DNA of 33,125 bases, taken from the NCBI GenBank assembly GCA_029287615.1, contig JARFQV010000180.1:1-33125 (forward strand), written 5' to 3'. A program made the position numbers and the translations under genes. This document shows positions 1-33,125 of the stretch, in pieces (position 1 is the stretch's first letter; each line of letters opens with the position of its first letter). Source of the stretch: Pseudomonadota bacterium (lineage in GTDB: Bacteria > Pseudomonadota > Gammaproteobacteria > UBA9214). Below the pieces are notes generated by a model that ran no database searches, had not been told where the DNA came from, and saw nothing but the letters and a program-made list of their open reading frames with translations.

Positions 1-499
1 ACGCAGGTCCAGGGATATGGGCCAGCGGAGAGAAATATCTGCCTCTCGCCAGTAAGCGTTCGGATTCTTGCTGTTCTTTGCCCTCTACTGTTTCCTGTCC
101 CGTAATACACTGAGTTTGCAGGCGAGCGATTTTTCCGGTTGGAATATGTGTGCCGTGAACGTCCGTTTACAGGTTGCCCTTCAACAGATAGTTCTGAACG
201 GCAAGTCTACCCCCCTATACGGACATCCGAGTAATTTACTCAGGTCCAGCCGTTCACGCCTGGTTGCTCATTCGTTGCGTAAAGCGTGCCATTCGCATCG
301 CAACGAATGGCGCGATTCTGAATGCAATTCCAGAGACAGGATGTGGATGTGTGCCCTTAAGCGGACCAGCTATACTGCATTCCCACATTACATCTCCGTT
401 GCAAATGTCTCGACAGTTTTTTCACGGTAATCATGACGGCGGACTTAGCTGTTATCAAGATAACCGCAATCGCCTTTCTTGATGTAACCCGTAAACAAA
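1..499. other. Gene-poor left edge, no supported gene
   Basis: I see no convincing gene here. The track ORFs at 68-430 and 264-482 overlap in different frames, have low-complexity Ser/Arg/His-rich translations, no good ribosome binding site and no recognisable domain. The segment holds one copy of a short patterned sequence (CTGAACGGCA, then TATACGGAC, then CGAGTAATTT, about 194-237) that recurs in the same order near 2102-2177. Confidence 0.6.
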
Positions 500-530
500 T
501 GTCGGCTGAATCCTGATGATCCAGCCGACA
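500..530 (-). terminator. Hairpin downstream of the cytochrome gene
   Basis: TGTCGGCTG (500-508) pairs perfectly with CAGCCGACA (522-530), and an inner ATC/GAT can extend the stem past one mismatch. Read on the minus strand it is followed by ATTTGTTT, a moderately T-rich tail, so it could end transcription of the minus-strand cytochrome gene. Confidence 0.45.
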
Positions 531-563
531 ATCAGTAACTATATATCTGGAAGTTCACTTGAA

Positions 564-593
564 CATGCCTTGCCTGGTTACAGGCAAGGCATG
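564..593 (-). terminator. Strong 13-bp hairpin after the cytochrome gene
   Basis: CATGCCTTGCCTG (564-576) and CAGGCAAGGCATG (581-593) form a perfect 13-bp stem with a GTTA loop, about 30 bases beyond the stop codon of the minus-strand cytochrome gene. The minus-strand tail (TTCAAGTG) is not a true T-run, so it may be a weak terminator or an mRNA 3'-end stabiliser acting with the hairpin at 500-530. Confidence 0.55.
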
Positions 594-622
594 AGGGAAT
601 CTCCGGCAAGCGGCGTTAGCTG

Positions 623-1549
623 CTAGGGGGTAACATCCACCGGAATCTTGATCGTCCAGGCACCGCGGATTTGCCCGGGAGAATATCCTAAGGCCTTGTC
701 ATAAGGATATTCAATCCCTATTGCCTCTACGACACCTGGCGCGAGATCGGCGTCATTGCCATGGCACTTCAGGCAGGGCAGGCCACTTACATTTGCCGGT
801 GGCGGCATTGTGATAGAGCGTATGTAACGGAAATAGGTATTGGCAACCCGCACTTTGCCCTTGCCGCCGACCTCTTTGACAAAATCAAATGCTTCGTACT
901 CGTTGGTAATAAAAGGTTGTCCATTTGGTTTGTTCAAAATAGTGCCGTTTTCGTCTGTAACCGCAAACTCTGTTCTTGGCGACCCCTTTGCTGCTAGCGC
1001 CTCGAAGTTCATGAGTTGTGCCAGTTCCCAGTCATCCGGAATATTGCGTGAATTCCTGTTTTTTGTGGTTACGCGCCGTACCAAGTAGCCATATTTTTTG
1101 GATACTTCAGACCCAGCGAGAGGAGCAATATCGGGACACTGCGGGAAAACAGCGGTAAAAATTGCGGGATCAGTAGGATCTATCCCGGTTTCCTGAGCGG
1201 TTTGCTGTATATGCTGGCCGAATAATCTGAACAGGTTTGCAAAATACTCATTGGTAACGCTTCGTCCTTCAGCTATCAGGTCTGCTTCAGTCGGTGGATC
1301 GGTAGGTGGTGTAGCTATACAGTCTGGGTCTTCCGTACAGAAGCCGCAGGCACCTTCGGTCAGGTATTGGTCTTTTTCGGGTGTAGGCTCCTGGTAAGTG
1401 GTACCGTGGCAAAATCCACAGTCCGTAATTACCCCGATAGTATCGGAACATACGTTATTTAGATCATCCAGCATGTTTTGTCTTGCCATGGTGTTGCCGA
1501 CTGAACCCAGCATAAGAGCTGCGCCGGAAAGAAGTAGTATTTTTTTCAT
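623..1549 (-). CDS. Secreted c-type cytochrome with Tll0287-like (DUF3365) domain
   Basis: Predicted periplasmic haem protein of about 308 residues. The track ORF begins four codons earlier (MEEK), but that first ATGGAGGAA contains the GGAGG ribosome binding site, so the second ATG (1549) is the likely start. MKKILLLSGAALMLGS looks like a signal peptide. There are two CxxCH haem-c motifs: CGFCH (about residues 44-48) and CLKCH (about 259-263). A third motif, CGFCT (about 68-72), copies the first but lacks the haem histidine. The body (NEYFANLFRLFGQHIQQTA, a SKKYG segment, then CLKCHG and an IRGAW end) resembles the Tll0287-like/DUF3365 family, which often acts as a haem-binding sensor or redox domain. 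It stands alone, with hairpins downstream and an FNR-type site upstream. The N-terminal cysteine-rich part (about 35-80) is not the usual family layout. The partner redox protein is unknown. Confidence 0.85.
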   Translation of the reverse strand: MKKILLLSGAALMLGSVGNTMARQNMLDDLNNVCSDTIGVITDCGFCHGTTYQEPTPEKDQYLTEGACGFCTEDPDCIATPPTDPPTEADLIAEGRSVTNEYFANLFRLFGQHIQQTAQETGIDPTDPAIFTAVFPQCPDIAPLAGSEVSKKYGYLVRRVTTKNRNSRNIPDDWELAQLMNFEALAAKGSPRTEFAVTDENGTILNKPNGQPFITNEYEAFDFVKEVGGKGKVRVANTYFRYIRSITMPPPANVSGLPCLKCHGNDADLAPGVVEAIGIEYPYDKALGYSPGQIRGAWTIKIPVDVTP

Positions 1550-1657
1550 TTTTTCCTCCATTTATCAGGATGCTTCAAGCATTCATAAAGATGTTAAAAA
1601 TTTTGTAAAATAAAGTGTGTGGGTGTCCAGAATAGTCTTGTTTCGAATAAAAGATGC

Positions 1658-1663
1658 AATTTA
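1658..1663 (-). promoter_or_regulatory. Possible -10 of the cytochrome promoter
   Basis: On the minus strand TAAATT matches TATAAT at 4 of 6 positions. Its place relative to the FNR-type site at 1686-1699 would put transcription start near 1651 with the site centred close to -41.5, the class II activator position. The assignment rests on this spacing more than on the hexamer. Confidence 0.4.
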
Positions 1664-1685
1664 GCAGACTCTGCAGGGCCGGCAC

Positions 1686-1699
1686 TTGATATGGATCAA
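1686..1699 (-). promoter_or_regulatory. FNR/Anr-type binding site
   Basis: TTGATATGGATCAA is a perfect match to the FNR consensus TTGAT-N4-ATCAA. It lies about 140 bases upstream of the chosen cytochrome start, and a -10-like hexamer sits at the distance expected for FNR activation under low oxygen. CRP-type regulators share related sites, so which regulator binds is inferred. Confidence 0.65.
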
Positions 1700-2394
1700 G
1701 AGAGACTGCCAAGTTCTATGAACAACGACCTGGCACCCACCTATTCCATTCAGCCTCTGATCGGTCTCTAGGTCGTTTCCGGCCCATTATCAGAACGGAT
1801 ATGTTCTGGTACGGTACGCCATGCACCAGCATGGGATCGGACAACGTGTCGATTACGTCAAGTTCCTTGAGGCGACGCTCGAACCGGATGGCCAAGCACT
1901 CTCAGGGGGGCTCATTATTTCAAGCATGTTAGCAATACAGCAGGGGGCGCAATCCCGGTGCATTCGGGTTAAGTCTTTACCGGAAATCAGAAAAGAAATA
2001 TATATGGTTTGGCGAAGGTAAAAAAAGGGCGATGGCAGCCGATGAGCATCTACTCCCTGCAGGTCTGCTTGCAGTACGTACATGTCATTCCTGCAATTTT
2101 CCTGAACGGCAGGAGTAGGCCCGTTTCCGTATACGGACCTTCACATAGCCATGAAAGGTGTGCTGCACGAGTAATTTCACCATCGTGTGAACCTGTCATC
2201 TCTCTAACGCACTGATTCTATTAGAATGTAATCTTCCCATATGCTGATAGCCCGGTTATTTCGCAGCATGAACTCGGGTTGCAAGTGCCTCAAAACCATA
2301 AAGTAAATACAATACCAACACCCGGCTGGAAACCACCGGGGATACAGTTTTCTTTCTCCTCTTTGCCCTCTGCGTTTCAGGCGGCGGTAAGTCT
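1700..2394. other. Long intergenic stretch, no supported gene
   Basis: No convincing coding region. Visible items are a spaced palindrome CAGAAC-N6-GTTCTG (1791-1808); the second copy of the patterned sequence also seen at 194-237 (CTGAACGGCA at 2102, GTATACGGAC at 2129, CGAGTAATTT at 2168), here containing the 12-bp palindrome TCCGTATACGGA (2126-2137); and a 13-base palindrome ATTCTATTAGAAT (2215-2227) that could be an operator for the downstream kinase. Small track ORFs here have no family resemblance. Confidence 0.5.
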
Positions 2395-3312
2395 ATGATC
2401 AGAATCGGAATCGACCTTGGCGGGACAAAGATAGAGGCACTGGCAATGGATGTGGCTGGTCGGGTACTCGTTCGGCGCCGTATAGCCACACCGGCCGGGG
2501 ACTATCATGCAACGCTACAGGCGATGACCGGTCTGGTCCTGGATCTGGAGAGCGAGATTGGCGAGAAGGCAAAGGTAGGTATCGGGATGCCAGGTGCGCT
2601 TTCGCGCAGGACTGGCAGGGTCAAGAATTCGAACTCCGTTTGTTTGAATGGCAGACCGGTCAAGCAAGACATCGAACAGTACCTGCAGCGCGTGGTCCGC
2701 ATCGCCAATGACGCAGACTGCTTCGCACTCTCGGAGGCGAGCGATGGTGCGGGAGCCGGTGCCGGGACGGTTTTCGGCGTCATTGCCGGCACAGGAACGG
2801 GCGGGGGGATTGTGGTGAATGGCGCCTTGCTGTCCGGTCCCAATGCGATTGCCGGGGAATGGGGCCACAACCCGCTCCCCTGGCCCCGTGAAAGTGAGTC
2901 ACCGGGGCCGGACTGTTATTGTGGCAGGCAGGGGTGTATCGAGACCTGGCTTTCCGGTCCGGGGCTGGCTCGTGATCATGCGCAGGTAACCGGGTACGTC
3001 GCTGATGCGCATGAGATCAGCCGCCAGGCGCTGGAGGGTGATGCCGCGGCAGGGAAAACACTGGCGCGTTATGCAGATAGAATGGCAAGGGCGCTTGCCA
3101 GTGTCATCAATATCCTGGATCCTGATGTGATCGTGCTGGGCGGGGGAATCTCCAATATCAGCGACCTGTACAAAAGCGTACCCGAACGCTGGGATGACTA
3201 CGTTTTTTCCGACTGTGTCGATACCAGGCTGGTGCGCGCCAGGCATGGCGATTCCAGCGGTGTGCATGGTGCTGCCTGGTTGTGGACCGCGGAGTCGCTA
3301 TGGCCGGATTGA
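2395..3312 (+). CDS. mak: ROK-family fructokinase
   Basis: Predicted cytoplasmic sugar kinase phosphorylating fructose (and perhaps other hexoses) with ATP. The 305-residue protein has the ROK phosphate-binding start IGIDLGGTK (about 4-12), a VKNSNS segment, the catalytic region IANDADCFALSEA, and the zinc-binding ROK signature GEWGHNPLPW followed by CYCGRQGCIETW (about 155-187). Length and near-continuous resemblance to E. coli Mak (YajF), including the ILDPDVIVLGGGISN and HGDSSGVHGAAWLW segments near the C terminus, support the call over glucokinase or NagK. Only a weak ribosome binding site (GCGGTAAG) precedes the ATG. The end overlaps the btuF start by 13 bases, so the two are probably co-transcribed though functionally unrelated. 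Confidence 0.9.
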   Translation: MIRIGIDLGGTKIEALAMDVAGRVLVRRRIATPAGDYHATLQAMTGLVLDLESEIGEKAKVGIGMPGALSRRTGRVKNSNSVCLNGRPVKQDIEQYLQRVVRIANDADCFALSEASDGAGAGAGTVFGVIAGTGTGGGIVVNGALLSGPNAIAGEWGHNPLPWPRESESPGPDCYCGRQGCIETWLSGPGLARDHAQVTGYVADAHEISRQALEGDAAAGKTLARYADRMARALASVINILDPDVIVLGGGISNISDLYKSVPERWDDYVFSDCVDTRLVRARHGDSSGVHGAAWLWTAESLWPD

Positions 3313-4211
3313 ACGGCTCCATGTTATGGCGGCTGGCTGTACTGTTCATCCTCACCCCTGCCTTGCCACTGTACGCCGCTGTTAGCGTTCCGGACGATTC
3401 CGGGCACAGAATCCGCCTCTCCGTGCCTGCGAACCGGATTGTCAGTCTGGCCCCGCATGCAACCGAGCTGTTATTTGCCGCCGGGGCGGGGCCGCGGGTA
3501 GTGGGGGTGTCGGAATACAGTGATTACCCGCCCGCTGCCCGTGACCTGCCGCGGGTCAGTGGCGGTGGTGGTGTGGATTTGGAGGCCGTGCTGGCACTGG
3601 AGCCCGATCTGGTGATCGCCTGGGGCAGTGGTAACCCGAATCACCAGGTCGACCGGCTTCGTGCGCTTGGTATACGGGTGTTTCTGTCCGAGCCACGCAC
3701 CATCGATGATATCGCCTGGAGCATTGAACGGCTGGGGGCGCTGGCCGGAACCGGGGTGTATGCTGCAGAGGCGGCGACGGTTTTCAGGACCAGGGCCGAT
3801 GCCCTGCAGAAGCAGTACGCAGCGCTCCCGCCGGTCTCCGTGTTTTATGAAGTCTGGCCACAGCCACTACTGACCATCAACGAAGACCACCTGATCAGCA
3901 AGGTGATCCGTTTGTGTGGCGGCAGGAATATATTCGATGGACTGCCCACCCTGACGCCACAGGTCGATATCGAGGCGGTGCTGGTCCTGGATCCGGAAGT
4001 GATCATCGCCGCTTCGGACGATGGTGAGTTACCCGGATGGCTGGAACAATGGAGCAAATGGCCTGCGCTCACCGCAGTGCGCAACCGGAATATCCGTGCC
4101 ATTCACGCAGACCTGATTGTCCGTCATACACCACGGGTACTGGATGGTGCGGAACAGTTATGCAATTACCTCGAGCAGGTCAGGCGCCAGGGGAGTGAAA
4201 TCAAGCCGTAG
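3300..4211 (+). CDS. btuF: Periplasmic cobalamin-binding protein of the BtuCDF importer
   Basis: Predicted periplasmic B12-capture protein feeding BtuCD. The ATG at 3300 has GGAG five bases upstream and is preferred over the GTG at 3282 used by the track. A signal peptide (LAVLFILTPALPLYA) precedes a class III binding fold: RIVSLAPHATELLFAAGAG, VVGVSEYSDYPPAA, then LEAVLALEPDLVIAWGSG, all typical of BtuF, with VSVFYEVWPQPLLTINEDHLISKVIRLCGG marking the second lobe. About 303 residues, slightly longer than E. coli BtuF. It lies 7 kb from btuC/btuD and on the other strand, but no other binding protein of this class is in the window, so it is the natural partner. A haem or siderophore ligand is possible, but the YEVW-P-LLT segment and the B12 neighbourhood favour cobalamin. 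Confidence 0.85.
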   Translation: MAGLNGSMLWRLAVLFILTPALPLYAAVSVPDDSGHRIRLSVPANRIVSLAPHATELLFAAGAGPRVVGVSEYSDYPPAARDLPRVSGGGGVDLEAVLALEPDLVIAWGSGNPNHQVDRLRALGIRVFLSEPRTIDDIAWSIERLGALAGTGVYAAEAATVFRTRADALQKQYAALPPVSVFYEVWPQPLLTINEDHLISKVIRLCGGRNIFDGLPTLTPQVDIEAVLVLDPEVIIAASDDGELPGWLEQWSKWPALTAVRNRNIRAIHADLIVRHTPRVLDGAEQLCNYLEQVRRQGSEIKP

Positions 4212-4229
4212 TCGTGTTATGTCCCGACG

Positions 4230-4607
4230 CTATTGCATCTCGGGTGCCACGGGCATCAGGGGGTTGCATTTTTTGATGATCACCTTTCCCTGAAGCATAT
4301 TTCCCTTGGAATACTCGTTGAAATGACAGCTGTTCGTGGCCGGGTCATAGTTCTCGATCCACAGGTTATCGTCCTTCCAGGTGGCTCCCATGTGATACTG
4401 GCCTTCCGGAACGGTAATGGACATGATGCCGCCCCAGCGTTTCACGAAAACCTGCTGGAAATGAAAATAGTAAGCTGTCCAGGCAATGAATAGCAGGATC
4501 GCCGCAATCGGAAGACCCAGCTTCAGGTTTTCCATTTTTACGCCAATGATGCCTATGACAGCGACAACCAGGAAGATAATCAATGTCCAGTACAGATAGG
4601 TAATCAT
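4230..4607 (-). CDS. Small two-helix membrane protein of unknown function
   Basis: A 125-residue protein I do not recognise. It has two hydrophobic helices (about 3-23 and 30-48) and a polar C-terminal domain of about 75 residues carrying two cysteines (in TNSCHFNEY and IKKCNPL) and several aromatic residues. With a short loop between the helices, both ends probably face the same side. GGAG lies seven bases before the ATG. It converges on btuF with an 18-base gap and is not obviously in an operon. The coding call rests on coherent topology, a good start and being the only long ORF that fits the gap. Confidence 0.7.
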   Translation of the reverse strand: MITYLYWTLIIFLVVAVIGIIGVKMENLKLGLPIAAILLFIAWTAYYFHFQQVFVKRWGGIMSITVPEGQYHMGATWKDDNLWIENYDPATNSCHFNEYSKGNMLQGKVIIKKCNPLMPVAPEMQ

Positions 4608-4856
4608 CTCAAGACTCCGTATCGGTGGGTTGGTTCCTGCTCATTATACTGGCTATTCCCCGGATGAGCTTCCTGCCTGCTGGTCCGGGGTGTGCTGAGC
4701 TGGATAGCTATAATCAGTACGCAGGTATAGCCGGCGCTGGATCACGCGCACGGAGGCTGGATGTGCGGGAAGAAGCTGGATATGATTATGGCTGCAGGTA
4801 TGGCAGGGGGAACGAATGCTTTACATAATGAACCAGTCACCCCGGAGGTAGAACCG

Positions 4857-5240
4857 ATGTCATCCCGTGATAAACAGTCCGGTGAGTCCAGGCTGGACAG
4901 GGTCGTTGCCGACGCGCAGCGAAATCGCGAGGAACGGGAACGCTCCTACCGGGAGCGTGCCCTCAAGATGTATCCGTGGATCTGCGGGCGCTGCATGCGG
5001 GAGTTCAGTCTCGAAAATCTCCATGAACTCACGGTGCATCACCGGGACCACAATCATGACAACAACCCGCCGGATGGCAGCAACTGGGAGCTGTTATGCC
5101 TGTATTGTCATGACAATGAACATTCTCGCTATCTGGATAGCACTGGTTCCGCATCTCCCGATCAGGATGTGGATGCCAGTGGCACAGCTACCCATAATCC
5201 GTTCGCAGATCTCAGGGAAAGAATGAAGGATGGCAAGTAA
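4857..5240 (+). CDS. yajD: YajD-family HNH nuclease-like protein
   Basis: Predicted small HNH-fold protein, 127 residues, closely resembling E. coli YajD, whose role is not established. The core YRERALKMYPWICGRCMREF, then LTVHHRDHNHDNNPPDGSNWELLCLYCHDNEHSRY, shows two CxxC zinc ligand pairs (CGRC and CLYC) around the HNH residues (HHRDHNHDNN and CHDNEH). The C terminus NPFADLRERM also matches YajD. The start is set at 4857, where GGAGG lies eight bases upstream; the track ORF starts 96 bases earlier with a non-conserved extension. A charged, probably helical stretch (ADAQRNREERERSYRERA) precedes the domain. The stop overlaps the track start of the next ORF, but the true next start is probably about 100 bases downstream. 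Confidence 0.88.
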   Translation: MSSRDKQSGESRLDRVVADAQRNREERERSYRERALKMYPWICGRCMREFSLENLHELTVHHRDHNHDNNPPDGSNWELLCLYCHDNEHSRYLDSTGSASPDQDVDASGTATHNPFADLRERMKDGK

Positions 5241-5340
5241 GGCCTGTCATTCCACGAGTCCTGGCTCCAGGGGCAGGAAACCTTCCCATATCCCGGTTGC
5301 CGGAGACAATGCATTTTCAGCAAGCGGTGAGGGGGGCTAT

Positions 5341-5907
5341 GTGCGTAAGCTGCTTAACCGTACTGCCTGGTTCCTGCTGTGTGTGCCCTTGCTTGTTAAC
5401 TCCGGTGAGGTAGTGCGGAAAAAAAATCCCGACACCGGCCTGCTTTCGTGGAAGGTGAAGGAATCAGGCTTGAGCATCGAGTTTATACAGGTTTTGCCGG
5501 ATTACGTCGCAGCCGTGTACGGATCACGTGATATTCCCCCGGCAGTACTGGAGAGTATGGCAGGCTATTGTGTATTCGGAACCATCCTGAAAAACGAATC
5601 GGCTCAGGAGCTCACATACAGAATGGCCGACTGGCGTTATGTGACCCGAGATGGCAGCGAGCATCGGATAAAGACAAAGACGGAATGGGTGGCGGAATGG
5701 AAGGGTCGGGGCGTGAGTTACCGGTGGTCGCTGCTGCCGGATGATCAGGTCTTCGAGCCAGGTGACTGGAGTCAGGGTTTTATTACCTTCCGTCTTCCAC
5801 CAGACAGTGTTTTCGATCTGAAATTCAGTTGGAGGTATCAGGGTGAGGAACACACCGGAACGATCAGGGATATGCGCTGTGCACCTGCAAGGCCGCCGGG
5901 TGAATGA
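5341..5907 (+). CDS. Secreted protein of unknown function, upstream of a redoxin
   Basis: A 188-residue protein I cannot assign. The GTG at 5341 is preferred: a purine-rich GAGGGGGG site lies just upstream, and a signal-peptide-like sequence (VRKLLNRTAWFLLCVPLLVNSG) follows at once. The track start at 5230 would add 37 residues with no secretion logic. The mature part looks like a single beta-rich domain with aromatic motifs (YVAAVYGSRDIPP, YRMADWRYVTRDG, FDLKFSWRYQGEEHTG) and two cysteines (one in AGYCVFG, one in MRCAP). The stop overlaps the start of the TlpA-type redoxin by 8 bases (GTGAATGA), so the two are translationally coupled and may work together in the periplasm, for example as substrate and thiol reductase. 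That link is inference. Confidence 0.72.
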   Translation: MRKLLNRTAWFLLCVPLLVNSGEVVRKKNPDTGLLSWKVKESGLSIEFIQVLPDYVAAVYGSRDIPPAVLESMAGYCVFGTILKNESAQELTYRMADWRYVTRDGSEHRIKTKTEWVAEWKGRGVSYRWSLLPDDQVFEPGDWSQGFITFRLPPDSVFDLKFSWRYQGEEHTGTIRDMRCAPARPPGE

Positions 5908-6448
5908 CAGGGCTGCACGGGTAATAGCGATTCTGTGGCTGCTCTTGTTAGCGGGGGTGGTCTTTGCGCAACCAGCCGAGCCGGAACTCGGGCATCAGCT
6001 GAATCCGGTAAAGGAACCGGTTCCGGCGCCCGACTTCACGCTCAGGGACATGGATGACAGGGCATACTCGATCCGGGACCTCCGGGGTAGTGTCGTGATG
6101 CTGAATTTCTGGGCGACCTGGTGTCCACCCTGTCGTCACGAAATGCCATCGCTGGAGGCGCTCTACCGGAAGTTCAGTGGCGAGGCCTTCACGGTGATCG
6201 GCATCAATGAATGGGAGGACCCTGACCTGGTTTTTGCCTATATGGGAGACTTGAGCGTCTTTCCGACTTTCCCGATCGTGTATGACCGCGATGGAGACGT
6301 ATCGGTTGCCTACGGAGTCAAGGGTCTGCCGACCACTTACCTGCTGAATCGAAATGGCGATATTGTGTACCGGGCGGTGGGTGGCAGGAATTTTGACCAC
6401 CCGGAGGTGGAGAAAACCATCCGTGCCTTGCTGGAAGAGAGGAACTAG
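5900..6448 (+). CDS. TlpA/ResA-type periplasmic thiol-disulfide oxidoreductase
   Basis: Predicted thioredoxin-fold protein tethered to or exported across the inner membrane. The GTG at 5900 overlaps the previous stop and gives a signal sequence directly (VIAILWLLLLAGVVFAQ); the ATG at 5843 would add 19 residues ahead of it. The mature domain has the redoxin opening PAPDFTLRDMDDRAYSIRDLRG, the active site FWATWCPPCRHEMPSLEALY (WCPPC, a ResA/TlpA-type pair) and the cis-proline loop GVKGLPTTYLL. About 182 residues, normal for the family. Such proteins reduce disulfides of apocytochrome c or other periplasmic targets; no cytochrome c maturation genes are adjacent, so the target is unknown. It converges on the minus-strand pduO, 79 bases apart. 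Confidence 0.85.
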   Translation: MNDRAARVIAILWLLLLAGVVFAQPAEPELGHQLNPVKEPVPAPDFTLRDMDDRAYSIRDLRGSVVMLNFWATWCPPCRHEMPSLEALYRKFSGEAFTVIGINEWEDPDLVFAYMGDLSVFPTFPIVYDRDGDVSVAYGVKGLPTTYLLNRNGDIVYRAVGGRNFDHPEVEKTIRALLEERN

Positions 6449-6527
6449 CCCGTTTACCGGCGGCGATGGCCGGGAGCCCAGGGGATCAACACCTGAAAGG
6501 GATACCGGAGCGGAATCAGCCCGGCGG

Positions 6528-7070
6528 TTAGTGGCGTTCCCAAAGAACATCTTTCCTCCCGGCCCGCTTGTTGATGCATCGTGCCATCACGAAAAGCAGA
6601 TCGGACAGCCTGTTCAGGTACCGGAGCGTCACTCCATTGATACTTTCCGACTTGTTCAGGGTAATGAGGCGGCGTTCCGCTCGCCGGCACAGGGCCCTGG
6701 CAGCATGACAGGCAGCCGCCGCCGGTGTGCCACCCGGCAGGATAAATTCCCGGAGCGGGCTGAGTTCTGCATTCAGCGTGTCGAGAATGGTCTCCAGGCG
6801 CGCGACCCGCTCGTCGGCAATCAGGTTCGTACCGGGCAGGGAGAGCTCCCCGCCGATATCGAACAGGCTGTGCTGGATGAGGATCAGATCCCCTGCAATC
6901 GTATCGGGCAGGTCGTGAGCCACCAACTGGCCGAGTGCGCAGTTGAGCTCATCGACGGTGCCGATCGCCTCGATGCGCGCATGGTCCTTGTCGACGCGTA
7001 CCCCGTCTCCCAGCCCGGTGGTGCCCTGGTCGCCGGTGCGAGTATAGATTTTTGTCAGACGATTTCCCAT
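6528..7070 (-). CDS. pduO: PduO-type ATP:cob(I)alamin adenosyltransferase
   Basis: Predicted cytoplasmic trimeric enzyme that transfers the adenosyl group from ATP to cob(I)alamin, giving coenzyme B12. The 180 residues show the ATP-binding N terminus KIYTRTGDQGTTGLGDG, the segment EAIGTVDELNCALG, the loop FILPGGTPAAAACHAARALCRRAER with the conserved Arg/Glu, and the C-terminal YLNRLSDLLFVMAR. These define the PduO/MmaB family, unrelated in fold to CobA/BtuR. It is the last gene of the riboswitch-led btuB-tonB-pduO group, 84 bases after tonB, so imported corrinoid can be adenosylated by a co-regulated enzyme. Only a weak ribosome binding site (GAAGAT) is visible. Confidence 0.92.
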   Translation of the reverse strand: MGNRLTKIYTRTGDQGTTGLGDGVRVDKDHARIEAIGTVDELNCALGQLVAHDLPDTIAGDLILIQHSLFDIGGELSLPGTNLIADERVARLETILDTLNAELSPLREFILPGGTPAAAACHAARALCRRAERRLITLNKSESINGVTLRYLNRLSDLLFVMARCINKRAGRKDVLWERH

Positions 7071-7154
7071 TTTGATGTGATCTTCAAGTTTTGTGGTTGT
7101 ATCCGGCAGCTGGCATGCGGCTGCCTTCCATGTCGCAATTGTTGCGCCTGCGGG

Positions 7155-7967
7155 TTAACTGTCCACCAGTCTGAATTCAACCGGCAGGATCATGTCCATG
7201 GCACGCCCGCCCAGCAAGGTTCGTGATGCACCGATGGTGCGAATCTTCCCGGCACTCAGCAGGGCGGCCTTGTCCAGAACCGTGTAACCCGAGCTTTCCA
7301 GTATACGGATATCCCCGACGACACCATTGGCCTGTATGCGGATGCCAAGCGTCAGTTTGCCTTGCCATCCATTACGGCGTGCTCGTCGCGGATAGCTGAA
7401 ATGTCTCTGGAATGCCAGATGCAGTGTCTGTGCAATCCGCTGCCTCGATGCAGCGCTTTCATCCGCGCTGTTGCGGGTACGATCCGTTCCCGCAGTAGAC
7501 CCGGTTCCGATTGTGCTGTTCTTATCCACAGCGTGGCGTATCGGAGGGGCCGGTGTCAATCGGTCTGTTGCCGACGCGGCCGTTGGCCTGGGTGGTTCGA
7601 TAGCCCGTGTGACGGCGGGACTTGCAGGTTCCGGCCTGCCTGTGACCGGTGGTTCCGGTTTTGGCTCATCGGTAAGCGGACTTTCCCCGTTATCCTGTTC
7701 AGGGGCGTTTTCCGTGCTTTCGTGAATATCCGTACTTTCGGCCTTCGACGCAGATGGCTGGTGATAATTGAGCGAGATGGCGATGGGTGACCGGATCCCC
7801 GGGCCGGGAACTGAGCTGTGATCTTCCCATAACTGGACAAGCAGGACATGCATGGCAATGGATCCGGCGACAAACCATCCCAGCCGGGGAAGGCGATATC
7901 TCGTGATCAGAAGACCTGATTCCCCGGGCAACTCCGGTTTAACGCGAGTTGAAATGAAGGCTGACAA
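7155..7967 (-). CDS. tonB: TonB energy-transducing protein dedicated to the btuB operon
   Basis: Predicted inner-membrane-anchored TonB that transmits proton-motive force to the BtuB receptor. Layout over 270 residues: short cytoplasmic N terminus, one transmembrane helix (LGWFVAGSIAMHVLLVQLW, about 29-47), a proline-rich periplasmic spacer (about 90-150, with PKPEPPVTGRPEPASP), and the TonB C-terminal domain starting FSYPRRARRNGWQGKLTLGIRI and ending MILPVEFRLVDS. The start appears to be TTG inside the btuB 3' end (29-base overlap) with AGGAG eight bases upstream, implying translational coupling to btuB. ExbB and ExbD are not in the window, so it must rely on copies elsewhere. Confidence 0.9.
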   Translation of the reverse strand: MSAFISTRVKPELPGESGLLITRYRLPRLGWFVAGSIAMHVLLVQLWEDHSSVPGPGIRSPIAISLNYHQPSASKAESTDIHESTENAPEQDNGESPLTDEPKPEPPVTGRPEPASPAVTRAIEPPRPTAASATDRLTPAPPIRHAVDKNSTIGTGSTAGTDRTRNSADESAASRQRIAQTLHLAFQRHFSYPRRARRNGWQGKLTLGIRIQANGVVGDIRILESSGYTVLDKAALLSAGKIRTIGASRTLLGGRAMDMILPVEFRLVDS

Positions 7968-9777
7968 ACAGGCTTCTCCTGGGCATGTTGTAGGTGTCTA
8001 CTGTCTGGTAGCGGGTATCCAGCACATTTTCAAGCCGTGCGCGTATGAGCCACTGTCTGGCAAACCGGTATTCCGCGCGCAGATCGAGCAGGCTGTAACT
8101 TCCGACGCGTATCAGGTTCTCCCGGTCATCGAACCGCCGGCTTTGCGCCAGCAGGGTCCCCCCGACACCGAACTTGCCGATATCACGATCGATATCAATC
8201 TGCAATGTGCGCCTCGCCCGCCGCGGTAGCCACTTGTTATTGGTATCGTTGCGGGGGACGATCATGTCACCGGAGAAGCGTGCCTGCCAGCCCAGGATGC
8301 GGGTGTCGATCGTGGCTTCAAGGCCGTCGATCTCTGCATTTTCGACATTCTCGGGGACGAAGGTAGTGTTGCTGAATATGATCAGGTCATCTATCTTGGT
8401 GTGGTACGCATTCAGATTCCAGCTGCCCCAGGAGTGGTTGCCGTTGATGCCCGCTTCGTATGTCCTGGACTTCTCCGGGTCAAGGTCCGGATTGCCAAAA
8501 CCCGGGAAATAAAGGTCGTTGAAGGTTGGTGCCCTGAAAGCGGTACCGTATGAGACGTTGAGGTTCACCGAACCCGAGAGCCGGTAACCCCAGGCGATAT
8601 TGCCGGTAGTCTCATGACCGAACTGTTCGTCCTTGAGTGGACGGATTCTTGCCATCACTGTATTCCTGCCAAACACGCCGCGATACTGGGCAAAGGCCGC
8701 TGCGGTATAGCGCGATGTCTCCTCGTAGGAGAAATTGCTTTCCACATGATCGTCGTGATAGTCAACGCCCGTGGTGATGGTATGTTCGTCGGAAGGGTAG
8801 AAATCGTTTTGCCACGAGGCCGAATAGCGCTCGGTATCAAACCGGTTCCTGATCTGGCTGTTGCCGGAGCGGAAACTGGTCCGGTAATCCTTGCTCATCC
8901 CTGCGCTGAATTGCATGTCCCAGGATTCGAGTGGCGTGGTCTTCAGGGTCGCGCCGAGCGCACTTTCCTTGAAATCATCCTCGTTGGCGCCATCCGAGTC
9001 GTACTGTGTGTTTCCCACGGCACGCAGCAGACTGAAATCGATGCTGGTCTCCTCGCTGAAACGGTGCCCGTAACGTGCGCTGATGGAATTGTTATGATAA
9101 CCGTCATTGTCCGGTTCATCGATCCTTTGCTCGAACGGGGAGCCGGCAAACTGGACAACCGGTTCGCGTGCATCGAAGCCGTTGGTCTGGAAACGGGACA
9201 GCTTCAGGGAATACCAGTCGTTCCCGGTGGATCCTGATACATCTGCCGCGGCCTCGTAAGTGCCATAGCGGCCGCCACCGGCACTGAAGCCGTAGCGCAT
9301 GGGACCTTCCCCCTTTTTCGTGAAAATCTGGATAACGCCACCAATGGCGTCCGAGCCATAGAGTGCGGAGTTCGGACCACGGACCACCTCGATTCTCTCA
9401 ATCTGGGACAGGGGAAGAAATTCCCAGGATACCGTGCCGGTGGTTGCCGACCCCATCCGCACGCCATCGACCAGTACAGTGACATTCCCCGAGTTGGTAC
9501 CCCGCATGAACACGGATGTCAGTTTCCCGTAACCACCCTGGTTGGTAACATCGACTCCGGTAACACCCCTCAGTACCTCACCAACCGAATTGGCCTGACT
9601 GCGTTCTATTTCATCACGGGTAATGACCGTGACAGAAGACAGTGTTTCATCAGCGCTCAGCGGAAAGCGGGTGGCTGTCACCACGACCGGATCGGTTCTG
9701 TTCCGGGCATGGCCCGCAAGGCTGGTCAGACAACCGGCAAGTATGCACGAAACGGCAATTGCCATACGGGTTTCCAT
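7939..9777 (-). CDS. btuB: TonB-dependent outer-membrane cobalamin receptor
   Basis: Predicted 22-strand outer-membrane barrel importing vitamin B12. The 612 residues compare with 614 for E. coli BtuB. A signal peptide (MAIAVSCILAGCLTSLAGHA) precedes the TonB box DPVVVTATRFP, then the plug: SVTVITRDEIERSQANSVGEVLRGVTGVDV, GGYGKLTSVFMRGTNSGNVTVLVDGVRM, and IERIEVVRGPNSALYGSDAIGGVIQIFT. Barrel segments near the C terminus include LNVSYGTAFRAPTFNDLYFPGFGNPDLDPEKS, very typical of BtuB. The protein ends LFVSLHFNSR, so the final residue is not the usual aromatic barrel-assembly signal; a Phe sits three residues before the end. GGGAG lies six bases before the ATG. A cobalamin riboswitch upstream confirms the substrate class and predicts repression when B12 is plentiful. 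Confidence 0.95.
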   Translation of the reverse strand: METRMAIAVSCILAGCLTSLAGHARNRTDPVVVTATRFPLSADETLSSVTVITRDEIERSQANSVGEVLRGVTGVDVTNQGGYGKLTSVFMRGTNSGNVTVLVDGVRMGSATTGTVSWEFLPLSQIERIEVVRGPNSALYGSDAIGGVIQIFTKKGEGPMRYGFSAGGGRYGTYEAAADVSGSTGNDWYSLKLSRFQTNGFDAREPVVQFAGSPFEQRIDEPDNDGYHNNSISARYGHRFSEETSIDFSLLRAVGNTQYDSDGANEDDFKESALGATLKTTPLESWDMQFSAGMSKDYRTSFRSGNSQIRNRFDTERYSASWQNDFYPSDEHTITTGVDYHDDHVESNFSYEETSRYTAAAFAQYRGVFGRNTVMARIRPLKDEQFGHETTGNIAWGYRLSGSVNLNVSYGTAFRAPTFNDLYFPGFGNPDLDPEKSRTYEAGINGNHSWGSWNLNAYHTKIDDLIIFSNTTFVPENVENAEIDGLEATIDTRILGWQARFSGDMIVPRNDTNNKWLPRRARRTLQIDIDRDIGKFGVGGTLLAQSRRFDDRENLIRVGSYSLLDLRAEYRFARQWLIRARLENVLDTRYQTVDTYNMPRRSLFVSLHFNSR

Positions 9778-9790
9778 GTTGTACTCCCTG

Positions 9791-9807
9791 TGCGCACACC
9801 CGCGCGC
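9791..9807 (-). promoter_or_regulatory. Small hairpin next to the btuB ribosome binding site
   Basis: TGCGC and GCGCA flank an 7-base loop immediately upstream of the GGGAG ribosome binding site of btuB. It lies between riboswitch and start codon and could belong to an expression platform that controls ribosome access. The stem is only five base pairs, so this is tentative. Confidence 0.3.
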
Positions 9808-9903
9808 AGTGGTCCTGTATGTCGGAGAGAGTAGGGACAGGGGTAGGGTGCGGCGCCTGTCAGTATCGCCCTCCGCGACACGGTCAAGTGGGCCAGGCGT
9901 ACC

Positions 9904-10100
9904 TGTACCCGGGCTGCAGGCCGGTCTCCGGACTCGCGAGTGGATGGCTCCGGTGTTTCGTCTTCCCGCGCTGTCGCGCAGTGACGTCGTGAAACACCTT
10001 GTGCTCGCTTACCGTTGCGGGGGCAGTGCCGGCATTGCCGCAGGATATGTGGCGCACCGGCTTCCCGTTTCATCCCGGCGCAGATACCACCGGGACACCT
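9904..10100 (-). ncRNA. Cobalamin (B12) riboswitch upstream of btuB
   Basis: Read on the minus strand, this leader has the conserved blocks of the cobalamin riboswitch in order: a GGTG-type opening, ACGGGAAGCCGGTGCG (GGGAA-N3-GGTG pattern), ACTGCCCCCGCAACGGTA, and the B12-box variant GAGTCCGGAGACCGGCC. The roughly 200-base span is usual. It lies about 125 bases upstream of the btuB ATG and downstream of a sigma70-like promoter, so it should lower btuB-tonB-pduO expression when adenosylcobalamin is abundant. No clear T-tailed terminator follows, which favours translational control. Confidence 0.93.
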
Positions 10101-10123
10101 GAAGCTGTGGTAAAGAGCCGACG

Positions 10124-10153
10124 ACTTTACGTCCGTGGCCCTGGACCTGTCAA
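10124..10153 (-). promoter_or_regulatory. Sigma70-type promoter of the btuB operon
   Basis: On the minus strand a perfect TTGACA (-35, 10153-10148) is followed 18 bases later by TAAAGT (-10, 4 of 6 match). Predicted transcription start is near 10117, just before the riboswitch 5' end, which supports the assignment. Confidence 0.6.
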
Positions 10154-10223
10154 GCGTGTGCGGGAACAGATCCCGCGATGCCCTTCATTTTCCATCTACC
10201 GGGAATGGGGTAGACTTGCACCC

Positions 10224-10667
10224 ATGAACGATCCGCTGGACCATCCTTACCGAAGAGCTTTCAGGGGCCGTTTTCACAACACCTTGCGCTGGGCCCAGTT
10301 CGACGCCCTGATGGATACCCTGCAGGCGGACGCAGGCGGGGGCTGGTATGTCTATGCCGTTGGTGAACCACCACCGACGGATCCCGTCAGTAGCGAACAG
10401 TTCACGGTGTTCCTGTCCGAGGTGAACGAACTGTTGCGCAGGGAGCATGATGAGGATTTCTGCGGTATCGTCTATACCGACTCCTTTGAATCACCCGCCT
10501 ATGTGAAGGTCTTCGATCCCAACAATCTGGGTGTTTCCTGCGGCTACAGCGATAACCCGCCACTGCCGGGATGGATCCTGTCGAAGATCAGGCCCGTCGA
10601 CCTGCAATCCGACACCCTGTTGCCCGGGAACCGGCGACGCTGGTGGCGGCGGATTTTCGGGGGTTAG
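10224..10667 (+). CDS. Conserved-looking cytoplasmic protein of unknown function
   Basis: A 147-residue soluble protein I do not recognise. It begins MNDPLDHPYRRAFRGRFHNTLRWAQFDALMDTL and shows no signal peptide or membrane helix. Notable segments are GGGWYVYAVGEPPP, IVYTDSFESPAYVKVFDPNNLGVSCGYSDNPPLPGWILSKIRP, and a basic, Trp-rich end (NRRRWWRRIFGG). The ATG at 10224 fits the compositional boundary; the track ORF runs 225 bases further upstream through the riboswitch promoter and is not credible there. Only a weak, distant ribosome binding site (GGGG) is seen. It is divergent from the btuB leader and ends one base short of the btuD stop on the other strand, so it sits inside the B12 region but may have no B12 role. 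Confidence 0.75.
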   Translation: MNDPLDHPYRRAFRGRFHNTLRWAQFDALMDTLQADAGGGWYVYAVGEPPPTDPVSSEQFTVFLSEVNELLRREHDEDFCGIVYTDSFESPAYVKVFDPNNLGVSCGYSDNPPLPGWILSKIRPVDLQSDTLLPGNRRRWWRRIFGG

Positions 10668-10668
10668 T

Positions 10669-11445
10669 CTATCCTGGCAACCATGCCGTACCGTGCGGAG
10701 CTGCCACCGGTTCCATGGGATGGGCATACAGCCGTTCCAGCAGATCCTGCCTGAGTACGGCATCGCGTTCTCCCTGCAGGGTTTCACCATCACCGAACAG
10801 CAACAGAAAGTGGTCGGCAAAGCGGGAAGCCAGATTCACGTCATGCAGGATCATCAATATCGTGCATTCTCCCTGTCTTGCGCCCCGGGTCAGTAATTCC
10901 AGCATGCGGATTTGATGGTGCAGGTCCAGGTGGTTGCTGGGTTCATCCAGCAACAGTATCGGAGGGTCCTGTGTCAACAGGGTGGCGATGCCCAGTCTGC
11001 GCCTTTCGCCACCGGAGAGGGTGGCGACACTGCGGTTCTCCAGACCATCGAGTTCCACCTCTTTCAGTCGGTCTACCGCCATATTTTCTTCTTTGCTTGT
11101 TTCCCGTTCCCAGGGACCCAGGTAGGGGTGTCGCCCGGTCAGAGCGGTCTCCAGCACCGTTGCCGGGAATGGATCGCTGTGATCCTGGAAAAGCACGCCG
11201 ATCTGCTGCGCAACCTGCCTGCGCCGCAGGCTGTCCAGATTTGTTCCGTTCAGGAGGATTTTTCCGCTGGCTGGCGGTCGCAGTCCGGCCAGGGTATGCA
11301 GGAGTGTGGTCTTGCCCGAGCCGTTGCGTCCCAGCAGGCACCATACCTGGCCGAAACCGATTTTCAGGTCGAGTTGCCGGCAGAGCACCCTGTCGGCAAC
11401 ACGGATCTGCAGGCCACATGTTTCGAGGTTGCCTGCCTGGTTCAC
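10669..11445 (-). CDS. btuD: ATPase subunit of the cobalamin ABC importer
   Basis: Predicted cytoplasmic ATPase energising B12 import through BtuC. The 258 residues hold Walker A GRNGSGKTT (39-47), Q-loop FQD (about 86-88), signature LSGGE (143-147), Walker B ILLLDEP (163-169), the D-loop NHLDLHHQ and H-loop His201 in ILHDVN. The start is GTG, overlapping the btuC stop by four bases (GTGA), a sign of coupled translation. The family also covers haem and siderophore importers; the cobalamin call rests on the cluster with btuB, riboswitch, pduO and btuF. It converges with the unknown plus-strand gene, one base between the stops. Confidence 0.87.
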   Translation of the reverse strand: MNQAGNLETCGLQIRVADRVLCRQLDLKIGFGQVWCLLGRNGSGKTTLLHTLAGLRPPASGKILLNGTNLDSLRRRQVAQQIGVLFQDHSDPFPATVLETALTGRHPYLGPWERETSKEENMAVDRLKEVELDGLENRSVATLSGGERRRLGIATLLTQDPPILLLDEPSNHLDLHHQIRMLELLTRGARQGECTILMILHDVNLASRFADHFLLLFGDGETLQGERDAVLRQDLLERLYAHPMEPVAAPHGTAWLPG

Positions 11446-12455
11446 GCCGGGGTTTCTCCCGTTTGAGCGGTGTTGCGATGCAACAGGAACAGGAAAACCG
11501 GTACGCCGATCAGGGCCGTGAGAATACCCACCGGGAGTTGTCTGGGTGCGAGTACGGTGCGTGCAAGGGTATCGGCCAGTACCAGCAGGCTGCCTCCCAG
11601 CAGGACCGATGCGGGGAGGAGGATTCGGTGGTCGCGGGCACCCAGCAGGCGGAGCAGGTGAGGGATGATCAGTCCGACAAAGCCCACGCTACCGGCCAGG
11701 CTGACAGCCGCAGCGCTCAGCAGGGAGCCCAGCACGTAGATCGCGCGGCGCAACGGCACGACCTCGACACCGAGGGCAGCGGCCGGCAATTCTCCACGTG
11801 CCAGGATATTGAGTTGGCGTCCCCACAGCATGGCCAGCAGCAGTCCCGGGATCAGGACGACCACGCCCGGCAGCGGATTTTGTCGGTAGGACAGGTCGCC
11901 CATGAGCCAGAACACCATGCCCCGCAGGGTACTGTCGGTACTGATTGCCAGCAGGAAACCGATCACCGCTCCCCAACCGGCAGCGACCACCACACCGGTC
12001 AGTAGCAGACGGGTCGGGGTCCATGTGCCCCGGCTGTGGGAAAGCCCGAAGACCAGCAGCATGCTCAGCAGCGCGCCAGCGAATGCAGCGCCATGCAACC
12101 ACATGCCACCGAGTCCCAGCAGGAGGGTGGCCAGCGCGCCGGCCGCGGCGCCGCCGGAGATCCCGAGTATATAGGGATCGGCCAGCGGGTTGCGTAACAG
12201 TACCTGCATCAGGGCGCCTGCCAGCGCCAGCAGGGCGCCGGTCGTGAAGGCAGTGATGGTCCTTGGCAAACGAATATCCCATACCACACTCGCGGCCAGT
12301 CCTTCAGCGGAACCGCTCAGGATCCTGCCAAGCTGTGCCCAGTCCGTATCCAGACTGCCGGTGGACAGGCTGTACAGGACAGTGGCGCCTGCGAGCAGGC
12401 CGAGACCGGTAATCAGGCCGAGGGGCTGCATCGGGATGGAGGTCCGGGTGACCAT
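11442..12455 (-). CDS. btuC: Membrane permease of the cobalamin ABC importer (FecCD/BtuC family)
   Basis: Predicted inner-membrane permease, 337 residues with about ten hydrophobic helices. Family marks include WDIRLPRTITAFTTGALLALAGALMQVLLRNPLADPYILGISGGAAAGA, LLTGVVVAAGWGAV, and SLAGSVGFVGLIIPHLLRLLGARDHRILLPASVLLGGSLLVLADTLAR, where GLIIPHLLR belongs to the ATPase-coupling region. Length and motifs match BtuC; haem or Fe-siderophore permeases are the alternative and differ little in sequence. It follows the HAD hydrolase gene by 25 bases and overlaps btuD, so all three are likely on one transcript. No riboswitch is visible ahead of the hydrolase gene, so this half of the pathway may not be B12-repressed. 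Confidence 0.87.
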   Translation of the reverse strand: MVTRTSIPMQPLGLITGLGLLAGATVLYSLSTGSLDTDWAQLGRILSGSAEGLAASVVWDIRLPRTITAFTTGALLALAGALMQVLLRNPLADPYILGISGGAAAGALATLLLGLGGMWLHGAAFAGALLSMLLVFGLSHSRGTWTPTRLLLTGVVVAAGWGAVIGFLLAISTDSTLRGMVFWLMGDLSYRQNPLPGVVVLIPGLLLAMLWGRQLNILARGELPAAALGVEVVPLRRAIYVLGSLLSAAAVSLAGSVGFVGLIIPHLLRLLGARDHRILLPASVLLGGSLLVLADTLARTVLAPRQLPVGILTALIGVPVFLFLLHRNTAQTGETPA

Positions 12456-12480
12456 CCGGTCCTGGACGGGGGCAGTCGGT

Positions 12481-13158
12481 TCATGGGTGCCGGGAAGTCG
12501 ACGGTTGGCGAAGGCTGATGACCGGCCATCCTTCTATTCCGGCATGCCGGTCCAGAATTTCATCGGGGTCGACCGCAACCGGATGGGTGACCAGGCGAAG
12601 CAGGGGCAGATCATTATGCGAATCACTGTAGAACCAGCTGTCTTCCAGGCTGTGTCCATGCTCTTCGAGCCATGCCTCGAGGTGCACGATCTTCCCATCC
12701 TGGAAGCAGGGGGTGCCGCTGACCATTCCGGTATACCTGCCCTCTTTCATTTCCGGTTCCGTGGCCAGCAGGTGATCGATTTCGAAGCGCACGGCGATGG
12801 GGCCGGTAATGAATCGGTTCGTTGCCGTTATGATCACCGGGATATCACCCTTGCTGCGATGCCATGCGATCAGTTTCCGGGCCTCTTCCAGCATGGCCGG
12901 GCTGATCTTTTCCTCCATGAACCGGTCTCGCCAGTGGAAGAGGCGTTCTGCGTCATTTTCAGCCAGGGGGCGCAACTGGAAGCGGAGAAATTCGAGTATA
13001 TCCAGACTGCCGGCCAGGTACTCGTCATAGAATCGCTGGTTTTCCCGCTCATAATACCCGCGTTCGACAATATGGTTCTCCACCAGGAACTGGCCCCAGA
13101 GGTAGTCGCTGTCACCGTCCAGCAGGGTGTTGTCCAGATCGAATAGGGCCAGGCTCAC
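12481..13158 (-). CDS. HAD-IB family phosphatase (SerB/CicA-like)
   Basis: Predicted cytoplasmic phosphatase of 225 residues. The GTG at 13158 is chosen because the catalytic motif FDLDNTLLDGDSD (Asp7/Asp9) must lie near the N terminus and GGGGG lies about eight bases upstream; the track adds 64 residues that run into the divergent promoter region. Motif II is IITATNRFI, followed by a conserved GTPCFQDGK segment, and motif III/IV is YSDSHNDLPLL. This pattern defines HAD-superfamily subfamily IB, related to phosphoserine phosphatase, but the substrate is not known. In Pseudomonas a similar gene neighbours rppH and ptsP, and that arrangement is kept here (divergent from rppH). Downstream btuC and btuD may share its transcript by chance. 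Confidence 0.85.
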   Translation of the reverse strand: MSLALFDLDNTLLDGDSDYLWGQFLVENHIVERGYYERENQRFYDEYLAGSLDILEFLRFQLRPLAENDAERLFHWRDRFMEEKISPAMLEEARKLIAWHRSKGDIPVIITATNRFITGPIAVRFEIDHLLATEPEMKEGRYTGMVSGTPCFQDGKIVHLEAWLEEHGHSLEDSWFYSDSHNDLPLLRLVTHPVAVDPDEILDRHAGIEGWPVISLRQPSTSRHP

Positions 13159-13300
13159 AAGGTATCCCCCGTATGGATGCTGGCCGCAGGATAGTGCGCT
13201 CCAGCGTAAAGGTAAATCCGGCGGTGGAAATAGCGAGTTGCCCAAAGTGGGTCGATTATGGGAGAATGATCGATAAAGAGCGGTCCCGGGGGGTAAGTAA

Positions 13301-13822
13301 GTGATTGATTCGGATGGGTATCGTCCAAATGTGGGGATTATCCTGACCAATGAGGAGGGGTGCCTTCTGTGGGCCCGCCGTTTCGGTCAGGATTCCTGGC
13401 AATTTCCCCAGGGCGGAATTCGTTCCAACGAGACACCCGCAGAGGCAATGTATCGCGAACTTGCCGAGGAAGTAGGCCTGCGTCCTGAACACGTGAAGCT
13501 GGTGGGTTCGACGCGTGGCTGGCTGCGATACCGCCTCCCCGAGCGTTACCTGCGTCGTTCGCGCCGCCCCTTGTGTATCGGTCAAAAACAGGTCTGGTTC
13601 ATGCTGCACATGAAGGGCAATGACGAGGACGTCTGCCTGGATAATTGCGAAAGGCCGGAGTTTGATCACTGGTGCTGGGTCGATTACTGGTATCCCCTGT
13701 CCGAGGTTGTCTCATTCAAGCGCAAGGTCTACGAAAGGGCTCTGAGGGAATTGAGGCCATTCCTGCCCTCTTCAGACCGCAGGACCGGTGCAGTGCATCA
13801 AACCGGTAAAAGCGCACGTTAA
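13301..13822 (+). CDS. rppH: RNA pyrophosphohydrolase
   Basis: Predicted Nudix enzyme that removes pyrophosphate from mRNA 5' ends and so triggers RNase E-dependent decay. 173 residues, starting [16 protein letters not shown] as in RppH/YgdP; the Nudix box [23 protein letters not shown] spans about 38-60 and fits GX5EX7REUXEEXGU. Typical RppH segments [16 protein letters not shown] and GQKQVWFML follow. The start is GTG after GGGGGGTAAGTAA. The last 20 or so residues are non-conserved. The gene is divergent from the HAD phosphatase across 142 bases and precedes ptsP by 86 bases, the same order as in Pseudomonas. Confidence 0.95.
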
Positions 13823-13908
13823 TTGCGGATGGTCAGTATCCGCCCACCCCGAACCGGCCTTTCTCTCCCACCCCGCCTGACAAACGCACCAGGCTAGGGC
13901 CTGCATGC

Positions 13909-16173
13909 ATGCTGGAAACCCTGCGCCGTATCATCCAGGAGGTTAATACCGCACCGGACCTCCAGCGTGCCTTGAACATCATCGTCGAGCGCGTCAAGAA
14001 GACCATCAAGGTCGACGTTGCCTCCGTCTATCTGTCCGATGCAGATCGATCACAACATGTCCTGATGGCCACCGACGGATTCCGTCAGGATGCCGTGGGC
14101 AAGGTGCGCGCGGATTTCGGCACCGGTTTGGTCGGTATGGTCCGGGAGCGTGAGGAACCGGTAAACGTCGAGGACGCGCCGAGCCACCCCCGCTATCGTT
14201 TTATCGGCGAGACCGGTGAGAAGCCCTACCATGGTTTTCTCGGTGTGCCGATTATCCAGCATGGCAACGTGCTTGGCGTACTCGTGGTGCGTCATCGCGA
14301 GAAGCGCAAGTTCGGTGAGGAGGAAGAGGCCTTTCTGGTGACCCTGGCGGCACAGCTTGCCGGCGCTATCACCCATGCGGGGGCCAGCGGTGAGGTCAGC
14401 CGTCTCCTGGATGCACTGGACAGCCAGTCCATGTTCCTCAATGGACTGCCGGGCGCCAAGGGTGTCGGTATCGGGCAGGCACTGGTTGTCTACCCGCTGG
14501 CGAATCTCGATGCGGTTCCTGATCGCAAGGCGGAAGACCCAGCGGCCGAGGAGGCTGCCTTTCGAAAGGCTGTTGATGATGTCAAGGATGATCTTCGCAA
14601 GTATTCCGCCAGTATGGCTGCAGCGCTTCCCGTGGAGGACCTGGCCCTGTTTGATGCATTGATCATGATGCTGGGCAGCGAAAGCATGCTTGACGGGACA
14701 GTGGAGCGCATCCGTGCCGGTAACTGGGCCCCCGGTGCGCTGCGTGAAACCATCCACGAGCATGTCCAGGTATTCCAGAATATGGAGGATACCTATCTTC
14801 GCCAGCGTGCGAGTGATATCAGCGATCTCGGTCGCCGGGTCCTGACCTATCTGCAGGCCGTGGGTGAGGTGAGCCGGGAGCCCTTCCCGCAAACCATTCT
14901 GGTTGGTGAGGAATTGAGTGCGGGGCAACTGGCAGAAATCCCGATGTCGCAACTCGCGGGTATCGTTTCGGCACGCGGTTCCACCTCGTCGCACGTTGCG
15001 ATTCTGGCCAGGGCAATGGGTGTACCGGCAGTTATGGGTGTTGAGGACCTTCCTGTCGGTCGGCTGGAAGGGCAGAAACTGGTCGTGGATGGCTACCGCG
15101 GTATCGTCTACGTAAATCCAAACGATACGGTCTGCAGTGAATTCATACGGCTCCAGCATGAGGAGACCCGGCTTTCAGCGGGGCTGAAGAACCTGAGGGG
15201 GAAAGAGTCAATCACGCCGGACGGTGTAACCATTCCGTTGTATGTCAATACGGGTCTGATCTCCGATATCGAACCTTCCCTCAACGCAGAGGGCAGCGGG
15301 GTGGGGTTGTACCGAACCGAGATTCCGTTTCTGGTGCGCGAAAATTTCCCCGGCGAGGACGAGCAGATGCGCATCTACCGCAAGATGCTGGAGGCCTTTT
15401 CACCTCGACCGGTAACCTTGCGTACCCTTGATATCGGTGGTGACAAGATGTTGCCCTATTTCCCGGTCAACGAAGAGAACCCGTTCCTGGGGTGGCGGGG
15501 AATCCGTATCACGCTGGATCATCCGGAGATCTTTCTTACCCAGCTGCGTGCGATGCTGCGTGCCAGCAGTGGTCTCGATAACCTGCAGATCCTGCTCCCC
15601 ATGGTAAGCGGTGTTGTTGAACTGGATGAATCACTCAAGCTGATACGCCGGGCGCATAAGGAAGTGGTGGAAGAGGGTGTGGCGGTTCGTTTTCCGCCCA
15701 TCGGGGTGATGCTCGAGGTGCCTTCCGCAGTCTACCTGGTGGAGATGATGGCGCGTCGAATCGACTTCTTTTCGATCGGTACCAATGATCTGACGCAGTA
15801 TCTGCTGGCGGTCGACCGGAATAATACCCGGGTTGCCGGCCTGTACGATTCACTGCATCCTTCGGTCTTGCGCGCACTGCGCTATATCGTTGAGGGTGTC
15901 CATAGTGAGGGCAAGCCGGTGTGTGTATGCGGGGAGATGGCCGGTGATCCGGCTGCCGTACTCCTGCTTATGGGGCTGGGTGTCGATGGTTTGAGCATGA
16001 ATGCCGGTAGCCTGCCTCAGATCAAGTGGGTGATTCGCAGTTTTCGCCAGGATGAAGCTGGTGATCTGCTGGACGAAGTGTGGAAACTGGAAGATCCCCA
16101 TTCCATTCGACGCCTGTGCAACAGCATCCTGGAGCTGGGTGGTCTCGGCGGCCTGGTCAGGGCTGGTAACTGA
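13909..16173 (+). CDS. ptsP: Nitrogen-PTS enzyme I (GAF-containing PEP-protein phosphotransferase)
   Basis: Predicted EI-Ntr, which takes phosphate from phosphoenolpyruvate and passes it to NPr (PtsO) then EIIA-Ntr, a regulatory relay tied to nitrogen, potassium and cell-envelope control. Of 754 residues, about 1-160 form the GAF domain (MLETLRRIIQEVNTAPDLQRALNIIV, FLGVPIIQHGNVLGVLVVRHRE), followed by the EI N-terminal helical part, the phospho-His domain (ARGSTSSHVAILARAMGVPAVMG, His362) and the PEP-binding TIM barrel (GVGLYRTEIPFL, TLDIGGDK, EENPFLGWRGIR, SIGTNDLTQYLLAVDR, and CVCGEMAGDP with catalytic Cys674). Length and order match E. coli PtsP. PtsO and PtsN are not in the window. It converges on the solute-binding protein gene with a 25-base gap. 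Confidence 0.95.
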   Translation: MLETLRRIIQEVNTAPDLQRALNIIVERVKKTIKVDVASVYLSDADRSQHVLMATDGFRQDAVGKVRADFGTGLVGMVREREEPVNVEDAPSHPRYRFIGETGEKPYHGFLGVPIIQHGNVLGVLVVRHREKRKFGEEEEAFLVTLAAQLAGAITHAGASGEVSRLLDALDSQSMFLNGLPGAKGVGIGQALVVYPLANLDAVPDRKAEDPAAEEAAFRKAVDDVKDDLRKYSASMAAALPVEDLALFDALIMMLGSESMLDGTVERIRAGNWAPGALRETIHEHVQVFQNMEDTYLRQRASDISDLGRRVLTYLQAVGEVSREPFPQTILVGEELSAGQLAEIPMSQLAGIVSARGSTSSHVAILARAMGVPAVMGVEDLPVGRLEGQKLVVDGYRGIVYVNPNDTVCSEFIRLQHEETRLSAGLKNLRGKESITPDGVTIPLYVNTGLISDIEPSLNAEGSGVGLYRTEIPFLVRENFPGEDEQMRIYRKMLEAFSPRPVTLRTLDIGGDKMLPYFPVNEENPFLGWRGIRITLDHPEIFLTQLRAMLRASSGLDNLQILLPMVSGVVELDESLKLIRRAHKEVVEEGVAVRFPPIGVMLEVPSAVYLVEMMARRIDFFSIGTNDLTQYLLAVDRNNTRVAGLYDSLHPSVLRALRYIVEGVHSEGKPVCVCGEMAGDPAAVLLLMGLGVDGLSMNAGSLPQIKWVIRSFRQDEAGDLLDEVWKLEDPHSIRRLCNSILELGGLGGLVRAGN

Positions 16174-16198
16174 GCTGATTTCTGACCGTTGCGGTTTG

Positions 16199-16957
16199 TT
16201 ATTTCTTCCCGACCGGCGGTGAATCGTAGCCGGCAAGGATTTTGTCATAGCTCCCATCGGCCTGCATGGCAGCAATGGCCTTGTTAAAAGCGGCGATCAC
16301 TTCCTCGTGATCCGGACGGTCCTTGCTGACCGCGAAGCGCAGCCCGCGCGTACTCACCGGTTTGGGCAGGAATTCGAATCTGGATACGTTGCTGTCCATG
16401 AATTCCTGTAACTGGAACTCTATCGCGCGCGTGTCTCCCAGCGTCAGGGCGATGTCTCCTTTTCCGAGCATCAGCAGGTTCTGGATGATGTGCTGTTGCG
16501 GTACACGCATGAAGTTTCGGGCATCGTCGAAATCACTGCCATAGGCATAATTGAGCACCACACCGATGCGTAGTCCGTCTAGATCACTCATGTTGCTGAA
16601 GGTCAACGGGAGCCCACGTTTCTTGATGAACCGGATCTCGTTGAACAGGTACGGCTCGCTGAAGCTAAATACCTCTGCGCGGGCTTCGGTATACCAGGCC
16701 GCGGCAAGGGCATCGTACACACCGATCAGTCCTCCTTCCAGAGAGCGTGACCAGTCCTGTATGGTTAACCGGTTTGTATATCCGGCCCGTTTCAGGGCCT
16801 CTGTCACGATCTGAATGGCCAGCCCGTTTCCGGGAAGACCCGAGTCGACATAAGGGGGCCAGTTATTGGCCGCCAGTAGCAGTTCCGCGCCCCGGGAGGC
16901 GGTGGTGGTGACTGACAGAATCAGGGCAAGGATCGTTGTGCAAGCCAGCTTCTTCAC
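16199..16957 (-). CDS. Periplasmic solute-binding protein (family 3), orphan
   Basis: Predicted secreted binding protein of 252 residues, resembling the polar amino-acid type SBP_bac_3 fold. The GTG at 16957 is preferred: GGGAG lies upstream and a signal peptide follows directly (VKKLACTTILALILSVTTTASRG). Family marks are LLLAANNWPPYVDSGLPGNGLAIQIVTEALKRAGY, then AAWYTEARAEVFSFSEPYLFNEIRFIKKRG, DLDGLRIGVVLNYAYG, and the C-terminal FNKAIAAMQADGSYDKILAGY. No permease or ATPase lies beside it, so it may serve a transporter elsewhere or act as a sensor input. The ligand cannot be told from sequence. It lies 140 bases downstream of the PepSY gene and probably has its own promoter. Confidence 0.82.
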   Translation of the reverse strand: MKKLACTTILALILSVTTTASRGAELLLAANNWPPYVDSGLPGNGLAIQIVTEALKRAGYTNRLTIQDWSRSLEGGLIGVYDALAAAWYTEARAEVFSFSEPYLFNEIRFIKKRGLPLTFSNMSDLDGLRIGVVLNYAYGSDFDDARNFMRVPQQHIIQNLLMLGKGDIALTLGDTRAIEFQLQEFMDSNVSRFEFLPKPVSTRGLRFAVSKDRPDHEEVIAAFNKAIAAMQADGSYDKILAGYDSPPVGKK

Positions 16958-17097
16958 GGCGATGTACTCCCGATGGTAGCGGTATCCGAGGGTGGTTATT
17001 GTAGCGAGTTTTTGCCGTAAACTGCAGGATATCTGCACAGGTTCATCGCCGCTTGCGGCCGGCAAGCCCGTCCGGGTGGAAAGTTCCGGACCATGAT

Positions 17098-17901
17098 TCA
17101 GTCAGTGGAGTGTCTGGCATGTTTGTGTTTACTGTGCGTTTTGGCACTGATGCGGCGTCTCCACCAGAGCCAGGAACCGCTGAGTGCCAGTGCGATAAAC
17201 AGTACGGCAATGAAGTCAACCAGATAGACTCCCCAGGTACCCAGTATCCGGCCGCTGTGTATGTCCAGTATAACGCGCTCTACCGGCAGGCCGCTGCCGC
17301 GATAGGCGCTTGTCAGTTCAACGCGCAGTGTTTCTTCCAGGGGCACAGCACGGCTCCATTGCGCGGTCAGTGTATCCGTCTCCCGCCATTCGAGAAATGA
17401 ATCATCGGTCTGGTAGTACCCATGTGCGGCCTGGATCGCCAGCTTCCCATCGGCTGTGATGCCGATAGCCTGCATGCCGGCGGGAACCCCTGCGCTGCCG
17501 CCCAGGTCCTCGATCAGCTCGCCCCGTGGTGTGTAGAGCAGAAGGTGTCCATCCAGCCCGATTATCAGCATGTCGGCAAGTTCGACCGCGCCGATCAGCC
17601 TGTTTGTCTTATCCGCCAGATGGCGGGTATCCCGGTAGATCCGGTCACCAACCTGTGTAATGGTGTAGCCTGCGGCAGGGTAACCGGTCTCGAGTTCGGG
17701 CGACTTGATTCCGTACCAGTCGATCAGCGCCGCGGATTGCACATGCCTGCTGCCAAGCTTGAGTTCACTGGTATGGTTCAGCAACAGTCCGGTAACGGAG
17801 AGGATGATAACGCCCAGCGCGGCTGTCAGGCCGATATGGCGATGCCAGATATAGAGGGAGCGCAGCAGTTTCGCGCGACGCGTTCTTTTATGGCGGGTCA
17901 T
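17098..17901 (-). CDS. PepSY-type membrane protein, putative flavin/iron redox partner
   Basis: Predicted inner-membrane protein of 267 residues with one N-terminal helix (about 22-42, LTAALGVIILSVTGLLLNH) and one near the C terminus (about 228-250, GVYLVDFIAVLFIALALSGSWLWWRRR), bracketing a periplasmic domain of about 185 residues. IWHRHIGL before helix 1, an in-helix GLLLNH and the WLWWRR end are typical of PepSY-associated TM proteins. Larger relatives such as FoxB reduce ferric siderophores at the inner membrane; conserved His residues (in WHRH and LLNH) could bind haem. The ATG at 17901 lies inside the 3' end of the FMN-binding gene (14-base overlap), so the pair is translationally coupled; the track ORF runs 30 codons further into that gene. 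The role in iron reduction is inferred from the Fur-like box ahead of the group. Confidence 0.82.
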   Translation of the reverse strand: MTRHKRTRRAKLLRSLYIWHRHIGLTAALGVIILSVTGLLLNHTSELKLGSRHVQSAALIDWYGIKSPELETGYPAAGYTITQVGDRIYRDTRHLADKTNRLIGAVELADMLIIGLDGHLLLYTPRGELIEDLGGSAGVPAGMQAIGITADGKLAIQAAHGYYQTDDSFLEWRETDTLTAQWSRAVPLEETLRVELTSAYRGSGLPVERVILDIHSGRILGTWGVYLVDFIAVLFIALALSGSWLWWRRRISAKTHSKHKHARHSTD

Positions 17902-18415
17902 CTGCGTAGGCGCTTTGACGATGCAGGTAGAGCGCAAGCCGGGCCAGCTTATTGAGGGCGCGCACGGAAAGGGTGGCACCCGATATCCCATCGATATTCT
18001 TGTCCAGTTCGCGACTGGTATCCAGTCCGGCGTCCTTGAACTGGTCGGTAAAGAAGGGGTGCCGGACCTCCCATCCGCGGCTTTCCCGGAAGACCAGCAC
18101 CTTTACCTGTTTCAGTCGGTCGTGCTCAACGACCAGGCCCACGGTAATGGGTTGTTCCTTGCCGATTTCCTCCAGAATCCAGGCCGTTCGATGATCTCTG
18201 CCCCAGAAGCGCACGCGCAGTGCGCCTGGAGAGTGTCCGAGGATTTCCTTTGCTGTTTCCTTGACGGAACGTGTCAGCCAGATAACCTCCGGGGAAGGCG
18301 GATCGCCATCGTAGACTTCATCGATGAAGGCTTCCGGCTCCTGATAGATGCCCTTCGCCACCAGACCGGAGCTGACTGAGGTCAGTATCAGAAGAATGAT
18401 GGTGCGTGCGGGCAT
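17888..18415 (-). CDS. Periplasmic FMN-binding domain protein
   Basis: Predicted extracytoplasmic flavoprotein of 175 residues. A short signal peptide (MPARTIILLILTSVSSGLVAKG) precedes an FMN_bind domain. The motif DGISGATLSVRAL (about 142-154) matches the NqrC/RnfG-type D-G-x-S-G-A-T site, in which the Thr side chain receives FMN covalently from the flavin transferase ApbE. The protein resembles the stand-alone FMN-binding proteins of periplasmic electron-transfer modules rather than NqrC, being shorter and lacking an Nqr/Rnf context. It sits between the porin gene and the PepSY gene, overlapping the latter, so electrons could pass between FMN and the PepSY membrane protein. No apbE is in the window. 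Confidence 0.87.
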   Translation of the reverse strand: MPARTIILLILTSVSSGLVAKGIYQEPEAFIDEVYDGDPPSPEVIWLTRSVKETAKEILGHSPGALRVRFWGRDHRTAWILEEIGKEQPITVGLVVEHDRLKQVKVLVFRESRGWEVRHPFFTDQFKDAGLDTSRELDKNIDGISGATLSVRALNKLARLALYLHRQSAYADDPP

Positions 18416-18524
18416 AGGCGTATGGATCTACAGGAAGACCTGGTTGTTGAATCGGGAATCGACGGGTATACGCCGGCGCAGATCATGCGCGCGGTGTTGA
18501 TATCAAAACCCGCAGACTGCCGGA

Positions 18525-19793
18525 TCAAAATTGGAAACCGATGCCGGCATTGAATCCGTTGTCATTCTTCTGATCACCGTCATTATCCTGCTGCTGTACA
18601 TCCAGCTTGAATACCACATCCGGGATAGGCCAGTAGTTGATGCCGGCACTGAGCTGCTTTTTCTCGGAGTCGGTCCTGGATGAACCGGCGTTGTTGTCCC
18701 AGGCATTGTAGCGGGCGAAGATACCGAATTCGCCGGGTATTTTTCCTATGCTGGTCTTGTAGGAAGGTTCAATATACCAGCCCACCTGTTCATCTCGGCC
18801 GATTGCGGCGGGATCCGATTCATCGATGCGGTTGCTTTTTTCCAGGTCCCAGCGGGCATACAGGGCACGGAACCCGAAGGGTCCGCGTTGGATGTCAGCG
18901 TGGGCCTCGAGCAGGGTGGCGCCAACCCCGAGGTCTCCCTGGGTGACGTCTTTTTGCCACTGCGCGGAGACGCCCAGTTCCACACCGGGCATCCCGGTCC
19001 ACTTGATCCGGCCCGTCACTGCACCATCGTTTGCCTTGGCCTTGGAGACCTTCTGTCGTCCATTGCGGATCAGGAATGCCTTGCTGCCCGTGGTCCGTAC
19101 ATCGAGTCCGGAGCTGCCGGTTAGGTTGTAGCTGAAACCCTTGCCCAGCTCGCCATGAAAACCCGCACCTGCCTCCCACCAGGTGGTGGGTATGATATTT
19201 GTTTCGATGGGGTTGCGCTCCACGCCATAGAAGGTCGTGGGCTCATGGATCTCGTTCAGGATGCCGACCGGCAGCAGAAAGACACCGGTTTGCAGCGAGT
19301 GGTATTCGTTGAGGTCGAACTCAATGTAGGCCTGCTCGAGCTCGACTTCACCATCATAATCACCGCCGGAGACGGCATGTTCCAGTTCCAGCTCGGCGAA
19401 AAAGCGGATGCTGTCTGTGAACTCGTGGCCAAGGAACAGGACGAAGCGATGAAAGTCGACCTCTTCCTTGCTGTCGAGGTTGTTGTAATGCAGTTCGCCA
19501 TAACCGCCCAGCGTGGTCTTGTCGGCCCAGTTGCCGGCGCTGGTTGCGGTTTCCTCTACGGCAACCACGGCAGCCTCCGCCTTTTCATCCGCGACCGCCG
19601 CCTTTTCATCTGCCTGCGCCGCCTGTTGGGCGGTAGCTGCCTGCTGGCGCTTGAGTTCCTCGATCTCCGCCTGTTGGGCCTGAATGATGGCCCAGAGTTC
19701 CTCGATGGTCTCGGGGGGCGCTTCTGCCAGGGTGACTGTTGTGGCGACACCCAAAAGCAGGGTTGCCAGGAGTCGGAGTACTGAAAATCGCAT
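18525..19793 (-). CDS. Outer-membrane porin with N-terminal coiled coil
   Basis: Predicted trimeric-type outer-membrane channel of 422 residues. A signal peptide (MRFSVLRLLATLLLGVATTVTLAEA) leads to a coiled coil (about 28-80, ELWAIIQAQQAEIEELKRQQ followed by an Ala/Lys/Glu repeat ADEKAAVADEKAEAA), then a barrel with alternating aromatic strands starting LGGYGELHYNN and ending NDNGFNAGIGFQF with the C-terminal Phe needed for barrel assembly. HEFTDSIRFFAELELEHA and the repeated NP/EP segments resemble phosphate-selective porin OprO/OprP-like proteins, though the cargo cannot be deduced. GGGAGG lies seven bases before the ATG. A Fur-like box overlaps the promoter, so iron regulation is likely, and FMN-binding and PepSY genes follow in the same direction. 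Confidence 0.87.
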   Translation of the reverse strand: MRFSVLRLLATLLLGVATTVTLAEAPPETIEELWAIIQAQQAEIEELKRQQAATAQQAAQADEKAAVADEKAEAAVVAVEETATSAGNWADKTTLGGYGELHYNNLDSKEEVDFHRFVLFLGHEFTDSIRFFAELELEHAVSGGDYDGEVELEQAYIEFDLNEYHSLQTGVFLLPVGILNEIHEPTTFYGVERNPIETNIIPTTWWEAGAGFHGELGKGFSYNLTGSSGLDVRTTGSKAFLIRNGRQKVSKAKANDGAVTGRIKWTGMPGVELGVSAQWQKDVTQGDLGVGATLLEAHADIQRGPFGFRALYARWDLEKSNRIDESDPAAIGRDEQVGWYIEPSYKTSIGKIPGEFGIFARYNAWDNNAGSSRTDSEKKQLSAGINYWPIPDVVFKLDVQQQDNDGDQKNDNGFNAGIGFQF

Positions 19794-19830
19794 ATTACTA
19801 CCTCCCTACAACATTTTATGTGGTGCGGAT

Positions 19831-19858
19831 ATTATATTAATCAATAATATAAATGCAA
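19831..19858 (-). promoter_or_regulatory. Sigma70-type promoter of the porin operon
   Basis: On the minus strand TTGCAT (-35, 19858-19853) is followed after 16 bases by a perfect TATAAT (-10, 19836-19831) in an AT-rich tract, about 38 bases ahead of the porin ATG. The -35 overlaps the Fur-like box. Confidence 0.62.
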
Positions 19859-19873
19859 ATCATTATCATTAAG
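19855..19873 (-). promoter_or_regulatory. Fur-like box over the porin promoter
   Basis: The minus strand reads CTTAATGATAATGATTTGC, which I count as 14 of 19 matches to the Fur consensus GATAATGATAATCATTATC, including an unbroken AATGATAAT. It overlaps the -35 hexamer of the porin promoter, the position expected for iron-dependent repression. It could also affect the divergent Fe-S carrier gene whose start is about 235 bases away. Confidence 0.68.
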
Positions 19874-20108
19874 ATGTGTGATATCAATAACTCAGCTGGA
19901 ATGTTGTCAATGCCGAAGGCAGCGATCCGGCTTTTGCCGGTCGGGTGGTGATAGTGCCGGAATCGGGCGTGAGCTGTGCGGGTCTGAACAGACCGCATGC
20001 GGGTTGGGGTTTCTGGTATTGGATTATCATAGGGTTTATAGTTTTCAATATGACATCGGTATGCCGGCACCGGCCATGGTCTGGCATCAAACGTTAGGAG
20101 AACATCAT

Positions 20109-20513
20109 ATGAGTCATGCAGCAGCAGAACAGAGCGGTGTAGCGTTCAACCCTGTCCTTGGTGATTCGGATCTGAAACTGACCCCGGCAGCCGAAGCAAA
20201 AATGGGCGAGCTGTTTCATTCGGTGGATGAGGATCTCGAGGCAATCCGGGTCTTCGTATCCGGAGGTGGCTGTGGTGGCATGAGCTACGGGATGACGTTT
20301 ACCGATACCCGTAATGAATACGATTGTGTCCTGAAGCTGGAAGGTTTCGACATGTACGTCGATTCGGTGGCGCTCAATTTTCTGCGCGGAGTCGAGATCG
20401 ACTACGTTGAAAGACCGACAGGTGCCAGCTTTGTGTTCAATAATGTCTTCGCCGCGACCGGGGGGTCAGGTACCTGCGGTGCATGTGGTGCGGCCGGCGG
20501 AGGTTGTGCCTGA
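20109..20513 (+). CDS. Variant A-type Fe-S carrier (IscA/ErpA-like)
   Basis: Predicted cytoplasmic Fe-S cluster carrier of 134 residues. AGGAG lies eight bases before the ATG at 20109; the track start further upstream is not supported. The core LKLTPAAEAKMGELF, IRVFVSGGGCGGMSYGMTF, MYVDSVALNFLRGVEIDYVERPTGASFVFNN is the HesB/IscA fold. Canonical family members carry one Cys in GGGC and a C-terminal CxC; here Cys55 is present, but the tail reads GTCGACGAAGGGCA, so spacing is CxxC (123/126) with an extra Cys133, plus Cys73. This is not ErpA itself, which is encoded at 28555. It overlaps the ATP-grasp gene by 8 bases. Possible roles are a specialised carrier or an iron donor. Confidence 0.88.
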   Translation: MSHAAAEQSGVAFNPVLGDSDLKLTPAAEAKMGELFHSVDEDLEAIRVFVSGGGCGGMSYGMTFTDTRNEYDCVLKLEGFDMYVDSVALNFLRGVEIDYVERPTGASFVFNNVFAATGGSGTCGACGAAGGGCA

Positions 20514-21780
20514 CAAGTCATATTCAGGCCTGCCACCTGCGCGCATTCTGCTGATTGCGCCCCGTAACAGCTACCGTACCTCCACCTACATAGAGGCCGC
20601 CCGATCAATGGGGCTGGAGATCATGGTGGCCTCCGAGGGCGAGCATTCCCTGGTTAGCGAGATCGCAGGTGGATTGCACGTCGATCTCGACGATCCCGCC
20701 GCTGTGGACGAACTGCTCGCGGCCAGCCGGAGAAAGCCTTTCCATGGCGTGATCGCAACGGATGACGCTAGCGTTGAACTCGGTAGCCGTATCGCCGGGG
20801 CATTGGCATTGCCACACAATACGCCCCAGGCGGCGATCCTGACCAGGCGCAAGGATCTGTCTCGTGAACGGCTTCATGCCGCCGGTCTGCCGGTACCCGG
20901 TTATCGTCTCGTGGATCTGGAGCGTCCCCTGTCAATGCAGCTCGAGGGTGTGCGGTTCCCTGTGGTCGTCAAACCGATTGCCTTGTCCGCCAGTCGCGGA
21001 GTGATCAGGGCCGATCATAATGCCGAACTGCTTTCCGCCTGCGGGCGTGTCGAGACACTTTTGGCCGCAGAGTCGCCAGCTGATCCCACAGAGCGAAATC
21101 GGATACTGGTGGAAGAATTCGTGCCGGGTCCCGAGGTTGCCCTGGAAGGCTTGCTCAGGGGAGGACGACTGGATGTGCTGGCGATCTTCGACAAGCCCGA
21201 TCCCATGGAGGGGCCTTTCTTCGAGGAAACCTACTACATTACCCCGTCACGGCATCCCGCGCGCCGGATCGGCAAGCTTGTCGAACGGGTAGCGCAGGCC
21301 TGCTCGGCACTGGGCCTGCGGGAAGGACCGGTACATGCAGAGGCAAGGATCTGCCGTGGTGATGCATGGATCATGGAGGTGGCGTCACGTACCATCGGCG
21401 GATACTGCGGGCGCCTGCTTCGCTTCGGAACGGGACATCGGCTGGAGGAACTGATCATCTCCCACTCCATCGGCCGGCCACTGGAAATCCGGCCGGATCA
21501 GGGGGCGGCCGGTGTGTTGATGTTGCCGATACCGCAGGCCGGTATTCTCAGGCGTGTGGAAGGGGTCATGGCCGCCCGGCGGGTACCGTTTATTGACTCG
21601 CTCGAGATTAGTGTTCGTGAGGGTTATGAACTGGTTCCATTGCCGGAGGGCGCGAGTTACCTGGGATTTGTATTCGCCCGTGCTCCGAATCCGGAACAGG
21701 CCGAAGCAGCCCTGCGGGAAGCGCATGCAAAACTCCGTATTGTGGTTGCGCCGCTGTTCAGAATGGCGGACGGGCGCTGA
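20506..21780 (+). CDS. ATP-grasp ligase with L-amino-acid-ligase-like C terminus
   Basis: Predicted enzyme joining a carboxylate, activated as acyl phosphate by ATP, to an amine, perhaps forming a dipeptide or modifying an amino acid. About 424 residues: a Rossmann-like N-terminal domain (ARILLIAPRNSYRTSTYIEAARSMGLEIMVAS), the ATP-grasp core (RKDLSRERLHAAGLPVPGYRLV, FPVVVKPIALSASRGVIRA, ILVEEFVPGPEVALEGLL, VHAEARICRGDAWIMEVASRTIGGYCGRLLRF) and a last 85 residues resembling the LAL_C2 domain (GVLMLPIPQAGILRRVEGV). The GTG at 20506 overlaps the carrier's stop by 8 bases, but its GGAGG is only two bases away, so the start is uncertain. The substrate is unknown; coupling to an Fe-S carrier is unusual. 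It converges on yggX. Confidence 0.82.
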   Translation: MPDKSYSGLPPARILLIAPRNSYRTSTYIEAARSMGLEIMVASEGEHSLVSEIAGGLHVDLDDPAAVDELLAASRRKPFHGVIATDDASVELGSRIAGALALPHNTPQAAILTRRKDLSRERLHAAGLPVPGYRLVDLERPLSMQLEGVRFPVVVKPIALSASRGVIRADHNAELLSACGRVETLLAAESPADPTERNRILVEEFVPGPEVALEGLLRGGRLDVLAIFDKPDPMEGPFFEETYYITPSRHPARRIGKLVERVAQACSALGLREGPVHAEARICRGDAWIMEVASRTIGGYCGRLLRFGTGHRLEELIISHSIGRPLEIRPDQGAAGVLMLPIPQAGILRRVEGVMAARRVPFIDSLEISVREGYELVPLPEGASYLGFVFARAPNPEQAEAALREAHAKLRIVVAPLFRMADGR

Positions 21781-21803
21781 GACGGATACTGGTTGATACG
21801 GAT

Positions 21804-22088
21804 TTATTTTTTGGCGCCCGGCGCCTGGAAGCCCTGGGGCAGACTACCCATATCTCCTTCCTGGAACAGGAAACCCAGCATGTGTTTCTCGATGATCTCC
21901 AGACTTTCCCGGTCGGCGGTGCTCAGTCCGTTCTCGTTAACGATCATGGTGAGCCGCTCCAGCCACTTGTTCCACCCTTCCCGGGAGACATTTTCATAGA
22001 TCCGAATGCCCAATGCTCCCGGATGGGGAGGGGCGTCCAGACCTTCAGCTTCCTGTTTCAATACAACACAGTTGACGATGCGAGTCAT
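21804..22088 (-). CDS. yggX: Fe(2+)-trafficking / oxidative damage protection protein
   Basis: Predicted small cytoplasmic protein (94 residues) that in enteric bacteria helps protect Fe-S clusters and limits iron-driven damage. The sequence MTRIVNCVVLKQEAEGLDAPPHPGALGIRIYENVSREGWNKWLERLTMIVNENGL tracks the E. coli YggX pattern, including the near-N-terminal Cys7 and the conserved PGxLGxRIY and W-x-x-W segments. AGAGG lies upstream of the ATG. It is last of the minus-strand run clcA, DUF4126, redoxin, hemJ, yggX and ends 23 bases from the convergent ATP-grasp gene. Its closeness to hemJ, the variant carrier and the Fur-box operon fits an iron theme. Confidence 0.95.
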   Translation of the reverse strand: MTRIVNCVVLKQEAEGLDAPPHPGALGIRIYENVSREGWNKWLERLTMIVNENGLSTADRESLEIIEKHMLGFLFQEGDMGSLPQGFQAPGAKK

Positions 22089-22176
22089 TACTCGGTACCT
22101 CTTACCCTCATGCTATCCCGAACCATCCCGTGCGTGCCTGAATCCTTTCCTGCCCACGGCACTGAAGCTACACCAG

Positions 22177-22599
22177 TCAGGCCGGTTTGACAACCACCAG
22201 CATGACGATGCCTACCAGCAGGATTGATGGTATCTCGTTGAACCAGCGGTAATAAACAGGACTGTGCCGGTTTCGTTCCGCACGGAAGTCGCGCACCAGC
22301 TTTGCGCACCAGATGTGGTAGCCGACCAGCAGTGCCACCATGAACAGTTTCAGCTGCAGCCAAAGCGTGTGCCGGTATGCAGCCCAGGCGTAATCCAGCA
22401 ATAGCCAGATCCCGAAAATGGCAGTCAGGATCGCGCCGATGCTCATAATGATGAACAGCTTGCGCTCCATGACCACGAAGCGGGCCTTTCCAGGCTCATC
22501 ACCGCAGTCGGCGTGGTACACGAACAGACGCGGGAGATAGAACAGTCCGGCAAACCAGGTAACCATGAAAATGGTATGAAGTGATTTTACCCAGAGCAT
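22177..22599 (-). CDS. hemJ: Protoporphyrinogen oxidase HemJ
   Basis: Predicted inner-membrane enzyme oxidising protoporphyrinogen IX to protoporphyrin IX in haem synthesis. The 140 residues form four hydrophobic helices: MLWVKSLHTIFMVTWFAGLFYLPRLFVYHA opens with the conserved His and the FAGLFYLPRLFVYH signature, and LWLQLKLFMVALLVGYHIWC and the closing WFNEIPSILLVGIVMLVVVKP are characteristic of the HemJ/UPF0093 family. Length is as usual. In Pseudomonas a hemJ-type gene also lies near argC. The ribosome binding site is weak. The oxygen-dependent HemY/HemG forms are unrelated; no other haem synthesis gene is in the window. Confidence 0.93.
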   Translation of the reverse strand: MLWVKSLHTIFMVTWFAGLFYLPRLFVYHADCGDEPGKARFVVMERKLFIIMSIGAILTAIFGIWLLLDYAWAAYRHTLWLQLKLFMVALLVGYHIWCAKLVRDFRAERNRHSPVYYRWFNEIPSILLVGIVMLVVVKPA

Positions 22600-22678
22600 A
22601 GTTCGATTTCCGCAGCAACAGGGAATGGCCGGCTAGTGTCATCCGTTCCCGTGAAGGGGCAGTCGCGGCAGTGTCTGA

Positions 22679-23194
22679 CTATCCGGTATGGCCTTCGGCG
22701 TTGAGCATACCCAGGACCTGCTGGCGCAACTTGTCCATGTTGATTCTCCCGATCCAGTGACCGGCGATGCTTCCATCCGGCGCCACCAGAAACGATGTCG
22801 GGGTGACCCTGATGTTACCAAAAGCATCGCTGGCCTTCGAGTGGATATCCAGCGCAATAGTGTAGGGGATATTCTTGCGGGCGATCAGTTCCAGTACGTG
22901 GTCCGGGCGATCGTAGTACATGGAGATACCGATGACCGCGAGGCCCCGGGGAGACAGTTCCCGGTAGAGAGCGGCAAGATCGGGCATCTCGTGGATACAG
23001 ACATGACAGGTTGTGGACCAGAAGGTGATGAGAACAGGCTGGCCGCGCAGGTCCGCCAGACTGATCTTACCCTCACTGGTGGTAAACAGGCTGATCTCCG
23101 GCGCCTGCGCCAGGCGTACCGGCATCACCAGGGTAATGGCCAGGGCGACCACGGCACCTACCGCGATCAAGGGGATCAGGATGTTTGTCCTCAT
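22679..23194 (-). CDS. TlpA-family periplasmic redoxin
   Basis: Predicted membrane-anchored thioredoxin-fold protein of 171 residues: one N-terminal helix (about 7-27, LIPLIAVGAVVALAITLVMPV), redoxin start APEISLFTTSEGKISLADLRGQPVLITFW, active site STTCHVCIHEMPDLAALY (CHVC rather than the CPPC of the redoxin at 5900), and cis-proline loop RVTPTSFLVAPDG. It begins inside the DUF4126 stop (ATGA overlap), so the two are translationally coupled. Substrate unknown; a role in disulfide reduction at the outer face of the inner membrane is the family expectation. CHVC differs in its middle residues, which normally tune redox potential. Confidence 0.87.
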   Translation of the reverse strand: MRTNILIPLIAVGAVVALAITLVMPVRLAQAPEISLFTTSEGKISLADLRGQPVLITFWSTTCHVCIHEMPDLAALYRELSPRGLAVIGISMYYDRPDHVLELIARKNIPYTIALDIHSKASDAFGNIRVTPTSFLVAPDGSIAGHWIGRINMDKLRQQVLGMLNAEGHTG

Positions 23195-23880
23195 TTTCCC
23201 GAATCTTTCTTTTCAGCCGGCGAGGTCGCCGGACGTTCTCTCGTCTCTGGCAGTCCGGACTGCCCACTGGTGTCTGACCGGTCGCCGGATTTTCGTGCCA
23301 GAAAGCGAAAAAGCCTGCGAATGGTGCGCCACAAGCGGGGCAGCAGCCAGATCATCAACAGGATAAAGAGAAACAGCAGCGCCAGAAACAGCCACGGATG
23401 TGCCAGGGCGGTCCACAAGCCGGCAATCACCATGACATCCTCGCCGATGGATGCCGTCCAGTTGGATACCGGTTCCGGTGAGGTGTTGATCAGCATGCGG
23501 CTGCCGGCCTTGGTGAGATGCGTTCCCGTGGCCAGCGATCCGCCGAGTATACCGGCGGCCAGCTGGGCACCGGCACCGGTCTCGCCGATTGCCCCGGCGG
23601 CGAGAATGGCACCGGCCGGGATACGAATGAAGGTTTGAATGGTGTCCCAACCGGTGTCGATGCCGGGAACCTTGTCCGCGAGGAACTCGATGACATACAT
23701 GACCCCGGCTGCGGTTATTACCATTGGATTGCCCAGAATCTGCAGTTCAGGCGGGAGTTCGATCTGTCCGGTTGTGCTCATGAATCCCAGCATGAGCAGG
23801 GTGGCGTATAGATTGATGCCGCTTGCCCAGCCGACACCCATGGTCAGGGCGATGGTCTGGATAAGGTCGATGCTGTCCAT
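23191..23880 (-). CDS. DUF4126 inner-membrane protein
   Basis: Predicted membrane protein of about 229 residues and unknown function. The DUF4126 family marks are visible: IALTMGVGWASGINLYATLLMLGFM at the N terminus, VMYVIEFLADKVPGIDTGWDTIQTFIRIPAGAILAAGAIG, then GGSLATGTHLTKAGSRMLINTSPEPVSN, and a C-terminal hydrophobic anchor (WLFLALLFLFILLMIWLLPRLW) with a charged tail. The ATG at 23880 fits the family start; the track ATG at 23946 adds 22 residues and neither has a strong ribosome binding site. It ends in an ATGA overlap with the redoxin and lies 84 bases after clcA. The pairing suggests a membrane partner for the redoxin, but that is inference. Confidence 0.85.
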   Translation of the reverse strand: MDSIDLIQTIALTMGVGWASGINLYATLLMLGFMSTTGQIELPPELQILGNPMVITAAGVMYVIEFLADKVPGIDTGWDTIQTFIRIPAGAILAAGAIGETGAGAQLAAGILGGSLATGTHLTKAGSRMLINTSPEPVSNWTASIGEDVMVIAGLWTALAHPWLFLALLFLFILLMIWLLPRLWRTIRRLFRFLARKSGDRSDTSGQSGLPETRERPATSPAEKKDSGK

Positions 23881-23964
23881 GGGATAATCAGCGGTCAGGG
23901 CATGCACGCAGCCGGCTAATGCCAGTGCAGGCCATCGGGATGGCATTGTGCTGCGTTGCGATGT

Positions 23965-25713
23965 TCAGAGTCGGTAACTGCTCTCTATATCTTCCCGTAC
24001 AAGAATACCATAGACCCGTTCGATGCCGGGCACGGTCTGGCGGACGACATACAGGGCCTCTGCCTCGGAATCATCGAGTTTTGCCAGGGCTTCCTGCAGA
24101 GAGGCCTGAAAATCGATGGGTGTCACCTGCTGCCGCTTTGCCGGGATATCCGCGAGGTCGATGCTGTCGGAGTCCGTTTCGGCATCTTGCAGGAATCTTG
24201 CCAGGTCGGCTGCCTGCATCAGGTGTCTGGCGCCGGAGGGTTCCTGAATGAGTATCCACCGGGGCTTGTCGATCAGACTTTCCCTCGCCTCGGTGATTCC
24301 CGCGATCTGTGGCAGGGTTGTAAACCTCCTCTCCATGGCGCTCGCCACCCCGATCCTGCGCAGGGCCTGCATGACCGGGTCATTCCGGTAATCGAGGCCA
24401 CGTACCCGCATCAGTTCCAGGTAAACGGATTCCTTGCCGAATACCTCCCTGCTGACCAGACCCGCGGTAATCAGGGCCAGCATCCCGGGCAGGATGATGT
24501 TCGGGTTGGCGGTCATTTCAAGCATCGCGGTTAGCGCGGCCAGTGGTGCCTGCAGGGTCGCCCCCATCATGGTGCCCATGCCGATCAGGGCATAAAAGGA
24601 AGGGGAAGCCACTTCACCCGGCATCCAGTTGGCGGCAATCAGCCCCATCGCGCCACCGGTCGCCGCGCCGATGAAAAAGGTGGGTCCGATCAGTCCTCCC
24701 GGCAGGCCGAGCCCAAGGCAGGCGGCAGTGGCACAGAGCTTGACTGTGGCAATGGTGATTAGTGAAACCAGCCCGATCTGACCGAGCAGCGCCTTGTCCA
24801 CCGTGTCGTAGCCGATACCCATGATCTCCGGAACGAATAGTCCGCACACCCCGACGATGGCACCACCCAGGGTAAGCCTTGTCCATATCGGCCAGTCCGG
24901 CAACGCCGGAGTGATCTTTTGTAACAGATGGGTGAAGAGGGCTGCCATGACCCCGAGTACCAGCCCCATCAACACCACGTAGGGAAGTTCCAGCAGGGAG
25001 CCGAGTTGCAGATTGGGTATGTAGAATACGGGGGCATGACCGAAAACGGCGCGGGTCACCGTGGTGGCGCTGACCGCAGCCAGTATGACGGGTGCGAAGC
25101 CAGCCAGTGTGTATTCCATCATCACGACCTCCATGGCAAAGATGACGCCGGCCAGCGGTGTGTTGAATGATGCGGCGATCGCCGCGGCGACACCACAGGC
25201 GACGAGGGTGCGAATGCTGTTATTCGGAAGCCGCAGCCACTTCCCCAGCTGGCTGCCACTGGTAGCTCCGAGATGTACACTGGGTCCCTCGCGACCAACG
25301 GAATGACCGCTGATGATACTGAGCGCCGCGCCGAAGAACTGGGCGACCCCGTTGCGCCAGGGCAGCCGCGCCTGGTGATAGGCCATGCGCTCCATGACAT
25401 GCACCACACCTACCTGGCGAATTTCGGTTGACAGGAAATGCCATATCAGACCGATCATCAGACCTCCGCCCGTTGGCAGCAAGAACCGGTACAGTGGAGA
25501 GAGTCCTTCGTAATTCTCCACCATATTGCCAGGAAGGATGGATGCCTGGTTGGACTCGATCAGGAGACGAAAGGCGACGATGACTGCTCCGGACAGACAG
25601 CCGGCCAGCAGTGCCAGCAGGGACAGTAGCGGCAGGGAATCCATATCGGCAAGCCGCATGCCGAGTCTGTCCAGAGCCTGATTCCAGCGCTTTTTGAGTT
25701 CTTTTGTGTTCAT
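23965..25713 (-). CDS. clcA: CLC-family chloride channel/transporter with CBS-like tail
   Basis: Predicted inner-membrane chloride protein of about 582 residues. The ATG at 25713 (MNTKELKKRW) is preferred over the upstream ATG at 25770, whose extra residues look non-coding. CLC marks: GHSVGREGPSVHLGATSGSQLG with gating Glu142, NTPLAGVIFAMEVVMMEY, and LGLGLPGGLIGPTFFIGAATGG. The internal proton-path Glu of E. coli ClcA (Glu203) aligns with Val196, and the GSGIP selectivity segment reads VGVVHV. Both differ from classic Cl-/H+ exchangers and resemble channel-like members. After about residue 440 a soluble region carries CBS-like stretches (FQASLQEALAKLDDSEAEALYVV, VYGILVREDIES). It heads the minus-strand run towards DUF4126. 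The symbol follows family habit, not proven orthology. Confidence 0.85.
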   Translation of the reverse strand: MNTKELKKRWNQALDRLGMRLADMDSLPLLSLLALLAGCLSGAVIVAFRLLIESNQASILPGNMVENYEGLSPLYRFLLPTGGGLMIGLIWHFLSTEIRQVGVVHVMERMAYHQARLPWRNGVAQFFGAALSIISGHSVGREGPSVHLGATSGSQLGKWLRLPNNSIRTLVACGVAAAIAASFNTPLAGVIFAMEVVMMEYTLAGFAPVILAAVSATTVTRAVFGHAPVFYIPNLQLGSLLELPYVVLMGLVLGVMAALFTHLLQKITPALPDWPIWTRLTLGGAIVGVCGLFVPEIMGIGYDTVDKALLGQIGLVSLITIATVKLCATAACLGLGLPGGLIGPTFFIGAATGGAMGLIAANWMPGEVASPSFYALIGMGTMMGATLQAPLAALTAMLEMTANPNIILPGMLALITAGLVSREVFGKESVYLELMRVRGLDYRNDPVMQALRRIGVASAMERRFTTLPQIAGITEARESLIDKPRWILIQEPSGARHLMQAADLARFLQDAETDSDSIDLADIPAKRQQVTPIDFQASLQEALAKLDDSEAEALYVVRQTVPGIERVYGILVREDIESSYRL

Positions 25714-25946
25714 TACCTGTTTCTGCCGGTTCGGGCAAACCGGAGGCGGCGAAAATATTATCAGTGGCAATGGTAATGGTCTGCGCTATCAATTCAAAAT
25801 CCTGATTCTGTGTGCTTGCCAGGCTTCATGATCTATCATCGGCATCGCGTGAGAGGGCGGATCGTGCTGCGGGTTTTTGGCACTATCGCCGGCGGATGCT
25901 ACCTTGATAAACTCTTGCACAGTGATACAGCAATCGGGATAGCACA

Positions 25947-26978
25947 ATGATCAGGGCAGGAATTGTTGGCGGTACGGGTTATACCGGTGTGGAGTTGTTG
26001 CGCCTGCTGGCAGGGCATCCGGACACCGAATTATCGGTCATTACCTCGCGATCCGAGGCGGGAAGGCCGGTGGCCGATATGTTTCCCAATCTGCGTGGCC
26101 ACGTGGATCTGGAATTTACCCAACCGGAAGGGGGGCAGTTGGCGGGGTGTGACCTTGTATTCTTCGCTACACCCAACGGCACCGCAATGACGCTCGCGCC
26201 CGGGCTCCTGGAACAGGGGGTCAGGGTGATTGATCTTGCGGCCGATTTCCGGCTCTGCTCGGCAGCGGAATGGGAGCAATGGTATGGCATGCCGCATGCT
26301 TGTCCGGACCTGCTGGAGGAAGCCGTTTACGGTCTGCCGGAGGTGAGTCGCGATGCGATACGCGATGCGCGCCTCGTGGCCAATCCCGGTTGCTATCCTA
26401 CTGCTGTGCAGCTGGGTTTTCTGCCATTGATCGAGCGGGGACTGGTGGACGCGAGCCGGTTGATTGCAGATGCCAAGTCCGGTGTCAGTGGTGCCGGGCG
26501 TGGCGCCAGTATCGGTACCTTGCTCAGTGAGGCCAGCGAAAGCCTCAAGGCCTACGGGGTGCCGGGGCATCGCCATCAACCGGAGATCCGCCAGGGGCTT
26601 GAGGCTGCGGCGGGAAATCCGGTTGGGCTGACCTTCGTGCCGCATCTTACGCCGATGATTCGGGGTATTCACGCCACGCTCTATGCCCGGCTGAAGGACA
26701 GTGACCAGGATCTACAGGCTATTTATGAGCTGCGTTACCGGGATGAACCCTTTGTGGATGTCATGCCCGCGGGTTCGCATCCCGAAACACGTAGTGTCCG
26801 GGGCGCCAATCACTGCAGGATTGCATTACATCGCCCGCAGGGCGGTGATGAGGTCGTCGTGCTTTCGGTCATCGACAACCTGGTCAAGGGCGCGGCAGGC
26901 CAGGCGGTACAGAACATGAATATCATGTTCGGGATCGCAGAAGATGCGGGCCTGGAAGGCATCGCGTTGATACCGTGA
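25947..26978 (+). CDS. argC: N-acetyl-gamma-glutamyl-phosphate reductase
   Basis: Predicted cytoplasmic NADPH-dependent enzyme of arginine synthesis, reducing N-acetylglutamyl phosphate to the semialdehyde. The 343 residues start with the dinucleotide-binding [20 protein letters not shown]; catalytic Cys149 lies in [29 protein letters not shown] and HRHQPEI carry the substrate-binding and catalytic His region; the end [19 protein letters not shown] is highly conserved in ArgC. Length is standard. It opens the plus-strand block argC, DUF6776, bactofilin, erpA known from Pseudomonas. It is divergent from clcA across 233 bases, where no clear promoter hexamers stood out. Confidence 0.95.
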
Positions 26979-27075
26979 TAGGATTTTTCGGGGTAAATGA
27001 ATCCGGTGAGGTCTGGCAAAGAGCCGCTTCTGCGGCAACCCGAAACGCTATCACGATAAACGGTGTCGGGAAATA

Positions 27076-27753
27076 ATGTCGCGTTACTGGTTGTGGCAAC
27101 TGCTGGCCGTGATGTTTATGGGGCTGGCAGGGTATGGTGCATGGAGAATCTACGATCTGGGAAAGTTGCACGGGGCCGTGGAACTGGAAGCCCTCAGGCG
27201 TGAACATGCTGATCTGCTCCGGCACGCGAACGATTTGGAAAAAAGCAAAAGGGAGTTGCGCAGGCGTTATATCATGCTGGAGCGAAGCGGTCAGATTGAC
27301 CAGCAGGCAAACCTTGAGATCCGGCAGGGGTATGGCAGCCTGCAGGAGGAGTTGCAGTCGGTTCGGGAAGAACTGGAATTTTACCGTGGTATTGTATCAC
27401 CCGGTGATGTACCTCCCGGGCTGCGTATCCACCGCTTCGAACTATCGCCACTGCAGGAAGGGGGGGGGCTGAGCTACGAACTCATATTGATCCAGGTCAA
27501 GAAAAATGATCGTCCGATCAGTGGCACCATTACTATGGCGATCAATGGCCTGCAGGATGGAAAACCCGCGAAGCTCGACCTCGCAGACGTAACGGATCCA
27601 CAAACCGGGCAACTGAAATTCAAATTTCGCTATTTTCAGAAGATCAGGGGGCAGTTACAGCTCCCGCCGGATTTCAGGCCACTTCAGGTAGAACTGGCCG
27701 TGGATCCGGTGGGGAAAAACAACCGGCAGGAGATTAACCGAACATTTGAGTGA
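27076..27753 (+). CDS. DUF6776-type membrane-anchored coiled-coil protein
   Basis: Predicted single-pass inner-membrane protein of 225 residues. An N-terminal helix (LWQLLAVMFMGLAGYGAWRIYDLG, about 6-29) is followed by a long coiled coil (about 32-105, HADLLRHANDLEKSKRELRRRYIMLERSGQIDQQ then LQEELQSVREELEFYRGIV) and a compact C-terminal domain (LRIHRFELSPLQEGGGLSYELILIQVKKNDRPISGTI). This arrangement and its place between argC and bactofilin match the DUF6776 family of gammaproteobacteria, of unknown function; pairing with bactofilin hints at envelope or cell-shape work. It ends 13 bases before the MITE-like element, which separates it from bactofilin. Confidence 0.85.
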   Translation: MSRYWLWQLLAVMFMGLAGYGAWRIYDLGKLHGAVELEALRREHADLLRHANDLEKSKRELRRRYIMLERSGQIDQQANLEIRQGYGSLQEELQSVREELEFYRGIVSPGDVPPGLRIHRFELSPLQEGGGLSYELILIQVKKNDRPISGTITMAINGLQDGKPAKLDLADVTDPQTGQLKFKFRYFQKIRGQLQLPPDFRPLQVELAVDPVGKNNRQEINRTFE

Positions 27754-27766
27754 CGAGTCTGTAGTA

Positions 27767-28053
27767 GGGCCTGTTAACACTACGCAAATCGCCGCGTTGC
27801 CGCCTGCAATCAGGCCAGGCACCAACAGTAGGCGCTTTAGGCGAGGCGCGAGGAGAGAAGTTTAGTCATGCTAAATGAGCGACGAGTAACGCCGCATGGC
27901 CTGATTGCAGGCGCAACCCGAAGGGACGGGGCCATTTTTCCGCAATTCTGCGTTAGCACTCGCTTGTGTAGCACAACTACACGGCACTCGCGCTGCCTTG
28001 TCTTGCGAAAAAATGACCACCGTCGCGACGATTTGCGTAGTGTTAACAGGCCC
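27767..28053. mobile_element. 287-bp MITE-like element with 25-bp perfect terminal inverted repeats
   Basis: The ends are exact inverted copies: GGGCCTGTTAACACTACGC... (27767-27791) and its reverse complement (28029-28053), 25 of 25 bases. Each end is flanked by TA (27765-27766 and 28054-28055), as expected for the TA target duplication of IS630/Tc1/mariner-type transposition. Inside is a second inverted pair, GCCTGCAATCAGGCCA (27802-27817) and TGGCCTGATTGCAGGC (27897-27912), and small hairpins (TTTAG-N5-CTAAA near 27871; GTGTAG-N5-CTACAC near 27970). No credible ORF is present; the 62-residue track ORF across it is not protein-like. It splits the otherwise conserved DUF6776-bactofilin gene pair and stops directly before the AGGAG of bactofilin. 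The parent transposase is not in the window. Confidence 0.85.
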
Positions 28054-28067
28054 TAAGGAGAGGTAGC

Positions 28068-28496
28068 ATGTTTGGACGCAAAAGGCACAGAAATGTGAAG
28101 GTAGACACCATCATCGGGGGCAACACGCGCCTGAAGGGCGATGTGAGCTTCAGTGGTGGCCTGCATGTCGACGGGATCATCCAGGGCGATGTGATTGCCC
28201 GGGAGGACCCCTCTGCGTTGACCCTCAGTCAATGCGGCAGGATCGAGGGTAATATACGCGTGGAACGGGTGACCCTGAACGGGACCGTCATCGGAGATGT
28301 TACGGCCACTGAATGCATCCAGTTGATGGCGCATGCCCGGGTTACCGGTAATGTGCACTACAGACTGCTGGAGATGGCAATGGGTGCGGAGGTGAACGGG
28401 ATCATACTGCATCAGGATCAGGGTGAACGGCAAGAAGACGAACAGACAGCACAACTGGCAGGGGTGCAGCCGGTTATGGCGGTGGATAATTCTTGA
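28068..28496 (+). CDS. Bactofilin (DUF583 cytoskeletal protein)
   Basis: Predicted polymerising beta-helix cytoskeletal protein of 142 residues. After a short basic N terminus ([26 protein letters not shown]) comes the repeated beta-solenoid pattern: [80 protein letters not shown], with the hydrophobic/Gly rhythm of bactofilins. The tail is polar and unordered. AGGAG lies seven bases before the ATG, directly beside the TA flank of the MITE-like element. Family members scaffold peptidoglycan enzymes and shape cells; an M23 peptidase gene is about 2 kb downstream, though on the other strand. Confidence 0.92.
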
Positions 28497-28554
28497 TGAA
28501 AATACTCAGGTACTTCATAATGTCATACAACAGTACCATGTGGAGACCGGATAC

Positions 28555-28914
28555 ATGACGCAATCAGCAACCAGCGCGCCTGACAAGGCCGCACTGACAT
28601 TTACCGACGCCGCTGCCAGCAAGGTCAAGCGGTTGATTGAAGAGGAAAACAACCCGGCGCTGATGTTGCGGGTTTTTATCTCGGGTGGCGGTTGTTCGGG
28701 TTTTCAATATGGATTTACCTTTGATGAGACCGTAAAGGAAGGCGATACCGTGGTGGAGAATGACGGGGTTACCCTGCTGGTGGATCCCATGAGCTACCAG
28801 TACCTGATCGGCGCCGAGGTGGATTTTACGGATGACCTGGAAGGGGCCCAGTTTGTGATTCGTAACCCGAACGCCACGACGACCTGCGGCTGCGGATCAT
28901 CCTTCTCAGTCTAG
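28555..28914 (+). CDS. erpA: Iron-sulfur cluster insertion protein ErpA
   Basis: Predicted cytoplasmic A-type carrier delivering Fe-S clusters to target enzymes. The ATG at 28555 with GGAG nine bases upstream gives 119 residues, the normal length; the track extends upstream without support. [91 protein letters not shown] gives the canonical ligands Cys47, Cys111 and Cys113 (CGCG). This contrasts with the variant carrier at 20109, so the window encodes two different A-type proteins. The gene follows bactofilin by 58 bases as in Pseudomonas. Confidence 0.95.
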
Positions 28915-29121
28915 ATTACTTGCAAATCCGGGCGGGGACGGCCTGGCGTACCCCCTTTGTCCAGGATCAAGTCTTTTCCGGCTGTTATCACCATGATTTG
29001 TTATCCTACCTGATCCTGTTCAACGAAGGTCTGGGGTGGTCTGTACAGGAACAGATCGCCTTTTCGTCAGTTATGCAGGAATAGTTGGACTGACAGACCG
29101 CCATATCACCGAGGACATAGC

Positions 29122-30279
29122 ATGAGCGAATATTTGCCGGGCCTGGAAGGCGTTCCAGCCACCAAGTCGAATATATCCTACCTTGACGGGAAGAAAGGGA
29201 TACTCACTTATCGCGGTTACCGGATCGTGGATCTGGCTGAACACAGCAGTTTTGAGGAGACCAGCCTGCTGCTGCTGGATGGTGATCTACCCCGGCAGGA
29301 TCAGCTTCAGGAGTTCGATCGGCAGTTACGCAATAACCGGGTGGTGAAGTACAACATCCGCGAGATTATGAAGTGCCTCCCGGCCACCGGTCACCCGATG
29401 GAGATGCTGCAGACATCGGTGGCCAGTCTGGGTATGTTCTATGCAGGAGACGAATGTCTGACCGGTAGTGACCGGTGTGAGGACCTGCACTACATCCATA
29501 ACATGTCGATCAAGATCATTGCCCGTATGGCAACGCTGGTGGCCATGTGGCAACACATACGCAATGGCTATGAGCCCTTTGCACCGCGCAAGGACCTGAA
29601 TTATGCCGGTAATCTCCTGTACATGTTCACCGGCGTGGAGCCTGATCCGTTCGAGGCCAGGATTATTGATGCCTGTCTGATCCTGCACGCAGAGCACACC
29701 ATCAATGCCTCCACCTTTGCTGCGCTGGTCGCCGGATCGACGCTTGCCAGTCCATATCTGGTCGTGGCCGCCGCGATCGGGACGCTCGCCGGGCCCCTGC
29801 ATGGCGGAGCCAATCAGCGGGTGGTCGAGATGCTGAGGGAGATCGGTTCGCCTGATAAGGTGCAGGCATGGCTGGATAAAAAGCTCGCCAACAAGGAGAT
29901 CATCTGGGGTATGGGGCATCGCGAATACAAGGTCAAGGATCCCCGCGCCATTATCCTGCAGAAGATGATGCAACAACTCATGGATCATCGGGGCGGGAAG
30001 ATCAGCAGGGAATTCGAAACGGCACTGGCGCTGGAGGCGGCCTGTGAGGAACGGCTGGCCTCAAAGGGTGTATATGCCAACGTGGATTTCTATTCCGGGA
30101 TCCTGTATTCGGAACTGGGGATAAAGGAGGACCAGTTTACCTCGATATTCGCAGTCGCCCGCAGTGCAGGATGGCTGGCTCACTGGCGTGAACAGCTCAA
30201 GGACAACCGTATCTTCCGGCCGACCCAGGTCTATACCGGCTATGCTCCCCGGGACTATACACCCATCGATCGGCGCTAG
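29122..30279 (+). CDS. gltA: Citrate synthase
   Basis: Predicted TCA-cycle enzyme condensing oxaloacetate and acetyl-CoA. The 385-residue length is that of the shorter citrate synthase forms. Catalytic candidates are in place: His192 in ILHAEHTINAS, His227 in GPLHGGANQRVVEML, His266 in WGMGHREYKVKDPRA and Asp322 in YANVDFYSGILY. Two motif changes are visible: HGGANQ where HGGANE is usual, and GHREYK where GHRVYK is usual. Methylcitrate synthase is a relative, but no propionate genes are near. GAGGAC precedes the ATG. In the Pseudomonas version of this block anmK lies here, between erpA and the M23 peptidase. The TAG stop shares the palindrome CTAG with the convergent M23 gene. Confidence 0.92.
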   Translation: MSEYLPGLEGVPATKSNISYLDGKKGILTYRGYRIVDLAEHSSFEETSLLLLDGDLPRQDQLQEFDRQLRNNRVVKYNIREIMKCLPATGHPMEMLQTSVASLGMFYAGDECLTGSDRCEDLHYIHNMSIKIIARMATLVAMWQHIRNGYEPFAPRKDLNYAGNLLYMFTGVEPDPFEARIIDACLILHAEHTINASTFAALVAGSTLASPYLVVAAAIGTLAGPLHGGANQRVVEMLREIGSPDKVQAWLDKKLANKEIIWGMGHREYKVKDPRAIILQKMMQQLMDHRGGKISREFETALALEAACEERLASKGVYANVDFYSGILYSELGIKEDQFTSIFAVARSAGWLAHWREQLKDNRIFRPTQVYTGYAPRDYTPIDRR

Positions 30280-31694
30280 TTCCGGTTCGCGGCAACCTGT
30301 GTCTCGCGAAGCGTTTCAAGACGGGCAAACAGGTTGTCCGCTGTTTCCCTGAAGTCCTGGTAGTAGGCCTTGTCGAGTGGGGGGCTGCCGGGTAACTTGA
30401 CGGTGAGCGGGTTACGGTGTGTACCGTTGACGCGCAATTCGTAATGCAGGTGGGGGCCCGTAGCGAGTCCGGTGCTGCCCACATAACCGATGACCTGCCC
30501 CTGCTTGATACGGCCGCCGTTACGCTGTCCCTTGGCATATCCAGAGAGGTGGGCATAGAGGGTACTGTATTTGGATCCGTGCTGGATGACGACAGTCTTG
30601 CCGTATCCGCCTTTTTTGCCCCGGAAGGTAATCTTGCCATCACTGGTGGCCTTTACGGGAGTGCCTCTCGATGCGGCGTAATCGACGCCCTTGTGGGCGC
30701 GGATCTTGTTCAGGACCGGATGTTTGCGGCCCAGGCTGAAGCCGGAGCTGATGCGAGTGAAGGCAACCGGGGAGCGTAGAAAGGCCTTGCGCATACTGCT
30801 GCCATCCAGTGCGTAGTAATCGGTTTTCCCGCTGTCATCCGTGTAACGGATTGCCTGATGGGCCTTTCCCTGGCTGACGAATTCGGCGGCCAGGATCGTG
30901 CCCTTGTTGAGCCTTTTCCCGTCCAGCCATGATTCTTCATAAAGCAGCGTGAACCGGTCGCCCTCGCGTATATCGAGGGCAAAATCTATATCCCAGCCGA
31001 ATATGTTCGCCAGCTCCATGGTGAGGGAATCGGGTATACCTTCCTTGCGGGCGGCCAGAAACAGTGAGCTGGTGATTACGCCGCTGGCGTGCTGGATTCG
31101 CTTATCCGGTGTCCGATGGGTTGTGATGGCTTCGAAGCCGTCTCCGTTGCGTCGTACCGTAAGAGAATTGAGGGGATCGATCTGGTAGACGAGTGCAAGC
31201 AGGCCATCTTCTGGATTGCTGCGGATACTCAGGGTTTCGCCCGGATGAATCTTCTTGAGGGTATGCGTTGATCCACCGAGTGCAAGCACTTCATGCAGTT
31301 GTCTGGCACTCAGGCCCACCCGGGAAAAGATCACCGCAAGACTGTCTCCGCTTTTCACGGTTACGGTTTGCCAGTCTTCCTCGGGATCGGGTTCCGGCTG
31401 TATGGATTGTGCCTTGATTCCCTCCGGAGGTATTGCGGTATCTCTCTCTGGAAGGGCAAGCTGCCGGGTAATCTCGGCACCGATGCCCTGGTCCCCGGCC
31501 GGCGTGGATTTGTTGATAGTCTGGGCCTGGCGTGTGGCTTCTGCCTGAAACGGCATGATCAGCACAACAATCGCAACGAAACTGGCGGCGAGAGATACCA
31601 GCAGCCAGTGTATCGGCTGGATTCGGCCCAGCCTGGATCCTGGCCGGCCCAGCCGGGACTTGTAGTCAGTGTTTATCAGGGGTTGATAATTCAC
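30276..31694 (-). CDS. mepM: M23-family murein endopeptidase (MepM-like)
   Basis: Predicted inner-membrane-anchored, zinc-dependent peptidoglycan DD-endopeptidase that cuts cross-links during wall growth. Of 472 residues: cytoplasmic tail, membrane helix (about 29-48, HWLLVSLAASFVAIVVLIMPF), an OapA/LysM-like region (about 108-157, VTVKSGDSLAVIFSRVGLSARQLHEVL, HPGETLSIRSN), a middle domain, and the M23 catalytic domain with HKGVDYAA (His334, Asp338) and GPHLHYELRVNG (His415, His417). The layout matches E. coli MepM/YebA; strict orthology is unproven. The start is GTG with GAGA upstream. It is divergent from tyrS over 188 bases, as in Pseudomonas, and overlaps gltA tail-to-tail by four bases. 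Confidence 0.92.
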   Translation of the reverse strand: MNYQPLINTDYKSRLGRPGSRLGRIQPIHWLLVSLAASFVAIVVLIMPFQAEATRQAQTINKSTPAGDQGIGAEITRQLALPERDTAIPPEGIKAQSIQPEPDPEEDWQTVTVKSGDSLAVIFSRVGLSARQLHEVLALGGSTHTLKKIHPGETLSIRSNPEDGLLALVYQIDPLNSLTVRRNGDGFEAITTHRTPDKRIQHASGVITSSLFLAARKEGIPDSLTMELANIFGWDIDFALDIREGDRFTLLYEESWLDGKRLNKGTILAAEFVSQGKAHQAIRYTDDSGKTDYYALDGSSMRKAFLRSPVAFTRISSGFSLGRKHPVLNKIRAHKGVDYAASRGTPVKATSDGKITFRGKKGGYGKTVVIQHGSKYSTLYAHLSGYAKGQRNGGRIKQGQVIGYVGSTGLATGPHLHYELRVNGTHRNPLTVKLPGSPPLDKAYYQDFRETADNLFARLETLRETQVAANRN

Positions 31695-31839
31695 GGGTAT
31701 ATCTCAGGGATGTTTGCGTAAAATAATGGGAAATTCGTGTCTGGTCAATATTTTCCGGGTTGTCGGGATGTGATCTTCCCGCCTTTCCGGCACGGTTTTG
31801 CGGTTTTCTGGCGATATCCCGGAATTCTACAATGAGTAT

Positions 31840-31857
31840 GATAATCTGTTGATTATC
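31840..31857 (+). repeat. Inverted repeat in the tyrS leader
   Basis: GATAATC and GATTATC form a perfect 7-bp inverted repeat with a TGTT loop, 25 bases before the tyrS ATG and just after a TACAAT hexamer (31828-31833) that could be a -10. It could be an operator or an mRNA hairpin. A second GATTATC overlaps at 31858-31864 as a near tandem copy. Confidence 0.4.
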
Positions 31858-31882
31858 GATTATCCGCTGGAGCGTTCTATAC

Positions 31883-33079
31883 ATGTCGGTTGCAGATGAA
31901 CTCAGGGAATTGAAGCGGGGCGCTGATGAAGTCCTGATTGAATCCGAGTTGGTGGAAAGACTGAAATTGGGGAGACCGCTTCGTGTAAAGGCCGGTTTCG
32001 ACCCCACCGCCCCGGATTTGCATCTTGGTCATACTGTGCTGCTCAATAAATTACGTCAGTTTCAGGATATCGGCCACGAGGCAATTTTCCTTATCGGCGA
32101 CTTTACCGGCATGATTGGCGACCCGACTGGAAAAAATGCGACAAGACAGCCCCTTACAAGGGATGACGTGATCGAGAACGCCCGCACCTATGAAGAGCAG
32201 ATCTACCGGATCCTGGAGCCGGAAAAGACACTGGTCATGTTCAATTCAAGCTGGATGAACCAGATGGATTCCGCGGGACTGGTCCAGCTGGCCGCGAAGC
32301 ATACCGTGGCACGGATGCTGGAGCGGGACGATTTCCAGAAGCGCTACGGCAGTGGTCAGCCGATCTCGATTCACGAGTTTCTGTATCCGTTGATTCAGGG
32401 TTACGATTCTGTCGCCCTGAAATCCGACGTGGAACTGGGCGGTACGGACCAGAAATTCAATCTCCTGGTCGGTCGGGAACTGCAGAAGCATTATGGCCAG
32501 AAGCAGCAGGTTGTACTGACAATGCCCCTCCTGGAAGGGCTGGACGGTGTGCAGAAGATGTCCAAGTCACTGGGTAACTACATCGGAATCACCGAGTCGG
32601 CTGACGAGATGTTTGGCAAGGTGATGTCGGTTTCCGATGAGCTGATGTGGCGCTGGTTCGAGCTGCTGAGCTTCCGGCCCATGGCGGAAATCGGCAGGTG
32701 GCGGAAGGAAGTGTCCGAGGGGGCGAACCCCCGCGATGTCAAGTTCCGTCTGGCCGGCGAAATTGTCGAGCGTTTCCATGACAGGGCCAGTGCAGAAAAG
32801 GCGCTGGAGAATTTTGTGGCTCGTTTTCAGAAGGGAGCCATTCCCGATGAAATGCCGGAAGTGATACTGACGGCCGTTGATGGCGGGATCGGAATCGCCC
32901 ATGCCCTGAAAGGCGCCAGTCTCACGGGCAGTACCTCGGAGGCCTTTCGCATGATCAAGCAGGGTGCGGTTCGGGTTGACGGGCAGCGGGTAGAGGACCG
33001 GGACCTGCAATTGTCAGCGGGTATGACCCATGTGGTCCAGGTAGGCAAGAGACGTTATGCCCGCGTTACCATCTCCTGA
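31883..33079 (+). CDS. tyrS: Tyrosyl-tRNA synthetase
   Basis: Predicted cytoplasmic class I aminoacyl-tRNA synthetase charging tRNA-Tyr. The 398 residues contain the HIGH-type motif HLGHT (47-51, in [21 protein letters not shown]), the [15 protein letters not shown] loop, the tyrosine-pocket region [35 protein letters not shown] (225-229), and a C-terminal S4 RNA-binding domain (about 335-398, [22 protein letters not shown]). The KMSKS form and overall pattern suggest the TyrZ-like type rather than E. coli TyrS. It closes the block shared with Pseudomonas. The 46 bases beyond its stop are AT-rich and the window ends there. Confidence 0.95.
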
Positions 33080-33125
33080 AGGTGCTTTCTAATTACCTGA
33101 ATAATTTGTAAAAAAATATAATATT

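Follow-up and report, generated by a model that had tools for sequence, protein, structure and literature searches.

The common view of MITEs is that they are decayed remnants of a parent insertion sequence (IS). Among the described systems closest to the element reported here, IS427-group elements of Paracoccus measure 832-865 bp, carry two overlapping ORFs, and mostly generate 2-bp duplications (PMC3281130), and the IS5 target is YTAR (PMC10359306). MITEPsy1 of Pseudomonas syringae moves in vivo, with CTAG or YTAA as target (PMC3189936), and MITEAba12 is nearly restricted to Acinetobacter, a single Moraxella genome being the exception (PMC6382973). Neighboring messages are changed through RNase III cleavage of Correia transcripts and, for ERIC, through altered RNase E cleavage (PMC2229807, PMC10969869).

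Here, we analyzed a window of 33,125 nucleotides from a gammaproteobacterial genome, in which an earlier note had described a TA-flanked 287-bp inverted-repeat element. The element was confirmed: 27765-28055 consists of TA, 287 bp, and TA (Table 1). As claimed, the first 25 bp of both ends are identical, TA excluded, and with the TAs counted in, the arms 27765-27796 and 28024-28055 match at 31 of 32 positions. The internal inverted repeats described there are also present, as a nested stem-loop pairing 27801-27820 with 27894-27913 (19/20 matched), and no ORF of 100 aa was found within the element, again as proposed. Its RNA folding energy is predicted at -149.9 kcal/mol, compared to -98.3 +/- 5.3 for shuffles (z = -9.7), and Rfam gave no match above the gathering score over the element. 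Elsewhere in the window, a cobalamin riboswitch (Rfam RF00174, 116 bits) lies at 9902-10117 on the minus strand. We consider it highly probable that this is an IS5-family MITE with IS427-type ends, moved in trans into the gap between the DUF6776 and bactofilin genes; insertion, target, and parent type rest on comparison, while the mobilization in trans is what we infer from them. This agrees with the MITE-like insertion suggested earlier: the element is short, has no transposase gene, carries terminal inverted repeats shared with other copies, is bordered by a TA target duplication, is dispersed in multiple copies, and occupies a site that is empty in relatives.

Table 1 Features of the element and its surroundings, in window coordinates.
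Feature	Position	Strand	Basis or remark
DUF6776 gene, upstream	27076..27753	+	PF20567, E = 3e-43
Left TA, target-site duplication	27765..27766	.	sequence
287-bp non-autonomous element (probable MITE), IS5/IS427-type ends	27767..28053	+	
Left terminal inverted repeat, 25 bp perfect, GGGCCTGTTAACACTACGCAAATCG	27767..27791	+	
Arm 1, long stem-loop with conserved unit AAGGCGCGAGGAG ... CGACGAGYAACGCC	27801..27913	+	
22-bp insert CCAACAGTAGGCGCTTTAGGCG in arm 1, dispersed repeat	27822..27843	+	
Short central hairpin CCC-GAA-GGG, then ACGGG	27917..27930	+	helix 6 of consensus fold
Arm 2, the unit of arm 1 inverted	27930..28018	-	helices 7-11
Right terminal inverted repeat, 25 bp perfect	28029..28053	-	
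Right TA, target-site duplication	28054..28055	.	sequence
AGGAG, probable bactofilin ribosome-binding site	28056..28060	+	sequence; similar AGGAG in element-free relatives
Bactofilin gene, downstream	28068..28496	+	PF04519, E = 5e-24; ATG at 28068

A search of the source genome showed the sequence to be multi-copy rather than single-copy. Six other near-full copies were recovered, seven with the window copy, at 88-97% pairwise identity, along with dozens of isolated ends and shortened derivatives. The 15-bp end TAGGGCCTGTTAACA (≤1 mismatch) occurred 41 times in the 3.84-Mb genome versus 0 times for a reversed control, so that the shared end is not due to chance. Paired ends bound short derivatives of ~51, 59, and 162 bp, and derivatives with both ends kept were seen at C316:707-757, C110:5365-5423, and C151:3332-3493 of this genome. 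Since many copies sit at contig ends, the true copy number is probably higher. The earlier note had also taken the element to be young: the identical ends on which this was based stand, but they say little about age because palindromes can keep their own ends alike, and the window copy shares 96-97% identity with its closest counterparts.

The window element is longer by exactly 22 bases, CCAACAGTAGGCGCTTTAGGCG, located between AGGCA and AGGCG, than copy C344 of the same genome (269 bp) and the aligned elements of other genomes, from which this insert is missing. The insert holds the direct repeat TAGGCG-CTT-TAGGCG and entered the MITE without visible duplication. When ≤2 mismatches are allowed, dispersed copies of the 22-mer occur in 9 of the 13 other genomes that were tested, with differing flanks and in some cases where no MITE was found, and 2-18 separate copies were counted per related genome (G004, G074, G002, G086, and others); viral contigs contained no exact match.

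Next, we evaluated target choice across 95 collected insertions. TA was present on both sides in 65 of them, and the restored target was YTAR in 60 of those 65; for the window copy, the restored tetramer is GTAA, with no stop codon at the insertion. A 4-bp duplication is incompatible with those sites that read TTA before the element and TAG after it. The TA was the stop-codon TA of a long open frame for 35 of the 95 insertions, compared to 265 of 3008 background YTAR sites taken from the same DNA (odds ratio 6.0, p = 3e-13; once sites inside genes are removed, 4.1, p = 9e-9), in a test based on open frames of 110 codons instead of curated genes and with one of the 35 cases, the window itself, being a spurious reverse-strand frame. 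At stop codons, the first element base, G, remakes TAG, and the upstream genes checked end naturally, at profile position 244 of 245 for a triosephosphate isomerase, 86 of 86 for a flagellin, 104 of 104 for a GlmU-like protein, and 451 of 452 for a sugar transporter. Since the stop codons TAA and TAG satisfy YTAR and the first G rebuilds TAG, many insertions spare the upstream gene. Insertions are thus biased toward stop codons, either through targeting or through survival of harmless insertions.

The family was surveyed with a covariance model of one arm, which contains no terminal repeats. It was detected in 62 of the 369 genomes sampled from the class and in 80 of the 399 sampled from the phylum, and it is also found in Acidobacteriota. 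In the phylum survey, one taxonomic family outside the class (f207) was especially rich, with dozens of positive genomes. Only partial matches were obtained from a plasmid collection (Azotobacter, Halomonas, Pseudomonas, and others), and none from a phage collection. Excluding the TAs, full-length relatives mostly fall at 264-266 bp, a second class lies near 292-294, and the family length is about 269 bp across many bacterial families and phyla. Most elements recovered by the model have GGGCCTGTTAACA ends or related ones, GAGCCTGTCTGTGAA being an example. In three genomes (G043, G190, and G297; loci L300, L305, and L310), core and fold are alike and the ends are GAGCCTGTCTGTGAATAAATC or similar; there, the terminal repeats seem to have been exchanged and the core kept.

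The fold of this core is supported by an alignment of 27 elements with a mean column identity of 67%, for which the RNAalifold consensus includes 88 pairs, 62 of them with changes on both sides. Overall, 94.8% of cells were paired, compared to 37-44% when partners were slid and 76% when shuffled, and double changes affected 395 cells versus 112 shuffled. In the window, the covariance model of one arm matches arm 1 at 27819-27932 on the plus strand (E = 3e-15), with compensatory changes in helices 2-5, and also matches arm 2 at 27910-28023 on the minus strand (E = 7e-13). This one-arm model matches most full-length elements twice, on opposite strands and ~91 nt apart, and 184 of 271 columns of the consensus match its own reverse complement. 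Read from these alignments, the element holds one ~134-bp structured unit twice, in opposite orientations, and transcription of either strand would yield one sense copy.

Whether this fold has a function is less straightforward. Palindromes can self-correct by template switching during replication, and a covarying fold could then be functionless, an explanation to which we give an appreciable though clearly less than even chance. Counts of G-U versus A-C, which would reveal the transcribed strand and were made on pairs found in both folding directions, are consistent with it, as they give no clear transcribed strand (26 to 24 in arm 1, 12 to 34 in arm 2, and 33 to 24 in the ends). However, template switching explains neither the conservation of unpaired positions (AAGGC, GAGGAG, CGACGAG, AACGCC, and CCCGAAGGG) nor the near-constant overall length of about 269 bp in different families and phyla, and these two points argue for selection, on the fold as RNA or as DNA. 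Tentatively, and with somewhat more doubt, we propose that the non-coding core may be a functional module kept for the benefit of the element, the ends making stop codons safe landing sites. Such a module would aid assembly for transposition or make insertions near genes harmless.

The type of parent element was examined by scanning for the end in viral contigs and GTDB genomes, where one length screen yielded both MITEs and IS. Autonomous elements with the same ends, TA followed by GGGCCTGTTAACAC, measure 811-823 bp and encode a DUF4096 OrfA and a DDE OrfB. An IMG/VR contig, an acidobacterium, a Nitrospira, and a Pelomonas yielded TA-flanked elements of 814-823 bp that contain transposase ORFs, and the proteins of the IMG/VR element matched DUF4096 (E = 7e-20) and DDE_Tnp_1 (E = 2e-8), with NCBIfam transpos_IS5_3 covering both ORFs. 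One genome, G144, holds both IS copies of 811-814 bp, which end in TAGGGCGTGTTAACACTAAT, and MITEs, which end in TAGGGCCTGTTAACACTATCC, and it ties these ends to an IS5-family transposase together with loci L136/L266, L178, L214, and L167. Loci L178, L214, L167, L266, L267, and L395 cover the IS5-family elements with the same ends in Acidobacteria, Nitrospira, Pelomonas, IMG/VR contigs, and G144, and L218 is a deleted 504-bp form of such an element. With only the ends in common, the window element does not amount to a mere internal deletion of the parent IS.

Within the source genome, an IS remnant at C51:2925 comprises TAGGGCGTGTTAACACTAATGC followed by 30 OrfA codons, 53% identical to the IMG/VR OrfA. 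This remnant of the likely parent IS spans contig 51:2925-3213 (L042 1501-1789) and breaks off at AGAGCCTGCTCAAAAAGTCAGAG..., a sequence that resembles an end of some other element. No intact IS5-type transposase was detected in the source assembly (91.7% complete, 359 contigs) by a DUF4096 and DDE_Tnp_1 search or by a protein search, and no IS with the ends of the MITE was recovered in G297, G190, G233, or G343. Across the class, DUF4096 co-occurred with the MITE only weakly, in 13 of 62 genomes versus 38 of 307 genomes without it, a difference that is not significant (p = 0.10). This weak co-occurrence and the lack of an intact transposase in the assembly count against the favored explanation.

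The earlier note had instead pointed to an IS630/Tc1-like parent. A MITE of the IS630/Tc1-mariner type would account for the TA on both sides, yet the combination of TA with YTAR is equally characteristic of IS5/IS427, all autonomous elements recovered with these ends code for a transposase of the IS5 family, and no IS630 transposase was found at loci with these ends. We therefore regard an IS630/Tc1 origin as very unlikely and the same-end elements as IS5 family, IS427-type. Under the IS5/IS427 reading, an IS427-type transposase acting in trans would recognize the GGGCCTGTTAACAC ends, and insertion would have taken place at a TA in the short DUF6776-bactofilin gap, duplicating the TA and sparing the ribosome-binding site.

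The insertion site is consistent with such an event. The TGA stop of the DUF6776 gene ends 11 bp ahead of the element, and on the other side the AGGAG of bactofilin begins at the base next to the right TA, exactly where the element had been said to end; it is intact after insertion and lies outside the outer stem of the element. About 21 genomes of the same family have the same gene order, argC-DUF6776-bactofilin-erpA, with no element between the two genes, so that the same sequence is not at the same locus in all relatives. The DUF6776-bactofilin gap is ~15-100 bp in element-free relatives, and more distant genomes are alike in this respect. That the sequence would be an ancestral regulatory RNA of the bactofilin operon, with no insertion, can be dismissed as next to impossible, as its strong fold does lie beside the ribosome-binding site but the same gap is empty in all other genomes compared and the element is present at many unrelated loci.

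Effects on bactofilin expression had been proposed through an outward promoter, termination, or transcript folding. No forward promoter or terminator was found in the element, i.e., none acting toward bactofilin, and a single weak terminator-like site points the opposite way. An effect through transcript folding is plausible. The two-armed fold is probably transcribed within the argC-DUF6776-bactofilin-erpA row, and a read-through message with a 290-nt double-stranded structure between genes would be the likeliest effect here. This folded intergenic stretch may be a substrate for RNase III-type cleavage, as in Correia elements.

Taken as a single insertion, the window element is ordinary; it is the conserved two-armed core of the family and the stop-codon bias that merit attention. 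Across many families and at least two phyla, length, covarying fold, and loops are kept although the sequence of the inner repeats varies, and this points to some role for the non-coding core. The stop-codon bias provides a simple testable rule for spreading through gene-dense genomes without damage. For genome annotation, the family accounts for otherwise unlabeled repeats and contig breaks. Searches of the literature, mostly open-access papers and without ISfinder, retrieved no mention of GGGCCTGTTAACA and no account of such MITEs targeting stop codons, and TGTTAACAGGCC appeared there only in two papers on unrelated subjects. As far as we could find, this very widespread MITE family is apparently undescribed.

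Compared to known systems, the autonomous partners resemble the IS427 group in their two ORFs, 2-bp duplication, and short terminal repeats, at 811-823 bp versus 832-865 bp, whereas the window element lacks a transposase and has only its ends in common with that group. MITEPsy1 is likewise an IS5-type MITE but is 100 bp long with GGAAGGTCTGAAAAAGCC ends, a 4-bp duplication, and a narrower distribution, and it is not known to have a two-armed core (PMC3189936). MITEAba12 is similarly non-autonomous, with terminal repeats alone matching its proposed parent IS, but differs in its length of 113 bp, its 9-bp duplications, and its ends (PMC6382973). Finally, Correia/NEMIS and ERIC are, like the element described here, small palindromic elements whose transcripts fold; they differ from it in ends and size, and the message processing documented for them may have a counterpart at this locus.
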